A stretch of DNA of 64,000 nucleotides from Pseudomonadota bacterium (GTDB lineage: Bacteria > Pseudomonadota > Alphaproteobacteria > Acetobacterales > Acetobacteraceae), in the NCBI GenBank assembly GCA_021805565.1, contig JAJZFA010000030.1, forward strand, positions 1 to 64,000, written 5' to 3'. Shown one piece after another: positions 1-64,000 of the stretch (position 1 is its first letter; every line of letters begins with the position of its first letter). Made by a program: the position numbers and the translations under genes. Under the pieces are notes generated by a model that saw only the letters and a list, made by a program, of their open reading frames with translations, was not told the origin of the DNA and did not search any database.

Positions 1-63
1 GGTTGCGCGGATCAACCAACGCCACGAACGCAGACGCGGTGCCATTGACTCCCGCTTCCGCAC

Positions 64-1290
64 TCAGCGACGGGAGGCGCCCTCATGATCGAGCAAAAAA
101 CATGCCAAGTAATTCGACTCTGTCAAATTATGCAGCGCGACGAAAATCTCTCCCAGCGCGCCATCGTCGTATTCGCCCGTCCGCAGAAACAGCTTGTGCC
201 CGCCGACCGACACTTTTTGCGTGTAGCCGCTGCGCCGCCCCGGCAAATCCCGGCGCCGAACGGGCGCGGATGCCACGGCCAGCGGCACCGGACGCGGCGG
301 CATGGCCTGCATGAACGGCGCCACGGCATCGTGCATCGCCGCGTGCGCTGCCGCACCATACAGCGGGATCGGGCAGCCCCCGGCCAGCGCGGTGGCCAGC
401 GCCTCCTCCGCTGTAATGCCGCTGATCCCCAGCCACGCCCGCGCCGCCCGGGTCAATCCGCCGGCATCGCCGATCGCGGAAAACGCCGGAGCGATCCCGC
501 CGGTTTCGCAACCCAGTAAGGCTTCGGCCAATCCCGGCCGGCCGATGCCAGCGGTCGCCCGGTGACGCAGGCCTTCCACGGCCGACGCCGCCGCTCGGGC
601 GGCCTGGGCCGCCTCGGAAAACCCGCGCACGGCCGCATGCGAAGGCGGAGACGGCCAGTCGAACGCGGCCGGACAAATCGAACCTATCACCCGCCCGATC
701 CGGCCGGACGCCGCATCGGCGCGCCCCCGCAGGATCGCCGCCAGACAACGCGCGATGTCGCGCGCCGCCTCTGACGCATAATCGATCCCCAAGGCGGCCA
801 GAAGACCGGCCAGATCGGCCATGCCGATCGCGATCTCCCGCGCGCCAGGGGCGGCGAAACTCAGCGCGATCGCCGCGGTTTCCGCCGCCTCCGCGATATC
901 GGACACGTCGAAATGTCCGTCGCTATCCAGAAACGCCGGCAGGTTCAGCACGAACTCCGGAGCATCGTGGGCTTTCATTCGCCAGACTGCTTCGTGCGGC
1001 GCGCCCCGGCGCAATAGCAAAAGCCGGTGCAGCCGGCCGGCCAATGGCATGTCACAACCCGCGGCGACCGCGGCGGCGGCAATCGGAGCGATCCACGCAT
1101 CGGCCGCCCCGGCCAGACTGACCGGCCCCTTTCCGGGCGCCAGAGCCGCGAGAGCCGATGCCGCCGGATCGTCCCAGGCCGCCGGCAGTGTCACCATCCG
1201 GATCGCCGCATCGGGATCGGCGGACGCCGCGATCCGGCGCATCCGCACGCCATGCCAAATCCGGTGGGGCACTGTTCTGGCTGTCTTCAT
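64..1290 (-). CDS. TSCPD-domain protein related to class II (B12-dependent) ribonucleotide reductase
   Basis: This 408-aa protein has a C-terminal stretch (about residues 345-385) with the signature [20 protein letters not shown], typical of the TSCPD region near the C-terminus of adenosylcobalamin-dependent ribonucleotide reductase NrdJ. The radical and active-site domains of NrdJ (about 1,200 aa) are absent, so it cannot be a complete reductase. The N-terminal 330 residues are Ala/Gly-rich and I recognise no catalytic motif there. After the TSCPD core the sequence departs from the family (the usual LHKEGAAFR continuation is missing) and stops within about 25 residues. I chose the ATG at 1290 because the frame upstream of it covers non-coding-looking sequence and the antisense of NDUFA12. 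The function is unknown; a regulatory or relic NrdJ paralogue is possible. Confidence 0.6.
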
Positions 1291-1464
1291 AGCCAGGATG
1301 TTATGCGACACCGCGCAGGCCAGGTAGCCTATTGTGTGGCGAAACTGGGGACAGTCCGCAAAATGTTGTGGATAACCGATTCTCTCCGGAATGTTCGCAC
1401 TGCGGCGGCGAGGCCCCGTCGCAGTGGCTGGACCAAACCGCGAGGCGTGCGTATATGACGGCAT

Positions 1465-1818
1465 ATGAATATCGGCACATGGCTGTTCACCAGATTTAAA
1501 GGTCTCCGGATCGGTAGCGATGCGGCGGGCAATATTTACTATGAGGAAAAGCGGCAGCGGCCGGGCAGCCTGCGCAACAGGCGTTGGGTCGCCTACGCCG
1601 GCGTTGCCGAAGCCAGCGCCATTCCCCCCGAATGGCATGCCTGGATGCACTACACCACCGATGCGCCATTGCCCGATACCGGCCGCAAGTTCTGGCAGAA
1701 GCCGCATCTGGCGAACGCCACGGGTTCGGCCACCAGTTACCGGCCGCCCGGCCACGATTACGAAGGGGGCCATCGCGCCCCGGCCACGGGCGATTACGAA
1801 GCCTGGACTCCGGGTTAG
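1465..1818 (+). CDS. NADH:ubiquinone oxidoreductase NDUFA12-family accessory subunit
   Basis: The 117-aa protein is the alphaproteobacterial homologue of the mitochondrial complex I accessory subunit NDUFA12 (B17.2). Family hallmarks are visible: a G-x-D-x-x-G-N-x-Y-Y-E segment near residues 16-27, then R-R-W-V-x-Y and the P-P-E-W-H-x-W-x-H block in the middle, and a short Pro/Gly-rich tail. The length is normal. The protein binds the peripheral arm of complex I at the cytoplasmic face of the inner membrane. It opens a compact same-strand operon with mlaD 7 bp downstream; NDUFA12 - mlaD - DUF2155 is a recurrent order in Alphaproteobacteria. Confidence 0.93.
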
Positions 1819-1825
1819 CATCGCG

Positions 1826-2368
1826 ATGAGTCGTCATGGTGTCGCGGAAACACTGACCGGCGCGGTCGTGCTTGTCATAGCCGGCGGGTTCCTCGCCTTT
1901 ACCGCCGCTCACTCCGGCCTTTCGGCCGCGACAGGCTACACGTTGCACGCCCGGTTCGACAGTGTCGCCGGCCTTCCGGTCGGTGGCGACGTCCGCATGG
2001 CCGGTGTCAAGGTCGGTTCGGTGACAGACGAGCAGATCGATCCAAAGACGTTTACCGCCGTCGTCTCCATGACGGTGCGGAACGACATTCAGTTGCCCAA
2101 AGACTCTTCGGCGTCGATTGTCAGCGAAAGCCTGTTGGGCGGCAATTATATCTCGCTGGCGCCAGGGGGCAGCGAGACGGACCTGAAACCCGGCCAGACG
2201 ATCACCATCACCCAGTCGGCGGTCAACCTGGAACAACTGCTGGGTAAGTTCATTTTCAGCGTCACGACGCTGAACGGGCCCAAGGACGGGGCTGCGAAAG
2301 ACGGGGCTGCGAAAGATGGGGCCGATAAAGCGGGCGCGGGCGGCGCACTGGCGCCGCTGCCAAAATGA
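1826..2368 (+). CDS. mlaD: MlaD-family lipid-transport periplasmic protein
   Basis: The 180-aa protein has an N-terminal uncleaved membrane anchor (residues about 10-30) followed by an MCE domain: [20 protein letters not shown], then the V-G-S-V-x-D segment and the terminal G-x-N-Y-I-S-L-x-P-G-G motif. MlaD hexamers form the periplasmic channel of the MlaFEDB phospholipid transporter that keeps outer-membrane lipid asymmetry. The C-terminus ends in a low-complexity tail made of a roughly 5-residue KDGAA repeat, encoded by near-identical 15-bp units at about 2281-2330. The start is the ATG 7 bp after the NDUFA12 stop. The other Mla genes are not in the window, which is usual when mlaD sits with NDUFA12. 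Confidence 0.88.
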
Positions 2369-2586
2369 TCCCGGCGCCCCCCACCCATTGGGCCGGCCTC
2401 GATGGCAATGCGGTGGGTTGCCGGGAAAAACTCAGGATGCTGGCTGAAAACTACGCCGAGGTGTCGCAGGTGCTTCGCGATGCATTCGACGACGCCATCT
2501 TGATGGGCGTGAATGAGCAGGCGATGCGTCAGATCCTGGCCGATATCGTCACCGGGCTGGATTCGCCGAAGCGTCCCGCCGGATGA
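2365..2586 (+). CDS. Small conserved-position hypothetical protein (73 aa)
   Basis: This 73-aa reading frame starts in an ATGA overlap with the mlaD stop and itself ends in an ATGA overlap with the DUF2155 gene, so it is very likely translated by coupling. The product is soluble, mostly helical in appearance and acidic in its middle (L-R-D-A-F-D-D-A-I-L-M). It has no signal peptide or membrane segment. I do not recognise a domain. Support for it being real is positional: overlaps on both sides inside a tight operon and codon composition like its neighbours. Confidence 0.65.
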   Translation: MIPAPPTHWAGLDGNAVGCREKLRMLAENYAEVSQVLRDAFDDAILMGVNEQAMRQILADIVTGLDSPKRPAG

Positions 2587-3179
2587 GGCCCGCATGGCTC
2601 GTCTTGGCGGGATCGCTGGCCGCCCTGTCCGCGCGGGGACAGAACGCACCCGTCCAGCCGCCGGATTTGCCGCCGCTGCAGCAACAGATGCAGCAACCTG
2701 GATCGCAAACCGTGCCGAGGGCAACCGTGCCCCAAACATCCTTGGTTCCCCTGGCACCCATTGTTCCCCTGGCACCCACGGTTCCCTTGGCACCCCGGGT
2801 TGCCCCGGCACCGGATACACCGGACCAGGCCGGTCGCGATCCGGCCGCACCCACCGAACCGCCGGCGACCTTCGACCGGCCCAATGTCTGGCTGCCCGCC
2901 GGCGTGGCAAAGCTGCAGGCCTTGGACAAGGTCAATGCCAAGGCCGCCGAACTGACGATCGATGTCGGTAAGACCGCCACATTCGGTTCGCTGACGATTG
3001 CCGTGAAAGCCTGCGCGATCCGCCCGCCGGATCAGCCCGCCGACGCCGCCGCGTATCTCGACGTGACCGACAGCCATGCCGGCACCCCCGGTTTCCAGGG
3101 CTGGATGCTGCAGGAGGAACCCTCGGTCTCGATGATGCAAAATCCCGTGTACGATATTCGTGTGGCCGGCTGTAGCTAG
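2583..3179 (+). CDS. Secreted DUF2155-family protein
   Basis: The 198-aa protein has a short signal peptide, a Pro/Gln-rich linker and a C-terminal DUF2155 domain (about residues 110-198). The domain shows the typical A-K-x-x-x-L-T-I-D-V-G-x-x-A-x-F-G-S-L motif, then an A-C-A-I-R-P-P-D segment, G-W-M-L and a closing NPVYDIRVAGC. The linker carries three copies of a hexapeptide VPLAPx encoded by an 18-bp tandem repeat at about 2745-2800, probably a slippage product. The function of the family is unknown; it is periplasmic and is regularly found beside mlaD and NDUFA12 in Alphaproteobacteria. It starts in an ATGA overlap with the preceding small gene. Confidence 0.87.
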   Translation: MRPAWLVLAGSLAALSARGQNAPVQPPDLPPLQQQMQQPGSQTVPRATVPQTSLVPLAPIVPLAPTVPLAPRVAPAPDTPDQAGRDPAAPTEPPATFDRPNVWLPAGVAKLQALDKVNAKAAELTIDVGKTATFGSLTIAVKACAIRPPDQPADAAAYLDVTDSHAGTPGFQGWMLQEEPSVSMMQNPVYDIRVAGCS

Positions 3180-3181
3180 CG

Positions 3182-3907
3182 ATGGACGCATTGCCGCTCT
3201 TCTCTCGCGCCGCCTTGCTGCTCGACATGGACGGCACCCTTCTCGATCTGGCGTCGGCACCCGATGCGGTGGTCGTGGCCGATGGATTGACCGGCGTGCT
3301 GGCCGCTTTGCGCGATGCCCTGGGCGGGGCATTGGCGATCGTCACCGGACGGCCGGTCGAAACCGTGGACCGATTATTGGGCGACGCACCCTGGGCCGTC
3401 GCGGGCGAGCACGGCGGCGCGATCCGCCACCGCCCCGGTGCCGCGACCGAACGCCCCGATCTGCCGGCGCCGCCGCCGTCCTGGCTCGACGAGGCGGAAA
3501 CCCTGGTGCAGGCGTTCCCCGGTGCCCTGCTGGAACGCAAGGCGCGCGGGTTTGCACTGCATTACCGTCAGGCGCCCGAAGCGCGCGAACCGTTCCGCTC
3601 CGCCATGGCTTCCCTGGTGGCTTCGGCGAACGGGTTCGAACTTCATCCCGCGCATATGCTGTGGGAAATCCGGCCTGCCGGTGCCGACAAAGGGCATGCC
3701 GTCGCGGCCCTGATGGCTCGTTTGCCCTTCGCCGGACGCCTGCCGGTTTTTATCGGCGATGACGTCACCGACGAAGACGGCATGCGGGCATGCAGGACGT
3801 TTGGCGGTTCGGGATTCCGCGTCGATGAGACGTTCCGCGATCCGGCCGGTGTTCGGGCCTGGCTGCGGCGGTCGGCCGAACAGCGCGACTGGGGGACATT
3901 TCCCTGA
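3182..3907 (+). CDS. otsB: Trehalose-6-phosphate phosphatase
   Basis: This 241-aa HAD-superfamily phosphatase would remove phosphate from trehalose-6-phosphate to give trehalose, an osmoprotectant. Motif I is LLDMDGTLLD (nucleophile Asp at about residue 15), followed by IVTGRP, the A-G-E-H-G-G segment of the OtsB cap region, and motif IV FIGDDVTDEDG (about 195-205) with the Asp residues that bind Mg2+. The length is normal for OtsB. It starts 2 bp after the DUF2155 stop, so it belongs to the same operon. The partner synthase otsA is not in the window. Confidence 0.9.
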   Translation: MDALPLFSRAALLLDMDGTLLDLASAPDAVVVADGLTGVLAALRDALGGALAIVTGRPVETVDRLLGDAPWAVAGEHGGAIRHRPGAATERPDLPAPPPSWLDEAETLVQAFPGALLERKARGFALHYRQAPEAREPFRSAMASLVASANGFELHPAHMLWEIRPAGADKGHAVAALMARLPFAGRLPVFIGDDVTDEDGMRACRTFGGSGFRVDETFRDPAGVRAWLRRSAEQRDWGTFP

Positions 3908-3924
3908 AAATTGGCGACTTCGAT

Positions 3925-4641
3925 GTGCTGTCATTCGACTGCTACGGCACCCTGATCGATTGGGAAAGTGGCTTGTACGATGCCCTGGCGCCGCTTCGGG
4001 TCCGAACCGGCACGGCCCTGTCGCGCGATGCGGTGCTGGAAGCCTTCGCTCGGCTGGAATCCCGCCAGCAGGCGACAACACCCGCCCTGCCTTACCCCGT
4101 CCTGCTGGCCGAGGTGCATGGCCAGCTCGCGACAGAATGGGGCGTGACGCGCGACACGGCCGAAGACGCCGCGTTCGGCGCATCGGTCGGCGACTGGCCG
4201 GCATTCGCCGATACCGTCGAGTCGCTGCGTTACTTGCAGCGCCATTTCCGGCTCGCGATCCTGTCGAACGTGGACCGAACCAGTTTCCGGGCCACGAACC
4301 GGCGCCTGGGCGTCGAATTCGGCACAATCCTAACCGCGCAGGATATCGGCGTCTATAAGCCCGATCCGCGCACCTTTGCCTGTCTGCTGGACCGGATGCG
4401 GCATCAGGGCACACCGAGCGGGAAAATTCTGCACGTCGCGCAGAGCCTGTTTCATGACCATGGTCCGGCGCAGGCGGCCGGTCTGGCCTCTGCCTGGATC
4501 GACCGGCGCCATGCCGTGGGCGGTTCGGGTGCGACGGCGCGGGTGCCTGTGGGTGTACGCTACGATTTCCGGTTCGTCAGCCTGGCCGCGCTGGCGGACG
4601 CCCATCGGGCGGAGGTTCGCCAAGGGGTTGCCCGACAATAA
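3925..4641 (+). CDS. Haloacid dehalogenase type II (HAD-IA)
   Basis: The protein is a type II 2-haloacid dehalogenase-like HAD enzyme. Motif I is SFDCYGTLIDWE, motif II ILSNVD, motif III G-V-Y-K-P-D-P-R, and motif IV lies in HVAQSLFHDHGPAQAAGL. Such enzymes hydrolyse short 2-haloalkanoates, though many relatives have other phosphatase-like substrates. The start is uncertain. GTG 3925 is the first conventional start, but family members begin with about seven more residues (M-K-x-x-D-F-x-V-L), and those are encoded if translation starts at CTG 3904, which overlaps the otsB stop as CTGA. The stop codon lies inside the first hairpin of a dispersed repeat. Confidence 0.85.
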   Translation: MLSFDCYGTLIDWESGLYDALAPLRVRTGTALSRDAVLEAFARLESRQQATTPALPYPVLLAEVHGQLATEWGVTRDTAEDAAFGASVGDWPAFADTVESLRYLQRHFRLAILSNVDRTSFRATNRRLGVEFGTILTAQDIGVYKPDPRTFACLLDRMRHQGTPSGKILHVAQSLFHDHGPAQAAGLASAWIDRRHAVGGSGATARVPVGVRYDFRFVSLAALADAHRAEVRQGVARQ

Positions 4642-4737
4642 TCGCTGCGAGCGACAGCGTCGGACAACCCCTAAGCTTATGTTTTGCAAAATAATTTTTC
4701 TGGCGGGCCGGCGCACTTATTGGCCAGATTTGCCTAA
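4623..4737. repeat. Dispersed double-hairpin repeat, copy A
   Basis: This is a copy of a roughly 115-bp element seen several times in the window. Hairpin 1 pairs 4623-4636 with 4659-4672 (14 bp, one mismatch). Hairpin 2 pairs the TCTGGC segment near 4699-4704 with GCCAGA near 4723-4728, and GCAAA with TTTGC outside it. The conserved CCTAAGCTTATGTTTTGCA linker joins them. It lies between convergent genes, and the TAA stop of the dehalogenase gene (4639-4641) falls in the loop of hairpin 1. Confidence 0.8.
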
Positions 4738-4768
4738 ACCGGCACGGACGGCCGTACCGGTCCGGCGA

Positions 4769-5101
4769 TCAATCGTCGTCGTCCTCGCCGCGTCCATAAA
4801 CAACCGGTGGGGCATAATACGCCGGCGGCGGCGCCTGATAATACCCCGGCGATCCGTAGCCGTACGGGCTGTACGCGGCCGGCGGGGGCGCATATCCGTA
4901 CCCTCCGTAGCCACCGCCCTCGCCTTCTCCGCCGCGCCAACCGCCGTCACCGCCGCCGTCTCCGCCACGCCAGCCGCCGCCGTCTCCGCCGCGCCAGCCG
5001 CCGCCGTCGCCGCCGCGCCAGCCATCCGCCATTGCACTACCCGCCGCCGTTGCAATTGCAAGCGCGAACAGACCCGCGATCAAACCAGGATAATGCCGCA
5101 T
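4769..5101 (-). CDS. Secreted glycine/tyrosine-rich repeat protein
   Basis: The 110-aa product has a signal peptide (MRHYPGLIAGLFALAIATAA, cleavage probably after A-M-A-D). Then come about five copies of an octapeptide rich in Gly, Trp, Arg and Asp (consensus G-G-D-G-G-G-W-R), a Pro/Tyr/Gly-rich stretch, and an acidic E-D-D-D-D tail. I chose the ATG at 5101 because a GAGGGAG ribosome-binding site lies 8 bp upstream; a start ten codons earlier would put residues before the signal peptide. The function is unknown. The composition suggests an unstructured envelope or surface protein. The repeat DNA is a near-perfect 24-bp tandem array at about 4944-5035. Confidence 0.7.
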   Translation of the reverse strand: MRHYPGLIAGLFALAIATAAGSAMADGWRGGDGGGWRGGDGGGWRGGDGGGDGGWRGGEGEGGGYGGYGYAPPPAAYSPYGYGSPGYYQAPPPAYYAPPVVYGRGEDDDD

Positions 5102-5312
5102 TATGATCTCCCTCGATCCGGAAATTAGCAACCATCAGTGTGACTACTCTGCGACTTGGGCGCAATGATGGCCGCCCGGCGGCGATGGAGAGCCAGTCCG
5201 CCCGGGGCCGTACGATCGTGCCCGGCAATAGCCGCATGTGGCGATTATTATCGCGCAGTCCCTGAACGCGGTATCGGCGGCAACAACCCGGTTCGGCATG
5301 GATCGCCGAGCA

Positions 5313-6263
5313 TTATAGCATGTGGCGGAGCGTTCCCAGGCCGCGTTTCGGACCTTTCAGCGGCATGCCCATGATTTCGCGCATGATCTCGCGCAGGGTC
5401 GCGTCGCCTGGGCTGCTGGGGGTTTCGGCGCTCAACCACGTCTCAAAAGCCACGCCCTGAGGATCTATCTTATTTTCCGAGACGTATTCCCCCGGCGCGG
5501 CCAGTCTGGCCATTCGATCCGCCGCCGCCGTCATCGCCGCGCCGACCAGGCCGTTGACCGCAAGCCGGGTCTGGTAGTCCGCCGGGGTCAGAGTCGTGGT
5601 GCCGAGCAGGGTCGCGTGCAGGGTTGGGCGTTTCCGCGCTTTGGGGCGGAGGGCGTTCATTTGCGTCTCAAAAGCCGTGTTGTGAGATTTTGTCGCAATT
5701 TCCGGGACGATTGTCGCCGGCACGGCCGCCGGACGGGCCACGGGGGCCACGGCCGGACGGGTAACCGGCGCCCGGTGTGGCCGCACCGGTTCGGCCGGTT
5801 CGGCGCCGGGCTGGGCCAGCACCACATCCAGCATCGATCGTTCGGCGATATACCGCGCCCAGGCGTCCTCATTCGCCGTCGCGGGATTGGCATCGCGCTT
5901 GCGGCGTTCGGACTGCGCCCGCCGCAGCCGGGCGTGCACCGACAGCCATAGCCGCATCATCGATGCGTATTGCCGGTTCAGTTTTGCCACCAATGCGGAG
6001 TCATGGTCGTGCTTGTGGACCAGCCGCAGCACATCCTCCGCCTGGGCGCGGGCGGCGATGCAGTGGGCGGCGATATCGGCCTCATCGGCGTTGACCGGTG
6101 CCAGCGATGCGACCTTGGCGATGGCGGTCAGATCCCTGGCGCGTCGTCCGGCGGGTGTGTCGTCCAGCGGCGGCGGCAACAGGGCCGTCAGGGTATAGGC
6201 GAGCTGGTAGTACAGCGTCGGCATGAGGTCGATGGCGGAACGGGGCGGGGGCGAGGTTTCCAT
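5313..6263 (-). CDS. Hypothetical protein, 316 aa
   Basis: I do not recognise this protein. The N-terminal two thirds look helical and charged (repeated R-R, A-R-A-Q-A-E-D, R-L-R-R-A-Q-S-E-R-R-K-R), consistent with a coiled-coil or DNA/RNA-interacting region. A Pro/Ala/Val-rich linker follows (about residues 160-195), then a basic segment R-P-K-A-R-K-R and a C-terminal helical part ending in G-P-K-R-G-L-G. There is no signal peptide or membrane segment. It stands alone: 211 bp separate it from the Gly-rich gene and 323 bp from the ClC gene. No good ribosome-binding site sits before ATG 6263, so the start is uncertain. Confidence 0.6.
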   Translation of the reverse strand: METSPPPRSAIDLMPTLYYQLAYTLTALLPPPLDDTPAGRRARDLTAIAKVASLAPVNADEADIAAHCIAARAQAEDVLRLVHKHDHDSALVAKLNRQYASMMRLWLSVHARLRRAQSERRKRDANPATANEDAWARYIAERSMLDVVLAQPGAEPAEPVRPHRAPVTRPAVAPVARPAAVPATIVPEIATKSHNTAFETQMNALRPKARKRPTLHATLLGTTTLTPADYQTRLAVNGLVGAAMTAAADRMARLAAPGEYVSENKIDPQGVAFETWLSAETPSSPGDATLREIMREIMGMPLKGPKRGLGTLRHML

Positions 6264-6442
6264 TCCTGGAAAATTAGGCTACATTAGGAAATATGTCAAT
6301 AACCGTGGAAAGTGGTGCTTGGGAAAGTCTGTTGGCGAGGCAAGGCGGTACGTTGCGGCGTTATCAATAATGTGTGATGCTTTTCCCCGTTGTCACAACT
6401 TGACCCGGCGCCGCGCGATTGTCTGCCGTTCCGCCCCCGAAG

Positions 6443-6563
6443 GTGCGGGTGGGCGGGCCAAGCCTGGCCATGACGCGGGACAAAAATCGCCGCCGGGCAC
6501 AGGGTTGGAACAGGCAATCGTTCGACCGCCTTCGCCCGATTGCTGCCGGAGCCTGCCGGCGCC
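6443..6563. repeat. Dispersed intergenic repeat family 2, copy 1
   Basis: This is a roughly 120-bp intergenic sequence with a second copy at 44391-44513. Shared parts in order are GGGTGG-CGGG-CAAGCC-GGCCATGAC, then GACAAAAA-CGCCGCCG, then TTCGACCGCC and CCCGATTGC, and a GGCGCCG end. The first part is a short palindrome (GGCCGGGACAAGCCCGGCC in the other copy), a motif common in intergenic DNA of Alphaproteobacteria. The rest of the 6264-6586 gap shows no gene. Confidence 0.6.
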
Positions 6564-6586
6564 GCGGTCGCGAACACTGGGCTTGC

Positions 6587-8383
6587 TTATGACACGTGGG
6601 ATATCGCTGCCGAACGTTCGGCCGAACCGGACCCCCACAGGCGTTCGCGGTCTTGTTCCTCGGCTGCCACGCGCTGTCTGACCCTCAACAGGTCCTTCCG
6701 CGCCAGAAGCCCCACCACGCGGCCATCCTGGCGGGAGACCACCGGCACCCGCCCCGTTCCGGCCCGTACCATCCGGTCGGCGACGACCGCGGCGGTTTCA
6801 TCGGGATAGGCGATCGTCGGGTTCGCATCGCCGGCCGCGCCGCCGATCGTGTCTTCGGGCGGCGCGCGCATCCAATCCAGCACGTTGGCCCGCGACACCA
6901 TGCCGGCAAGGCGACCGCTGGCATCGGTTACCGGATAGGATTTATGACGCGGTTCGGCGGCCGTGAAGAAGGCGATGGCCGCGGCGACCGTCATGCTGGC
7001 CGGCAGGGTATCGACCGGCGTTGCCATCACCTCCCGCACCGCGGTCAGCGCGAACGGATCCGCGTTGTATTCGCGCACGATATGGTGGCCGCGCCGGGCT
7101 ATTTTCTCGGTCAGGATGGATCGCTTCAGCAGCAGCGCGGTGACCGCGTAACTGGTCACGCACGCGGCGAACAGCGGCAGTATGGCGCCGAAATCGCCGG
7201 TCAGTTCCACCGCGAACAGCGCGGCGGTCAGCGGCGCGCGCATCGTGCCGCCCATCATCGCCGCCATGCCCAGCAAGGCCCAGAAACCGGGACCGGCACC
7301 GGGCAAAACGGTGCCGGCCAGGGCGCCCAGCGCGCCGCCCATGATCAACAGCGGCGCCAGCACGCCGCCGGACGTGCCCGACCCGAGCGCCACCGCCCAG
7401 ATGACGGATTTGACGACCAGCAGCAGCAGCACCGCCTGAACGGCGAGGTGCCCGTCCAGCAAGTGAGCGATATTGGCATAGCCCACGCCCAGCGCCGATG
7501 GGTCGATGACGCCGCCGATGCCGACAACCACGGCGCCAAGGGCGGGCCACCACATCCAGTGCAGGCGCACATGGCCGAACACATCCTCGGTGCCATACAC
7601 CATCGCGGTCAGAATACCCGACCCCAGGCCGCACAGCAGGCCGATGGCGACCCAGCCGGCGACAAATTCGGGGAGCATCGGGGTAGTACCGGCATGCGGG
7701 AACAGCGGCACGTTTGGCAGGATGCCGCCGCGTTCAATCGCCGCGGTGACGCAAGCAACCACGACGGGGATGAAACTGCGCGGCTTCCACTCGAACAGCA
7801 GCAACTCGACCGCCAACAATACCGCGGCGACCGGGGTGCCGAACACCGCCGTCATACCCGCGGCGGCGCCGGCGACCAGCAGCACCTTGCGCTCCGATGC
7901 CGTCATGTGAAAAAGCTGTGCGAACAGCGACCCGATGGCGCCCCCGGTCATGATGATCGGGCCTTCCGCGCCAAACGGGCCGCCGGTGCCGATCGATATC
8001 GCCGAGGACAGCGGTTTCAGGATCGCCACCTTCAGGCCAATGCGGCTGCGGCCGATCAGGATTGCCTCCAGTGCTTCGGGGATGCCGTGGCCGCGGATTT
8101 TTTCCGACCCGTACCGAGCCATCAGGCCGATGATGAGCGCGCCGGCGACGGGTATCGGGATGGACGCGAGACCGAGACTGGCGCCGGTGAGCTCGCGGGG
8201 GACGAACGAGAATGCGTGGAAATAGGCGATGTTGGTGCACAGCGCGATCAGCCGCAGCAGAATCCAGGCCGAGGCGACACCGCCGGTGCCCACGATGACC
8301 GCCATGGCGGCCAGCAACAGGACGCGCGTGTCCACGGTAAAATCGCCCGGCGCAACGGTTTCCGCCCGTGCTGGGATATTCAT
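6587..8383 (-). CDS. ClC-family chloride channel/antiporter with CBS domains
   Basis: The 598-aa inner-membrane protein has an N-terminal voltage-gated chloride channel domain (about residues 20-430) and two C-terminal CBS domains (about 450-580). ClC selectivity motifs are visible: GHGIPEALE (GSGIP position), GPFGAEGP around residue 140 with the gating Glu retained, and G-S-G-T-S-G-G-V-L-A-P for the GxFxP motif. It would move Cl- or another small anion, possibly in exchange for H+; the CBS pair may sense a nucleotide. The start is ATG 8383. It is divergent from a MarR gene, and the 64-bp spacer holds an inverted repeat that may control both. Confidence 0.92.
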   Translation of the reverse strand: MNIPARAETVAPGDFTVDTRVLLLAAMAVIVGTGGVASAWILLRLIALCTNIAYFHAFSFVPRELTGASLGLASIPIPVAGALIIGLMARYGSEKIRGHGIPEALEAILIGRSRIGLKVAILKPLSSAISIGTGGPFGAEGPIIMTGGAIGSLFAQLFHMTASERKVLLVAGAAAGMTAVFGTPVAAVLLAVELLLFEWKPRSFIPVVVACVTAAIERGGILPNVPLFPHAGTTPMLPEFVAGWVAIGLLCGLGSGILTAMVYGTEDVFGHVRLHWMWWPALGAVVVGIGGVIDPSALGVGYANIAHLLDGHLAVQAVLLLLVVKSVIWAVALGSGTSGGVLAPLLIMGGALGALAGTVLPGAGPGFWALLGMAAMMGGTMRAPLTAALFAVELTGDFGAILPLFAACVTSYAVTALLLKRSILTEKIARRGHHIVREYNADPFALTAVREVMATPVDTLPASMTVAAAIAFFTAAEPRHKSYPVTDASGRLAGMVSRANVLDWMRAPPEDTIGGAAGDANPTIAYPDETAAVVADRMVRAGTGRVPVVSRQDGRVVGLLARKDLLRVRQRVAAEEQDRERLWGSGSAERSAAISHVS

Positions 8384-8394
8384 AAGTCACTCCA

Positions 8395-8417
8395 TATATG
8401 TCGTTATACGATATATA
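8395..8417. promoter_or_regulatory. Candidate MarR operator between ClC and marR-type genes
   Basis: The sequence TATATGTCG - 5 bp - CGATATATA is a 9+9 bp inverted repeat with one mismatch, centred in the 64-bp divergent spacer. Such AT-rich dyads next to a MarR gene are typical autoregulatory operators. Binding here would overlap both promoters. This is inference from position and symmetry. Confidence 0.5.
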
Positions 8418-8447
8418 CAGCGATAGCGGCGGAAGGGAAGGCGTGCA

Positions 8448-8858
8448 ATGCCGGACGAGGCCATCGGCGACCGGGAGTACGAAGCGCTGGCGGCGTTTCG
8501 CTATGCCTTGCGGCGGTTCGTGGCGTTCAGCGAAGCCGAGGCCAAGGCTGCCGGCCTGACGCCGCGACAGCATCAGGCGTTGCTGGCGATCAAGGGCACG
8601 CCCGAAGCATCGCATGGCCTGGCAATCGGCCAGATCGCCGATCATTTGATGATCCGGCCTAATTCGGCGGTGGAACTGGTGGATCGTCTGGCGGAGGCAG
8701 GGCTGGTTCTGCGGCAACCCGACGCGACGGACGGGCGGCGCATGCTGGTGACGCTGACGGCGCGGGCGGAATCGCTGCTGCAAAGTCTGTCGAGGGCCCA
8801 TCTGCGGGAATTGCGGGCGAACCGGTCCGGTTTGCTGGCGCTGTTGCGGCGGATGTGA
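8448..8858 (+). CDS. MarR-family transcriptional regulator
   Basis: The 136-aa protein has the MarR winged-helix layout: an N-terminal dimerisation helix, L-T-P-R-Q-H-Q-A-L-L (helix 2), I-G-Q-I-A-D-H-L with S-A-V-E-L-V-D-R-L (helix-turn-helix, about residues 55-85) and the wing DATDGRRMLVTLT. The length is typical. A GGAAGGGAAGG ribosome-binding site precedes ATG 8448. It probably represses itself and the divergent ClC gene; the ligand cannot be told. A strong rho-independent terminator follows about 100 bp downstream. Confidence 0.9.
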   Translation: MPDEAIGDREYEALAAFRYALRRFVAFSEAEAKAAGLTPRQHQALLAIKGTPEASHGLAIGQIADHLMIRPNSAVELVDRLAEAGLVLRQPDATDGRRMLVTLTARAESLLQSLSRAHLRELRANRSGLLALLRRM

Positions 8859-8955
8859 CCGGACGCGCCGGTTGTTCGAGCCAGGCCGATGGCTGACATG
8901 CCGAACCGCCTGCCGGCATTCGGCGGGCTGCTTCTGTCAACCGATACAATAGCCT

Positions 8956-8992
8956 GTCCGCGACAGGATTTCGCGCGTCGCGGACGGTTTTT
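8956..8992 (+). terminator. Rho-independent terminator after the MarR gene
   Basis: A perfect 9-bp stem (GTCCGCGAC / GTCGCGGAC, 12-nt loop) is followed by GG and five T. It lies in the 226-bp gap between the MarR and DUF3034 genes and would end marR transcription. Confidence 0.7.
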
Positions 8993-9084
8993 ATCCAGGC
9001 TGTAAGAGTTTCTTAACCAACATACGGCACACTCCGCCGCGAAGCGGATCCTATTCTGGTGCTCCGCCATTGTGGATAGAGTCG

Positions 9085-9957
9085 ATGAGCGTGCCTGGCC
9101 GGGCAGCGGTGTGGATGACGCTTACAGCGGTGTGCCTGCCGCTATCTGCCCATGCCCAGGACAGCGGGCGCTTGCTGGGTACATCCGGCGTTACCCAGTT
9201 CGAAGGGGCGGGCGGCGGCGGCCTTGTCCCGTGGGCGCTGATCGCGGGGTATGGCACCAACGACGCAATCGGCGCCGACGCGCATTATACGGTGGATGCA
9301 CTGCCGGATTTCACGCTGCAATCGGCCGGCGCCAGTATCGGATTTTACGACCGGCTGGAACTGTCTTACGCGCATGTTTGGTTTGGCACCGGCGCGACCG
9401 GGGGCAAACTTGGTCTCGGCGACGGTTACCAGTTCCAGATGGACGTGGTGGGGGCCAAGGTCCGGCTGCTGGGCGACGCGGTTTACGATCAGGATAGCTG
9501 GCTGCCGCAAATCGCGCTGGGGACGCAGTTCAAGGCCTCGGCGAATGCCGCGGTGGTTCATGCGATTGGCGCCACAAGCGCGGACGGAGAAGATTTTTAC
9601 CTGTCGGCGACCAAGCTGTTTCTGGCGCAAAGTCTGTTGCTGGATGCGACGGTTCGGGCCACGAAGGCGAATCAGTTTGGCCTGCTGGGCTTCGGCGGCA
9701 ATCGCGACAATGGATACAGCGCCGAATTCGAAGGCTCCGCCGCGGTGTTGGTGCGCCGGGATCTCGCGTTCGGTGCCGAGGTCCGCACGAAACCCGACAA
9801 TTTGCGGTTCGCGCGCGAGGGCAATGCCTATGACGTTTTCACCACCTGGTTCGTCGGCAAGGCCCTGTCCGTTACCCTGGCTTTCACGTCTCTTGGACCG
9901 ATCGCCAATCAGGGTAATCAGAACGGTTTCTATCTGTCCCTGGCGGGAGGCTTTTGA
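9085..9957 (+). CDS. DUF3034-family outer-membrane-type protein
   Basis: The 290-aa protein has a signal peptide (cleavage near A-H-A-Q-D, about residue 25) followed by a Gly-rich, alternating hydrophobic/polar sequence like a beta-barrel, ending in an aromatic residue (S-L-A-G-G-F). It matches the DUF3034 family: G-T-S-G-V-T-Q-F-E-G-A-G-G-G-G-L-V-P-W-A near the start and an R-L-E-L-S-Y-A-H segment. The function is unknown. I preferred ATG 9085 over a TTG five codons upstream because it sits directly before the signal peptide. Its TGA overlaps the ATG of the haemoglobin gene, so the two are coupled. Confidence 0.82.
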   Translation: MSVPGRAAVWMTLTAVCLPLSAHAQDSGRLLGTSGVTQFEGAGGGGLVPWALIAGYGTNDAIGADAHYTVDALPDFTLQSAGASIGFYDRLELSYAHVWFGTGATGGKLGLGDGYQFQMDVVGAKVRLLGDAVYDQDSWLPQIALGTQFKASANAAVVHAIGATSADGEDFYLSATKLFLAQSLLLDATVRATKANQFGLLGFGGNRDNGYSAEFEGSAAVLVRRDLAFGAEVRTKPDNLRFAREGNAYDVFTTWFVGKALSVTLAFTSLGPIANQGNQNGFYLSLAGGF

Positions 9958-10376
9958 TGAAGCGCGCGTTGGCGATCGTCATGGTTCTTGCCTTATGGCC
10001 GTTACCCCGGGCCCACGCCGACGAAACACTCTACCTGCGATTGGGGGGCAAGACAGGGGTCGCGCATATTGTCGCGGAATCGGTCTCGCTCTGGATGGCC
10101 GACCCCCGGGTCGCGTCCGATTTCGGCAATATCAATCCAGACCACCTGAAAATGCGGCTCGAGGAGCAGATCTGCCAGATAACCGGCGGACCCTGCGTCT
10201 ATCGCGGCCGGCCGATGAAGGCCGCCCACGCGGCGCTGAACCTGACCCAGGCGAAGTTCAATGCGGTGGCCGAAGACGTCCAAACCGCGATGGACCATGC
10301 GGGTATTCCGTACCGGACCCAGAACCAGTTGATGGCGTTGCTCGCCCCGATGCAGCGCGACATCGCCGTGCGATAA
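9957..10376 (+). CDS. Exported group 1 truncated haemoglobin
   Basis: The 139-aa protein carries a signal peptide (KRALAIVMVLALWPLPRAHA) and then a group 1 truncated globin domain. Visible family features are L-Y-x-R-L-G-G-K-T-G-V, the I-C-Q-I-T-G-G-P-C-x-Y-x-G-R segment, and M-K-A-A-H, whose His is the proximal haem ligand. It probably binds O2 or NO in the periplasm; most trHbs are cytoplasmic, so export is notable. Its context (DUF3034, cupredoxin, GGDEF/EAL sensor) suggests a role in sensing or handling a diatomic gas or redox state. Confidence 0.85.
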   Translation: MKRALAIVMVLALWPLPRAHADETLYLRLGGKTGVAHIVAESVSLWMADPRVASDFGNINPDHLKMRLEEQICQITGGPCVYRGRPMKAAHAALNLTQAKFNAVAEDVQTAMDHAGIPYRTQNQLMALLAPMQRDIAVR

Positions 10377-10391
10377 CCAGGAGCAATATCC

Positions 10392-10724
10392 TTGCAAATC
10401 CGGAAAATTTCGCGCGTTTTGGCCATGACGGCGGTGCTGCCGGCGGCGGCGGCGGTGGCAGCGGTGGGCGGTATCGTTACCGTATCCCAGCAGAACCGGG
10501 CGTTTGCCGTTTCGAATGAGCGGATAGCGCATGGGCAAACCATTCGCTTCGATAACGATGACCAGTTCCGCCACCAGATCTATGTCGAATCGCCATCCTT
10601 CAACTTCGAGTCCGATGAGGCGGACCCAGGAACGACTGTGGATATCCTGTTCGCGAAAGCCGGGGTCTTCCAGGTCCGCTGCCATATTCATCCCAAGATG
10701 CTGCTGACCGTGGACGTGAACTGA
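10392..10724 (+). CDS. Periplasmic cupredoxin (plastocyanin-like)
   Basis: The 110-aa protein has a signal peptide/anchor and a cupredoxin domain. The type-1 copper ligands are visible: His in F-R-H-Q-I-Y, then Cys, His and Met in VRCHIHPKM near the C-terminus. It should carry single electrons in the periplasm. The start is TTG 10392, supported by an AGGAG site 8 bp upstream. It lies 15 bp after the haemoglobin gene and 30 bp before the GGDEF/EAL gene, so the four genes form one transcription unit. Confidence 0.85.
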   Translation: MQIRKISRVLAMTAVLPAAAAVAAVGGIVTVSQQNRAFAVSNERIAHGQTIRFDNDDQFRHQIYVESPSFNFESDEADPGTTVDILFAKAGVFQVRCHIHPKMLLTVDVN

Positions 10725-10754
10725 TCCGGCCCGAAGCATAAGGAGCAGACAGAT

Positions 10755-13127
10755 ATGTCGATCCGCATCAAGATACTCGCCGGTTGTGCGGCCCTGACGC
10801 TGCTCGCCGGCATGCTCGGCGCCTATGCGCAAAGGGCGGAGCGCGATCTGGGTTCATTGGCCTTACGCATCTACGACGATGCCTTCATGGGCGTCAGCTA
10901 TTTGCGGTCGGCCCAGGTCGAGTTCGCCGAACTCGTGCAGGCCACGGCACATGGCGTGCCCGACCCCAAGGTCGCCTCCGAGGTACTGGACGATCTGGCG
11001 GTCGCACGCGAACGCGCGATGTCGCCCGCCGGCCGCGACGCCGCGGACGCACTCGGACGATCGGTCGCGTCGGCGGTTACGCGGCCGGACTCCGCGCCCG
11101 CGGTCCAGGCCGAATTCGAACGAGCCGTCGAGACGTTCGCAGGAGACGGCTTCCGCTACCGGCGCGATGTCGGCGAACTGGTGGCCGAACAGAGCCACAA
11201 GACGTCGCTCGTAATCGGGTTGACGGTGCTGGTTTCGCTGCTTGTTACGGCTTTGCTCACGAAGTCGATATCGCCGCCGATCCGCCGGGCGGTTCGGATC
11301 GCGCAGTCGATCGCCGCCGGCCATACCGATAACGAAATTATCGTCCGCGGCCGGGGCGAAACCGCGGAACTGCTGCGCGCGCTGTCGGTCATGCAGGCGA
11401 GTATCGCCGCCGCGCTGGCGCGCATCAATGCCCTGATGCAGCAGCAGGCGGCCAGCCATGCCGGCGAACTCGCCCGTCAGCACGTCCGGCTGGAAGCGGC
11501 GCTCGATAATATGAACCAGGGCCTGTGCCTGTTCGCCGCCGACGGCAGTCTGGCGGTCAGCAACCGCCGGTTCGCCGAAATGTTCGGCACCCCCCGGCTG
11601 GGCGCGTCGGTGGAAACGGTCTTGCACGACGCGGGCCTGGATTTATTACAGGACAACGCGCGCGATGCCGGCATGGCAACCCTGACGTGCGAACTGACGG
11701 ACGGCCGAGCAATCGCGGTGTCGCAGCAGACGGTCGCCAGCGGGGGATGGGTCGCAACATATGAGGATATCTCCGAGCGGCGGGCCACTGAAGAGCGCCT
11801 CGCCTATCTGGCGCGCCACGACGGACTGACCGGATTGCCGAACCGCCTGCTGTTCAGCGAACATCTCGCCGGCTGCCTGGCGCGGGCACGCCGCGGCGAC
11901 GGAATGGCCCTTCTGTCCCTGGATCTGGATCGATTCAAAACCGTTAACGATACGCTCGGCCATGCGGCCGGCGACGATCTTTTGTGTGCGGTAACGAAAC
12001 GCCTGCGGGATTGCATGCGGGAAACCGATATGGTCGTGCGGTTTGGCGGCGATGAATTCGTTATCGTTCAGGAAAAAACTCATCAGCCCACCGAGGCGAC
12101 AGCCCTGGCGCAGCGACTTGTGGACATTATGGCGGTGCCGTTCGACATCGAAAATCAACCGGTCGAGATCGGTGTCAGCATCGGCATCGCGCTGTGCATG
12201 GACGGTATCGAGACAGGCGATTCCCTGCTGAAGCGTGCCGATCTCGCGCTGTACCGGGCAAAGAGCGAAGGCCGGGGGCGCTTCCGGTTTTTCGAACGGG
12301 AAATGGATGAGGCCATGCAAACCAGGCGGGCGCTGGAGCTCGACCTGCGCCGCGCCCTGGCCGAGAATCAGTTCGAGGTCTTCTATCAGCCGCTGATGCA
12401 TACGGGCGGTATCGCCGGATTCGAGGCGCTGCTGCGCTGGCGGCATCCCGCGCGAGGCCTGGTCGGCCCGGCCGATTTCATTCCGCTGGCGGAGGAGATC
12501 GGGTTGATTGGTGCCATCGGTGCCTGGGTTCTCGACCGGGCCTGCGCCGACGCAAGGTCGTGGCCAGGCAGCCTGAAGGTCGCGGTCAATCTGTCGCCGG
12601 TGCAATTTCAGACGCGGTCCCTGGCCGAGGATGTAACGCACGCATTGTCCGCATCCGGGCTGGATCCATGCAGACTGGAACTGGAGATTACAGAATCGGT
12701 GCTGATTCAGGATGGCGACGCCGCCCTGAATACCCTGCATACCCTGCGCGCGCTGGGGATCAGGATCGCAATGGACGATTTCGGCACCGGGTATTCGTCG
12801 CTGAGTTACCTGCGCCGGTTTCCGTTCGATAAAATCAAGATCGATCAGTCGTTCGTCAAGGGCATTTGCGAACAGGACGATTGCCTGACGATCGTGCGCG
12901 CGGTGATCGGCCTCGGGCGTTCGCTTGGAATGTCGGTCAACGCGGAAGGGGTTGAAACGGCGGAGCAGCTCGGTCTTTTACGGTCGGAGGGTTGCGGCGA
13001 AATTCAGGGGTATTTGTTCAGCAAACCCATGCCGGGCAGCTGCGTGACCGCCATGCTGTCGATGCATGGCAACGCGACCCTTCAGTCCAGCGTCGTTGCC
13101 GTGCGGGAAGCCGTTCCGGTCGCCTGA
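10755..13127 (+). CDS. Membrane GGDEF/EAL cyclic-di-GMP enzyme with HAMP and PAS domains
   Basis: The 790-aa protein has an N-terminal membrane helix, a periplasmic helical sensor (about 30-150), a second membrane helix (about 153-172), HAMP, a PAS segment (about 245-345), a GGDEF domain and an EAL domain. The GGDEF motif is intact (RFGGDEFV), with an RETD inhibitory I-site just upstream. The EAL domain keeps F-E-A-L-L-R-W, N-L-S-P, E-I-T-E-S, D-D-F-G-T-G-Y-S-S and K-I-D-Q-S-F, so both activities may be present. It would make and degrade c-di-GMP at the inner membrane in response to a periplasmic signal, plausibly supplied by the upstream haemoglobin and cupredoxin. Confidence 0.92.
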   Translation: MSIRIKILAGCAALTLLAGMLGAYAQRAERDLGSLALRIYDDAFMGVSYLRSAQVEFAELVQATAHGVPDPKVASEVLDDLAVARERAMSPAGRDAADALGRSVASAVTRPDSAPAVQAEFERAVETFAGDGFRYRRDVGELVAEQSHKTSLVIGLTVLVSLLVTALLTKSISPPIRRAVRIAQSIAAGHTDNEIIVRGRGETAELLRALSVMQASIAAALARINALMQQQAASHAGELARQHVRLEAALDNMNQGLCLFAADGSLAVSNRRFAEMFGTPRLGASVETVLHDAGLDLLQDNARDAGMATLTCELTDGRAIAVSQQTVASGGWVATYEDISERRATEERLAYLARHDGLTGLPNRLLFSEHLAGCLARARRGDGMALLSLDLDRFKTVNDTLGHAAGDDLLCAVTKRLRDCMRETDMVVRFGGDEFVIVQEKTHQPTEATALAQRLVDIMAVPFDIENQPVEIGVSIGIALCMDGIETGDSLLKRADLALYRAKSEGRGRFRFFEREMDEAMQTRRALELDLRRALAENQFEVFYQPLMHTGGIAGFEALLRWRHPARGLVGPADFIPLAEEIGLIGAIGAWVLDRACADARSWPGSLKVAVNLSPVQFQTRSLAEDVTHALSASGLDPCRLELEITESVLIQDGDAALNTLHTLRALGIRIAMDDFGTGYSSLSYLRRFPFDKIKIDQSFVKGICEQDDCLTIVRAVIGLGRSLGMSVNAEGVETAEQLGLLRSEGCGEIQGYLFSKPMPGSCVTAMLSMHGNATLQSSVVAVREAVPVA

Positions 13128-13138
13128 CATGCGATCCG

Positions 13139-13424
13139 GCCAATGGTCGGCTTTATCGGCGAGCCCACGCACTGATGGCCGATGCCGCCTTTAGGCCATG
13201 CCCGACGATTATCGCGTCGGCTTGCGGCGTCGAGCATGGCCTAAATCTTTGTTTGTGCGGGCAGCTTTATCGGCGTGCTAACGCACTTATGGCCGATGCC
13301 GCCTTTAGGCCATGCCCGACGATTATCGCGTCGGCTTGCGGCGTCGAGCATGGCCTAAATCTTTGTTTGTGCGGGCAGCTTTATCGGCGTGCTAACGCAC
13401 TTATGGCCGATGCCGCCCCTGGGC
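13139..13424. repeat. 114-bp tandem array of the double-hairpin repeat (copy B)
   Basis: The array holds a partial unit (hairpin 2 only) followed by two full units with an exact 114-bp period: the GATGCCGCC landmark recurs at 13181, 13295 and 13409. Hairpin 1 of the first full unit pairs 13190-13207 with 13228-13245 (18 bp, one mismatch). Hairpin 2 pairs ATCGGC with GCCGAT. The array fills the whole gap between two convergent genes. Its right end runs into the stop codon of the ABC ATPase gene. Confidence 0.9.
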
Positions 13425-14738
13425 CTATTCGATATCTTCCAGGCTGAACTGTTCCGCCTCTTCATCGTAACTGAACACCTCGGCATACCGGCCCCAGGCA
13501 ATCACGGTTCGCAGGGTGTCTTCGGCATAGTCCGGCGACATGTGGTCTTCCAGTTCGTCGCGGAACCGCACCGCCGACGCCCGGTGGTTCCATCGTTCGT
13601 CCAGCACCTGCCGGATCATCGTCACCAGCGGCACGTGCAGGCGCAACGCCGCGGCGAAGATCGCCTTGCGCTCATCGGTGTCGGCGCCGACGAACCGGTG
13701 TCCCTGTTCGGTCAGCAGAATATCGCCTTCCTCCAGCAGCGCGAACCGCAGCAGTTGCAACGTCTCGCCCAACGGCAAAAGATCATCGACCTCATACTGC
13801 AAAGACCCCGCCAGAGCCGGCAAATCCGCGCGTCCATCGTATGGTTCGGCCGCCAGCGTCTCCATCAGCCCGGACATGATATTGGTTCCCACGCGGGGCA
13901 GCGGCGTAGCCAACGGCGAAACCGGAGCAGTCGCCGCGGTCTTTGGCCCCACCGGTGCCCGTCGCGTCATGATTCCGTAAATGTCGTCCACCAACTGGCG
14001 GAAATCCGGATCCAACCGGTTTCGCGGATGCGGAAACGGCACCGTCAGCTCGTTCGCCACCCGCCCTGGATTGGACTGGAACACCAGGATGCGGTCGCAC
14101 ATCAGCACCGCTTCCTCGATGTTATGGGTCACCATCAGCACCGATTTCACCGGCAGTTTGCCGTCCACCCACAGGTCGATCAGATCGGTGCGCAATGTTT
14201 CGGCGGTCAGCACGTCGAGCGCGCTGAACGGTTCGTCCATCAGCAGCAGATCGGGATACACCACCAGCGCCCGGGCCAGACCGACACGCTGGCGCATGCC
14301 ACCGGATAGTTCCTTGGGGTAGGCGTTTTCGAATCCGCCAAGCCCGATCATGTCGATTGCCGCCTCCGACAGCGCCTCCCGTTTCGCACGTGGTACCCCG
14401 CGCGCTTCCAGGCCGATCTCGACATTCTCCTGCACTGTCAGCCAGGGGAACAGTGCGAAGCTTTGGAACACCATCGCAACGCCTTCGGTCGGCCCAGCGA
14501 TTTGGTTGCCGCGCCACCTAACGCTGCCGGCGGTCGGTTTCAGCAGTCCGGAAACGATCCGCAGAAGCGTAGATTTTCCGGATCCGGAACGACCGAGCAG
14601 GGCGACGATTTCGCCTTCGCGGAGGGTGAGGTTGACGTCGTCCAGCACGACCAGATCGGCGCTGGCATCCTTGTGATAGGCCTGCCGGCAGGCTTTGACC
14701 TCGATCAGGCAGGGGCGAAGACCGGCCAGTGCATCCAT
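13425..14738 (-). CDS. Nitrate/sulfonate/taurine-type ABC transporter ATP-binding protein with C-terminal AAA-associated domain
   Basis: The 437-aa protein has an ABC ATPase domain (about 10-250): Walker A GRSGSGKST, signature LSGGMRQRVGLARAL, Walker B L-L-L-M-D-E-P, and an H-loop in M-V-T-H-N. A linker and an extra C-terminal domain of about 120 residues of the AAA-associated type follow, as in a subgroup of NitT/TauT family transporters. The start is ATG 14738, with a GAGGAG site upstream and 11 bp after the permease stop. With the fused permease it makes an importer for an anion (nitrate, sulfonate or similar). No binding protein gene lies nearby, so the substrate is open. Confidence 0.88.
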   Translation of the reverse strand: MDALAGLRPCLIEVKACRQAYHKDASADLVVLDDVNLTLREGEIVALLGRSGSGKSTLLRIVSGLLKPTAGSVRWRGNQIAGPTEGVAMVFQSFALFPWLTVQENVEIGLEARGVPRAKREALSEAAIDMIGLGGFENAYPKELSGGMRQRVGLARALVVYPDLLLMDEPFSALDVLTAETLRTDLIDLWVDGKLPVKSVLMVTHNIEEAVLMCDRILVFQSNPGRVANELTVPFPHPRNRLDPDFRQLVDDIYGIMTRRAPVGPKTAATAPVSPLATPLPRVGTNIMSGLMETLAAEPYDGRADLPALAGSLQYEVDDLLPLGETLQLLRFALLEEGDILLTEQGHRFVGADTDERKAIFAAALRLHVPLVTMIRQVLDERWNHRASAVRFRDELEDHMSPDYAEDTLRTVIAWGRYAEVFSYDEEAEQFSLEDIE

Positions 14739-14749
14739 GACGGTTCTCC

Positions 14750-16477
14750 TCAGCCCAGGGTCAGGCGCCGCTGCGCATAGGCGTACATGGGGCGCCACAG
14801 CAAGCGATTGAACAGCACGACGAACGCCGACATCGTCACTACGCCCAGAACCACGCGGGACATGTCGCCCTTGTCGGTCGCGTCGGCGATATAGGCGCCC
14901 AGCCCATGGGCCTGTAGTTTCGTGTCGCCCCAGGATGCCACTTCCGCCACGATCGCCGCGTTCCACGATCCGCCGGACGCGGTGATAGCGCCGGTGACGT
15001 AATAGGGGAAAATTCCTGGGATCATCACCTTGCGCCACCACAGCCAGCCGCCGATGCGGAAGTTACTGGCCACTTCCTTCAGATCGCCCGGAAATGCGGC
15101 GGCGCCGGCCACCACGTTGAACAGGATGTACCACTGCGTACCCAACACCATCAGCGGGGTCAGCCAGATATCCGGACTCAGACTGAAATGGACGATGAAC
15201 AATACGAATGGCGGAAACAGCAGATTGGCCGGAAACGCGGCCAGAAACTGGGCGACCGGCTGCGCCCGCCGCGCCCATTCCGGGCGAAGTCCCAGCCAAA
15301 CGCCGATCGGCACCCAGATCAGGCTGGCGACGATCATCAATACGACGACGCGCAACAGGGTTATCAGGCCCAGACCGGTGGCTGTTTCCACGTCGGCCCA
15401 GTCGAGGGACTGCGACGCGAACAGCACGACGCGCCAGACCGCGGCCGCCATCGTCAGCGCCAGCAGCGCGATCCAGGCGATATCCACCGTTCGGGATGGT
15501 TCTGGCGCGGTCGCGGATCGCGGGCGCCTGCCAAACGACAGGCGCAGGCCGCCGATGAACGACGTTGCGTCGCCAACCCGTTCGCCGGCGAATTTCAGCA
15601 GCCGTGTCCGCCGCATCAGCCGCAGCATCCAGGGATCGGACGCTGTCGCGCCGGCCGTTGTTTCGAACCGGAATTTCGCCGACCACGCGACCAGCGGCCG
15701 GAACAGCAACTGATCGTAGGCCAGGATGACCGCCAGCATGGCCAGGATCGCCCAGCCGACCGCGATAAGGTCTTTTTTCGCCAGCGCCAGTGCCACATAC
15801 GATCCGATGCCAGGCAGCGTCCATGTGTTGTCGCCGACGGATACCGCTTCCGACGCCACCACGAAGAACCAGCCGCCGGACATGGACATCATCGTATTCC
15901 AGACCAGACCGGGCGTGGCGAACGGGACTTCCAGCTTCCAGAACCGCTGCCACGCTGTCAGGTGGAAACTGGCCGAGGCCTCGGCCAGGTCGGCCGGCAC
16001 GGTTTTCAGGGACTGATACAGGCTGAACGCCATGTTCCACGCCTGGCTGGTGAAGATCGCGAAGATGGCGGCCAGTTCCAGTCCCAGCACCTGACCGGGA
16101 AACAGGCTCATGAAGAAGACGACGGTAAAGGTCAGAAACCCCAGGATCGGCACCGATTGCAACACATCCAGCACCGGCACCAGCACCAGGGCCGCCCGGC
16201 GGCTTTTGGCGGCGGCGGTGCCATAGGTGAAGGTAAACAGCAGCGACGCCGCCAGCGCCGCGAACATCCGTAACGTGGTACGAACCGCATAAGCGGGCAG
16301 GTTCAGCGGATCGAGCGTGATCTGTGTCGCCCCGGGCGCATCGATCCGGGTCAGCGTCCCCCGAGCGACGTGGCCGACGGCGACCAGGGCGCCGATGACG
16401 CACAGAAATGCCGCCGCATCCCACAGATTGGGCAGGCGCCAACCGGCGGCCATCGAGGGGTATCGGGTGGCTGACAT
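14750..16477 (-). CDS. Fused double ABC transporter permease (NitT/TauT type)
   Basis: The 575-aa protein contains two binding-protein-dependent permease domains in one chain, each with about five to six membrane helices and an EAA-type loop (E-A-S-A-S-F-H-L-T-A-W-Q-R-F-W and E-V-A-S-N-F-R-I-G-G-W-L-W-W). A hydrophilic linker (about residues 275-330) joins the halves. Most relatives are single-domain proteins of about 270 aa that work as dimers; the duplication-fusion is known in a subgroup that pairs with AAA-associated ATPases, as here. It is the first gene of the two-gene operon. Confidence 0.87.
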   Translation of the reverse strand: MSATRYPSMAAGWRLPNLWDAAAFLCVIGALVAVGHVARGTLTRIDAPGATQITLDPLNLPAYAVRTTLRMFAALAASLLFTFTYGTAAAKSRRAALVLVPVLDVLQSVPILGFLTFTVVFFMSLFPGQVLGLELAAIFAIFTSQAWNMAFSLYQSLKTVPADLAEASASFHLTAWQRFWKLEVPFATPGLVWNTMMSMSGGWFFVVASEAVSVGDNTWTLPGIGSYVALALAKKDLIAVGWAILAMLAVILAYDQLLFRPLVAWSAKFRFETTAGATASDPWMLRLMRRTRLLKFAGERVGDATSFIGGLRLSFGRRPRSATAPEPSRTVDIAWIALLALTMAAAVWRVVLFASQSLDWADVETATGLGLITLLRVVVLMIVASLIWVPIGVWLGLRPEWARRAQPVAQFLAAFPANLLFPPFVLFIVHFSLSPDIWLTPLMVLGTQWYILFNVVAGAAAFPGDLKEVASNFRIGGWLWWRKVMIPGIFPYYVTGAITASGGSWNAAIVAEVASWGDTKLQAHGLGAYIADATDKGDMSRVVLGVVTMSAFVVLFNRLLWRPMYAYAQRRLTLG

Positions 16478-16593
16478 GTCGCTGATGCGCAGAATTCCGG
16501 CGGGTGTGAACAGTGCGCCCTGTTAGCCCGCGATGCCTGCCCTGTCACGCATCAATGGCATTGCCGTTGTGTGACATCGCCAGGGCCGGCAAG

Positions 16594-16638
16594 CCCTTAT
16601 CTCATGTGTTGCGCGGCAACTTTGCCAGCGTTGCCTCA
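16594..16638. repeat. Internally deleted double-hairpin repeat (copy E)
   Basis: This is a shortened relative of the dispersed repeat. The linker (CCCTTATCTCATGTGTTGCG) and the outer arms of hairpin 2 remain (GGCAAC 16615-16620 pairs with GTTGCC 16630-16635), but hairpin 1 and the inner part of hairpin 2 are missing. Its last bases provide the stop codon of uvrB (TCA at 16636-16638, TGA on the minus strand). Confidence 0.6.
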
Positions 16639-18825
16639 CGGCCCCTTGCGGCGCTTTGTCCCGCCGCGCCGTTTCGACGGATCGTAACCGCCGCCGCCCG
16701 GCCCCATCGGCTCTGGCGCCTGTCCCCGCTTCTGGCGCGATAGTGCGGTGGCGGCCGGGGGGGCGGGCAGGCCCAGATCCAGCGCTTCCAGCCGCTTGAT
16801 TTCGTCGCGAAATCGGGCAGCCTGTTCGAATTCGAGGTTCGAGGCGGCGGCCCGCATGCGCTTTTCCATGTCGGCGATCGCCGCTTTCAGATCCTTGCCG
16901 ACAAATTCCGCGGCATTTGTATCTTTAACCGGTGCAACGGTGACGTAATCCTGTTCATAGACGCTTTGCAGCACGTTGCCGATTTGCCGCCGGATCGACA
17001 TCGGGGTGATGCCGTTCGCCTCGTTCCAGCTTCGCTGTTTGTTGCGGCGGCGGTCTGTCTCTTCGATCGCGGCGCGCAGCGATCGTGTCATGGTATCGGC
17101 GTACAGCACCACCCGCCCATCGACATTTCTCGCCGCCCGGCCGATCGTTTGTATCAGCGAGGTTTGCGATCGCAGGAATCCTTCCTTGTCGGCATCCAAA
17201 ATCGCGACCAGCGCGCATTCCGGAATATCGAGACCTTCCCGTAACAGATTGATGCCGATCAACACGTCGAACACGCCCAGGCGCAGATCGCGGATGATTT
17301 CGATCCGTTCCAGCGTGTCGATATCGGAGTGGAGGTAGCGCACCTTCACCCCCTGTTCGGTCAGATAGTCGGTCAGTTCCTCCGCCATGCGCTTGGTCAG
17401 CGTGGTGACCAGCACGCGCCCGCCGGCGGCGGCCACCGCCTTGCACTCGTGCAGCAGATCGTCCACCTGGTGTTCCACCGAACGCACGTCGGTCACCGGA
17501 TCGATCAGACCGGTCGGCCGGATCACCTGTTCGGCGAACACGCCGCCGGTGCGCTCCATCTCCCACGGCCCGGGGGTGGCCGAAACGAATACCGTCAGCG
17601 GGCGAAAACGCTCCCACTCCTCGAATTTCAGCGGCCGGTTATCGACGCAGGACGGCAGTCGGAAGCCGAATTCGGACAGGACGGACTTGCGATTGAAGTC
17701 GCCCTTGTACATGCCGCCAATCTGCGGCACCGTCACATGGCTTTCATCGACGATCAGCAGGGCGTTCTCCGGCAGATATTCGAACAAGGTCGGCGGCGGA
17801 TCGCCGGGTTCGCGGCCGGTCAGATAGCGGGAGTAATTCTCGATCCCGGCGCAGGACCCGGTCGTCTCCATCATTTCGATGTCGAACATCGTCCGCTGTT
17901 CCAGGCGCTGGACTTCCAGCAACTTGCCCTGGGCGGTCAGTTCCGCCAGCCGGTCTTTCAGTTCTATCTTGATATCGCGCACCGCCTGGGCCAGCGTCGG
18001 ACGGGGCGTCACATAGTGGCTGTTCGCATAGACCGTGACTTCGTTCAGCGCGGCGGTCTTTTCGCCGGTCAGCGGATCGAACTCGTGCACCGATTCGATC
18101 TCGTCGCCGAACAGCACGATCCGCCAGGCGCGATCTTCGTAGTGGCTGGGGAAGATATCGACGATATCGCCGCGCAACCGGAACGAACCGCGCGCGAACG
18201 CCATGTCGTTGCGGCGATACTGCAAATCGGCCAGTGCCTTCGCCAGCCTGTCGCGATCGATCTTGCCACCCACCTCCAGCTTCGCCACCATCTTGGAATA
18301 GGTTTCCACCGAACCGATACCGAAAATGCAGGAAACCGAGGCCACCACGATGACATCGTTGCGTTCCAGCAGGGCCTGAGTGGCCGCATGCCGCATCCGA
18401 TCGATCTGCTCGTTGATCTGGGCGTCTTTTTCAATGTAGGTGTCGGTGCGCGGAACATAGGCTTCCGGCTGATAATAATCGTAATAGCTAACGAAATACT
18501 CCACCGCATTATCGGGAAAGAAGCTCTTCATCTCGCCGTAAAGCTGCGCCGCGAGGGTCTTGTTCGGCGCCAGCACCAGCGTTGGCTTCTGCACCGCCTC
18601 GATCACCCTGGCGATGGTGAAGGTCTTCCCGGATCCGGTTACCCCCAGCAGAACCTGATCGCGCTCCGCGGCCTGCACGCCGCGGACGAGTTCGGCAATC
18701 GCGGCCGGCTGATCGCCCGCTGGCTGGTATTCGGACACGCTTGTCAGCCGCCGCGTCATCGGCCGGGCGGCCTGTTTTTGCGGCATGAACAAAACAGGCG
18801 GCGGCCGGACAACGGTGTGGGACAT
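16636..18825 (-). CDS. uvrB: Excinuclease ABC subunit UvrB
   Basis: The 729-aa protein is the damage-verification helicase of nucleotide excision repair and works with UvrA and UvrC. Visible features are Walker [11 protein letters not shown], the beta-hairpin [20 protein letters not shown], the D-E-S-H box (L-L-I-V-D-E-S-H), helicase motif V/VI (T-I-G-R-A-A-R) and a C-terminal UVR domain for UvrC contact (about residues 650-685). A basic, Pro/Gly-rich tail follows. The start is ATG 18825, with an AGGAG site upstream. The last codon and stop lie in a repeat remnant, and a strong hairpin sits in the upstream leader. Confidence 0.97.
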
Positions 18826-18858
18826 AAGAAGAACTCCTGTATGCGAAGATGCCGTGTT

Positions 18859-18902
18859 CCGGCCCCCGCGTCGAGAGGGCGCCCCATCGACGCGGGGGCC
18901 GG
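18859..18902. promoter_or_regulatory. Perfect 16-bp GC-rich hairpin upstream of uvrB
   Basis: A flawless 16-bp inverted repeat (18859-18874 with 18887-18902, 12-nt loop) lies 34 bp upstream of the uvrB start and 112 bp upstream of the divergent sugar transferase start. No T run follows on either strand, so it is not a classical terminator. It could be a protein-binding dyad or an mRNA leader structure. Confidence 0.5.
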
Positions 18903-19014
18903 CCGCTCGGTGGTCAATTCCCGGCGGCTGGGATTTTTGTTACAATTATTCCCGGCACCGGTTGTAAAATGGTAACCGGAACGGTACGAATGCTGCTTCA
19001 GGACCGGGATAAGA

Positions 19015-20427
19015 ATGCTCAGATTCTCGAAGACGACCACGGGGACCGTCCTTTTCCTACTCGACGTCCTGCTGATTGCCATCATGTGGCCGTTGGTCCT
19101 TTGGATATCCAGACCCGATGCGCTGTCGTTGTTTGCGTTACCTTCGGATTCGCGCGGGATCGATTACCCTGTGTTCGACGTGCTGGCGCTGTTCTCGATG
19201 GGACTGTATCGCCGCGATGCGATCGTGGAGACCGGCCGGTCCCTGACCCGTGTGCCGTTGGTGGTCGGCATTGGAACGGCGCTCGCCGTCCTGGTGTCGC
19301 TGATGCAGCAGGCCGTGGTCCCCTGGGCCACGGTGCCGGGCGGCCGCGATCAGTCGATGCTGTTCGGTTTGGCGGCTGTTACGTTCGCATTTTGCGCGTT
19401 CGCCGCTCGGGTCGTTATCGGCAGCCTGATCCGCCGTCACATTCTGCGCCGCCGCCTGCTGGTGGTTGGCGCCGGCCAGCGCGCCTGGGATCTGCTGTTG
19501 ATGCTGGGGCGGGAAGGCAGCAGCCTTCACGACGACGTGACCCTGGTCCACGGCGTGCATGAGCCCATCGATCCGCGCCTGATGATAGAGCGGCCCGGCC
19601 GGATCATCTGTCCGCCGGATTTCGACATCGCCGCGGTCGCGACCGAGGTCGATGCGGATCTGATCATCGTTGCGCCAGACGAGCGTCGAGGCATGAACCT
19701 GGAACGCCTGCTGGATTGCAAGAAGGCCGGCTTTCCGGTCATTCAGTATCTCAGTTTCGTGGAGCGGGAGATTCGCCGTATCGATCTCAAACGTATGGAA
19801 CTCAGCTGGCTGGTCTATACCGACGGGTTCACGTTCGGACTGCTGGACCGGTTCCTTAAACGCGCGTTCGACCTGTCGGTCAGTTCGGTCGTGCTGCTGC
19901 TGACCGCGCCGCTGCTGCTGGCCGGCATGCTGGCCATCCGGTCGGAAGGGCCGGGTCCGCTGATTTACCGGCAGGAGCGGGTGACGCTGGATGGCAAGGT
20001 GTTTTCCATCATGAAGCTGCGTACCATGAAAGTGAACGCCGAGGCCCATGGCGCGGTGTGGGCGATGGAAAAAGACACCCGCATCACGCGCAGCGGCGCG
20101 TTCCTGCGGCGTGCCCGGATCGACGAGCTGCCGCAACTGGTCAACATCCTGCGCGGTGAGATGTCGTTCGTCGGCCCACGTCCGGAACGGCCGGTGTTCG
20201 TCCGCGAACTGGCGGAGAAAATCCCGCTGTACAACGAACGGCACATGGTGAAGTCGGGCCTGACCGGCTGGGCGCAGATCAACTATCCCTATGGCGCCTC
20301 GATCGACGACGCTCGGTCGAAGCTGAGTTACGATCTGTATTACGTGAAGAATTTCTCCATCCTGTTCGATTTCGTCATACTGCTGCAGACCTTGCGCGTC
20401 GTGCTGTGGCCAAGCGGGGTAAGATAA
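19015..20427 (+). CDS. Polyprenyl-phosphate sugar-1-phosphate transferase (exopolysaccharide initiation, EpsB/WcaJ type)
   Basis: The 470-aa protein has four N-terminal membrane helices, a central Rossmann-like part (VVGAGQRAW at about 150) and a fifth helix before the C-terminal bacterial sugar transferase domain. That domain shows KRAFDLSVS, S-E-G-P-G-P-L-I-Y-R-Q-E-R-V, F-x-I-M-K-L-R-T-M, RRARIDELPQLVNILRGEMS, VGPRPERP and K-S-G-L-T-G-W-A-Q-I-N. It would transfer a sugar phosphate to undecaprenyl phosphate in the inner membrane to start exopolysaccharide assembly. The layout resembles the form often found with PEP-CTERM/exosortase systems, and a PEP-CTERM protein is present at 31.4 kb. It overlaps the convergent MFS gene by 53 bp. 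Confidence 0.88.
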   Translation: MLRFSKTTTGTVLFLLDVLLIAIMWPLVLWISRPDALSLFALPSDSRGIDYPVFDVLALFSMGLYRRDAIVETGRSLTRVPLVVGIGTALAVLVSLMQQAVVPWATVPGGRDQSMLFGLAAVTFAFCAFAARVVIGSLIRRHILRRRLLVVGAGQRAWDLLLMLGREGSSLHDDVTLVHGVHEPIDPRLMIERPGRIICPPDFDIAAVATEVDADLIIVAPDERRGMNLERLLDCKKAGFPVIQYLSFVEREIRRIDLKRMELSWLVYTDGFTFGLLDRFLKRAFDLSVSSVVLLLTAPLLLAGMLAIRSEGPGPLIYRQERVTLDGKVFSIMKLRTMKVNAEAHGAVWAMEKDTRITRSGAFLRRARIDELPQLVNILRGEMSFVGPRPERPVFVRELAEKIPLYNERHMVKSGLTGWAQINYPYGASIDDARSKLSYDLYYVKNFSILFDFVILLQTLRVVLWPSGVR

Positions 20428-21616
20428 GCGGCGAGCGGAACAGCAAAAACAGCGCGATCAGAAAGTTCAGCCCGTTCCAGGCCACGCCGTTGGCGAACGC
20501 GGCCCGATAGGATCCGGTCAGGTCATAGATCGCGCCAGACATCCAGCCGCCCAGCGCCATGCCCAGAAGAGTCATCATCAGGATCAGACCGACCCGTTCT
20601 CCAGCCTGCTTCGCGGGAAAACTCTCCCGCACGATCATCGCATAACTGGGCACCAAACCACCCTGAAACAGGCCGAACAGGGCGGAAATGACATAAAGCG
20701 ACGTAAGGCTGTCCATCGTCAGATACAGAACAAGGGCAACCATCTGCGCGAACGACCCGATCGCCAGCGTGGCAACGCCGCCCAGCCGGTCGGCCAGGAA
20801 GCCGGATCCGATCCGGCTGATAATGCCGAAACCCAGCATCAGCGATAGCATCTGGGCGCCGCGCGCCGATCCGTATCCCAGGTCGCCGCAATAGGCGACG
20901 ATATGCACCTGCGGCATGGACATCGCCACACAGCAGGCAAGGCCCGCCACCAGCAGCAGGCCGAACAGCACATCCGGCCGCAAAGCAACCCGGTGCGGCG
21001 ACGCCGCCGGCACCGGCGTCCCGGCGGCGCGCACCGGTGATCGGCCGCGCAACAGCAGCGCCAGCGGCGGGATCGTCAGCAGGCAGAACAGGCCGACCGC
21101 CAGATGCGCGGTGCGCCAGCCATGGGCGGCGATCAGCGACTGAATCACCGTCGGCCACAGCGCACCGGACACGTAATTGCCCGACGCACACAGCGCCACC
21201 GCGATACCGCGGCGCTTTTCGAACCAGAACGAAATATCGGCCATCAGCGGCGCGAAGGTCGCGGCCGACCCGAATGTTCCGCTCAGCATCGACGCGGCGG
21301 CAAACGACACCAGGCCGCCAGACAAGGAGGCCAGCACGTACCCGGCACCCAGGGACGCCGCGCCGATCAGCAGCGGCAGGACAATCCCCTTGCGATCCGC
21401 CAGTTTCCCCATGACCACGCCGCCAAGACCGAATCCGATCATGGTCAGGGTGAATGGCAGCGAAGCCGCGCCCCGGGCCGATCCGAATTCCGCCTGAACG
21501 GCGGGCAGCGCCACCACCACGGACCACATACCCACCCCGCCGATGGCCGACAGCAGCACCGAAACCGCGAGGCGGAACCAGGCATACGACGAGTCGATTT
21601 CCCGGCGTGGAAACAT
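20375..21616 (-). CDS. MFS transporter
   Basis: The 413-aa protein has about twelve predicted membrane helices in two halves with a short central loop (about 195-215). The MFS motif A-like sequence G-K-L-A-D-R-K-G lies between helices 2 and 3, and a repeat of it (F-L-A-D-R-L-G-G) in the second half. It resembles the monocarboxylate/oxalate-formate antiporter group, but the substrate cannot be assigned. Its last 17 codons are antisense to the end of the sugar transferase gene. It is followed upstream, 13 bp away, by the cinA-like gene on the same strand. Confidence 0.85.
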   Translation of the reverse strand: MFPRREIDSSYAWFRLAVSVLLSAIGGVGMWSVVVALPAVQAEFGSARGAASLPFTLTMIGFGLGGVVMGKLADRKGIVLPLLIGAASLGAGYVLASLSGGLVSFAAASMLSGTFGSAATFAPLMADISFWFEKRRGIAVALCASGNYVSGALWPTVIQSLIAAHGWRTAHLAVGLFCLLTIPPLALLLRGRSPVRAAGTPVPAASPHRVALRPDVLFGLLLVAGLACCVAMSMPQVHIVAYCGDLGYGSARGAQMLSLMLGFGIISRIGSGFLADRLGGVATLAIGSFAQMVALVLYLTMDSLTSLYVISALFGLFQGGLVPSYAMIVRESFPAKQAGERVGLILMMTLLGMALGGWMSGAIYDLTGSYRAAFANGVAWNGLNFLIALFLLFRSPLILPRLATARRARSAAV

Positions 21617-21629
21617 CGCTGTCGATCCG

Positions 21630-22883
21630 TCAGGTCTTCTCGAAATCGATGCGCTCCGTCACCGGAAGTCCTTGCAGGAACCGGCGCAGGCAATCCAGCG
21701 CGAGTTCCACCGCGCCCAGCCGGATCCACTCCCGCCCGGCCAGAATGCGGGACCGCCGGACGTCCATGCGGTTCGCCGTCGCGATGCCGATCCAGATCGT
21801 TCCGCCCAGGTCCATGCGATCGGCGCCTTCGTCCAGTTCGATCAGCACCGCCAGCGCATGGCTCGCGCCGGTCTGCTCCCGAGCGGCTCGCGCAACCGCC
21901 TCCGTGGTGTCCTCGCCCAGTCCGGGTGGCAACGCCACGCCGAACAGCCGGTCCAGGTGGCGCGACACCGAACCGTGCCGGAACACGGTCTCGGCGCCGG
22001 GAAGATGCGCGATGCGGGCGGCGATTTGGCCGCCGGTGAAGGTTTCCACCACGGTCAATGTCGCGGATTCAGCGGCCAGCGCGGCCAGCACGACGCCTTC
22101 CAGCGTCTGGTCGTCTTCGGCCATGATGAAATTGCCCAGGCGCGCCTTCACCTCGGCGACAACCGGGGCCAGCTTGCGATGCACATCGTCCATATCGGTT
22201 CCGCGCACCGTCAGCTTGGTTTCCAACTGCGGATAATGCGCCCGGAACCCCAGCTTGACGCCGCCATCCGGGTCCAGCGCCTCCACCCCCGCCAGCAACT
22301 GATCGACATGCGATTCGCCCAGGCCATAAGAATGGAACCGCTTGAGGTGGATCGACGCGGGCGCACCGGCGCGGGCCAGGATGCGCGGTATCACCTGTTC
22401 TTCCAGCATCCGCCGCAATTCCCGCGGCACGCCGGGGGTGAAGAAAAAGCGCGCCTTGCCGATGTCCATCGCGAAGCCGCAGGCGGTGCCGATCGGGTTG
22501 TCGATCATCTCCGCCGTCGCCGGCAGCATCGCCTGCTTGACGTTGTTCGGCGGCATCGTCCGCATGCGGCGGGTGAAGAAGCTTTCCATCTTCTCCAGCC
22601 AGGCCTGGTGCAGAACCAGCTCCACCCCGGCCGCATGGGCGGCGATTTCCTGCGATAAATCGTCCACGGTCGGTCCGAGGCCACCGTTGACGATCACCGC
22701 ATCGGCGCGGACGGACGCCAGCCGGAAGGCCTCCAGCAGGGACTCGCGGTCATCGCCGACCGTGGTGCCCCAGTGGACAGACAGCCCGGCATCCTCCAGC
22801 TTTTGCGCCATGTAGGAAAAATTCGTGTTGGTAATCTTGCCGGTCAGCACCTCGTCGCCGGTGCAGATAATCTCGATGCGCAT
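21630..22883 (-). CDS. cinA: CinA-family protein (molybdopterin-binding-like domain plus amidase-like domain)
   Basis: The 417-aa protein has the N-terminal MoCF-like domain of CinA: E-I-I-C-T-G-D-E-V-L-T-G, then T-V-G-D-D, N-G-G-L-G-P-T-V-D-D and T-P-G-V-P-R-E. It also has the C-terminal domain related to the NMN deamidase PncC. CinA proteins hydrolyse oxidised or deamidated pyridine nucleotides. In the C-terminal domain the usual E-S-C-T-G-G motif reads E-T-F-T-G-G, so the Ser proposed as nucleophile in PncC is replaced by Thr; deamidase activity is doubtful. ATG 22883 is supported by a GAGGGGGA site. Confidence 0.85.
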   Translation of the reverse strand: MRIEIICTGDEVLTGKITNTNFSYMAQKLEDAGLSVHWGTTVGDDRESLLEAFRLASVRADAVIVNGGLGPTVDDLSQEIAAHAAGVELVLHQAWLEKMESFFTRRMRTMPPNNVKQAMLPATAEMIDNPIGTACGFAMDIGKARFFFTPGVPRELRRMLEEQVIPRILARAGAPASIHLKRFHSYGLGESHVDQLLAGVEALDPDGGVKLGFRAHYPQLETKLTVRGTDMDDVHRKLAPVVAEVKARLGNFIMAEDDQTLEGVVLAALAAESATLTVVETFTGGQIAARIAHLPGAETVFRHGSVSRHLDRLFGVALPPGLGEDTTEAVARAAREQTGASHALAVLIELDEGADRMDLGGTIWIGIATANRMDVRRSRILAGREWIRLGAVELALDCLRRFLQGLPVTERIDFEKT

Positions 22884-23025
22884 GGAGTCCCCCTCGGTGG
22901 GGTCAGATTAGGGGATGTACACCGGACGGCCAAGCGCCTGGCGCCGGTATGGAGACCGCTGCCCGGTCCGGCACCCGGCGGCGCGGGTTCTATATTGCAA
23001 AACCAAAACGTAAGGAAACGGGCTG

Positions 23026-23646
23026 TTGAGAGTTGGAATTGTTTCGGATATTCATTGCAACCTCCAGGGCCTGGACCTGGCGCTGGCGGCGATGGGCGAC
23101 ATCGATGAGCTGCTTTGCCTTGGCGACAGTATTTTCGAGTATCAGTTTTCCAACGAGGTCGTTGCCCGGCTGCGCGAACGCGGCGCGCACATCGTTCAGG
23201 GCAACCATGAGGAAGTCTATCTGTCCGCGGCCGGCGAACGCGCGCGCGCAAGGCCTGGAACAGATCCGGAGTTGTTGCGGTTTCTCGCGGAACAGCCGCC
23301 CCGCAGGTACGTCGAACTGGCCGGCAAGCGGCTGTTGCTGATCCATTCGACGCCGTGGGAACCGCGTGGCGACTATGTGCATCCGCACAGCGCGAAGCTG
23401 GATCGTTTCGCCGAGGCGGACGCCGATATCGTCTTATATGGGCATACCCATTGTCAGGTGGTGAAGCGCATTGGCCCCGTGCTGGTCATCAACCCAGGTT
23501 CGGCGGGGGACGCGCGCGACAGCCGCAACGGGCGGCAACTGAGTTGCGCGGTGCTGGACCTGACCCCGGAACGAGACGCGGTGCCCGAGCTTGTTCGCCT
23601 GATCGACTATCCGGACCCACGCTACCCGGCGCGACCAGTCGGGTAA
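23026..23646 (+). CDS. Metallophosphoesterase (YfcE/MJ0936-like)
   Basis: The 206-aa protein is a compact calcineurin-like phosphoesterase with all metal motifs: SDIHCN, G-D-S-I, G-N-H-E-E, H-S-T-P and YGHTHCQV. A closing N-P-G-S-A-G-D-x-R segment is typical of the YfcE/MJ0936 group. It would hydrolyse a phosphodiester or phosphomonoester with two metal ions in the cytoplasm; the natural substrate is unknown. The start is the TTG at 23026, since no ATG fits before the first beta-strand and an AAGGAAA site lies upstream. It stands alone, divergent from cinA. Confidence 0.88.
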   Translation: MRVGIVSDIHCNLQGLDLALAAMGDIDELLCLGDSIFEYQFSNEVVARLRERGAHIVQGNHEEVYLSAAGERARARPGTDPELLRFLAEQPPRRYVELAGKRLLLIHSTPWEPRGDYVHPHSAKLDRFAEADADIVLYGHTHCQVVKRIGPVLVINPGSAGDARDSRNGRQLSCAVLDLTPERDAVPELVRLIDYPDPRYPARPVG

Positions 23647-23856
23647 AAAACCAAGCCGGGTACTACGAACTGGCGTAGCGACGGGCAGAGATGAATGTTT
23701 CGTCTTGTCAATCATATCGCATTGCGCGCGCCGCGTGGCGACTCAGGACCGCGCCGCCGCGGCCTTGGTTCGGCGTCCGTCCGGCCAGTTATTTGCGCTG
23801 ACGGTCATATCGTGATCCGGTGTTCGCCGGAAGAAACGCACCAAGGGAGTCAGGCG

Positions 23857-25053
23857 ATGAACGAAATGCCGATCAATGCACCGAACCTGTGGCGACTGGA
23901 TACACCAGGCCACTCCGGATGGACTCGTACGGCTCGTGCCGGCGATCCGAAGAAATATTTCATGGTCTCCACCGACAGTCACGCCAACGAACCGCCCGAC
24001 CTGTGGGAAACCCGGATCGACCCGAAATACAAGGAACGCGTACCACGCATCATCACCGACGACGACGGCGTGCAATGGCGCTACTGCGAGGGCTACCGCC
24101 CCGACCGGGTCAGGGTCATGAGCTTCGAGGGCGAGGACTGGGTGCGGTCCAAGGCCGGTGCCGATGTGCAGGACCGCATTCGCGACAACCGAGCCGACGG
24201 GGTCGATGTCGAGGTTATCTTCCCGAACAAGGGCCTGGCGATGTGGGCGACGCCGGACCCGGTGTTCGCCAATGCGCAATGCCGCGTGTGGAACGACTGG
24301 GCGTGGGAACAGTTCGGTCCCCATCCGGATGCCATGCTGCCGGTCGCATCGATCGCCACGGGCGATTTGGAAGGCTCCCTCCACGAGATCGAGCGCGTCG
24401 CGAAAATGGGGTTCCGGGCGTTGTCGCTGCCGTGCAAGCCCATCTGGGGCGGGCATGACGTGGATCATGTCAACTATAATCTGCCGCATTTCGATCCGAT
24501 GTGGCGACTGATCGAGGAAACCGGTCTGCCGATGACATTCCACGTATCCACCGGACGCGATCCGCGGGCCTCACGCGGGAACGGCGGTGCGGTGGTCAAC
24601 TACGTGACGCACTCGCTGGCACCGACGATCGAACCGGTCGCCAATCTGTGCGCGTCTGGCGTGCTGGAACGGTTCAAGGGGCTGCGCTTCGCCACGATCG
24701 AAGCAGGTATCGGCTGGGTGCCGTGGCTGTTGACCGCGATGGACGAGGCCTATCGCAAGCATCACATGTGGGTTCGTCCGAAATTGCAGGGGCTGCCAAG
24801 CGATTATTACAAGGCGCACGGGTTGGCGACGTTCCAGGAGGATCCGGTTGGCCTGGCATTGGCTGAACCGTTCGGCTTGATGGATAATTTCGCCTGGGCG
24901 AACGATTATCCTCATCACGAAGGGACATGGCCGCATTCGGCGGAAGCGATCGAGCGTACCATGCCAGGCCTGACCGAACCGCAGCGGGCGAAAATTCTTG
25001 GGCTGAACGCGGCCCGGTTTTTCAAACTGACGATTCCGCCGGATCGGGCGTGA
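23857..25053 (+). CDS. Amidohydrolase family 2 (ACMSD-like) hydrolase or decarboxylase
   Basis: The 398-aa TIM-barrel protein shows the family pattern: T-D-S-H-A-N-E-P at the first metal site, T-F-H-V-S-T-G in the middle, E-A-G-I-G-W-V-P, and NDYPHHEGTWPHS near the end with the metal-binding Asp. Relatives include 2-amino-3-carboxymuconate semialdehyde decarboxylase and several aromatic-acid decarboxylases and hydratases. The start is ATG 23857, with a GGGAG site upstream; the frame extends further but without a better start. It lies tail to tail with the catabolic operon 25205-30137 and may act in the same pathway. Confidence 0.85.
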   Translation: MNEMPINAPNLWRLDTPGHSGWTRTARAGDPKKYFMVSTDSHANEPPDLWETRIDPKYKERVPRIITDDDGVQWRYCEGYRPDRVRVMSFEGEDWVRSKAGADVQDRIRDNRADGVDVEVIFPNKGLAMWATPDPVFANAQCRVWNDWAWEQFGPHPDAMLPVASIATGDLEGSLHEIERVAKMGFRALSLPCKPIWGGHDVDHVNYNLPHFDPMWRLIEETGLPMTFHVSTGRDPRASRGNGGAVVNYVTHSLAPTIEPVANLCASGVLERFKGLRFATIEAGIGWVPWLLTAMDEAYRKHHMWVRPKLQGLPSDYYKAHGLATFQEDPVGLALAEPFGLMDNFAWANDYPHHEGTWPHSAEAIERTMPGLTEPQRAKILGLNAARFFKLTIPPDRA

Positions 25054-25104
25054 TCGCCAGGGACAGGTAAGGTCAACCGGGCAGACCCGCATTTCGTGCG
25101 GCAT

Positions 25105-25126
25105 GCCCGGCCCTTCGGGCTTGTTT
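25105..25126 (+). terminator. Weak candidate terminator after the amidohydrolase gene
   Basis: A short GC hairpin (GCCCG / CGGGC, loop of 6) followed by TTGTTT lies between the convergent amidohydrolase and RraA-like genes. The stem is only 5 bp, so the call is weak. Confidence 0.3.
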
Positions 25127-25204
25127 GGCGATTATCGCGACGGGTCGCCTCGCCTGCCCCCAACGGCAAGCCGCGAAGCCGATCCGCCGGCACCGGACCG
25201 CGCG

Positions 25205-25915
25205 CTATCCGCGTGCTTTCTTCCACGCCTCGAAGTCCCGTTTCGCCTCCTCCCCCACCACTGGAAACAGTCCGGTCAGCGATCGTCCGCGTGCCACTTC
25301 CTCTTCGGCGAAGGTATCGTAGAGTGTGGTGGCAACTGCCTCTTCGGCGATTTCGTCGGCCATGGACGCCGGGATCACCACCACGCCGTCGCAGTCGCCG
25401 ACAATGACATCGCCCGGATAGACGGCGACACCGCCGCACCCGATCGGCAAATTCAGGTCGATCGGGTAATGCACGATCGGGCTGGGCGGCGAGGTCGGAC
25501 GGCGCTGATAGGCGGGTAGGCCGGTCTTCAGAATACCTTCCGAATCGCGCAGTCCGCCATCCGTTACAATACCCGCACACCCGCGCGCGGCCAGCCGGCC
25601 GATATACAGATCGCCGGCCGAGGCGGCGCGCGCATCGCCACGCGAATCGATCATCAGCACATGGCCCGGCGGGCATCCTTCCATTGCCTGCACCTGCACG
25701 GACCGCCGTGTGCCCTTGGGTCCGTTTTCGTCCTCCCGGAACGGAATGAACCGCATCGTGTAGGCCAGCCCGACCATGCGCGGCTGGTCCACACGCAGCG
25801 GCGACACATCCTGTAGAAACATGTTGCGCAGTCCGCGCTTGTACAACGCACCGGTCAGCGTCGATGTCGCGACCTTCAGTAAGCCTTCCCTGGTGGCCGG
25901 AAGCAGTCCTGTCAT
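25205..25915 (-). CDS. RraA-like protein, probable class II pyruvate aldolase
   Basis: The 236-aa protein belongs to the RraA/HMG-CHA aldolase family: Y-I-G-R-L-A-A-R-G-C-A-G-I-V-T-D-G-G-L-R-D with the Arg-Asp pair that binds substrate and metal in the aldolases, then P-G-D-V-I-V-G-D-x-D-G-V-V-V-I-P. Members cleave 4-hydroxy-2-oxo acids to pyruvate at the end of meta-cleavage pathways; others only look like RNase E regulators. The Arg-Asp pair and the operon favour the aldolase role. ATG 25915 has an AGGGGAA site upstream. It is the last gene of the five-gene catabolic operon. Confidence 0.83.
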   Translation of the reverse strand: MTGLLPATREGLLKVATSTLTGALYKRGLRNMFLQDVSPLRVDQPRMVGLAYTMRFIPFREDENGPKGTRRSVQVQAMEGCPPGHVLMIDSRGDARAASAGDLYIGRLAARGCAGIVTDGGLRDSEGILKTGLPAYQRRPTSPPSPIVHYPIDLNLPIGCGGVAVYPGDVIVGDCDGVVVIPASMADEIAEEAVATTLYDTFAEEEVARGRSLTGLFPVVGEEAKRDFEAWKKARG

Positions 25916-25949
25916 GGCAATTTCCCCTGTCGTTTTATTGTTACGATCT

Positions 25950-28298
25950 TTAAGCGGTTGTTCGCCGTGCTGCCTGGATAGCTTGCCAGACGCGCTCGCC
26001 GGTGGCCGGCATGTCGAGTTCGCGGACGCCCAGCGGGGCCAGCGCATTCATGATGGCGATCATCGCGGCGGGCAGCGCGCCGACGCATCCGGCTTCGCCC
26101 GCGCCCTTCGCGCCCAGCAGATTCGTTGCGGTTGGAACGGGGTTGCCGCGGATCGCGACGTTGCACATCGTATCGGCGCGCGGCATCGCGTAGTCCATGA
26201 AACTCGCCGACATCAACTGGCCGGAGTCCTTTTCATACACCACCTGTTCCATTAGGATCTGGCCAATCCCCTGTGCGATGCCACCATGAATCTGGCCCGC
26301 CAGCGTCAGCGGGTTGATCACCGTGCCCACGTCATCGACCACCAGGTATTTCATCAGATCGACCGTGCCGGTTTCCGGATCGACCTCCACCTCGCAGACA
26401 TGGCAACCGTTGGGATAGGTCGGCTGCTCCGGGGCGTACATCGCGCTTTCGATCAGACCCGGTTCCATGCCTTTCGGTAAACGAGCCGGCAGGAACGCGG
26501 CGATGGCGACCTGCTTCAGGGTCACGCTCCGATCGGTTCCCGTAACGGTAAATTTGGCGTCCGCGAACACGATATCGCCGGCTGCGGCTTCCATAAGATG
26601 CGCCGCGATTTTCTTGCCTTTTTCGATGATTTTGTCCGCCGCCATCGCCAGCGCGGAACCGCCGGCCACCATCGACCGCGATCCGTTGGATCCCATGCCG
26701 AACGCAACCCGGTCGGTGTCGCCGTCGATAAAGCGGACATCGGCCGGATCCATCCCGGTCTTCTCAAACAGAATTTGCTTGAACGCGGTCTCGTGCCCCT
26801 GCCCATGCGTCTTCGTGCCCAGCATCAATAGCGCACTGCCGCTGGGCTGAAACCGTATTTCGGCATATTCCGGAACCGGTCCGGCCGCCTGTTCGATCGC
26901 ATTGGCCAGCGCGATGCCGCGCAGCTTGCCCGCCTTGCGCGATTCCGTCTGGCGCGCGGCAAAGCCGGCATAATCGGAGATATCCAGCGCCATATCCATA
27001 TTCCGGGCGAATTCCCCGCAATCGTAAACCGGGCCAAGCGGGGCCTTGTACGGCATGGCACCCGGTTGAATAATGTTACGGCGTCGCAATTCGATCGGAT
27101 CGATGCCCAGTTCCCGCGCCGCGGCCTCCAGTATCCGTTCCATCAGATAGATCGCTTCCGGTCGGCCGGCGCCGCGATAGGGGGCGGTTGGATTGGTGTT
27201 CGACAGCACGGCATCGATCGTTACATGCGCCGCCGGTATATCGTACACCCCGGACAGGGTGCCAATCATGCCGAACGGCGTCAGAAGCTGCCGGTCGGAC
27301 GCGATATAGGCGCCGATGCTGGCCAGCATGCGCAGCCGCAGGCCCAGGAATTTGCCGTTACTGTCCAGCGCGAGTTCGATCTCGCCAATATTGTCGCGGC
27401 CATGTTCGTCGGCCATGATAACTTCGGAACGCTCGCATTTCCACTTGACCGGGCGGTCCAGCTTGCGCGCGGCCCATAACGTCAGCCGGTGATCGACGTA
27501 TTGCCAGCCCTTGGCGCCGAAGCCGCCGCCGACATCGTTGCAGATGACCCGCACCCGGCTTTCCGGTACCCGGAAGATCGAGTTGGCCAGCATGTTACGG
27601 ACCCGGTGCGGATAATTGACATCCGCGTGCAGGGTGTACCGTTCCTCGAATTTATCGTACACGCCGATGGCGCCGCGCGGTTCCATGTATTGGGCATGCA
27701 CGCGGGTGATGACATACCTGCGCCGTACGACATGCGCCGCTCGGGCGAACGCGGCGTCGGTGGCGGCGCGGTCGCCGCGTTCGAACGTGTGCGAAATGTT
27801 ATCGGAGTTTTCGTCCCAGACGCGCGGCGCGCCGGGTTCGGCGGCGTCGGCCAGCGATGTCACCGACGGCAGCGGTTCGTACTCCACCGCAACCAGTTCG
27901 GCGGCGTCCTTGGCCAGGTCGATCGTTTCGGCGACGACCATGGCGACCGGATCGCCGACATAGCGGGCCCGGTCTGTTACCAGGGCCGGGCGCTGCGGGG
28001 CGAACATCGGCGAACCGTCCGATTTTTTGCGCGGCATCGCGGCTTTCGGCATGCCGAGGCCATCGGCGTTGTAATCGGCGCCGGTGTACACCGCCAATAC
28101 GCCCGGCGCGGCACGGGCGGCTCCGACGTCGATCCCAACGATCCGGGCGTGCGCATGCGGGGACCGCACGAACACCGTATAGGCCTGGCGGGGCAGGGTA
28201 ATATCGTCCTGGTAACGGCCTCGCCCGGTCAGCAGCCGGCTATCCTCGAAGCGGCGAACCGGCTGGCCGACACCGAACTTCATCGTCGTTCCATCCAT
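25950..28298 (-). CDS. Molybdenum hydroxylase large subunit (xanthine dehydrogenase/CoxL family)
   Basis: The 782-aa protein is the molybdopterin-binding subunit of a xanthine dehydrogenase-family hydroxylase. Visible are F-V-R-S-P-H-A-H-A-R-I at the N-terminus, N-D-V-G-G-G-F-G-A-K, P-Y-R-G-A-G-R-P-E-A, and the catalytic Glu in L-G-A-K-G-A-G-E-A-G. The CO-dehydrogenase-specific A-Y-x-C-S-F-R loop is absent, so it is not a form I CO dehydrogenase. Such enzymes hydroxylate aromatic N-heterocycles or aldehydes with water as oxygen source. Neither the [2Fe-2S] subunit nor the FAD subunit is encoded next to it. I took ATG 28298; another ATG five codons later is possible. Confidence 0.9.
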   Translation of the reverse strand: MDGTTMKFGVGQPVRRFEDSRLLTGRGRYQDDITLPRQAYTVFVRSPHAHARIVGIDVGAARAAPGVLAVYTGADYNADGLGMPKAAMPRKKSDGSPMFAPQRPALVTDRARYVGDPVAMVVAETIDLAKDAAELVAVEYEPLPSVTSLADAAEPGAPRVWDENSDNISHTFERGDRAATDAAFARAAHVVRRRYVITRVHAQYMEPRGAIGVYDKFEERYTLHADVNYPHRVRNMLANSIFRVPESRVRVICNDVGGGFGAKGWQYVDHRLTLWAARKLDRPVKWKCERSEVIMADEHGRDNIGEIELALDSNGKFLGLRLRMLASIGAYIASDRQLLTPFGMIGTLSGVYDIPAAHVTIDAVLSNTNPTAPYRGAGRPEAIYLMERILEAAARELGIDPIELRRRNIIQPGAMPYKAPLGPVYDCGEFARNMDMALDISDYAGFAARQTESRKAGKLRGIALANAIEQAAGPVPEYAEIRFQPSGSALLMLGTKTHGQGHETAFKQILFEKTGMDPADVRFIDGDTDRVAFGMGSNGSRSMVAGGSALAMAADKIIEKGKKIAAHLMEAAAGDIVFADAKFTVTGTDRSVTLKQVAIAAFLPARLPKGMEPGLIESAMYAPEQPTYPNGCHVCEVEVDPETGTVDLMKYLVVDDVGTVINPLTLAGQIHGGIAQGIGQILMEQVVYEKDSGQLMSASFMDYAMPRADTMCNVAIRGNPVPTATNLLGAKGAGEAGCVGALPAAMIAIMNALAPLGVRELDMPATGERVWQAIQAARRTTA

Positions 28299-28326
28299 AG
28301 TATGTGCGTCTCCGGGTGGCCGGCGT

Positions 28327-29130
28327 TCAGACGAAGCGGGCGGACACCGATCCGAACGAACCGTAATCGACATGGAAAGTATCGCCCGCCCGAGCCTCCA
28401 CCACGCTGGTGAACGATCCGCCGAGGACGAACTGTCCTGGTTCCAGCGCAATGCCGAACGGGGCGAGTTTGTTCGCTAGCCAGGCAACGCTGTTGGCTGG
28501 GTGATTGAGCACCGCCGCCGCCACGCCGGACTCCTCGATCACGTTGTTACGATAGCACAATGCGGCCACCCAGCGCAGGTCCAGGTCCATCGGGCGCATC
28601 GGGCGTCCGCCGACGATCAGCGCGGCGTTGGCGGCGTTGTCGGCGATGCTGTCGAGCACGTTGCGCGGCTTATCGGTCTCCGGATCGATCCGGTGCGCGC
28701 GTCCGTCCACGATTTCCAGCGCCGGCACGACGTAATCGGTGGCGTTGAGCACGTCGAAGATGGTGCAGTCCGGCCCTGTCAGGCGGCGTCCGATAACGAA
28801 TCCGATCTCGCATTCCAGCCTGGGCTGGATGAAGCGCGACACTGGGATTTCCGCGCCATCGCCGTAGAACATGTCCTCCATCAAAGTGCCGTAGTCGGGT
28901 TCTGTAATGTTCGCCTGACGCTGCATCGCGCGCGATGTCAGGCCGATTTTGTGGCCTTTGATCCGGTTGCCCCCGGCCACTTTGATCTCGATCCAGCGGC
29001 GCTGCACCGCATAGGCGTCTTCGATGGTAAATCCAGGGTATTGCGCGGTGGGCGGACGGATCCGCTCCCGCGTTTGTTCGGCCTGGTGATAGGCGCGGGC
29101 GATCGTATCGATGGTGGCGGAATCGAGCAT
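28327..29130 (-). CDS. 2-oxohept-3-enedioate hydratase-like enzyme (HpaH/MhpD family)
   Basis: The 267-aa protein matches the length and layout of HpaH, which adds water to 2-oxohept-3-ene-1,7-dioate in the homoprotocatechuate meta-cleavage route. Visible features are an I-D-A-Y-x-V-Q-like start (I-E-D-A-Y-A-V-Q), G-H-K-I-G-L-T-S, D-Y-G-T-L-M-E-D-M-F, the metal-binding Glu residues in L-E-C-E-I-G-F-V-I and A-L-E-I-V-D-G-R, and the closing G-G-S-F-T. It sits between RidA and the Mo hydroxylase with gaps of 13 and 28 bp. The exact substrate depends on the pathway; a related hydratase activity is likely. Confidence 0.87.
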   Translation of the reverse strand: MLDSATIDTIARAYHQAEQTRERIRPPTAQYPGFTIEDAYAVQRRWIEIKVAGGNRIKGHKIGLTSRAMQRQANITEPDYGTLMEDMFYGDGAEIPVSRFIQPRLECEIGFVIGRRLTGPDCTIFDVLNATDYVVPALEIVDGRAHRIDPETDKPRNVLDSIADNAANAALIVGGRPMRPMDLDLRWVAALCYRNNVIEESGVAAAVLNHPANSVAWLANKLAPFGIALEPGQFVLGGSFTSVVEARAGDTFHVDYGSFGSVSARFV

Positions 29131-29143
29131 GGTGCGGTGCCTG

Positions 29144-29530
29144 TCAGGACAGAACGGCGGTGAAGTCGGCCTGGATCAGCGCCTTGCTGGCGGGCGGCAG
29201 TGTCAGGGTATGCCGAGCGGGCAACGCGGCGGGGTCGGGGAACATTCTGACCCATTCGGTGTTGATCGCGGCACGCTGGGTCACCGGATCCTTGACCCAG
29301 AAGGTGACCTTGACGATGTCATCCACAGATCCGCCCGCTGCCTCGATATCGCCGCGGATCGCCGCGAAGACGTTGGCGGTCTGCTGTTCCAGCGTTGGCG
29401 GCAGGTCGCGTGTGCCGGGGTTGGTTCCCCCGATCACGCTGGACATGACGATGTTGCCCACCCGGCTGGCGTTGGGAATCGGGTTTTCATGCCGGGCGAT
29501 GGGCCCGTTGATGCTTTGGCGCTTTGTCAT
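29144..29530 (-). CDS. RidA-family protein (possible aminomuconate deaminase-type)
   Basis: The 128-aa protein has the Rid (YjgF/YER057c/UK114) fold signatures: R-V-G-N-I-V-M-S-S, E-Q-Q-T-A-N-V-F-A-A-I, D-I-V-K-V-T-F-W-V-K-D, and P-A-R-H-T whose Arg binds the substrate carboxylate. The acidic residue usual near the C-terminus of canonical RidA is not evident, so it may belong to another Rid subgroup. Rid proteins hydrolyse reactive enamines/imines; some act as 2-aminomuconate deaminases in ring-cleavage pathways, which fits its place 13 bp before the hydratase gene. The start is ATG 29530. Confidence 0.87.
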   Translation of the reverse strand: MTKRQSINGPIARHENPIPNASRVGNIVMSSVIGGTNPGTRDLPPTLEQQTANVFAAIRGDIEAAGGSVDDIVKVTFWVKDPVTQRAAINTEWVRMFPDPAALPARHTLTLPPASKALIQADFTAVLS

Positions 29531-29534
29531 GTCG

Positions 29535-30137
29535 CTATCCCTGTGCCGCGGCGGTTTCGCTGGCCCCGAAAACCGGCACGTCTTCGACACGATCAGACAG
29601 GGCGCCGGCACCTTCGGTCGGCACCGCGACTGCGAAATTCAGCGCGGCGTCGATATCGCCTTCCCAGACTTCGCGCGGCAGTTCGTACAGCAGCTCGATG
29701 CCGTAACCGTTCGGATCGTTGATGTACAGGCTATGGGTCATGCCGTGTTCGACGCGACGGTTGAATTTCACGTTGCGGCTTTGCAGATACTCAAGCTGGC
29801 GCAACCACGAATCACGATCCGGCAGGGTAATAGCGATATGGGCGATCGCCATCGGCATATCGTTCATCGTCCATTCCGCCGGCGGCGCCGGCAAGGCGCG
29901 GTTTTCGACCAGCGCCACGTCGTGATGGTTCATGTTGCCGTCGTGATCGCCGCTGTAGAAGCGCATTTTCGCCGGGTTCGGACGTTGCGGTGTTACTTTC
30001 AATTCGCCGACCTGCTTGAACCCTAGCATCTCGGTCCAGAACCGGTGGGATTCCTCAAGGTCGCGCACATTCAGCACTAAGTGGTTCAGGCCGGTCGGCG
30101 TGACGGGTCCCGGCGCGGTCGATTGGCTTTCAGACAT
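29535..30137 (-). CDS. VOC-family extradiol dioxygenase-like protein
   Basis: The 200-aa protein has two VOC modules (about 15-75 and 95-160). Candidate metal ligands are His in T-G-L-N-H-L-V-L-N-V-R-D, His in I-A-H-I-A-I-T, and Glu in G-Y-G-I-E-L-L-Y-E, the pattern of catechol 2,3-dioxygenase relatives (shorter than the two-domain 290-aa enzymes). ATG 30137 has a strong GGAGGAA site. As first gene of an operon with RidA, a hydratase, a Mo hydroxylase and an aldolase, a ring-cleaving role is attractive but not proven; glyoxalase-like activity is the alternative. Confidence 0.8.
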   Translation of the reverse strand: MSESQSTAPGPVTPTGLNHLVLNVRDLEESHRFWTEMLGFKQVGELKVTPQRPNPAKMRFYSGDHDGNMNHHDVALVENRALPAPPAEWTMNDMPMAIAHIAITLPDRDSWLRQLEYLQSRNVKFNRRVEHGMTHSLYINDPNGYGIELLYELPREVWEGDIDAALNFAVAVPTEGAGALSDRVEDVPVFGASETAAAQG

Positions 30138-30282
30138 GTCTTCCTCCAGGTTTGGTTATGTTGGCGGCAGGCGATCGGACGATACCGCTTTTACTTATCT
30201 CATTTACCGAAGCGGCCGGCAAACCGGCCAAGGGCGGCGGTTCCAAAAAGCTGTCGCGTGGCCGGCATCGAGGCGTTGTTCC

Positions 30283-30400
30283 TTAGGCCATGCCCAACAA
30301 TTATCGCTTCGGATTGCAGTGTCGGGCATGCCCTAAGCTTATGTTTTGCACGGCAACTTTGCTGGCGTGCTGACGCACTTATTTGCCAGCGTTGCCTTAG
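30283..30400. repeat. Dispersed double-hairpin repeat, copy C
   Basis: Hairpin 1 pairs 30283-30299 with 30320-30336 (17 bp, two mismatches). After the linker CCCTAAGCTTATGTTTTGCA, hairpin 2 pairs GGCAAC (30352-30357) with GTTGCC (30391-30396) and GCTGGC (30361-30366) with GCCAGC (30385-30390). It lies in the 685-bp gap between the catabolic operon and msrB, which otherwise holds only a short Fis-type HTH frame. Confidence 0.85.
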
Positions 30401-30554
30401 TCGCGCTTGTGAATTCGCACGGCGGTTTATCCATGACAAGCAAACATTGTGCCAATCCGTCGGCGATCGTTGACAACCGCCATGCCAACGGGTTGCGGTA
30501 TCGCGCTGGAGTCTGCTCCGGTGGCCGGCGAATGGCCCAGGACATGCCTTCGTA

Positions 30555-30701
30555 ATGCCGGACCCAGCCCGGACGGGTTCGCTCGCGGACATCGAACGCA
30601 CAGTGTGCCAAACGGCGCTACTGGCGTGCGGGGGCAATGTCGCGCGGGCCGCGCGGCACCTTGGCATGACCCGGCCAACCCTGGAGTACCGGCTGAAATA
30701 A
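30555..30701 (+). CDS. Orphan Fis-type helix-turn-helix (48 aa), probable remnant
   Basis: A 48-codon frame encodes L-A-D-I-E-R-T-V-C-Q-T-A-L-L-A-C-G-G-N-V-A-R-A-A-R-H-L-G followed by M-T-R-P-T-L-E-Y-R-L-K. This is the C-terminal DNA-binding helix-turn-helix of NtrC-type sigma-54 activators (Fis/HTH_8). No AAA+ domain precedes it in frame, so it is either a decayed activator gene or a free-standing small Fis-like protein. No clear ribosome-binding site is seen. It lies between repeat copy C and msrB. Confidence 0.5.
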   Translation: MPDPARTGSLADIERTVCQTALLACGGNVARAARHLGMTRPTLEYRLK

Positions 30702-30822
30702 GCGGGGATGGTTCGCCGCGACGGGGGGCGAACCTGAAACGCGCCCGTTGGCCGCGGCCGGTTTCGCACGCTGCCCGTCTGCGCTAAGGGACCGCATGAC
30801 ACTATAAATGCGGGGCACGCCC

Positions 30823-31266
30823 ATGAAACGCCTGTTCGGCGGAAACGATAGCGCACCGGAATCCTTTCCCGTTAGCCTGGGCGAAGACGAATGGCGCCGG
30901 CGTCTGGATTCAGCTCGGTTTCAGGTTTTGCGCCAGCATGGCACCGAACGGCCGAACACCAGCCCGCTGAACACCGAAAAGCGGCACGGGACCTACCGAT
31001 GCGCCGGCTGCGATCGGGCGCTTTTTGCATCCGGTACGAAGTTCGAGAGCGGTACCGGCTGGCCGAGCTTCAGTGCGCCCTTGGATGGGGGGATTGGAAC
31101 GGCGGCGGATCGCAGCCTGTTCATGACGCGAACCGAGGTGCATTGCGCGGGGTGCGGCGGGCATCTGGGCCATGTCTTTCCGGACGGCCCGCGCCCCACG
31201 GGGTTGCGCTATTGCATGAACGGCGTGGCGATGACCTTTCAGCCCGAACCGGCGGACGATCGATAG
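30823..31266 (+). CDS. msrB: Peptide-methionine (R)-S-oxide reductase (first of two)
   Basis: The protein reduces methionine-R-sulfoxide in proteins. Hallmarks are the zinc motifs C-A-G-C and CAGCGG, F-E-S-G-T-G-W-P-S-F, R-T-E-V-H-C, H-L-G-H-V-F-x-D-G-P, and the catalytic Cys in R-Y-C-M-N-G. I chose ATG 30823; an in-frame ATG at 30808 overlaps a TATAAA sequence that may be the -10 box. It has a second paralogue at 43102. It is monocistronic, followed by a hairpin with a T run. Confidence 0.92.
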   Translation: MKRLFGGNDSAPESFPVSLGEDEWRRRLDSARFQVLRQHGTERPNTSPLNTEKRHGTYRCAGCDRALFASGTKFESGTGWPSFSAPLDGGIGTAADRSLFMTRTEVHCAGCGGHLGHVFPDGPRPTGLRYCMNGVAMTFQPEPADDR

Positions 31267-31324
31267 GCCACCGCGTGCCGGCGCTTCGGTGGCGGGCGCA
31301 GGCCGCGGCTGGATGCATGTAATC

Positions 31325-31346
31325 GGGCGTTGACGCCCGGACTTTT
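31325..31346 (+). terminator. Candidate terminator after msrB (overlaps a candidate promoter)
   Basis: The stem GGGCG - TTGA - CGCCC is followed by GGAC and five T, fitting a short intrinsic terminator for msrB. The same bases include TTGACG (31330-31335), which with TAACGT (31354-31359, 18-bp spacer) could be a promoter for the downstream esterase gene. Both readings are weak. Confidence 0.4.
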
Positions 31347-31387
31347 TGTAGCCTAACGTATCTCAAAATTCGGTGGGGTTAATGCAA

Positions 31388-32392
31388 ATGAGGCGTATTC
31401 GTTCGCTCGCGGTTGCCGCCAGCGCGTTGTGGTTCGGTCTTCCGCCTGTCGCCGCGCATGCATACTCAACACTGTATGTCTTCGGAGACAGCTTGTCCGA
31501 TGTCGGTAACATCTATGCCGCGACGCACGGCTTGGAGCCGGGGGCGCCTTATGCCAACGGACAGTTTTCTAATGGACCGGTCTGGGCGCAGGATCTGTCC
31601 CACAGCCTCGGCCTTGGTGCGTTATCGGCCTCGCTTCTCGGCGGCACCGATTATGCGTTCGGGGGTGCGACAACCGGCTATGCGGGAACCACGACCTCGG
31701 GTTCGTCGATTCCAACCGTATCGCAGCAGGTCGGTGGGTTTCTGGCCGCTCACGGTTCGGTGGCGCCGTCGTCCGCACTGTACTCGATCTGGATCGGATC
31801 GAACGATATTTTCAACATTATCACGGGCGGCGTGACGGGCACGGCCGCGGTAATTGACGCGCAAGGTGCAGCGCAGGCCGAGGCAACCGCGATTAAAAGT
31901 CTTGCCGCCGCCGGGGCGAAGGATTTCCTGGTGCCGCTGGTCACCAACCTTGGGAAAACACCCACGCTCACCTCGGTGAGCCTCGCCGCTTCCGCGGCGG
32001 GAACGGCACTTTCACAGGCTTACGACGCCGCGTTGGTGGCCGATCTGGCGGCGCTGGCATCGACGCCCGGCATCGCCTTGTCGTATCTGGATACGTTCAG
32101 CCTGCTGGATAGCGCGATCGCCACCCCGGCGGCCTACGGCCTGAAGAACGTTATCAATCCATGCTATACTGGTCCTTATACCGGCGTTGGTGGAACTGTG
32201 TGCGCCACGCCGAATAGTTATTTGTTCTGGGACCAGCTTCATCCCACGGCCACCGGGCAAGCGATTATCGCCACCGCCGCGTTCGATACGGTACCAGAAC
32301 CGGCGGCGATCGCCATCCTTGCATCCGGCCTTGCCGGCATGGCCGCACTGCGCTTTCGCCCACGGGCGGCCAGACATAACGGGCCTCGATAA
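31388..32392 (+). CDS. Secreted SGNH/GDSL esterase with PEP-CTERM anchor
   Basis: The 334-aa protein has a signal peptide (cleavage near A-H-A-Y), then an SGNH hydrolase domain: block I V-F-G-D-S-L-S-D with the catalytic Ser, block III I-G-S-N-D-I-F, and block V D-Q-L-H-P with catalytic Asp and His. The C-terminus is a PEP-CTERM sorting signal: V-P-E-P, a hydrophobic helix, and R-F-R-P-R-A-A-R. Such proteins are processed by an exosortase (EpsH/XrtA type) and exported to the envelope or biofilm matrix; no exosortase gene is in the window. ATG 31388 has a GGGG site 9 bp upstream. Confidence 0.88.
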   Translation: MRRIRSLAVAASALWFGLPPVAAHAYSTLYVFGDSLSDVGNIYAATHGLEPGAPYANGQFSNGPVWAQDLSHSLGLGALSASLLGGTDYAFGGATTGYAGTTTSGSSIPTVSQQVGGFLAAHGSVAPSSALYSIWIGSNDIFNIITGGVTGTAAVIDAQGAAQAEATAIKSLAAAGAKDFLVPLVTNLGKTPTLTSVSLAASAAGTALSQAYDAALVADLAALASTPGIALSYLDTFSLLDSAIATPAAYGLKNVINPCYTGPYTGVGGTVCATPNSYLFWDQLHPTATGQAIIATAAFDTVPEPAAIAILASGLAGMAALRFRPRAARHNGPR

Positions 32393-32515
32393 GTCCTGCC
32401 GCTGACATCCGAGCGCGCTTAGGGGGGGTCTAAACAAGGCCCGTCGGGCGCACGATACGTGAGCCTTTTCAATCGGCACACCCAGCGCCGCGATCCGCGC
32501 GATCCCGCAATAGAT

Positions 32516-32555
32516 CCGGTCCTGACCGGCGCACAACGCGGCCAGTCAGGACCGG
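32516..32555. terminator. Bidirectional terminator-like hairpin between convergent genes
   Basis: A 15-bp stem with one mismatch (32516-32530 with 32541-32555, loop of 10) lies between the converging ends of the SGNH esterase and the Mo hydroxylase gene. No T run follows, so termination by this hairpin is inferred from position. The rest of the 172-bp gap shows nothing else. Confidence 0.45.
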
Positions 32556-32564
32556 GACGATGCC

Positions 32565-34883
32565 CTATCGAAGGGCCGCCCAAACCACGGCCGGGGTCAG
32601 CGGCATCTGGATGCGGTCGGCCTCACCGGCGTGACCAGCCCGAGCGAGGGCATCGGCGACGGCGTTGACGACGGCCGGGGTGGCACCGATCGTCCCGAGT
32701 TCGCCCACGCCTTTCACACCCAGGGGATTGGTCAGGCACGGTACGGTCGTATCGAGAATATGCACGAACTCGCCGATGATATTGGCGCGCGGGATGAAGT
32801 AATCCATCATGCTCGCGGTGACCGGCTGGCCCGAACCGTGTTCATACATCATGTGTTCGCCCAGCGCCTGCCCGATTCCCTGCACCGCACCGCCATCCAA
32901 CTGCCCGCGCACGATCATCGGATTGACCACCCGCCCGACATCGTTTGCCGACACGTAAGAAACGATCTCCACCGCGCCGGTATCCGGATCGACCTCGACT
33001 TCCGCGATGTGCGTTCCGTTCGGCCAGGTGGGGCCGTTCACCGAACTGGACATATCGACATAAATCCGGCGATCCGGCTGCCGCGCGGCCAGGTCGAACA
33101 GTCCGATCCCGCGATCGGTGCCGGCGATGCGGAATTCGCCTTCCGCGTATTCGATATCCGCCGCCGCCGCTTCCAGAACCTCGGCCGCCAGATCGCGCCC
33201 GTTCGCAACGGCCTTTTCCGACGCGACATGAACAGCCGACCCGGCGGTGAACAGCGACCGCGATCCGGCGCTGCCAAATCCGGCCCCCAAATCGGTGTCG
33301 CCGGTGACGATGCGAACGCGATCGAGTTCCACCCCGAACACATCGACAACCAACTGCGCATAGGACGTAGCGATCCCCTGCCCCATGCCCATGGTTGACG
33401 CATAGACCTCAATGGCCCCGTCGCCCGAAACCGACACGGTTACCCGTTCCTCGAACACATTGCCGCCGGTCCATTCCAGGAACGACGCCAGGCCACGCCC
33501 CCGCAGCATCCCGCGGGTCGCCGATTGCGCCGCCCGGCCGGCGAAATCGTCCCACTTCCCAAGCGCCAGCGCCTGCTCCAGGATCGAGCCGAATTTCCCG
33601 CTGTCGTACACTTGCCCCATCGCATTGGTGTAGGGCATCTGCTCCGGCTGGATCAGGTTGCGGCGGCGGATTTCCGCCGGGTCCAGCGAAAGCTGGCGCG
33701 CCGCGGCGTCGAACAGGCGTTCGATGATGTAGATCGCCTCGGGCCGTCCGGCCCCGCGATACGCGGCGGTGGGGGCGGTATGGGTCAGCACCGCCTGAAA
33801 ATCGAAATCGATGGTGCGAATATCGTAGATGCTGGTCGAAACCCACGGTCCGATCAGCAACTGAATGATGATCCCGGTGGTGCTGCCATAGGCGCCGACA
33901 TTGGCGAGCGATCGCACCCGGTAGGCCAGAACCTTACCGGCCGCATCCAGCGCCAGTTCGGCGTGGGATTCCACATCCCGGCCATGCGTCGCCGACAGAA
34001 ATTCCTCGATCCGGGCGGGTACCCATTTGACCGGCCGACCGATCTGCCGGGCGGCGTATGCGACAACGATCTCCTCGGGGTAAATGCCGGTCTTCATGCC
34101 GAACCCGCCGCCGACATCGCCGACCACGACGCGCACGCTCCCGGCCGGCAAACTCAGTGCCTCGCACAGCGAATCGCGGGCCCCGGACGGCATCTGGGTG
34201 GACAAGCGAAATGTCAGGCGTTCGGTGGCCGCGTCGTAATCGGCCAGACAGCAGCGCGGTTCCATCGAGGCTGGGGACAGGCGCTGATTGACCAGATCGA
34301 GCGAAACCACATGCGCGGCCGAGGCGAACGCGGCATCCGACGCCGCCGCATCGCCGTGCTTCATCTGCGCGGCGATGTTGCCCGTCGCGGCCGGCCATAC
34401 CAGCGGCGCGCCGGCTGCGGTCGCCTGTGCCAGTTCGGTCACCACCGGCAGTTCGTCATACTCCACCGCCACCGCTTCCAGCGCGTCCTTGGCCTGTTCG
34501 GCGGTCTCGGCGACCAGCGCGACTACGCCCTCACCCACGAAGCGCACGATTTCGTGTGCGAGTGCCGGACGCAGCGGCGACGCCCCCGGCGAACCGTCGG
34601 GGCGGGTGAACATCGGTGCCAGCGGCAACGGCTTTATCCCTGCCGCGGCCAGATCGGCACCGGTCAGCACCGCCACCACACCCGGCATGGCCGCCGCCGC
34701 CGAAACATCGATCGAGACGATCCGGGCATGCGCGTGCGGCGACCGCAAGAACACCATGCAGGTCTGTCCCGGCAGCGAGAAATCGTCGGTGTAATGTCCG
34801 GCACCCGCCAACAGGCCCGCATCCTCGATGCGCCGCACGTCGCGCCCGCTGCCGAAGCGCCCGATCGTTGTAACGTCGTTCAT
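32565..34883 (-). CDS. Second molybdenum hydroxylase large subunit, orphan
   Basis: The 772-aa protein is another xanthine dehydrogenase-family molybdopterin subunit: F-L-R-S-P-H-A-H-A-R-I, G-D-V-G-G-G-F-G-M-K, A-Y-R-G-A-G-R-P-E-A, and the catalytic Glu in G-V-K-G-V-G-E-L-G. It shares the layout of the 25950-28298 enzyme but is clearly divergent. No small or FAD subunit gene and no other catabolic gene lies beside it, so it must borrow partners encoded elsewhere or be an isolated remnant. The open reading frame is intact. Substrate unknown; N-heterocycles, aldehydes or aromatic thioesters are all possible for the family. Confidence 0.9.
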   Translation of the reverse strand: MNDVTTIGRFGSGRDVRRIEDAGLLAGAGHYTDDFSLPGQTCMVFLRSPHAHARIVSIDVSAAAAMPGVVAVLTGADLAAAGIKPLPLAPMFTRPDGSPGASPLRPALAHEIVRFVGEGVVALVAETAEQAKDALEAVAVEYDELPVVTELAQATAAGAPLVWPAATGNIAAQMKHGDAAASDAAFASAAHVVSLDLVNQRLSPASMEPRCCLADYDAATERLTFRLSTQMPSGARDSLCEALSLPAGSVRVVVGDVGGGFGMKTGIYPEEIVVAYAARQIGRPVKWVPARIEEFLSATHGRDVESHAELALDAAGKVLAYRVRSLANVGAYGSTTGIIIQLLIGPWVSTSIYDIRTIDFDFQAVLTHTAPTAAYRGAGRPEAIYIIERLFDAAARQLSLDPAEIRRRNLIQPEQMPYTNAMGQVYDSGKFGSILEQALALGKWDDFAGRAAQSATRGMLRGRGLASFLEWTGGNVFEERVTVSVSGDGAIEVYASTMGMGQGIATSYAQLVVDVFGVELDRVRIVTGDTDLGAGFGSAGSRSLFTAGSAVHVASEKAVANGRDLAAEVLEAAAADIEYAEGEFRIAGTDRGIGLFDLAARQPDRRIYVDMSSSVNGPTWPNGTHIAEVEVDPDTGAVEIVSYVSANDVGRVVNPMIVRGQLDGGAVQGIGQALGEHMMYEHGSGQPVTASMMDYFIPRANIIGEFVHILDTTVPCLTNPLGVKGVGELGTIGATPAVVNAVADALARAGHAGEADRIQMPLTPAVVWAALR

Positions 34884-34970
34884 TCACTCTCTCTGCGACT
34901 AGGGTTTACGGCGATATGGGGACGCTCGCCAGGGTTGCCATGGCCTGGACGCTCAAACGATGGATAGCGG

Positions 34971-35090
34971 CTAAGCGATTGCCCGACAACAATCGCTTCG
35001 CGCGGCAGCGTCGGGCAATCCCTAAGCTGAATGTTTTGCACGGCAACTTTGCTGGCGGGCTGACGCACTTATTCGCCAGCGTTGCCTAAA
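34971..35090. repeat. Dispersed double-hairpin repeat, copy D (best-formed)
   Basis: Hairpin 1 has a perfect 11-bp stem (34977-34987 with 35010-35020). Hairpin 2 has two perfect arms: GGCAAC (35042-35047) with GTTGCC (35081-35086) and GCTGGCG (35051-35057) with CGCCAGC (35074-35080). The end of hairpin 2 runs into the SDR gene and the bases CTA at 35086-35088 form its TAG stop codon. Confidence 0.88.
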
Positions 35091-35826
35091 CCCGCTGGCC
35101 ACCATCAATGTGAACTTCCGATCCGGTGATATACAGCGCCTGATTGGAACACAAAAAGAATAACAGATCCGCGACCTCGTTCGGCTTGCCCAGCCGCCGC
35201 ATCGGAATTTCCCGCTGCACGATTTCTTCCGTGCCGGGCGACAGGATCGCGGTGTCGATCTCCCCCGGCGACACCGCGTTCACCCGCACGCCATGCCGCC
35301 CCAGGTCGTTGGCCATTTCCCGCGTCAGCGCCGCCAGCCCGGCCTTGGAGGTCGCATAGGCTGCGCTGGCGAACGGATGCACCCGCGATCCGACGATCGA
35401 GGTCATGTTGACGATGCTGCCCTTCGATTCGATCAGATAGTCGCTCAATCCCTGCGCCAGCAGGATGGCGGAGAAGAAATTGACGTTGAAAATCGCCAGC
35501 CAGTCCTTGTAGGCCATTTCCAGGCTGGTGATCTTGCTGCCATCGGCATGCTTGGGGGACACGGCGGCATTGTTGATCAGCGCATCCAGCCGTCCGCCGG
35601 CGATGCGCTTGATCTCTGGCAACGCGTCCCGCACGGTATCGACGTTCGCCAGATCGAGTTGAATGTGGTTGCGCTCCCCGCCCGGCCACGGGCAGCGCGG
35701 GTCGAACGCCTGGCGGGAGATCGTCAGAACCCGCCATCCCTCGCTGCTGAACCGCTTGACGGTCGCATGGCCGATGCCACGGCTGGCACCGGTCAGCAGC
35801 AGAACACGTTCCTGGGTGGCGGACAT
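35086..35826 (-). CDS. Short-chain dehydrogenase/reductase
   Basis: The 246-aa protein is a classical SDR: nucleotide-binding L-T-G-A-S-R-G-I-G-H near residue 15, N-N-A-A at about 95, catalytic Ser in N-M-T-S-I-V-G-S, Tyr-Lys in A-A-Y-A-T-S-K-A-G, and a closing I-D-G-G-Q-R-V. It would oxidise or reduce a hydroxyl/keto group with NAD(P). ATG 35826 has an AAGGATCC site upstream. The gene is divergent from a glyoxalase-like gene and its stop codon lies in repeat copy D. Substrate unknown. Confidence 0.9.
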   Translation of the reverse strand: MSATQERVLLLTGASRGIGHATVKRFSSEGWRVLTISRQAFDPRCPWPGGERNHIQLDLANVDTVRDALPEIKRIAGGRLDALINNAAVSPKHADGSKITSLEMAYKDWLAIFNVNFFSAILLAQGLSDYLIESKGSIVNMTSIVGSRVHPFASAAYATSKAGLAALTREMANDLGRHGVRVNAVSPGEIDTAILSPGTEEIVQREIPMRRLGKPNEVADLLFFLCSNQALYITGSEVHIDGGQRV

Positions 35827-35983
35827 GATCCGGATCCTTCGCGGCGTTGAAGATTTATCCGCCTGTATGATCGCTCCGGCGGACAATGGCGAGCAAGACC
35901 TTCGCGACACGCATCCGCATTATCCTTGCCCTGTTTGTCAATCCTGGCAGACGATGGAACCCGACAGAATTGGATACGCCCGT

Positions 35984-36829
35984 ATGACACTGCCGTTTCC
36001 CGTGCCGACCCTGGACCACGTTGTCGTGAATGCCCGCGACCGGATCGGCGATACCGCCGATATTTTCCGGCGCCTGGGCTTTACCCTGACGCCGCTCGGG
36101 TATCACACGCTGGGGTCCATCAACCATCTGGCCATGTTCGGCACCGACTACCTGGAACTGATCGCCGTGAAACCGAACGATACCGGCCGGCCGGAGATCA
36201 TGGGCGCCCCGGCCGGCCTGAACGGGCTTGTGTTCGGCACCGAGGACGCCGACGCGACCTATGAGGCACTGCGCCAGAACGGGATACCGATCGATCCGCC
36301 GCAACAGTTTTCCCGGCCGGTGGAAGCGGCCGGCGCGATCCGCGACGCCGTATTCCGCACCACCCGCCTGCGGGCTGACGCCGTTTCGGCGGGGCGGCTC
36401 TATTTCTGCCAGCACCTGACGCGCGAAATCGTCTGGCGCGACGAGTGGCGGCACCACGCCAACGGCGCCGTCGGCATCGCCCGGGCGGTTATCGCGGCGG
36501 ACAATCCGGATACCCTGGGGGCGTTGTTCGCCGCCATGTTCGGCGCTGCTTCGGTTCGTCCCGCCGACGACGGCTGCTCGTTGATCCTCGGCCTGTCGCG
36601 GTTCGACGTGGTGACGCCGGCGGCGGTGTGGGAGATGTTCGGCAGCGCCGCACCCGACAGCCGCGGCCGGCGGGATTACATGGCGGCCCTGACGATCCGC
36701 ACCCGGTCCCTCGGTGCGGTGGAAACCGCCCTGGAAGAGGGCGGCATCCGCGGCTGGGACCGGATCGGCGCCAGCATCCTGGTTCCGGCATCGGAAGCAG
36801 GCGGCGCGACGATCGAATTCAGTGTATGA
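35984..36829 (+). CDS. VOC-family protein (glyoxalase-like domain)
   Basis: The 281-aa protein starts with L-D-H-V-V-V-N-A-R-D, then H-x-x-x-G-S-I-N-H-L-A-M-F-G-T-D-Y-L-E-L-I, the pattern of glyoxalase-like domain 3 proteins. A second, diverged VOC half follows (A-N-G-A-V-G-I-A-R-A-V-I). Probable metal ligands are His near residue 10 and Glu in Y-L-E-L-I. The reaction is unknown. An in-frame ATG ten codons upstream (35954) is an alternative start; neither has a strong ribosome-binding site. It is divergent from the SDR gene and convergent with the LLM gene, 36 bp away. Confidence 0.8.
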   Translation: MTLPFPVPTLDHVVVNARDRIGDTADIFRRLGFTLTPLGYHTLGSINHLAMFGTDYLELIAVKPNDTGRPEIMGAPAGLNGLVFGTEDADATYEALRQNGIPIDPPQQFSRPVEAAGAIRDAVFRTTRLRADAVSAGRLYFCQHLTREIVWRDEWRHHANGAVGIARAVIAADNPDTLGALFAAMFGAASVRPADDGCSLILGLSRFDVVTPAAVWEMFGSAAPDSRGRRDYMAALTIRTRSLGAVETALEEGGIRGWDRIGASILVPASEAGGATIEFSV

Positions 36830-36865
36830 AAATGGCGGGGTGTGAAGATGGCGGGCGGGTCCTGA

Positions 36866-37900
36866 TTACAGCACCGCCTCCGCCACCACCCGCAACACAT
36901 CAAGCCCGGACCCTTTCAGCACCATCGTGCCGACATGTCCCGCCTTGGCCACGTCTTTCCAGGCCTCCAGCCGGCCCCTGATGCGATCGGCGGGACCGCA
37001 CAACGAAATGGCATCGATCAGTGCATCCGGCACCGCCGCCGCCGCCTCATTTTTCTTCCCGTCCAGATAATAATCCTGGATCGTGCGGGCCTGGCCCTCG
37101 AACCCCATCTTGGACACCATATCGTTGTAAAAATTCTTCTTCCGGGCGCCCATGCCGCCGATATACAGGGCCAGTTCGGGGCGGATGGCGTCGCGGCAGG
37201 CGGCCGCATCGGGGCCCATCACCGCCCGCACATACGGAGCGGTATCGAATCCATCCATTGTCTTGCCTGCTTTCTTCCGGCCCTCCAGCGTCGGCCCCGT
37301 CACCACATCCGGCGCATCCGGCGAGAAGAAAATCGGCAGGTTGCCATCCGCCACTTCGCCCGACATCCGCAACCCGGCCGGTGTGATCGACGCCGTGTAA
37401 AACGGCACGTTCGTGTCGCCATGTGCGATACTGCGCAACGGCCGCCCCAGCCCGCTCGCATCCGGCCCGTTATACGGGATGGAATACTGCTCGCCCTGGA
37501 ATTCCAACGGCTTCTCGCGGGCCAGTATCTGTTTAATGATCGCAATATATTCCCGGGTCCGTTGCATCGGCTTGCCATAAGCCACGCCGTGCCAGCCTTC
37601 GATCACCTGAGGCCCGGACGGTCCGATGCCGCAAATAAAACGATTGCCCGACAGGGCCTGCAACGACAGCACCGTCATCGCCGCGCAGGCCGGGGTGCGC
37701 GCCGGCATTTGCATGATGCCGGTTCCGGCTTTCATCGTGGTCGTCCGCGCCAGGATCCATGCCGCCGGGGACACGGCATCGGTGCTATAGGATTCCCCTG
37801 TCCAGGCCTGGGAAAACCCCATCCGTTCGGCTTCCAGGATCATCGTCATATCGATTTTCGGATGCGGCCCGCCCATCCCAACCGTGAGTCCCAGCTTCAT
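36866..37900 (-). CDS. LLM-class flavin/F420-dependent oxidoreductase
   Basis: The 344-aa protein is a luciferase-like monooxygenase-fold enzyme of the type annotated as F420-dependent: G-L-T-V-G-M-G-G at the N-terminus, E-A-E-R-M-G-F-S-Q-A-W-T-G-E-S-Y, I-M-Q-M-P-A-R-T-P, G-N-R-F-I-C-G-I-G-P-S-G-P-Q-V, and R-T-R-E-Y-I. It probably reduces or oxidises a substrate with the deazaflavin F420. It lies 2 bp downstream of a second LLM gene, and both are divergent from fbiC, which makes the F420 chromophore. The longer frame upstream is only the antiparallel shadow of the neighbour. Confidence 0.86.
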   Translation of the reverse strand: MKLGLTVGMGGPHPKIDMTMILEAERMGFSQAWTGESYSTDAVSPAAWILARTTTMKAGTGIMQMPARTPACAAMTVLSLQALSGNRFICGIGPSGPQVIEGWHGVAYGKPMQRTREYIAIIKQILAREKPLEFQGEQYSIPYNGPDASGLGRPLRSIAHGDTNVPFYTASITPAGLRMSGEVADGNLPIFFSPDAPDVVTGPTLEGRKKAGKTMDGFDTAPYVRAVMGPDAAACRDAIRPELALYIGGMGARKKNFYNDMVSKMGFEGQARTIQDYYLDGKKNEAAAAVPDALIDAISLCGPADRIRGRLEAWKDVAKAGHVGTMVLKGSGLDVLRVVAEAVL

Positions 37901-37902
37901 GT

Positions 37903-38856
37903 TCAACGCACCTTTGCCATAACGTCGTCGCGGAACCGCCGCAGATTGCCAACCGAGGCATCCGCGTCCGCGCCGAACAATCCAAAATCGAACGCCGTGA
38001 CGCCCACGTCCCGCAGCGCCCGGATATCGCCGGCATAATCGGCCGCGCCGCCGGTGAACAGCTTGCGCTCGCCATCGACCGTCCCTTTCGGCTGCGCCTC
38101 GGGGTTGGACGACACCCGATAGGCCAGCCCTACCGCCGCCGGATCGCGGCCGGCCTTCTCGGTCAGAACCCGCAGTTTCGCCGCCCCGGCCTTGAACCGC
38201 GTCAGCGTGTCCATCGGAAACTGAGGATTGGTGCCGATCGGATACCATGCGTCGCCGTAGGCGGCGGTGCGCCGCATGGCGGGGCCGCTTTCGCCGCCGA
38301 CCCAGATGGGGATTGTGCCCTGTGGCGGTTTCGGCGGGAACATCACGTCCTTGAACCGGACATATTTGCCGTCGAATGCCGGCGCATCGGCGGTCCAGAG
38401 TTCGCGGCAGACCGCCATGAATTCGTCGGTCACCGCGCCGCGTTCGGCGAACGGCAGCGCACCGATGGCGACGAATTCCTCCTCGCACCACCCGGCGCCG
38501 ATGCCCAGAGTCAGCCGTCCTTTCGACAGAAAATCGATCGTCGCCAGGATTTTCGCCGTCAGAACCGCCGGGCGATGCGGCACCACCATCACCGACGTCA
38601 CGATCCGCAGTGTTTTGGTCGCCGCCGCAATGAAGGTGGCCGCCGTCAACTGCTCCAGCCGCGGCGCGGCGGCACCGGACGGAAATTCGCCCGAGTCCGA
38701 ATACGGATAGCGCGAGGCGATGCTGTTGGGGATCATCACATGATCGCTGACGGTGACGTAGTCGAAGCCCAGCGCCTCGGCTTCCGTGGCGATGCGCAGC
38801 AGACTGTCCGGCTCGATCAACGGGCCGCTGGTCGGGGCACTGCATCCTATCTGCAT
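37903..38856 (-). CDS. LLM-class F420-dependent oxidoreductase
   Basis: The 317-aa protein shows the F420-dependent LLM pattern: E-A-L-G-F-D-Y-V-T-V-S-D-H-V, then V-T-S-V-M-V-V-P-H-R-P, and S-K-G-R-L-T-L-G-I-G-A-G-W-C-E-E-E-F, followed by P-K-P-P-Q-G-T-I-P-I-W-V-G-G. An AGGAGG site precedes ATG 38856. It is the first gene of a two-gene LLM operon, 138 bp from the divergent fbiC start. Substrate unknown. Confidence 0.88.
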   Translation of the reverse strand: MQIGCSAPTSGPLIEPDSLLRIATEAEALGFDYVTVSDHVMIPNSIASRYPYSDSGEFPSGAAAPRLEQLTAATFIAAATKTLRIVTSVMVVPHRPAVLTAKILATIDFLSKGRLTLGIGAGWCEEEFVAIGALPFAERGAVTDEFMAVCRELWTADAPAFDGKYVRFKDVMFPPKPPQGTIPIWVGGESGPAMRRTAAYGDAWYPIGTNPQFPMDTLTRFKAGAAKLRVLTEKAGRDPAAVGLAYRVSSNPEAQPKGTVDGERKLFTGGAADYAGDIRALRDVGVTAFDFGLFGADADASVGNLRRFRDDVMAKVR

Positions 38857-38994
38857 TCGTTCCTCCTGCCTGGATTGCGTTATGAAACCCGATAGCACAC
38901 CATGCAGCCAAATCAGGCAACCTGCGTGCCTTCGGGCCTCGATCGCCGCACCCCCGGTCGTTCGGCCCTGAAAGCCGCATCTATGGAACCGATC

Positions 38995-41346
38995 ATGACC
39001 GATCTCACCTGGCTTGAATCCGCCCCGCTGTCCGCCCTGATGGAACAGGCGGCCCGCAAGCGCGACGACGCATTCGGGCGCACTATCTCCTATTCCCGGA
39101 AAGTCTTCATCCCGCTGACCAAACTCTGCCGCGACGTGTGCCACTACTGCACCTTCGCCGAACGCCCGAAGCCCGGCCACGCCGCGTATTTATCCGCCGA
39201 TGAGGTCCTGGCCATCGCCCGAGCGGGCGAGGCCGCGGGCTGCACCGAGGCCCTGTTCACACTCGGCGACAAGCCGGAACTGCGATACCGGGCGGCTCGC
39301 GAAGCCTTGGCGGCATTGGGGCACGAAACCACCATCGGCTATTTGCGCGACATGTGCGCGCTGGTGCTGAAGGAAACGACCCTGTTGCCGCACGTCAATC
39401 CCGGCGTCATGACGGGCGCGGAAATCGCCAGCCTGCGCGAGGTGTCGGCCAGCCAGGGCATCATGCTGGAATCCACCAGCGAGCGTCTGTGCCAACAAGG
39501 CGGCGTGCATTACGGATCGCCCGACAAAGACCCGGCGGTGCGCTTAGAGACGCTGCGCCTGGCGGGGGAACTGGGGGTGCCGTTCACCACCGGTATCCTG
39601 ATCGGCATCGGCGAAACCCGGCGGGAACGAATCGACGCGCTGGTGGCGATTCGCGATGTTCACGAACGCTACGGGCATATCCAGGAAGCGATCGTGCAAA
39701 ACTTCCGGGCGAAACCCGATACGAAGCTGGCGAATGCCGATGAACCGGACCTGCCCGACCTGTTGTGGACGATCGCCGCCGCCCGGTTGATCCTGCCGGC
39801 GGATGTGCATGTTCAGGCGCCGCCCAACCTGTCGCCCGGCGTTTACCAGAAGCTGATCGGCGCGGGCATCGACGACTGGGGCGGCGTATCCCCGGTGACG
39901 CCGGATCACGTCAATCCGGAGGCCCCCTGGCCGGAACTGGAGGCGCTGGGCCTGCGTTCGGCGGAAATGGACAAAATCCTGGTGCCGCGCCTGCCCGTCT
40001 ATCCCGCCTGGGCGACGCAACCCGCGCGCTGGCTGCACCCCAAGGTCGCGACCCGCGCGATGCAACTGGCCGACGCGGAAGGCTGGGCGCGCGACGACGA
40101 CTGGGCGCCGGGGCTGACCTTCGCACCCAGGCCGCGCGCCGTCCTGCTGGCCAAGACCGATCCGGTCCTGGAACGGATCATCGACCGCGCCGCCGCCGGC
40201 ACACGCCTAAACGAGCCAGAGATCGTCCGCCTGTTCGCCGCGCGCGACGCCGACTACGAACGGGTTGTCGCGGTCGCCGACGACCTGCGCAAAGCGGTCA
40301 GCGGCAACGTGGTTCGTTACGTGGTCAACCGGAACATCAATTACACCAACATCTGCTATTATCGTTGCACGTTCTGCGCCTTTTCAAAGGGCAAGACGCA
40401 TGAGGCACTGCGCGGCACGCCCTATGACCTGGAACTGGACGAAATCGTTCGCCGATCAAAAGAAGCCTGGGACCGCGGCGCCACCGAGGTCTGCCTGCAA
40501 GGCGGCATCCACCCGGATTATACCGGCGACACCTACATCAACGTCTGCAAGGCGATCAAAGCCGCGATCCCCGGCATGCACATCCACGCCTTCTCCCCGC
40601 TGGAAGTCACCCAGGGCGCCGCCACGCTCGGCCTGACGCTGACCGAATTCCTGATACGCCTGAAGGACGCCGGGCTAAGCACCCTGCCCGGAACCGCCGC
40701 CGAAATCCTGGACGACGAAATCCGCGCCATCATCTGCCCCGACAAGATAAACACCCAACAATGGGTCGATGTCGCCCGCGCCGCGCATGCGCTGGGGCTG
40801 CGAACCACCGCGACCATCATGTATGGGCACGTCGAAACGCCGCTGAACTGGGCGCGGCATTTGCTGGTGCTGCGCGATTTGCAAGCCGAAACCGGCGGAT
40901 TTACCGAATTCGTTCCGCTTCCATTCGTCCACATGGAAGCCCCGATGTACCTGCGCGGCCTGGCCCGGAAAGGCCCGACGCTGCGGGAAGCGATCCTGAT
41001 GCACGCCGTGTCCCGCCTTGTGCTGAACCCGTTGATTACCAATATCCAGACATCCTGGGTGAAAATGGGTCCGGACGGAGCGGCGATGTGCCTGAATGCG
41101 GGCGCCAACGATATGGGCGGCACCTTGATGAACGAAAGCATCTCGCGGGCCGCCGGCACCCAGCACGGCCAGGAATTCGCGCCAGCCGAGATGGAACGGC
41201 TGATCGGTTCGCTGATCCGCACACCGGCCCAGCGGGATACGCTGTACCGCCCGGTCGGTAACGAACGCCGCGTCGTTTCGTTCAACGCGGCGGACCTGGA
41301 ACCGGTGGTGCAGACACCGCCGCGTAAAGCGATGGCGACCGGATAA
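38995..41346 (+). CDS. fbiC: 7,8-didemethyl-8-hydroxy-5-deazariboflavin synthase, CofG-CofH fusion
   Basis: The 783-aa protein contains two radical-SAM enzymes in one chain, as in actinobacterial FbiC. The CofG half comes first, with the cluster motif C-R-D-V-C-H-Y-C around residue 43. The CofH half starts near residue 430, with C-Y-Y-R-C-T-F-C. Together they join tyrosine and the flavin precursor 5-amino-6-ribitylamino-uracil to make the F0 chromophore of coenzyme F420. I chose ATG 38995, with a GGAA 7 bp upstream, over an in-frame ATG four codons earlier. The later F420 genes (cofC/D/E or fbiA/B/D) are not in the window. Three LLM genes flank it. Confidence 0.95.
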   Translation: MTDLTWLESAPLSALMEQAARKRDDAFGRTISYSRKVFIPLTKLCRDVCHYCTFAERPKPGHAAYLSADEVLAIARAGEAAGCTEALFTLGDKPELRYRAAREALAALGHETTIGYLRDMCALVLKETTLLPHVNPGVMTGAEIASLREVSASQGIMLESTSERLCQQGGVHYGSPDKDPAVRLETLRLAGELGVPFTTGILIGIGETRRERIDALVAIRDVHERYGHIQEAIVQNFRAKPDTKLANADEPDLPDLLWTIAAARLILPADVHVQAPPNLSPGVYQKLIGAGIDDWGGVSPVTPDHVNPEAPWPELEALGLRSAEMDKILVPRLPVYPAWATQPARWLHPKVATRAMQLADAEGWARDDDWAPGLTFAPRPRAVLLAKTDPVLERIIDRAAAGTRLNEPEIVRLFAARDADYERVVAVADDLRKAVSGNVVRYVVNRNINYTNICYYRCTFCAFSKGKTHEALRGTPYDLELDEIVRRSKEAWDRGATEVCLQGGIHPDYTGDTYINVCKAIKAAIPGMHIHAFSPLEVTQGAATLGLTLTEFLIRLKDAGLSTLPGTAAEILDDEIRAIICPDKINTQQWVDVARAAHALGLRTTATIMYGHVETPLNWARHLLVLRDLQAETGGFTEFVPLPFVHMEAPMYLRGLARKGPTLREAILMHAVSRLVLNPLITNIQTSWVKMGPDGAAMCLNAGANDMGGTLMNESISRAAGTQHGQEFAPAEMERLIGSLIRTPAQRDTLYRPVGNERRVVSFNAADLEPVVQTPPRKAMATG

Positions 41347-41377
41347 TACCAGTGCGTTGGCACAGGAGTTTTGCACG

Positions 41378-42301
41378 ATGAAGTTTGGCATTCACAATCC
41401 GTCGTTCGTCTTCGGTCCGAATCCGGCCGATGCGTTCGATGGCCTCAAGAAAAAGGCGCAATGGGCCGAAAATAACGGTTTCGCCTGGTTTTCGGTGATG
41501 GATCACCTGATTCAGATCCCGCGGGTGGGCGAACCGGACGAACCGTTCATCGAAAGCTGGACCGCGCTGTCGGCGCTGGCGGCGGTGACCCAACGCATTC
41601 GCCTCGCCACGCTGGTGTCGTCGGTCGCCTATCGCAACCCGGCGCACCTGGCGAAAATCGCCGCCGGGGTCGATCTGATCAGCCGGGGCCGTTTGACGCT
41701 GGGTATCGGCGCGGGCTGGTTCGATGAGGAATACCGCCAGTATGGCTGGGATTTTCCGGAACGTCCGGCGGTGCGCATCCGGCAAATGGAAGAAGCGGTG
41801 CGGCTGATCCTGGCCATGTGGTCGGACAAGCGCACCACCTTCCACGGCAAGTATTTCCGCGCCGAAAATGCGATACTGGAGCCGAAACCGGCGGGCAAGA
41901 TTCCGGTGATGATCGCCGGCGGCGGTGAGCAACTGACGCTGCGCGTGGTCGCCGAACTCGCCGACGCCTGCAACGTGTTTGGCGATCCAGCCGAGGCGAA
42001 GCGGAAATTCGCCATCCTGCGCGGCCATTGCGACGCGGCCGGCCGGCCGTACGATGCGATCGAGCGCACCGCGCTAACCGGGTTGTTGCTGGCGCGCGAC
42101 GAAACGGCGCTTGCGGCGAAACGCGAGAGGCTGGGGGCGGCGGACCCGTTCCTCGGCTTTGCCGGCACGGTGTCGCGGATGACCGATGTGGCCGGCGCCT
42201 ATCGCGATGCCGGGGTGCAGTTGCTGATCGCGGGTGCATTCAAGAACGATGCGGAAACGCTGGAACTGCTGGCGTCGGACGTCATGCCACGGTTCGCATA
42301 G
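41378..42301 (+). CDS. LLM-class F420-dependent oxidoreductase
   Basis: The 307-aa protein carries the F420-type LLM motifs: W-F-S-V-M-D-H-L near residue 40, L-V-S-S-V-A-Y-R-N-P-A-H-L-A-K, S-R-G-R-L-T-L-G-I-G-A-G-W-F-D-E-E-Y and P-V-M-I-A-G-G-G-E. It starts 31 bp after fbiC with a CAGGAG site and is almost certainly co-transcribed with it. The DUF2478 gene follows after 1 bp. Substrate unknown. Confidence 0.9.
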   Translation: MKFGIHNPSFVFGPNPADAFDGLKKKAQWAENNGFAWFSVMDHLIQIPRVGEPDEPFIESWTALSALAAVTQRIRLATLVSSVAYRNPAHLAKIAAGVDLISRGRLTLGIGAGWFDEEYRQYGWDFPERPAVRIRQMEEAVRLILAMWSDKRTTFHGKYFRAENAILEPKPAGKIPVMIAGGGEQLTLRVVAELADACNVFGDPAEAKRKFAILRGHCDAAGRPYDAIERTALTGLLLARDETALAAKRERLGAADPFLGFAGTVSRMTDVAGAYRDAGVQLLIAGAFKNDAETLELLASDVMPRFA

Positions 42302-42302
42302 A

Positions 42303-42932
42303 ATGCGCGCGACCGGACGCGGTGGGCCGATCGGCCGCGGCTTTGTCGAAGAACAGGCCACGATCGAACCCGCGCCGCCGGAACCGGCACTGGACATGGC
42401 GGCTCGGACCGGCGTGCTGCTGTACGACGCCACCGTGGCCGTCGATACGATCATGGCCGAGGCCGTGCGCTCCATTCAGGCTGGCGGCATCCAGGTCGGC
42501 GGCTTGCTGCAACACGCCGGCCCACGCCACGCGAACGGACGACCCAGTCTTTGGCTGGGCGATATCGCCACCGGACAGAGCATCCGGCTGGACCAGCCCC
42601 GCGGAACCGGGGCCAGGGATTGTATTCTGGACCCCGATGCGTTGGCCCAGGGTGCCTGTCTGTTGCGCGCCGCCGCCGGGGCTGGGTTCGGCCTGATCGT
42701 GGTGAACCGGTTCGGGTATGCCGAGGCGGAAGGCGGCGGGTTGCGGGCGGAAATCGCGGAGGCGATGTGTTCCGGTGCGGCGCTGCTGATCGCGGTGCGG
42801 CTGTCCCGGCTGGCCAGCCTGGAGGCGTTTCTGGGCGGCCCGGCGACGGTGCTGCCCGCGGCCGCCACGGCCATCGCCGCCTGGGCCGCACAGGCGGTGG
42901 GCCAATCCGGAATTGCCCCAGGCTACGCCTGA
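42303..42932 (+). CDS. DUF2478-family protein
   Basis: The 209-aa protein matches DUF2478, a family often found near molybdenum uptake or cofactor genes. Visible signatures are V-D-T-I-M-A-E-A, I-Q-A-G-G-I-Q-V-G-G-L-L-Q, I-L-D-P-D-A-L-A-Q-G-A-C-L-L-R, and L-I-V-V-N-R-F-G-Y-A-E-A-E-G-G-G-L-R-A-E, which looks like a degenerate P-loop-type NTPase core. The first 30 residues are less typical; ATG 42396 is an alternative start. It sits 1 bp after an LLM gene. A role in Mo metabolism would fit the three Mo hydroxylases here, but that is inference. Confidence 0.78.
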   Translation: MRATGRGGPIGRGFVEEQATIEPAPPEPALDMAARTGVLLYDATVAVDTIMAEAVRSIQAGGIQVGGLLQHAGPRHANGRPSLWLGDIATGQSIRLDQPRGTGARDCILDPDALAQGACLLRAAAGAGFGLIVVNRFGYAEAEGGGLRAEIAEAMCSGAALLIAVRLSRLASLEAFLGGPATVLPAAATAIAAWAAQAVGQSGIAPGYA

Positions 42933-42939
42933 AAATCGG

Positions 42940-42981
42940 CGTTAAGGGCAGCATTGGCAAATAGCGCTGCTGCCCTTAACG
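42940..42981. repeat. Short perfect hairpin, deleted relative of the dispersed repeat (copy F, inverted)
   Basis: A 13-bp perfect stem (42940-42952 with 42969-42981, loop of 16) starts 8 bp after the DUF2478 stop. Read on the minus strand, its TATTTGCCAATGCTGCCCTTAA part resembles the 3' arm of hairpin 2 in copy C (TATTTGCCAGCGTTGCCTTAG). It may also act as a terminator-like hairpin; no T run follows. Confidence 0.5.
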
Positions 42982-43023
42982 TCCGGCCCGAAACCGGCGA
43001 TAAACGCGGCGCGCCAGTTCTTT

Positions 43024-43057
43024 GAATGAAGCGATCCGGTGAATGAAGCGATCCGGG
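43024..43057. repeat. 17-bp tandem duplication upstream of the second msrB
   Basis: Two adjacent copies of GAATGAAGCGATCCGG plus one variable base (43024-43040 and 43041-43057) lie 45 bp before the msrB start. They look like a recent slippage duplication. Confidence 0.8.
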
Positions 43058-43101
43058 CCTGCGAGCGGCCTGGACCAACGACGTCGCGACAAGGAAACCT
43101 T

Positions 43102-43506
43102 ATGAACACCAAGACCTATCCTGTAACGCGGGGCGATGCCGAGTGGCGCCGCCTGCTGACGCCGGCACAGTATTACGTCATGCGATCGCACGGGACCGAA
43201 GCGCCCGGCAGTTGTGCGTTGCTGGCGGAAAAGCGGCCCGGACGGTTTACCTGCGCCGGATGCGATACGCCGCTGTTCGACTCGAAGCTGAAATTCGAAA
43301 GCGGCACGGGCTGGCCGAGCTTCAACGATCCGGTGGAGGGGAGCGTGGAAACGACGATCGATCACAGCCATGGCATGATCCGGACGGAGGTGCATTGCGC
43401 GACCTGCGGCAGTCATCTGGGCCATATTTTCGACGATGGACCGCCGCCTTCGTTTCAGCGCTACTGCATCAACGGCATCGCAATGAATTTCGTGCCGGAC
43501 AAGTAA
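43102..43506 (+). CDS. msrB: Peptide-methionine (R)-S-oxide reductase (second copy)
   Basis: The 134-aa protein has complete MsrB features: zinc motifs C-A-G-C and C-A-T-C-G, F-E-S-G-T-G-W-P-S-F, R-T-E-V-H-C, H-L-G-H-I-F-D-D-G-P and catalytic Cys in R-Y-C-I-N-G. ATG 43102 is preceded by AAGGAAA. It differs from the 30823 copy in its N-terminus and many core positions, so the two are old paralogues, not a recent duplication. It lies 170 bp downstream of DUF2478. Confidence 0.95.
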   Translation: MNTKTYPVTRGDAEWRRLLTPAQYYVMRSHGTEAPGSCALLAEKRPGRFTCAGCDTPLFDSKLKFESGTGWPSFNDPVEGSVETTIDHSHGMIRTEVHCATCGSHLGHIFDDGPPPSFQRYCINGIAMNFVPDK

Positions 43507-43554
43507 TTTTCGATACCGCAACGGACGGACTCCGTTGCGGACGCCGGGCGAACA

Positions 43555-44112
43555 CTATGCTTCCAGCGCCGCATCCCAGTACAGAAAATCCAGCCATGTC
43601 CTGTGCAGGTTTTCGCGCATCACATGCCACTTCGCCGCCTCATCGATCTGGTGCGGGGTCGGTTCCACCGGCATGCAGCGCAGGCGCAGCCCGCTTTGTT
43701 TCAGGGACCGGTTGCCCTTGAACAGATTATCGGCCTGACAGCATGTCACCACATTGGTCCAACTGGTGATCCCGCCTTTCGAGCGGGGCACGATATGATC
43801 GAACGTCAGGTCCTTGGCCGTCAGCGTGTCGCCGCAATACTGGCAACTGAATCGGTCGCGGAGGAATACGTGATACCGCGTAAACGCCACTTTCCGCCGC
43901 TTATGGAACCGTTTCAGCGCCACCACCGACGGAATAGCGAACGACTGGCGGCTTGAATGCACCTCCACATCGTAATTGATCACGGGATTGACCCGTTCCT
44001 GCAACACCGCCACCAGCGCGTCCTGCCAGGACCAGACCGACAGCGGCCCCCAACTCAGCGGCTGCATGTCCGCGTTCAGCACCAGGGTTTGCAGGCTGGG
44101 AATATGGCTCAT
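43555..44112 (-). CDS. HNH endonuclease family protein
   Basis: The 185-aa protein carries an HNH domain: zinc-binding C-Q-Y-C-G, then LTFDHIVPRSKGG with the catalytic His, and N-V-V-T-C-C-x-x-D-N-x-x-K-G. The N-terminal 70 residues (V-L-N-A-D-M-Q-P-L, V-I-N-Y-D-V-E-V-H) match a widespread chromosomal HNH subfamily of proteobacteria and actinobacteria, not a restriction or homing enzyme. Its cellular role is unknown. It stands alone, convergent with msrB. Confidence 0.88.
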   Translation of the reverse strand: MSHIPSLQTLVLNADMQPLSWGPLSVWSWQDALVAVLQERVNPVINYDVEVHSSRQSFAIPSVVALKRFHKRRKVAFTRYHVFLRDRFSCQYCGDTLTAKDLTFDHIVPRSKGGITSWTNVVTCCQADNLFKGNRSLKQSGLRLRCMPVEPTPHQIDEAAKWHVMRENLHRTWLDFLYWDAALEA

Positions 44113-44390
44113 TTGTGCCGATCCGGCGCCTGCGCCGTGTTCAGCACAATACTGGGAAAACTCGATCCGCCGTCAGGCAAAAGCGACTCCCTTTCTATGG
44201 AGACGCGACACCTGGGGGGTAGAATCGCCGAACCGCCAGATTGTGCGCCACCGGAAACCTCCCGGATTTATGGCAGACCGTTCCTCGCGCCGCAACCCGC
44301 CTCGCGGCGATGAACGGGGGAACTGGGTAACTGTCGCCGGGCTTGGTTCCCCTTCTGTCATGGTCTGACCGATCCGGGCGCTAGGAAGTC

Positions 44391-44513
44391 GTGGGTGGCC
44401 GGGACAAGCCCGGCCATGACACGAGACAAAAACCGCCGCCGAGACACAATTTTCGAACGGGTAACCATTCGACCGCCTCCACCCGATTGCCTTGCTGCCC
44501 GACCCGGCGCCGG
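44391..44513. repeat. Dispersed intergenic repeat family 2, copy 2
   Basis: This is the second copy of the roughly 120-bp repeat at 6443-6563. It contains the palindrome GGCCGGGACAAGCCCGGCC and the shared GACAAAAA-CGCCGCCG and TTCGACCGCC-CCCGATTGC blocks. The surrounding gap 44113-44763 (651 bp) shows no gene I can support apart from this repeat. Confidence 0.6.
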
Positions 44514-44763
44514 GGAAGGCAGCGCGCGGATCCGGCATAAACCGCATGACACGTTCATGAAATTTATGCCCTGGCGATCCCTGTCGCCATTCCGTGTCGC
44601 CATTCCCCGTCTCCATCCAGCGACAGCGCCGCCATCGCACACTGGCCAACACGTTCACGACAGCGGCACAATAATGCGACGCGCGAGACTCGCTTACGCA
44701 AGTGCATCGTCCTATGCTAACCAGCAATCAGTTGCGCCCGGATTGCTCGGGAATCCCACCGCT

Positions 44764-47700
44764 ATGCCAGACAACGAACCGGAAAAACCCAAACCCGCGT
44801 CGCCGGACGGTGCCAGCGTATCGCTGGCGCCCGCGCCGCCATCGGATGACACCGACTTCAAGATCGTTGCGATCGGCGCCTCGGCGGGCGGTTTGGAAGC
44901 CTGCCGGCAATTCCTGCGGGCACTGCCCGCCGATACCGCGATGGCCTTTATCCTGGTGCAGCACCTCGATCCAGACCATCGCAGCATGATGGTGGACCTT
45001 TTGTCCGCCTTCACGCCGATCCCCGTCGTGCAGGCCGCCGACGGAATGGCGGTGGAGCGCAATCATTTCTATGTCATTCCGCCCGGCACCTATCTGTCCG
45101 TGACCGGCACGACACTGCACCTGTCGCCGCCGCGGGAACGTCATGGCGCCCGGCTGCCATTCGACTTCCTGCTGCATTCCCTCGCCGCCGGCCACGGCGC
45201 CCGCACCATTTGCGTGGTCTTGTCCGGCACCGGGGCCGATGGCAGCCTGGGGCTGTGGGCCGTCAAGGACAAGGGCGGTCTCGTGTTCGTCCAGGATCCG
45301 GAAGAAGCCGAGTATGCCGGCATGCCGCAAAGCGCCATCGCCACCGGCCGGGTGGATCGCGTGCTGCCCGCCGACGCGATCCCCGAGGCGCTGACCATGC
45401 CCGCCCCATCCGGCGCATCCGTTCCGGACCCCCGCGATATACTGCCGCCGGAAGACGGACACGACTGGTTGCCGGAAGTGGTCGAACTGCTGCGTACCCG
45501 GACGCCGCACGATTTCAGGCTGTATAAGCCCGGCACGCTGCTGCGGCGGATCGAACGGCGCATGGCGATGGCCGGGATAGGGCCCGACAACCCCGGCCAA
45601 TACGTTACAATCCTGCACAACGATCCAGCCGAACTCACGCTGCTGGCGAAAGATCTTCTCATCAACGTCACCGGCTTCTTTCGCGATGCGCCGGTGTTCG
45701 CCATGCTGGCGGCAAAAATCGTTCCCGGACTGATACGCCGGCACGCACCCGACAAAACCGTACGAATCTGGGTCGCCGGCTGCAGTACCGGCGAAGAGGC
45801 CTATTCCATCGCCATGCTGGTGCGCGAAGAAATAGCCGCCTCCAAACTCAGCGTAAAGCTCCAGATATTCGCGTCCGACGTGGACCCCGACGCCATCGAA
45901 ATCGCCCGGGAAGGGGTTTATCCACTCACCATAGAAGCGGATGTCTCGCCGGAGCGCATCGCCCGGTTCTTCTCCAAGGAAGACAATACCTACCGGATTT
46001 CTCCCGAATTGCGGGCCTGCATCGTCTTCACCGTTCACGATATCCTGGGCGATCCGCCGTTCTCCCGTCTCGACCTGATATCGTGCCGGAATCTGATGAT
46101 CTACCTGCGCCCGGAAGCGCAGGCGACACTCGTGGCAATGTTTCATTTCGCCCTCGGCGAAGGCAGCACCCTGCTGCTCGGAACATCGGAAACCGTCGGC
46201 GCGGAGGACGACAGGTTCGAGGTCATCTCCAAAATCAACCGTATCTACCGCCATGTCGGCCGCAGCCGCCCCGGCGAATTCGGCTTTATCCGGGCGGCGG
46301 CCGATCTCGCGCGACTGCCCGGCCGGCTCGATCGGATCGCACCGCCCTCGCGCCAAACCGTTCTGGCCGAATTGTGCCGGCGCATGGTGATGGAACTCTA
46401 CGCGCCCGCCGCCGTGCTGATCGATCGCAAGCATGAATGTGTTTACTCGCTCGGTCCGTCGGACCGGTTTCTGCGCGTCGTCCCCGGGCACCCATCGAAC
46501 GACATTCTCGCCATGGCGCGGCCATCTTTGCGCATCAAGCTGCGCACCGCGATCCAGCAGGCCAGCGAACACAAAATCAGGGTCGTGGCCGAAGGCTGCC
46601 GGATCGGCGACAGCGATCCCGGCACATTCAGCATCGCCGTGCACCCATGCCGCGGCGATGGCGAAGACCTTTTCCTGATCTGCTTCGTGGACGATGCGAA
46701 GCCAGCACTCGCACGCGACAAACCGAACCGTAGCCGCGACACACCAAGGGTCATCGACCTGGAACAGCAACTCCAGGCCACCCACACCGAACTTCAGGGC
46801 GCGATCCACGATCTGGAACTATCGGGCGAGGAACAGAAGGCCATCATTGAGGAAGCCCTGTCGGTACAGGAAGAATTCCAGTCCACCAATGAGGAGCTGC
46901 TGACATCGAAAGAAGAGCTCCAGTCGCTGAATGAGGAACTGACCGCGCTGAACAGCCAGTTGCAGGAAACCCTGGAACGCCAGCGTACCGTCGCCAACGA
47001 TCTGCGAAACGTGCTGGACAGCACCGATGTCGCGACCCTGTTTCTCGACCGGGATATGAATATCCGCTTCTTCACCCCCGCCACGAAAGTTCTGTTCGGC
47101 ATCCTGCCCGACGACATCGGACGCCCACTGTCGGATCTGAACACGCTGAACGCCGATTCCGCTCTGCTGGACGATGCCATTGCGGTGCTGCGGACCCTGG
47201 AACCGGTGGAGCGCGAAATCGCAGCCACGGGCGGCGCGTGGTATGTCCGCCGTGTGCTGCCTTACCGCACCCGCGAAGACGGCGTGGAAGGCATTGTCGT
47301 CACCTTTTCCAACATCACGGAACGTCGGCGCGTTTCGGACGAATTGTTGGCCGCCCGGCAGCGGGCGGATCAGGCCAACGCCGCCAAAACGCGCTTCCTG
47401 GGGGCGGCGAGCCACGATCTGCGCCAGCCGCTGCAAACCATGACGCTGCTGCAGGGACTTCTGGCCAGGGCCGCCGATAGCCCAAAAGCCAAAAATCTGG
47501 TCGCCCGCCTGGACGAAACCCTGGTCGCGATGTCGGGCATGCTGAATACGCTGCTCGACATCAATCAGATCGAATCCGGCACGGTCACCGCCGAACCGGT
47601 CGCTGTTCCCGTCGATGGCCTGCTGCGCATGCTGCACGGCGAATTCCATTTGCACGCGCAAGCCAAGGGCGTCGATCTGCGGCTTGTCCACAGCGGCCTG

Positions 47701-47871
47701 ACCATCGTCAGCGACCCCAGGCTGCTGGAACAAATGCTCCGCAACCTGTTGTCCAACGCGCTGAAATACACGGCGCGCGGCAAGATTCTGATGGGTTGCC
47801 GCCGGCATGGCAGCACCCTGAGGATCGAAATCTGGGATACCGGCATCGGCATCCCGGATAGCGAACAGTAG
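44764..47871 (+). CDS. CheB-CheR-PAS-histidine kinase, truncated by an amber codon
   Basis: This is the 5' part (1,035 codons) of a giant hybrid signalling gene. In order: CheB methylesterase domain (about 35-220; catalytic Ser in G-A-S-A-G-G, His in Q-H-L-D, Asp in G-T-G-A-D-G), CheR methyltransferase (about 235-500; V-A-G-C-S-T-G-E-E-A-Y-S and S-C-R-N-L-M-I-Y-L), a coiled coil (about 660-750), PAS, and a kinase core with phospho-acceptor His in A-S-H-D-L-R-Q-P-L-Q. The ATPase domain starts (N-L-L-S-N-A-L-K-Y-T, D-T-G-I-G-I-P) and is then cut by TAG at 47869. The same frame stays open beyond the stop for the rest of the family's domains. Confidence 0.85.
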   Translation: MPDNEPEKPKPASPDGASVSLAPAPPSDDTDFKIVAIGASAGGLEACRQFLRALPADTAMAFILVQHLDPDHRSMMVDLLSAFTPIPVVQAADGMAVERNHFYVIPPGTYLSVTGTTLHLSPPRERHGARLPFDFLLHSLAAGHGARTICVVLSGTGADGSLGLWAVKDKGGLVFVQDPEEAEYAGMPQSAIATGRVDRVLPADAIPEALTMPAPSGASVPDPRDILPPEDGHDWLPEVVELLRTRTPHDFRLYKPGTLLRRIERRMAMAGIGPDNPGQYVTILHNDPAELTLLAKDLLINVTGFFRDAPVFAMLAAKIVPGLIRRHAPDKTVRIWVAGCSTGEEAYSIAMLVREEIAASKLSVKLQIFASDVDPDAIEIAREGVYPLTIEADVSPERIARFFSKEDNTYRISPELRACIVFTVHDILGDPPFSRLDLISCRNLMIYLRPEAQATLVAMFHFALGEGSTLLLGTSETVGAEDDRFEVISKINRIYRHVGRSRPGEFGFIRAAADLARLPGRLDRIAPPSRQTVLAELCRRMVMELYAPAAVLIDRKHECVYSLGPSDRFLRVVPGHPSNDILAMARPSLRIKLRTAIQQASEHKIRVVAEGCRIGDSDPGTFSIAVHPCRGDGEDLFLICFVDDAKPALARDKPNRSRDTPRVIDLEQQLQATHTELQGAIHDLELSGEEQKAIIEEALSVQEEFQSTNEELLTSKEELQSLNEELTALNSQLQETLERQRTVANDLRNVLDSTDVATLFLDRDMNIRFFTPATKVLFGILPDDIGRPLSDLNTLNADSALLDDAIAVLRTLEPVEREIAATGGAWYVRRVLPYRTREDGVEGIVVTFSNITERRRVSDELLAARQRADQANAAKTRFLGAASHDLRQPLQTMTLLQGLLARAADSPKAKNLVARLDETLVAMSGMLNTLLDINQIESGTVTAEPVAVPVDGLLRMLHGEFHLHAQAKGVDLRLVHSGLTIVSDPRLLEQMLRNLLSNALKYTARGKILMGCRRHGSTLRIEIWDTGIGIPDSEQ

Positions 47872-49140
47872 TCGATCTTCGAGGAATACCGTCAACTCGG
47901 CAATGCGGCCCGCGAACGCAACCTCGGCCTTGGCCTGGGTCTGTCCATCGTACGACGGCTCAGCGGTCTGCTTGGTCATCCGGTTCGCGTGCGGTCGTGG
48001 CCGAACCGGGGATCGGTCTTTTCGGTCGAGGCCCGGCTGGCATCGGATGCCGGCGCCGGTCCATCCGATTCTGGCGCCAGTCCTGGTGCCGATGAACCCG
48101 CGCGTCAGACGGGCAGAATTCTGGTCATCGAGGATGACCCCGACGTGCGAGACCTGTTGGCGACCTTTCTGCGGGATGAAGGTCACACCGTCACGGCGGT
48201 CTATGACAGCATACGGGCGCAGGAACTGGTCGCGGGCGGGATGGTGCGCCCCGATCTGATCGTCGCGGACTATAATCTGCCCAACGGCGTAAGCGGCGTC
48301 GCGGCTATCGGCCTGCTGCGGGGTGTGCTGCAACGCGCGGTTCCCGCCATTATCCTGACGGGCGACATATCGGCCGAAACCGCGAGCACGGTTGCGGCGC
48401 ACGGCTTTGTGCAGATCGACAAGCCGATGCAGCTGCCGGTGCTGATACGGACGATCCAGGCCCTGCTGCCGTCGGCGCCGGCGGCCGGTGCCACGCGCGC
48501 GCCGCCGGCGGCGGACGCAGGCACCATCTATGTGGTCGATGACGATGACGGCATTCGCGGCGCGATCCGGGCCGTGCTGGAAGATGAAGGCCGGCTGGTT
48601 CAGGATTTCGATACGTGCGAGGCGTTTCTGGCGGCTTTCCAGCCCGAGCACGACGCCTGCCTGATCGTCGATGCCTATCTCCCCGGCATGAACGGCATCG
48701 CCTTGCTGCGGCGGCTGCAGGATGCCGGCCATCGTTTGCCGGCCATCATGATAACGGGAACCAGCGACGTGGCGGTCGCCGTGCGGGCCATGAAAGCAGG
48801 GGCGTCGGACTTCATCGAAAAGCCGGTCAGCCGCACCGAACTGCTAGCCTGTGTCGATCGGGCGATCGAACAGTCGCGGGACGCCGGTAAACTGGCGGCC
48901 TGGCGGCAAGAAGCCGCGCGCCAGCTCGCCGGGCTGACCGCGCGTCAGCGTCAGGTGATGGAACTGGTGGTTGCCGGGCTTTCCAGCAAAACGATTGCCG
49001 CCGATCTGGGGCTGAGTCAGCGGACGGTGGAAAACCACCGCGCGTCCATCATGTCGAAAACCGGAATGACGTCGCTGGCCGCCCTTGCCCGCCTGGTGCT
49101 GGCCGCCAACGCGGAACAGGCTGACAACGGGGGGGTGTAA
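47872..49140 (+). pseudogene. Downstream part of the interrupted hybrid kinase: end of HATPase, two receiver domains, LuxR HTH
   Basis: Directly after the TAG, in the same frame, come S-I-F-E-E-Y-R-Q-L and L-G-L-G-L-S-I-V-R-R-L, the missing G2 box of the kinase. Receiver 1 follows (V-I-E-D-D-P, phospho-Asp in I-V-A-D-Y-N-L-P, K in Q-I-D-K-P), then receiver 2 (V-V-D-D-D-D, I-V-D-A-Y-L-P-G-M-N-G, F-I-E-K-P) and a LuxR-type HTH (L-T-A-R-Q-R-Q-V-M-E-L-V ... S-Q-R-T-V-E-N-H-R). It could be made separately from GTG 47989 as a two-receiver response regulator, but I see no convincing ribosome-binding site. The reading frame downstream is intact. Confidence 0.75.
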
Positions 49141-49150
49141 AAACCGGAGT

Positions 49151-49996
49151 TTATCCTGGGCCTCCGCCCCGCCGCACCAGCAGGCCCCTGGCCGGATCGT
49201 AGGCGACGATCGCCCCTGTCATAAACACCGCCGTCGCCGCGACGACCACCGCCAGCGCCAGCGGATCGAACCTGCCGTACAGCGAAAACCGGATCAGTTC
49301 GATCCCGTAGGTAAATGGGTTGAGCCGGCAGATGAAGTAAACCACCGGGCTGGACTGCTGCACCAGCCACAGCGGATATAGCGCGGACGATGCAAAAAAC
49401 ATCGGGAAAATAACGAAATTCATCACGCCCGCGAAATTTTCGAGCTGTTTGATCATCGACGACAGCAACATGCCGAGCGATCCGAGCATGAGGCCGCAGA
49501 GGATCAGGGCCGGCAGTACGGTGACGAATGCCCATGGTGGCAATTCGACCCCCCAAAGAACCGCGACGACAAGGAACGCGGCGACCTGAAGGATGGAAAC
49601 CGCCGTGCTGGCGAGCAACTTCGCGACCAGCAGGAACCATCGCGGAAACGGGCTGACCAGCAGCATGCGCATGTTGCCCATTTCGCGGTCATAGACCATC
49701 GACAGCGACGACTGCATGCCGTTGAACAACTGGATCATCGCGATCAGGCCGGGCGTGACATAGACTTCGTACAAGACATAGGTTTCGTAGGGCGGAATGA
49801 TGGAAACGCCCAGAATCTGGCGGAAGCCGGCCGCGAAGATGAACAGCCACACCAGCGGGCGGACCAGTGCCGAAACGAACCGCTCCCGCTGGTGAACGAA
49901 GCGCAGGGCTTCCCGCCAGGTGATACCGCGCAGGCAGATGAGGTATTGCGCCAGGGTGAATCCGGCCGGGGGTTCGGCGCGTGCGGGGCCGGTCAT
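49151..49996 (-). CDS. ABC-2-type permease of the PQQ-associated transporter
   Basis: The 281-aa inner-membrane protein has six predicted helices and ABC-2 permease features (P-L-V-W-L-F-I-F-A-A-G-F, G-L-I-A-M-I-Q-L-F-N-G-M, D-R-E-M-G-N-M-R-M-L-L-V-S-P, L-N-P-F-T-Y-G-I-E-L-I-R). It is the last gene of a four-gene operon whose members overlap by 4 bp, together matching the ABC module that accompanies PQQ alcohol dehydrogenases. The direction of transport is debated for this family; ABC-2 permeases usually export. Confidence 0.87.
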   Translation of the reverse strand: MTGPARAEPPAGFTLAQYLICLRGITWREALRFVHQRERFVSALVRPLVWLFIFAAGFRQILGVSIIPPYETYVLYEVYVTPGLIAMIQLFNGMQSSLSMVYDREMGNMRMLLVSPFPRWFLLVAKLLASTAVSILQVAAFLVVAVLWGVELPPWAFVTVLPALILCGLMLGSLGMLLSSMIKQLENFAGVMNFVIFPMFFASSALYPLWLVQQSSPVVYFICRLNPFTYGIELIRFSLYGRFDPLALAVVVAATAVFMTGAIVAYDPARGLLVRRGGGPG

Positions 49997-50748
49997 GCCG
50001 CCACGTCCCGCGCGCCGCCGGTCAGTGCGGCGAACGCACTGCCCAGGCTGGCGGTGCCAGTGCGCGCGACGACATCCGAGACCAGTCCGGCGGCCATGAG
50101 ACGGCCCCGGTGCAGGATCGCGACATCGTCGGACGGCTCGATTTCATCCAGCAAGTGCGTTGTCCACAACACCGCCACCCCAAGGTCGCGCACCAGGGTC
50201 CGGACCTGGGCCACGATCGCCAGTTTCGATGCGACATCCAGTCCGACCGTCGGTTCGTCCAGCACCAGCAGCCTGGGCTGGTGCAGCAGCGCCCGCGCGA
50301 TTTCGACGCGGCGCATCTGCCCACCGGACAGGTTGCGGGCTTTGTCGCGCGCGCGATCCGCCAGGTCCACACCCGCCAGCACGGCTGCGGTGCGGTCGCG
50401 GGCCGCGCGCCCGGCGATGCCATGCAGCGCGGCGTGGAACAGCAGGTTGTCGCGGACGGACAGATCGAGATCGAGCGTGCGTGCCTGGAACACCACCCCC
50501 AGTTGTCGCAAGGCCTGTCCGGGTGCCCGGTCGATCCGATGGCCGAGGACGGCGATGCTGCCCGATTTCGTATCGAACAGCCGGGTGATCAACGACAGCA
50601 ATGTGGTTTTGCCGGCGCCGTTCAGACCCAGCAACGCGGCGAACCGGCCTTGTCCGACGGTCAACGAAACATCGTCCAGCGCCTTGCGGGTGCCATAGGC
50701 GTGGCTGACCCCGGCGACGGACAACGCTTGTATCGCGGCGGCCGTCAT
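49993..50748 (-). CDS. ATP-binding protein of the PQQ-associated ABC transporter
   Basis: The 251-aa ABC ATPase has Walker A GLNGAGKTT, signature N-L-S-G-G-Q-M-R-R-V-E-I-A-R-A-L, Walker B L-L-V-L-D-E-P and an H-loop in T-T-H-L-L. It overlaps the permease start and the beta-propeller stop in ATGA junctions, so translation is coupled through the operon. It powers the ABC-2 permease encoded next to it. Confidence 0.92.
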   Translation of the reverse strand: MTAAAIQALSVAGVSHAYGTRKALDDVSLTVGQGRFAALLGLNGAGKTTLLSLITRLFDTKSGSIAVLGHRIDRAPGQALRQLGVVFQARTLDLDLSVRDNLLFHAALHGIAGRAARDRTAAVLAGVDLADRARDKARNLSGGQMRRVEIARALLHQPRLLVLDEPTVGLDVASKLAIVAQVRTLVRDLGVAVLWTTHLLDEIEPSDDVAILHRGRLMAAGLVSDVVARTGTASLGSAFAALTGGARDVAA

Positions 50749-51710
50749 TGCGCCGCCACCGCCACGCCCCAGGGCAGCCGCCCGACCTGGATCGACCGGA
50801 TCACCTTCAGGCTGCCGACATCGATCATCGAAATATCGTTCGATAATCCGTTCGTAACGATCAAGTATTTTTCATCCGGCGTGAAGGCCATTTGCCAGAC
50901 ACGCTGACCGACCAGCAGGTATTTCTCCACCTTCAGCGTTTTGGTATCGATGACAGCGACGCGGTTGGCGGGACCGAGCGCGACGAAGGCGGTTGAGTCG
51001 TTTTTGGTAAAGCGGATTCCGACCGGCTGAATCGCCTCCCCCCGCAGGCCCTGGATATCGAAATGAATCTTGCCCGTTACGACGTGCCGGACCGGATCGA
51101 TCACGCTGACGGTGCCGCCAAGTTCCGACGACACCCATAGTTCGGACCCGTCATGCTTGAATTCGGCGATGCGCGGGCGGGCATCGACAAGCACGTTCGC
51201 CACGACGGCGCGCGTCCCGTAATCGATGAAGTGCGCCATGTTGGTGGTTTCCGAGGTATTGACGATGGTTTTGCCGTCGGGACTGACGGCCATACCTTCG
51301 GGTTCCACGCCGGTCGGGATCTGGGCGATGACGGTTCGTGTGGGCAGGTCGATGACGGTGACCATATTGTCGTTTTCGTTCGAGACATACAGCGGGTTAC
51401 CGGAATCGTGCAGCGCGAATGTTTCGGGATCGGGACCGGACGGCAGTTCGCCGACGATTTGCAGCGTTGCCCGGTCGATGATCTGGATCGTGTCGTCGTC
51501 GCTGGCGCAGACCAGAATGAATTTTTCGTCTTTCGTCAGCACGATGCCGCGCGGCCGCTGGCCGACGTCGATCGTCTTCACGGTTTTGCCCGCGTCCAGA
51601 TCGACGACGCTGATGGTATTGTCGCGTTCGTTTGTTACGTACGCGGTCAGGGCGTGCGCGGGCCCGCCGGCCAGCATCGCGGCGGCGGCCGCTGTTAGAA
51701 TGCGCTTCAT
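50745..51710 (-). CDS. YVTN beta-propeller protein, PQQ-dependent catabolism-associated
   Basis: The 321-aa protein has a signal peptide (M-K-R-I-L-T-A-A-A-A-A-M-L-A-G) and about seven YVTN-type propeller repeats, each with a V-T-N / I-S-V-V-D core (A-Y-V-T-N-E-R-D-N-T-I-S-V-V-D, L-Y-V-S-N-E-N-D-N-M-V-T-V-I-D, and so on). Periplasmic proteins of this kind occur with PQQ dehydrogenase ABC modules. Its role is unknown; binding a cofactor or metal is possible. The start ATG 51710 overlaps the stop of the binding-protein gene as ATGA. Confidence 0.87.
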   Translation of the reverse strand: MKRILTAAAAAMLAGGPAHALTAYVTNERDNTISVVDLDAGKTVKTIDVGQRPRGIVLTKDEKFILVCASDDDTIQIIDRATLQIVGELPSGPDPETFALHDSGNPLYVSNENDNMVTVIDLPTRTVIAQIPTGVEPEGMAVSPDGKTIVNTSETTNMAHFIDYGTRAVVANVLVDARPRIAEFKHDGSELWVSSELGGTVSVIDPVRHVVTGKIHFDIQGLRGEAIQPVGIRFTKNDSTAFVALGPANRVAVIDTKTLKVEKYLLVGQRVWQMAFTPDEKYLIVTNGLSNDISMIDVGSLKVIRSIQVGRLPWGVAVAAQ

Positions 51711-52927
51711 CGTTGCGTGCATTTCGTCTCCGGACGGTCGATGCCCAGCGTGTCCAGTTCGGTCACCTGATGCAGAAACCCAGGTTGGGGGGAAATCGAA
51801 ACGACGGTGCGGCCGTCCGCCAGCAGGATGGGCTGGCGCAATTGCCCATCCCAGTCGCGCAGCGTCAGCCGCTGGCCCTTATAGGCGGCGACCCCGAAAT
51901 CCGGGCCTTTCATGTACGCCATGATCGTGGCGGGATCGCTGCTGGCGGTGCGGCTGGCGGCCTCGCCGATCATCCGGACGCCGGTCCATGCCTGCATGTC
52001 GAGCGGCATCAACCGGCGATGAAACCGGCGGACGAAGCGATTTTGCAGTTGCGTACCGCCCCAGGATTCGCTGCTGGAATCCCAGGTCACCGGTTCCAGC
52101 CCGGCAGACCCTGCCACCGGACGCGGGTCCCAGGTGCGGTATGGCAAATAGCCGGCGAAGACCTCGTTTTCGTCGGCGGCCACCAGAACGTCGTACTCGG
52201 GCACGCCTTGCGTCAGCACCTGCATCTGCTGCTGGGTTTGCACCACGCCTGAATCGGTCTGTCGCGAGCCGCCGGTATCTTCGCTGACTTTCTCCGCCAC
52301 GATCCTGGCGCCGAAGCGTTTGGCGGTGCGGCGCCAGGCATCCGCCAGCAGCCGGTCCTCCGGATGCGACCCGTACACCAGAAACCAGCGCGTCCATTTC
52401 TTCAGGACCAGGTACTGCCCGACCGCATCGGCCAGCATGGCGCGCGACGGTGCCACATCGATCAGATTGGACCTGCAGTCCTGCTGGCGCAGCGAATCAT
52501 CGGGCGCGGCCAGGTTGAAAATCGTCATGCCATCCGCTCGGCCGGCGTCCGCCAGCGTGAGTACGTCGCCGGCGGGCAGATCGGTCATCGCCAGCCTGAT
52601 TCCCTTCGCGGCCAGACCGCCGAGGGCGGCTGTCAGGTCGGCCCCGCCGCGCACCGGCACGTCCGCCAGGGCGAATGTCTGACCGTCCAATCGCCCGGTT
52701 GTGTTGGTGTCGTCCAACGCCAGCATCGCACCGGCCAGACCGGCATCGGGCGTTGGCTGGTCCAGCAGCGAAATCGTCGGGTGCCGCGCCAGCGATCGGA
52801 TATAGCCGATTTGAATCGCCGGCGTGTCCGCCATGGCCCGCCGGACAAGCAGCGGCGCGGCCAGAATCAGGGCGACCGCGTGGCGCCGGCTTAAACCGTT
52901 GCGCGCATTTCGATTTGGACGTTTCAT
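51707..52927 (-). CDS. Periplasmic substrate-binding protein of the PQQ-associated ABC module
   Basis: The 406-aa protein has a twin-arginine signal (L-S-R-R-H-A-V-A-L-I-L) and the fold pattern of branched-chain amino acid-type binding proteins (I-Q-I-G-Y-I-R-S, K-K-W-T-R-W-F-L-V-Y-G, Y-D-V-L-V-A-A-D-E-N-E, W-T-G-V-R-M-I-G-E-A). It matches the binding-protein member of the PQQ-linked set. A Cys near residue 158 lies in D-C-R-S-N, as in relatives. It is the first gene of the operon, transcribed divergently from the MfnB-FolB fusion gene. Confidence 0.85.
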   Translation of the reverse strand: MKRPNRNARNGLSRRHAVALILAAPLLVRRAMADTPAIQIGYIRSLARHPTISLLDQPTPDAGLAGAMLALDDTNTTGRLDGQTFALADVPVRGGADLTAALGGLAAKGIRLAMTDLPAGDVLTLADAGRADGMTIFNLAAPDDSLRQQDCRSNLIDVAPSRAMLADAVGQYLVLKKWTRWFLVYGSHPEDRLLADAWRRTAKRFGARIVAEKVSEDTGGSRQTDSGVVQTQQQMQVLTQGVPEYDVLVAADENEVFAGYLPYRTWDPRPVAGSAGLEPVTWDSSSESWGGTQLQNRFVRRFHRRLMPLDMQAWTGVRMIGEAASRTASSDPATIMAYMKGPDFGVAAYKGQRLTLRDWDGQLRQPILLADGRTVVSISPQPGFLHQVTELDTLGIDRPETKCTQR

Positions 52928-53065
52928 GCCGCGCAAGGTGGTATAATCGGCAATGCGCCGCAAGCCACCCTGAGCATACGGAGGCTACTCGTGCCGATGA
53001 CGACGCCGCGTTTGGCGGCAGCTGTTTGCGAACACCCCAGGCGGTCAGGTACGAACCCCGGACGG

Positions 53066-53107
53066 GTGCCCAGCGGACCCGTGCCCAGCGGACCCGTGTC
53101 CAGAGGA
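53066..53107. repeat. 15-bp tandem repeat upstream of the MfnB-FolB gene
   Basis: Two perfect copies of GTGCCCAGCGGACCC (53066-53080, 53081-53095) and a third degenerate one reach into the ribosome-binding site (AGAGGA) of the downstream gene. It looks like slippage and could alter the leader length between strains. Confidence 0.75.
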
Positions 53108-53115
53108 ATGTCGCG

Positions 53116-54282
53116 ATGACCCGGCTGCTGGCCTCGGCCGGATCGCCGGAGGAAGCGGAGATCGCCATCGCGGGCGGTGCCGACCTCGTCGATCTGACCG
53201 TCCCCGGCGGCGGCACGCTGGCTGCCTTGTCCCCACGGGCGATCCGGGCCGCGGTGAACGCCATCGGCAAACGCCGCCCCGTCAGCGCGGCGGCGGGCAA
53301 TCCAGGGATACAGCCGGCCGCGGTCGCGGCGGCCGTGCGCGCGATCGCGGCGGCGGGCGCGGATTACGTCAGGCTTGGCATCGTCGCGGACGGCGACGCC
53401 GAAGCCTGCATCGCCGCGCTGGCCGGGATCGCCGCGGGCATAAAGCCGATCGCGGTGTTCTTCGCCGATGCGTCCCCCGATTTCGCGCTGTTGCCGCTGT
53501 TGCGGCGCAACGGCTTCGTGGGCGCCATGATCGACACCCGGAACAAAACCGCGGCACGTCTTCTGGACTGCCTCGACATGCCCCGTCTGCTCGGTTTTGT
53601 CGAAGCGTGTCATGCCAGCGGATTGATCGCCGGGCTGGCCGGTTCCCTGGAAACACCGGACATCCCCCGGCTGCTGGTGCTGGCGCCCGATATACTGGGG
53701 TTTCGCGGTGCGTTGTGCGGATTGGGCGATCCCGCCGCGACTCTCGATCCTGGGCGCGTCCAGACTGTGCGCGGCCTGATACCGCCCCATGCGCCCGAAC
53801 CCGGCCGCCGCGACGTGGATTACCGGCTGCTGACCCCCCGGGGTTACGCGCCCGCCGCCGTTGCCGACCACGGACCGGTCGATCTTGTCTTCGTGGACGA
53901 TCTGGTGTTGCCCGTGTTCATCGGCGCCTATGCGCGGGAACGCGATGCGCCGCAAAACGTGCGGTTCGCCGTCACCGCATCCGTGATGCGCGGCGGGCGT
54001 TCGGCGGAAGACATGCGCGACGTGTTTTCCTATGATCTGATCACCGATGGCATCCGGCTGCTGATCGGATCGGGGCATGTCGCCCTGGTGGAAACCCTGG
54101 CCGAACGGATCGCCGCGATGGTACTGGGCCACCCGCGCGTCGCCAGGGTGGTGGTGCGGGTGCAAAAACTGGACACCGGTTCGGGGACGGTGGGGGTGGA
54201 GATCGAACGCACCCGCATGGCCGTCCGGGCGATCGATCGGCCGGTGGTACCGCTGCTGGCCGAGGCGTCCGGTCAATCGTAA
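53116..54282 (+). CDS. MfnB-like (5-formylfuran-3-yl)methyl phosphate synthase fused to dihydroneopterin aldolase
   Basis: The 388-aa protein has an N-terminal DUF556/MfnB domain (about 1-235: E-E-A-x-x-A-I-A-G-G-A-D-L-V-D-L, G-A-D-Y-V-R-L-G, M-I-D-T-R-N-K, D-I-L-G-F-R-G-A-L-C) and a C-terminal FolB domain (about 265-375: L-P-V-F-I-G-A-Y-A-R-E-R-D-A-P-Q, L-V-E-T-L-A-E-R-I-A, V-R-V-Q-K-L). MfnB makes the furan precursor of methanofuran; FolB acts in pterin synthesis. Methylotrophs need both for C1 cofactors. The MfnB Schiff-base Lys (V-D-V-K-N-P in Methanocaldococcus) is Thr28 here, and a second Lys is Arg, so synthase activity is doubtful. Confidence 0.8.
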   Translation: MTRLLASAGSPEEAEIAIAGGADLVDLTVPGGGTLAALSPRAIRAAVNAIGKRRPVSAAAGNPGIQPAAVAAAVRAIAAAGADYVRLGIVADGDAEACIAALAGIAAGIKPIAVFFADASPDFALLPLLRRNGFVGAMIDTRNKTAARLLDCLDMPRLLGFVEACHASGLIAGLAGSLETPDIPRLLVLAPDILGFRGALCGLGDPAATLDPGRVQTVRGLIPPHAPEPGRRDVDYRLLTPRGYAPAAVADHGPVDLVFVDDLVLPVFIGAYARERDAPQNVRFAVTASVMRGGRSAEDMRDVFSYDLITDGIRLLIGSGHVALVETLAERIAAMVLGHPRVARVVVRVQKLDTGSGTVGVEIERTRMAVRAIDRPVVPLLAEASGQS

Positions 54283-54309
54283 GCAACCGTCGGCGTAAGC
54301 AACCGCCGG
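54278..54309. repeat. 16-bp tandem duplication spanning a stop codon
   Basis: Two adjacent copies of CGTAAGCAACCG plus YCGG (54278-54293, 54294-54309). The first includes the TAA stop of the MfnB-FolB gene; the array lies in the leader of the pterin dehydratase-like gene. Confidence 0.75.
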
Positions 54310-54344
54310 ACCCGGTGGCTTCGTCGCGACAAGGGAAGACTCCG

Positions 54345-54725
54345 ATGGCAGATCGATCCGCCGAACCCACCTACACCGATGCCGAAACAGTCGCCTGGCT
54401 GGCCGCCAACCTGCCGCGCTGGACCCTGGACCATGGCCGGATCGAACGGACATACCGCACCTCGGGCTGGAAAGGCACGATGATGGCGGTCAACGCGATC
54501 GGGCATCTTGCCGAGGCGGCCTGGCATCATCCCGACATCGCGCTGTCCTATGCGGCGGTGGAGGTGCGGCTTTGCACCCACTCGGCCAACGGCATAACCG
54601 ACAAGGACTTCTCGCTGGCGCGGAAAATCGAGTCGGTGCTGCAATGGCAACCGGGTCGCGAAGACGGCGGTCTGGAGGGAACGCCGACCAACGATCCGCG
54701 CTTGGCGTATATCGTGTATGACTGA
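54345..54725 (+). CDS. 4a-hydroxytetrahydrobiopterin dehydratase-like protein
   Basis: The 126-aa protein matches the pterin-4a-carbinolamine dehydratase (PCD/DCoH) family: W-H-H-P-D-I, Y-A-A-V-E-V-R-L-C-T-H-S-A-N-G-I-T-D-K-D-F-x-L-A. The active-site His pair and the T-H-x-x-x-G-x-T-x-x-D motif are intact. Family members recycle pterins of aromatic amino acid hydroxylases; in methylotrophs, PCD-like genes sit with methanopterin genes. It follows the MfnB-FolB gene by 62 bp, which favours a pterin-cofactor role. ATG 54345 has an AAGGGAAG site. Confidence 0.9.
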   Translation: MADRSAEPTYTDAETVAWLAANLPRWTLDHGRIERTYRTSGWKGTMMAVNAIGHLAEAAWHHPDIALSYAAVEVRLCTHSANGITDKDFSLARKIESVLQWQPGREDGGLEGTPTNDPRLAYIVYD

Positions 54726-54912
54726 TACCGCTGGGCACCGAGCCGGGGTTTGGGTGCGGTACCGCCCGCCTGCATCGCGGATCGTGCGGGCCGGATCATA
54801 GGGCGTCGCGCGAACGCCGGACATCCGCCCCCTGCCCTTCGGGTCGCCGGGATGAGGCGATGGCGACAGGCCGATGCTTCCTGTCCGCTGTGCGATAGGC
54901 TACGGATTCAGC

Positions 54913-56103
54913 ATGGACAGAACCCTTCACGACAGGCTGACCGGATGGCGACGCCACCTTCACGCCAATCCCGAACTGACGTTGCATGAAACCCAGACCG
55001 CCGCGTTCGTTCAGGCGCGCCTGACCGAACTTGGCATCGCCTTCGCGGCTGGCATCGGCGGCAACGGAGTCGTCGCCACCATCCGCCGCGGCCAATCCAA
55101 TCGATCCGTAGGCCTGCGCGCCGACATGGACGCGCTGCCGATTCACGAAACCAGCGGCGTGCCCCACGCGTCCACGAAACCCGGCATCATGCACGCCTGC
55201 GGCCACGATGGGCATACCGTATCGCTGCTGGGTGCCGCCGCCCTGCTGGTCGCCGACCAAAGCTGGTCCGGCACCGTGCAGTTGGTTTTCCAGCCGGCCG
55301 AAGAAGGCGGCGGCGGCGCCAAAAGCATGATCGCCGACGGCTTGTTCGGCCGCTTTCCGATGGAACGCATCTTCGGTTATCACAACTGGCCGGGACTGGA
55401 CGCCGGCACCGTCGCCGTTCACGACGGACCGGTTATGGCCGGCGGCAACCGCGTGACCTTCACGATTACCGGCCAGGGTGGCCATGCCGCGCTGCCGCAT
55501 CTGACGCGCGACCCCATGATCGCCGCCGCTCACCTGCTGCTCGCGCTACAATCCATCGTATCGCGATCGGTCGATCCGATGGATAGCGCGGTGATCTCCA
55601 TGGCGATCATGCAAGCCGGGACGGCGGCCAACCAGATCCCGCATGAGGCGACGATGCGCGGCACCATGCGCTTTCTGCGTCTGGACGTGCGCGACGGGAT
55701 GGAAACGGCGATCCATCGGATCGCTCAGGGTATCGCCAGCACGTTCGATGTGACGATCGATGTGAACATGCCGCGCGGCAACCCGGTGACGGTCAACACA
55801 GCGACGGAACGCGACCTGGCGGCCGAGGCCGCGCTGACCGCCGGTCTGGCGCTCCGCCGCGACATGACCCCGGCGATGACCGGCGAGGACTTTGCCTGGT
55901 ATCTGGAACACCGGCCCGGCGCCTTCGTCTGGATCGGCAACGGATCGTCCGACGCAGGCCGGGACCTGCATAATGCCGGCTACGACTTCAACGACGCAAT
56001 CCTGCCCGCTGCCGCCGGGTTCCTGGCGTCCGTCGCCAAACGGGCGCTGGCCCGATCCGCCGGAATGGCGCTTGCCGGAAGGGCGGGTCGTCCCAACGTA
56101 TAA
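54913..56103 (+). CDS. M20 family metallohydrolase (hippurate/IAA-amino acid hydrolase type)
   Basis: The 396-aa amidohydrolase has the M20D pattern: L-R-A-D-M-D-A-L-P-I, M-H-A-C-G-H-D-G-H-T (metal ligands), V-F-Q-P-A-E-E-G-G-G-G-A, Y-H-N-W-P-G, a dimerisation insert, and the closing D-L-H-N-A-G-Y-D-F-N-D with the last His ligand. Such enzymes cut amide bonds of N-acyl or aryl-amino acids. The start is ATG 54913, in line with other members (R-R-x-L-H-x-N-P-E-L). It stands alone; natural substrate unknown. Confidence 0.92.
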   Translation: MDRTLHDRLTGWRRHLHANPELTLHETQTAAFVQARLTELGIAFAAGIGGNGVVATIRRGQSNRSVGLRADMDALPIHETSGVPHASTKPGIMHACGHDGHTVSLLGAAALLVADQSWSGTVQLVFQPAEEGGGGAKSMIADGLFGRFPMERIFGYHNWPGLDAGTVAVHDGPVMAGGNRVTFTITGQGGHAALPHLTRDPMIAAAHLLLALQSIVSRSVDPMDSAVISMAIMQAGTAANQIPHEATMRGTMRFLRLDVRDGMETAIHRIAQGIASTFDVTIDVNMPRGNPVTVNTATERDLAAEAALTAGLALRRDMTPAMTGEDFAWYLEHRPGAFVWIGNGSSDAGRDLHNAGYDFNDAILPAAAGFLASVAKRALARSAGMALAGRAGRPNV

Positions 56104-56132
56104 GCATTGAACACTTGAACAGGATAACCGCA

Positions 56133-56531
56133 ATGACCGACATCCCCGCCGGCTTTCTCGATCTGTTGACGGAAAAGAAGCCGCTCGCGCACGTGGCCAC
56201 GCTGCAACCTGATGGCTCGCCGCAGGTAACGCCCGTTTGGTTCGATTACACGGACGGGGTGGTTCGCATCAACACGGCGAAAGGCCGGATCAAGGCGCGC
56301 AATTTGTCGGCCGGTTCCAGGGTCGCACTGTCGATCGTCGATCCAGACAATGCGTATCGGTATATCCAGATCCGCGGCACTGTTACGAAAGAGACCACCG
56401 ACGGCGCCGACGCGCATATCGATAGCCTGGCGAAGAAATATCTGGGGAAGGATGTCTATCCCTGGCATTCCGCCAAGGAAACGCGGGTGATTTACGAAAT
56501 CACCCCGTCGGCCGCGCAAACGATGGGGTGA
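56133..56531 (+). CDS. PPOX-class F420-dependent oxidoreductase-like protein
   Basis: The 132-aa split-barrel protein matches the PPOX class F420-dependent group: A-H-V-A-T-L-Q-P-D-G-S-P-Q-V-T-P-V-W-F-D, then I-N-T-A-K-G-R-I-K-A-R-N-L, R-V-A-L-S-I-V-D-P-D-N-x-Y-R-Y-I-Q-I-R-G, and K-Y-L-G-K-D-x-Y-P-W. This small-barrel family binds F420 or FMN. Together with fbiC and three LLM enzymes it makes a fifth F420-linked gene in the window. It begins 29 bp after the M20 gene, at ATG 56133. Confidence 0.9.
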   Translation: MTDIPAGFLDLLTEKKPLAHVATLQPDGSPQVTPVWFDYTDGVVRINTAKGRIKARNLSAGSRVALSIVDPDNAYRYIQIRGTVTKETTDGADAHIDSLAKKYLGKDVYPWHSAKETRVIYEITPSAAQTMG

Positions 56532-56695
56532 ACCGGCGGCGTTCCGTCCGGTCTTTGCGCGCTGGCCCCGGCCGGCGTGCAGGGCCGGACAGGACTTCAC
56601 GGAAAGTTGAATTCCACAATCCACCTTAACGGGCTGTAATCTTTCTCCGTGACCAAGCCGGTCCAAGAACCGGTTCCGGAGGGAGGGAATACCGC

Positions 56696-56875
56696 ATGTT
56701 GCAATGCAATAGGCGATTCGGCGTTGTCGCCTGCGACGACCGGACCCCGAATTCCACGCACCATATGCGCGCGCGTTATTCGTGTCCCACCGCCAGGGTC
56801 GCGACCACGTCCGTTCGCGCCATGACCGCTCGGTCGGTCCCCTTCGCCCCGTCGGCTGCCGTAAAAAGGCAATGA
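56696..56875 (+). CDS. Candidate 59-aa leader ORF before the Rieske-PQQ operon
   Basis: A 59-codon frame starts at an ATG preceded by a strong GGAGGGAGG sequence and ends 3 bp before the Rieske start. The product is Arg-rich and has no recognisable domain. Because the ribosome-binding site is the best in the area and the spacing to the next gene is minimal, a translated leader is possible; it could also be chance. The remaining part of the gap (56532-56695) shows nothing else. Confidence 0.35.
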   Translation: MLQCNRRFGVVACDDRTPNSTHHMRARYSCPTARVATTSVRAMTARSVPFAPSAAVKRQ

Positions 56876-56878
56876 CGC

Positions 56879-57508
56879 ATGGACAGTGCCCATAAAGTCG
56901 GTAACGGGTGCAACGCAATCCCGCAGGCGCGATCCGGAACCGGTCCGGCGCGACGTCACCTGCTGCAAGCCGGGGCGATTGCCATGGCCGGTCTTCAACC
57001 GGGCAACGCGCGCGCCGGATCCAGCGATCAGGACCGCATGATGCGCCCGCGACCCGGCGACCTGCTGGTTCATGCCGGCGACGACCGGCCATGCGTGGCG
57101 ATCGATGCCGCTGAAATCCTGCCAGGCGACGCCCCGGTCATCGCCTGGGCAATGGATCCGGAAACGAAACTGGTGCGCGATGGCTCCAGGCTCAATCAGA
57201 TCGTGCTGTTGCGGCTCGATCCGGCGACCATGGAACCGGATACAATGGCCCGTTCGGCCGGCGGTCTTGTTGCCTATTCGGCGATCTGCACCCACGCCCA
57301 ATGCACGGTATCCGGCTGGATCCAGGACCGGCAGGTGCTGCATTGCCCGTGTCATCAGTCGGAATACGACCCGCGGAACGGCGCGGGCGTGGTGGCGGGG
57401 CCGGCACCGAGGCCCCTGGCGGCCCTGCCGCTGAAAATCGCCGGCGGCAGACCGGAAGTCGCGGAAGGTTTCATCGGAAAGGTCGGAATGAGCCAGCAAA
57501 ATATGTGA
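56879..57508 (+). CDS. Exported Rieske [2Fe-2S] protein
   Basis: The 209-aa protein has a twin-arginine signal (A-R-R-H-L-L-Q-A-G-A-I-A-M-A) and a C-terminal Rieske domain with both cluster motifs: C-T-H-A-Q-C and C-P-C-H-Q-S-E-Y-D-P. The layout resembles bc1 or arsenite-oxidase Rieske subunits, but the gene stands apart from any cytochrome b gene. Its place 40 bp upstream of the PQQ dehydrogenase suggests that it carries electrons for that enzyme in the periplasm, which is inference. Confidence 0.88.
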   Translation: MDSAHKVGNGCNAIPQARSGTGPARRHLLQAGAIAMAGLQPGNARAGSSDQDRMMRPRPGDLLVHAGDDRPCVAIDAAEILPGDAPVIAWAMDPETKLVRDGSRLNQIVLLRLDPATMEPDTMARSAGGLVAYSAICTHAQCTVSGWIQDRQVLHCPCHQSEYDPRNGAGVVAGPAPRPLAALPLKIAGGRPEVAEGFIGKVGMSQQNM

Positions 57509-57548
57509 AGTAAACTTTGTCGAAACAAAACAGGGGGGCAACAACACT

Positions 57549-59282
57549 ATGGCCACACTCAATAAAATCATCGGCTCGGTTTTGGCAACAGCGCTGGCGA
57601 GCGGCGCTTGCGCAACAGCCACTTTCGCCGGAGAAGTAACGGACTATAGTCCGGTGACGCAACAACGGCTCGATAACCCGGAACCGGGCAACTGGCTTTT
57701 ATACCGGCACGGCTATAACGGCCAGGGCTTCAGCCCGCTGAAGCAGATCGACGCCGGCAACGTAAAATCCCTCGTACCCGTCTGGACATTCTCCACCGGG
57801 GTCAACGAGGGGCACGAAGCACCCCCGATGGTGAACAACGGCACGATGTTCGTTGCCACTCCATACGGCCAGGTTCTGGCACTGAACGCCAAAACCGGCG
57901 ACCTGATATGGCGCTATAAACACGCCTTGCCGGAAGACCTGTTCCAGCTTCACCCGACCAGCCGTGGGGTTGCGTTATGGGGCGATAAACTGTTCCTGGC
58001 CGCGACCGACGATCACCTGATCGCGATCGATGCGAAGACCGGCAAGGAAGTCTGGAACACCAAGGTTCAGGACTACCAGAAAGGCCAGTACATGACGCTG
58101 GAACCGCTGGTCGTGAACGGCAAGGTCATGATCGGCGGATCGGGCGGCGAATACGGCGTGCGCGGCTATGTCGCCGCATTCGATGCGGACTCCGGCAAGG
58201 AATTATGGCGCACCTATACCGTTCCGGCGCCAGGCGAACCCGGCAGCAATACGTGGTCGGGAGATGACTGGAAAAATGGCGGCGGATCGGTCTGGATCAC
58301 CGGGACCTACGACCCGAAGCGTAACATCGCCTACTGGGGCGTCGGCAATGCCGCACCCTGGCCCGGCGACCAGCATCCCGGCGACAATCTCTACACAAGT
58401 TCGGTCATCGCCCTGAATCCGGACAACGGCAAAATCATCGGATTTCATCAGTATCACCCGAACGATTCGTGGGACTGGGACGAGATCGATTCCCCGATCC
58501 TGATCGACAACCTCAGCTATAAAGGACAGACCTTCGACGGCCTGGTCCATCCCGGACGCGACGGCTATCTGTGGGTGCTGAAACAAGATGCCGAAGGGAT
58601 CGGCTTCGTCTATGGCGAACCGTTCGTCGGCCAGAATGCCTTCAAAAGCATCGATGCCAAAACCGGCCGCCCGGATGTCGATCCCGAACACAAGCCAACC
58701 ACCGGAAAGCCCGTTTCGTTCTGCCCGTCGCTGTGGGGCGGCAAGGACTGGCCGTCCGCGTCGTACAACCCCGATACGAAGCTGCTCTACATTCCGGCCA
58801 ATAACAACATGTGCGAAACGATCGAGGGACAGAAACAAAAACTCGTCGTCGGCCAGCTCTGGCTCGGTGCCGACGCCGAACACGCCAAACTGCTTCCGGG
58901 CAGCGACCATATCGGCGAACTACAGGCATGGAACGTCGAGACCGGCAAGCAAGTGTGGATGCATCCATTCGAGAAGTCGCAACTGTTTGCCTCGACCCTG
59001 ACGACGGCCGGCGATCTTGTGTTCGTCGGCGGAACGAACGATCGGATGTTCCGAGCATTCGATGCCAAAACGGGCAAGCTGCTGTGGGAGCAGAAGACGA
59101 ATTCCGGTATCATGGGAATGCCGGTCGCCTATGAGGTCGATGGCCAGGAATACATCGCGATCCAGTCCGGCTGGGGCGTCGATGCCCAGCGTATTCAAGG
59201 CATGCTGGCCGACACCGACCTGAAACTGAACGCCGACGTGCCGCAAGGCGGCGTGGTCTGGGTCTTCGCCGTCAAACGCTAG
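57549..59282 (+). CDS. PQQ-dependent alcohol dehydrogenase with lanthanide-type active site
   Basis: The 577-aa quinoprotein has a Sec signal peptide and an eight-bladed propeller with W-motif repeats (L-N-A-K-T-G-D-L-I-W, I-D-A-K-T-G-K-E-V-W, F-D-A-K-T-G-K-L-L-W). The catalytic Asp is in N-D-S-W-D-W-D-E (Asp309), and the residue two positions on is also Asp (311), the lanthanide-coordinating position of XoxF-type enzymes; Ca enzymes have Ala there. The vicinal Cys pair of classic methanol dehydrogenases is absent (L-H-P-T-S-R-G instead). It would oxidise alcohols to aldehydes in the periplasm. No cytochrome c gene is adjacent. Confidence 0.9.
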   Translation: MATLNKIIGSVLATALASGACATATFAGEVTDYSPVTQQRLDNPEPGNWLLYRHGYNGQGFSPLKQIDAGNVKSLVPVWTFSTGVNEGHEAPPMVNNGTMFVATPYGQVLALNAKTGDLIWRYKHALPEDLFQLHPTSRGVALWGDKLFLAATDDHLIAIDAKTGKEVWNTKVQDYQKGQYMTLEPLVVNGKVMIGGSGGEYGVRGYVAAFDADSGKELWRTYTVPAPGEPGSNTWSGDDWKNGGGSVWITGTYDPKRNIAYWGVGNAAPWPGDQHPGDNLYTSSVIALNPDNGKIIGFHQYHPNDSWDWDEIDSPILIDNLSYKGQTFDGLVHPGRDGYLWVLKQDAEGIGFVYGEPFVGQNAFKSIDAKTGRPDVDPEHKPTTGKPVSFCPSLWGGKDWPSASYNPDTKLLYIPANNNMCETIEGQKQKLVVGQLWLGADAEHAKLLPGSDHIGELQAWNVETGKQVWMHPFEKSQLFASTLTTAGDLVFVGGTNDRMFRAFDAKTGKLLWEQKTNSGIMGMPVAYEVDGQEYIAIQSGWGVDAQRIQGMLADTDLKLNADVPQGGVVWVFAVKR

Positions 59283-59455
59283 ACCGCGACAAGCCGGCCG
59301 GAATAACGGAATGCGTGCCAGCGTAACGGATCGCCAGACAAGGAACGATTCGATACGCTGGCCGGCCGGAATTGGCGCGCGCCGCCGGAACTGCCGAAAC
59401 CGTTACTTTTGGAGAATAGAATGCGCCGCCGCGACCCCCAGGCGCTAAAATGATT

Positions 59456-59483
59456 TTGACCCACACGCGAATGGGTTTATAAA
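59456..59483 (+). promoter_or_regulatory. Candidate sigma-70 promoter of the Mo oxidoreductase operon
   Basis: TTGACC (59456-59461) and TATAAA (59478-59483) with a 16-bp spacer lie in the 415-bp gap between the PQQ gene and the [2Fe-2S] subunit gene, 215 bp before its start. No gene or clear RNA structure is visible in the rest of this gap. Confidence 0.4.
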
Positions 59484-59697
59484 GACTGAAAGATATCCGG
59501 ATCGTAAACCGGAAGATAAGGTAGGCAAATATCGGCAGATGCCTGCCATTACGGACGGACGCCGGGAATGCTGCACCGCGAAAGGCTTGTTCCTGGATTT
59601 GACCGGAACGAACCTCTTGGTGCGCTTTCCGCGGAAGGCAGCGGCCGCCGGCGACAAGCAAACGCCTTAACATTGCGACAGAAGGGACGTCCAAGCC

Positions 59698-60150
59698 ATG
59701 ATCGAGGTAACAGTCAATGGACAAAAACATAGCTGGGATGGCGATCCAGCATTGCCGCTGCTTTGGTATCTGCGCGACGAAGCGGGGCTGACCGGGACAA
59801 AATTCGGCTGCGGCGCGGCATTGTGCGGCGCCTGCACCGTCCATGTCGATGGAGAGGCTGCGCGGTCGTGCATTACCGCCATGTCCGCCGTCGCCGGAAC
59901 CAAAATCACCACGATCGAGGGACTCGATCCGCACGGCAACCATCCAGTTCAGAAAGCATGGCGGGAAGCCAATGTGCCGCAATGCGGATACTGTCAGGCC
60001 GGGCAGATCATGCAGGCCTCGGCGCTGTTGCAGCAGAATCCGCACCCGTCGCGCGAGGAAATCCGCGACACCATGGCCGGCAACATCTGCCGGTGCGGGT
60101 GCTACCAACGAATCGAAACGGCTGTGCATCTCGCCTCGACGGGAACCTGA
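59698..60150 (+). CDS. [2Fe-2S] small subunit of a molybdenum oxidoreductase (IorA type)
   Basis: The 150-aa protein has the two cluster domains of xanthine dehydrogenase-family small subunits: the plant-type site [12 protein letters not shown] ... C (about 42-62) and the alpha-helical site C-G-Y-C-Q-A-G-Q ... C-R-C-G-C-Y (about 100-140). The G-A-A-L-C-G-A-C spacing fits the isoquinoline 1-oxidoreductase/periplasmic aldehyde dehydrogenase group. It has no signal peptide, so it is probably exported bound to the TAT-tagged large subunit encoded 3 bp downstream. Confidence 0.95.
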
Positions 60151-60153
60151 GCC

Positions 60154-62445
60154 ATGGAAAACCTTATTGCTCCACGAATTGAAATTGTCTCCCGCCGGGC
60201 GATTCTGCGCGGCCTGGGGATTACGGCCGGCCTCGTACTCGCCGCCCCTGTACTGTCCCGTAAGGGAATGGCCGCCTACGCGACCGGCGCGGATAAAATG
60301 CCGCATGGCACGGTCAACGATCCCCGCGTGTTCGTGGCGATCGCCCCCGACGGCACCGTCACCATCATCGCCGCGCGCTCGGAAATGGGAACCGGTATCC
60401 GCACCAGCCTGCCGATGGTCGTCGCCGATGAGATGGAGGCCGACTGGTCGCGTGTGCACGTGCGCCAGGCGCCCGGCGACGAAGCGAAATACGGCAACCA
60501 GGACACCGACGGATCGCGCAGCACGCGCCATTTCCTGATTCCGATGCGTCAGGTCGGCGCCGCGGCCCGCATGATGCTGGAAGCGGCCGCCGCCGCGCAG
60601 TGGAATGTTCCGGTGACCGAGGTCAAGGCGGTCAACCACGAAGTCGTCCACGCCAAGACCGGACGCAAACTTGGCTTCGGCGCACTGGCCACGGCCGCCG
60701 CCGCGCAACCGGTCATCGAGGTATCGCAGCTTCGGCTGAAGGATCCGAAAGACTTCCGGTACATCGGCAAAGGTACTGTCGGCATTGTCGATCTGCACGA
60801 CATCACCACGGGTCAAGCGATGTACGGCAGCGACACGCGCCTGCCGAATATGAAGTATGCCGTTATCGCCCGACCGCCGGTCGTCGGCGGCAAGCTGGTG
60901 TCGTTCGACGCCGCGGACGCGATGAAAGTCTCCGGTGTGGAAAAGGTGATGGAGGTCAAAGCCTGGCCTTGGCCCTCCAAGTTTCAGCCGGTGGGCGGCG
61001 TCGCGGTCATCGCGCGCAATACCGGTGCGGCGATCATGGGGCGCGACGCCCTGAAAATCGTGTGGGACGACGGACCCAACGCCACTTATGATTCAGTCGC
61101 TTACCGCACCGAACTGGAAGAAGCCGCGCGCAAGCCGGGCGACGTGGTCCGAAACAACGGCGATGCCGATGCGGCGTTGAAATCCGCCGATAAAGTGGTG
61201 GTGGGCGAATACTACTTGCCGCATCTCGCGCATGCCAGCATGGAAACACCGGTCGCGACCGCGCACGTGGCCGACGGCAAGGCGGAAATCTGGGCGCCCG
61301 TGCAAAGCCCCGGCGGAACGCGGGAAGACGTGGCCAAAACCCTCGGTATTCCGGTGGAAAATGTCACCGTGAACGTCACCCTGCTGGGGGGCGGATTCGG
61401 CCGGAAGTCGAAATGCGATTTCGCGCTGGAAGCCGCATTGCTGTCGCAGGCCATCGGTGCGCCCGTCAAAGTGCAATGGACGCGGGAAGACGATATCCGG
61501 CACGACTTCTACCATACTGTCTCGGCCGAACGGATCGAAGCCGGCATCAAGGACGGCAAGGTGGTGGCATGGCGTCATCGCAGCGTCGCGCCGTCCATCC
61601 TGTCCACTTTCGTGCCAGGCGCCAAGCATGAAATGCCGATCGAACTGGGCATGGGCTTTGTCGATCTTCCGTTCGATATCGCCAACATCCGTTGCGAAAA
61701 CCCCGAGGCCGCCGCACATACTCGCATCGGCTGGTTCCGCTCCGTCTCCAACATACCCCACGCCTTCGCGGTGCAGACGATGGTCGCCGAAATCGCGCAT
61801 GAACTGGGGCGCGATCCGAAGGACATGCTGCTGGAATTGATCGGCCCGGCGCGCCTTGTCGATCTTGGTCCCTCGGTGAAGGATCTGTGGGACTACGGCG
61901 AACCGCTGGCCAGCTATCCGAACGACACCGGCCGCCTGCGCGGCGTGGTGGAACTGGTCGCCGAGAAAGGCGAGTGGAACCGGCCGGTGCCGAAGGGACA
62001 CGGGCTCGGCATCGCGGTCCATCGCAGCTTCGTCAGCTATGTCGCGACGATCGTGGAGGTCGCGGTGGACGCCAAGGGCAATCTGACAATCCCGCGCGTC
62101 GATACCGCGATCGATTGCGGCACCTTCGTCAATCCGGAGCGTATTCGCTCGCAGATCGAGGGGGCGGCGATCATGGGCATAAGCCTGGCCAAATACGGCG
62201 AGGTGACGTTCAAGGACGGCCGCGCTGTGCAGGGGAACTTCGACGGTTTCCAGGTTGCCCGGATTGGGGATTCGCCGATGGTGACGAATGTCCATATCGC
62301 CCCATCCGGCCCCGATGTGCCGCCGAGTGGCGTCGGCGAACCAGGGCTTCCGCCGTTTGCTCCGGCACTGTGCAACGCCATCTTCGCGGCGACCGGCAAA
62401 CGAGTCCGGAACCTGCCGATCGGCAAGCAGCTCGAAGGGGCCTGA
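60154..62445 (+). CDS. Periplasmic molybdenum oxidoreductase large subunit (IorB/aldehyde dehydrogenase type)
   Basis: The 763-aa protein has a twin-arginine signal (V-S-R-R-A-I-L-R-G-L-G-I) and the split molybdopterin domains of the IorB group: E-M-G-T-G-I-R-T-S-L near residue 85, Q-S-P-G-G-T-R, L-L-G-G-G-F-G-R-K, A-H-T-R-I-G-W-F-R-S-V, and the catalytic Glu in P-S-G-V-G-E-P-G-L-P. In acetic acid bacteria such enzymes, with a cytochrome c subunit, oxidise aldehydes to acids in the periplasm. Here it follows the PQQ alcohol dehydrogenase, which would supply the aldehyde. No cytochrome subunit is encoded next to it. Confidence 0.92.
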   Translation: MENLIAPRIEIVSRRAILRGLGITAGLVLAAPVLSRKGMAAYATGADKMPHGTVNDPRVFVAIAPDGTVTIIAARSEMGTGIRTSLPMVVADEMEADWSRVHVRQAPGDEAKYGNQDTDGSRSTRHFLIPMRQVGAAARMMLEAAAAAQWNVPVTEVKAVNHEVVHAKTGRKLGFGALATAAAAQPVIEVSQLRLKDPKDFRYIGKGTVGIVDLHDITTGQAMYGSDTRLPNMKYAVIARPPVVGGKLVSFDAADAMKVSGVEKVMEVKAWPWPSKFQPVGGVAVIARNTGAAIMGRDALKIVWDDGPNATYDSVAYRTELEEAARKPGDVVRNNGDADAALKSADKVVVGEYYLPHLAHASMETPVATAHVADGKAEIWAPVQSPGGTREDVAKTLGIPVENVTVNVTLLGGGFGRKSKCDFALEAALLSQAIGAPVKVQWTREDDIRHDFYHTVSAERIEAGIKDGKVVAWRHRSVAPSILSTFVPGAKHEMPIELGMGFVDLPFDIANIRCENPEAAAHTRIGWFRSVSNIPHAFAVQTMVAEIAHELGRDPKDMLLELIGPARLVDLGPSVKDLWDYGEPLASYPNDTGRLRGVVELVAEKGEWNRPVPKGHGLGIAVHRSFVSYVATIVEVAVDAKGNLTIPRVDTAIDCGTFVNPERIRSQIEGAAIMGISLAKYGEVTFKDGRAVQGNFDGFQVARIGDSPMVTNVHIAPSGPDVPPSGVGEPGLPPFAPALCNAIFAATGKRVRNLPIGKQLEGA

Positions 62446-62550
62446 CGGGCCACCCGCGGAGTATAACCCTGTCGCGCTGTTGGGTATTTCCCCGGCGCGG
62501 CAGGCTCCTACCAGACCTGCAACGCACAAAACGGTGCGCTGCCGCGTTGT

Positions 62551-63522
62551 TCAGCCGGCGCGGCCAGACACGGCGTCGATCCGGGCGACCAGATCGGCCG
62601 GCAATGGCCCCGCCTTCGCCGCCGCGATGCACCCGGCCAGTTCGCTCCGGTTCTTCACGCCCAGCACCAGCGTATCGATCGGCAGCGCCAGCGCGTAGCG
62701 ATGCGCGACAATCGCCGGGTCTTCGCCAAGTTCGGCGCACAGCGCCCGGAATCCGGCGGCCAGGCGGTAATCCCGCACCTCCGGATGATCCGCCGGCAGA
62801 TCCCGGTCGATGGCGGCGGTCAGCGCGCCCGCCTGCACCGCCCTGATACCCATGATTCCGACGCCATTGGACCGAGCAGTTGCGATGATTGTGCGGGGCT
62901 TGGCCGGTCCATTGTAAAACTTCAGCCCGCCCGGCGAGTCCAGCAGGTTGGCGATGCATTGCACCGCCGCCGGTTTCGGGTCTTCCGCCAGAACCTCGAT
63001 CATCGCATCCGGATGGCCAATTCCGGTCAGGCCCCAGGCGCCGATCAGCCCCTCGGCTTTCAGCTTCTCGAACGCAGGCCGGACATGCGACCGGAACAGC
63101 GGTAGCGGGGTCAGCCGGCTGACATCCGCCGCGTTCCACATCGGGTCCCCGTCCGGCACGAGGTTGGAGTGCAGGAAGAAAATATCCAACCTGTCCCGCT
63201 GCAACAGTCGCAGGCTTGTCTCGATCGACTGGCGCAACAGGCCATGAACCCGGTCAGGCGCGGGGTTGCCCAGATTGCATTTACTGGTAATCCGCAAACC
63301 GTCCGGCAACCGGCCGCCGAACGCCAGGCCGACGATATGTTCGGCCTTTCCGTCGCCATAGCGCGGCGCCAGGTCCAGCAGGTTGATACCGGCCGCCACG
63401 GCAGCGTGGACGGTGGCGACGCATTCATCTTCCGTTGTCTGGCCCCACAGCATACCAAGCCCGCCGCCGCCCAGCGTCAGCGTGGAAACCGGGAACAGGG
63501 AACCGAACGGGTGCAAATGCAT
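62551..63522 (-). CDS. Aldo/keto reductase
   Basis: The 323-aa protein is an AKR with the full catalytic set: Asp and Tyr in L-L-D-L-A-P-R-Y-G-D-G-K-A-E, Lys in I-T-S-K-C-N-L-G, and His in D-I-F-F-L-H-S. The N-terminal L-G-G-G-G-L-G-M and the C-terminal L-V-L-G-V-K-N-R-S-E-L fit the NADPH-binding site. It reduces aldehydes or ketones in the cytoplasm; substrate unknown. ATG 63522 has an AGGAGG site. It is convergent with the Mo oxidoreductase operon, with 105 bp between. Confidence 0.9.
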   Translation of the reverse strand: MHLHPFGSLFPVSTLTLGGGGLGMLWGQTTEDECVATVHAAVAAGINLLDLAPRYGDGKAEHIVGLAFGGRLPDGLRITSKCNLGNPAPDRVHGLLRQSIETSLRLLQRDRLDIFFLHSNLVPDGDPMWNAADVSRLTPLPLFRSHVRPAFEKLKAEGLIGAWGLTGIGHPDAMIEVLAEDPKPAAVQCIANLLDSPGGLKFYNGPAKPRTIIATARSNGVGIMGIRAVQAGALTAAIDRDLPADHPEVRDYRLAAGFRALCAELGEDPAIVAHRYALALPIDTLVLGVKNRSELAGCIAAAKAGPLPADLVARIDAVSGRAG

Positions 63523-63663
63523 GGATAGCCTCCTTTGACCGTTCCCGGTCAGTCGCAGGTCGCGGACCATCGGTCCAGAGGCGATGTATCGCGAACCATC
63601 GCACCAAATGGGGTTCGCCGGAATTCACGCGACAACGGACCGGCGCCGCGCCATTGTCGCGGC

Positions 63664-64000
63664 ATGCGCCGTATTCTGCCGTTGGTCGTCCTGATCGCCC
63701 TTGCCGCCGCCGGGTTCATTCTGTTGCGCGGCGTCGGCTGGGACAGCCTGGCGCGCCATCAGGGACAGGTGACCGCCTGGGTATCCGGTCATCCCATCGG
63801 GTCCGCGGTTCTGTTCGTGATCGCCTATATCCTGACGGCCGCTTTGTCGCTGCCGCAGGCAACCGTGCTGACGGTGGCCGGCGGGTTGCTGTTCGGTTCG
63901 GTCACCGGTTGCGCCCTGACCGTGACCGGGGCGACGATCGGGGCATCCATCCTGCTGGTGGCCGTCCGTTCCGCCTTCGCGCAAACCCTGGACCGCCAGC
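63664..64000 (+). CDS. TVP38/TMEM64-family membrane protein (5' part, runs off the window)
   Basis: A 112-codon open frame continues past the right edge. It begins with a membrane helix (L-P-L-V-V-L-I-A-L-A-A-A-G-F) and then shows S-L-P-Q-A-T-V-L-T-V-A-G-G-L-L-F-G and G-A-T-I-G-A-S-I-L-L, the SNARE-associated/VTT domain motif of the DedA-related TVP38/TMEM64 family. It is an inner-membrane protein of unclear function, perhaps lipid scrambling. It is divergent from the aldo/keto reductase gene. Confidence 0.85.
   Translation, partial: MRRILPLVVLIALAAAGFILLRGVGWDSLARHQGQVTAWVSGHPIGSAVLFVIAYILTAALSLPQATVLTVAGGLLFGSVTGCALTVTGATIGASILLVAVRSAFAQTLDRQ

Follow-up and report, generated by a model that had tools for sequence, protein, structure and literature searches.

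The nearest layout known to us for the repeat family analysed here is that of the rhizobial RIME1, the Rhizobium-specific intergenic mosaic element reportedly described by Osteras in 1995, which is said to be about 108 bp long, to contain two large palindromes and to be intergenic. The likeness extends to length, two-palindrome layout, intergenic position and alphaproteobacterial host. RIMEs are named in passages of PMC2573895 and PMC2245857. Bacterial MITEs, as presented in the portions of PMC3733652 and PMC10969869 that concern them, share with the family a length of ~110 bp, non-coding character, multiple and mostly intergenic copies, direct duplications and folding; they differ in that each end of the family described here is a covarying hairpin of its own, with a conserved linker, and in that its parent insertion sequence (IS) was not found. 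Typical MITEs carry terminal inverted repeats of 15–30 bp, whereas those seen here are weak (8/21 to 13/22). REP, BIME and REPIN elements with their RAYT transposases (PMC3733652; see also PMC3116915 and PMC2817692) likewise have hairpins, tandem or composite arrays and positions at gene 3′ ends, but the present family has no GTAG or CGTC tag and does have 3-bp duplications, and no RAYT was found in its own genome. The double palindromic TIR families of TIRYT genes are also two-palindrome repeats and sit beside a transposase group; according to the section of PMC3733652 that treats them, these TIRs go with Y1-type genes, whereas the one Y1 gene found in this genome is of the IS200 type. Br-REP1 of Bradyrhizobium, another multi-palindrome repeat between convergent genes of an alphaproteobacterium, differs in having three palindromes and another consensus, with no duplication mentioned in the relevant part of PMC5082802. 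A three-nucleotide insertion site is given as a common feature of the IS1031 group in a passage of PMC2516522. This group of the IS5 family (excerpts of PMC2516522 and PMC3196728) resembles the present family in that site, and an IS5-family copy in a related genome (L321) has TTA/TTA flanks; IS5-family elements differ in being autonomous and in having other terminal sequences (GTGTCTGAC in L321).

The family was encountered in a 64-kb window (the whole 64,000-nucleotide stretch of DNA that was analysed), where the first-pass annotation had placed full copies at four sites, each in the order hairpin 1, linker, hairpin 2. This layout was borne out in three single copies and a tandem pair, and five full copies were found at the four places, all on the plus strand. 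The copy at 34971-35090 holds a 112-bp element (34975-35086) of hairpin 1, linker and hairpin 2, with target duplications TAA at 34972-34974 and TAA at 35087-35089. The copy at 30282-30400 holds 111 bp at 30286-30396 with a TTA/TTA duplication, and a copy on contig C19 of the same genome matches it perfectly for 118 bp. At 4620-4737 the element proper (4624-4734) has CAA at its 5′ side and TAA at its 3′ side; the CAA is probably a decayed TAA and, with the frame computed from coordinates, is in frame with ORF 3925-4641, which lies upstream and now runs into the element, ending at 4641 within hairpin 1. The remaining place, 13139-13424, consists of a fragment and two tandem copies of a divergent subfamily (C), in which a plus-strand hairpin-2 fragment (13139-13188; local score 60 against a shuffle maximum of 21) precedes full elements at 13189-13303 and 13304-13417, the pair lying between convergent ORFs 10755-13127 and 13425-15041.

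Two shortened relatives had also been proposed, and they fared differently. The one near 16594-16638 is a true remnant with plus-strand bounds 16582-16635, composed of linker and hairpin 2 with the loop deleted (27 bits with nhmmer; a local score of 41, with shuffles reaching 23 at most), and the TCA directly after it supplies the minus-strand TGA with which ORF 16636-18825 stops. The other, 42940-42981, was rejected as a family member on aligning no better than shuffles (best score 16 against shuffle maxima of 20–26; no nhmmer match at E ≤ 0.01). This segment is a strong hairpin (GTTAAGGGCAGC...GCTGCCCTTAAC) past an ORF ending at 42932, with no detectable kinship to the family. A possible, weak hairpin-1 remnant lies on the minus strand at 5219-5267 (17 bits; local score 23 against a shuffle maximum of 22). 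The linker as first written out proved exact in two places of the window, where shuffles predict 0.01 occurrences, and had no other match there within three mismatches; the copy at 34971-35090 carries a linker with a one-base insertion, and that of the subfamily at 13190 reads CCTAAATCTTTGTTTGTGC.

Confinement to the window would have spoken against a dispersed family, but copies also occur outside it; they are spread through the genome and recur in relatives. The own genome comprises 4.49 Mb in 64 contigs, and blastn located the element there in at least 48 places, among the 40 of 114 candidates that were scored, and patterns for the element's ends matched 53 + 53 times (106) against 2 + 0 for a reversed control. 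A profile search run over fetched stretches of this genome returned 99 matches at E ≤ 0.01, some of them the palindrome read in reverse. Merging the matches at ≥60 bits left at least 71, on 39 contigs, the remainder being weak or reverse palindrome readings, and these copy counts are lower bounds for the stretches covered. Nearly the whole model is spanned by 59 of the 71, the other 12 being either incomplete copies or additional hairpin-2 units in tandem arrays. Arrays with two or three repeats of a 63-bp unit occur in the own genome at L144 (contig C16), L145 (C60), L146 (C56) and L147 (C3), the unit being linker plus hairpin 2 with junctions at CTAAG.

How did the copies come to lie where they do? 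The flanks are mostly CTNAG on either side, with TNA as the 3-bp duplication. Both ends were readable in 54 of the 71 own matches, with the 3′ trinucleotide placed so as to end in A and with tandem copies sharing sites, and 41 of the 54 had equal trinucleotides on both sides (permutation mean 22.7, maximum 34 in 20,000). In a sister metagenome-assembled genome (MAG), 338R_metabat_61, the trinucleotides were equal in 25 of 26 copies (permutations averaged 12.0 and never exceeded 22). These copies were picked by exact outermost bases plus 8 nt of flanking sequence, a choice that favours intact ones, and over 111 bp 22 of them were identical. The duplication is present and the burst is recent in this sister species. 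The site of the copy at 34971-35090 offers a further comparison, since G010 and G014, two congeners, have a single CTAAAC adjoining the conserved gene end in the orthologous region where the own genome has TAA-element-TAA. The right side of this alignment is well conserved and the left poorly, over only about ten bases, and at this one site examined the two relatives probably carry the empty site. By eye, a third relative, G025, has a different hairpin element at the gene end where this copy inserted (L304, G025:C80:106950-107450).

Set against the features by which MITEs are recognised, the family is short at 111–112 bp (70–300 bp is usual), non-coding and dispersed in many copies (71 matches), and it has a target site duplication (41/54 own copies, 25/26 in the sister MAG). 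We therefore consider it probable that this is a family of ~111-bp non-autonomous, MITE-like DNA transposons moved in trans by a DDE-type transposase, most likely of the IS5 family. Among the options first listed, the MITE is favoured by the duplications, the probable empty site and the burst in the sister species, a REP/BIME element moved by a RAYT is disfavoured, and the conserved RNA fares in between, with hairpins that covary and no Rfam match.

Under a REP/BIME or REPIN origin, a Y1 (RAYT) tyrosine transposase would mobilise both hairpins by way of single-stranded DNA. That each unit has two hairpins and lies between genes, that hairpin 2 occurs in tandem arrays and that the own genome has a Y1_Tnp gene all fit this reading. 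That gene, however, the only Y1 transposase gene found there (L032:3851-4480, contig C58), is IS200-type: it scores 137 bits with the IS200 model (cut-off 55) but 45 bits with the REP-transposase model, whose cut-off is 80, and it has no element copies within about 4 kb. The RAYT-type gene that the first-pass annotation had proposed to look for was thus not found in the own genome, and a RAYT origin was rejected for this genome. The hairpin feet, moreover, read CTNAGG and CCTNAG, with no GTAG or CGTC tag. Target duplication is not expected of Y1 enzymes, and the equal duplications in 41/54 and 25/26 copies largely refute this rival, which we regard as very improbable. The 3′ part of the Y1 gene overlaps a CCAACCGGCGG hairpin repeat that is also present elsewhere.

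For the favoured DDE-type transposase, a parent IS sharing the element's ends would have GGCAACGCYGGCAAATAAG as its last 20 bp. No DDE locus with these ends was found among PF01609 loci (own genome and four relatives), PF13359 loci (eight genomes) or PF13340 loci (nine genomes), many of these loci being truncated where a contig stops. Multi-copy IS are frequently missing from draft assemblies. An IS5-family copy in genome G028 (L321:1204-2406; NF033580, 224 bits) has TTA/TTA flanks and GTGTCTGAC ends; among its relatives, L313 has flanks TAA/TCA and L314 is readable on one side only, and other IS5-like copies have TA flanks. As a best guess, the IS5 type is the likeliest class of transposase. 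A hairpin-bearing repeat lies on either side of the L321 copy in direct orientation, and L321 was rejected as an IS with hairpin ends, the hairpins belonging to that repeat. A 68-bp sequence of the congener G015, tried as the end of a parent IS, proved to be another MITE family. This second family has an inverted repeat of 16/20 starting GGCAACGC and exists in 84-, 122- and 170-bp forms, the 122-bp forms with an internal CGTCATGGCCCGG palindrome; of 20 loci fetched, 13 had both ends matched (L208, L210, L212, L215, L216, L218, L220-L225 and L227), and 12 of these 13 had equal 3-bp flanks (TAA, TTA or AAA).

The hairpins themselves are conserved as structures. Folds of the copies at 34971 and 30283 and of 13130-13430, three of the four places, were more stable than those of dinucleotide shuffles (z −3.1 to −3.8), and each folded copy formed two separate hairpins joined by the conserved linker CTAAG-N3/4-TGTTTTG. 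Between subfamilies the stems vary, while the TGTTTT linker and the GCACTTAT segment are largely conserved. In an alignment of 24 copies from six genomes of the genus, 93% of cells were paired, two-sided changes occurred at 11 of 24 pairs, and 63 cells carried two-sided changes against 20 in shuffles; in a cross-genus alignment of 14 copies from six genera, 95% were paired and the corresponding numbers were 38 and 11. The covariation score exceeded all 500 shuffles and every slid version in both alignments, with the structure derived from the same genus alignment on which it was scored and hence favoured over the slid versions. Two of the five covariation measures, those counting pairs or pair types, are weak: in the genus alignment the number of pairs with two-sided change was matched by 20 of 500 shuffles and that of pair types by 98 of 500, and in the six-genera alignment 1 of 500 shuffles was as high for changed pairs and 491 of 500 for pair types. 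Both hairpins are kept by compensatory changes across at least six genera. The linear terminal inverted repeats are weak, at 13/22 for type A and 12/22 for type B in the own genome, 11, 9 and 10 of 22 in three other species and 8/21 in subfamily C (p = 0.15).

Compensatory changes within a plain MITE require a further reason. One such reason would be a transposase that recognises the folded hairpins (cruciform or single-stranded) in place of a linear inverted repeat and still duplicates its target on insertion. Were this so, selection on foldable ends would explain why hairpins were kept in at least six genera while the linear inverted repeats drifted; we hold it to be unlikely. A different reason would be a conserved functional RNA or 3′-end module (a terminator, an mRNA stabiliser or a barrier between convergent genes) that spread by transposition in the past and is retained today because of its hairpins. 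The compensatory changes in both hairpins, a bias towards convergent gene ends and a linker conserved between genera all speak for such a module, but Rfam 15 gave no match at gathering thresholds on the 64 kb and none at E ≤ 1 on 30200-35200, and a terminator scan of 30100-35300 found no site inside the two copies it covered. The patchy distribution (22/299 genomes) and the recent burst in one species also argue against it, and the covariation could also come from a transposase needing folded ends. For these reasons we judge an RNA module to be distinctly unlikely.

Placement relative to genes was scored with a crude GC3-based gene caller, at slightly looser cut-offs than those of the window calls, for the 29 own copies flanked on both sides by 500 nt or more. 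The 25 that could be classified comprised 12 between convergent, 11 between tandem and 2 between divergent neighbours; of the other 4, 3 were called inside a gene, among them the window copy at 4620-4737, and 1 was unresolved. Neighbouring gene pairs in the window are convergent in 8 of 47 cases, and the copies differ from this background at P = 3e-4. There is, in short, a bias towards convergent gene ends. Each of TAA, TTA, TGA and TCA is a stop codon on one strand. Among the 52 own copies that could be tested, 19 have an insertion site overlapped by the stop codon of an ORF of 100 or more codons, as do 3 of the 28 other CTWAG sites (p = 0.018). Pooling with the sister MAG gives 29 of 80 copies against 11 of 71 control sites (p = 0.005); because the sister MAG by itself is not significant (10/28 against 8/43, p = 0.16), much of the excess may reflect how frequent the target motif is. 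The mapping to gene ends advised at the outset has thus found convergent ends favoured and sites often on stop codons.

Of 98 genomes searched with blastn, 6 had the element, all from one genus and the own among them, which leaves 5 of 32 congeners; one of these, G016, had a single 61-bp match alone, and another congener, G007, has a divergent member that blastn missed. A pattern scan of GTDB r220, which may omit the window's own or very near records, matched a single MAG, Acetobacteraceae 338R_metabat_61, in 31 stretches, and this MAG is taken to be G028 because the copies have flanks in common. The search of Acetobacteraceae with a covariance model, as first recommended, used a model built from 24 copies from six genomes of the genus and scored up to 12 candidates per genome under strict filters. 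Among the 299 genomes of the bacterial family it matched at least 22, counting the own genome, spread over 16 of the 102 genera: 8 exceeded 100 bits (six genera), 1 reached 69 bits at a contig end and 13 lay at 36–50 bits. Several of these weak relatives occur in multiple copies and are mostly shorter, with the form CTAGAGC...GCTCTAGCTNTTTGTTTTGNCGAGCAACTTTATC...GTTGCTCTAG; judged by layout and linker, the weak relatives appear to be akin to the family, and with them counted the two-hairpin layout recurs in up to 16 genera. Viral contigs held no exact match to the pattern of the element's 3′ end, and blastn against plasmids with a relative's element and with the copy at 30283 gave no match. 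In 338R_metabat_61 another double-hairpin family, TTAGACCATGATCG... GCTCTAG, is present (L087, L095, L100, L108, L109, L113 and L115) and adjoins the element's 3′ end at a common TTAG, as if the element had inserted several times into the terminal CTTAG of that family.

Could the family be a subfamily of the rhizobial RIME1-type mosaic elements, of the same lineage? The layout is alike, and an unannotated double palindrome of Sinorhizobium pSymB (L270:2779-2896) starts with CCTTAG and ends with CTCTAG. That unit has a different linker, however, and across 350 kb of pSymB neither the covariance model (E ≤ 1) nor the linker pattern gave a match. Common descent with RIME1 seems very improbable. 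The earlier statement that no named family has this layout holds within the scope searched: neither Rfam nor the literature, of which coverage was partial with subscription journals mostly outside it, yielded anything recognisable as this repeat, RIME1 being compared by its layout and through the 350 kb of pSymB. The family is apparently undescribed.

We hypothesize that the non-autonomous, MITE-like family behaves as follows. Each element end would fold alone into a hairpin, with the conserved linker joining both, and a DDE-type transposase acting in trans, most likely of the IS5 family, would insert the element at CTNAG and duplicate the 3 bp TNA. Because the element starts with G and ends with C, CTNAG is restored on both sides of the insert; an insertion at a stop codon would therefore leave the gene product unchanged, and for this reason copies would survive at gene ends, especially between convergent genes. 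Hairpins between convergent genes would end up in mRNA 3′ ends. We infer the class of transposase and the movement in trans, and likewise any effect on transcripts.

The finding contributes a repeat family, to all appearances undescribed, that occurs across several genera of a single bacterial family, and the recent burst in one species makes its mechanism testable. It joins two questions that are usually separate, namely how hairpin repeats are mobilised and why they accumulate at the ends of genes, and a CTNAG target that rebuilds the stop codon would be a simple reason for tolerated insertions at gene ends. If the transposase should indeed recognise folded hairpins, the family would represent a class of transposon between DDE MITEs and hairpin-recognised REPINs. 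As it stands, it is a testable example of a transposon with ends kept foldable.
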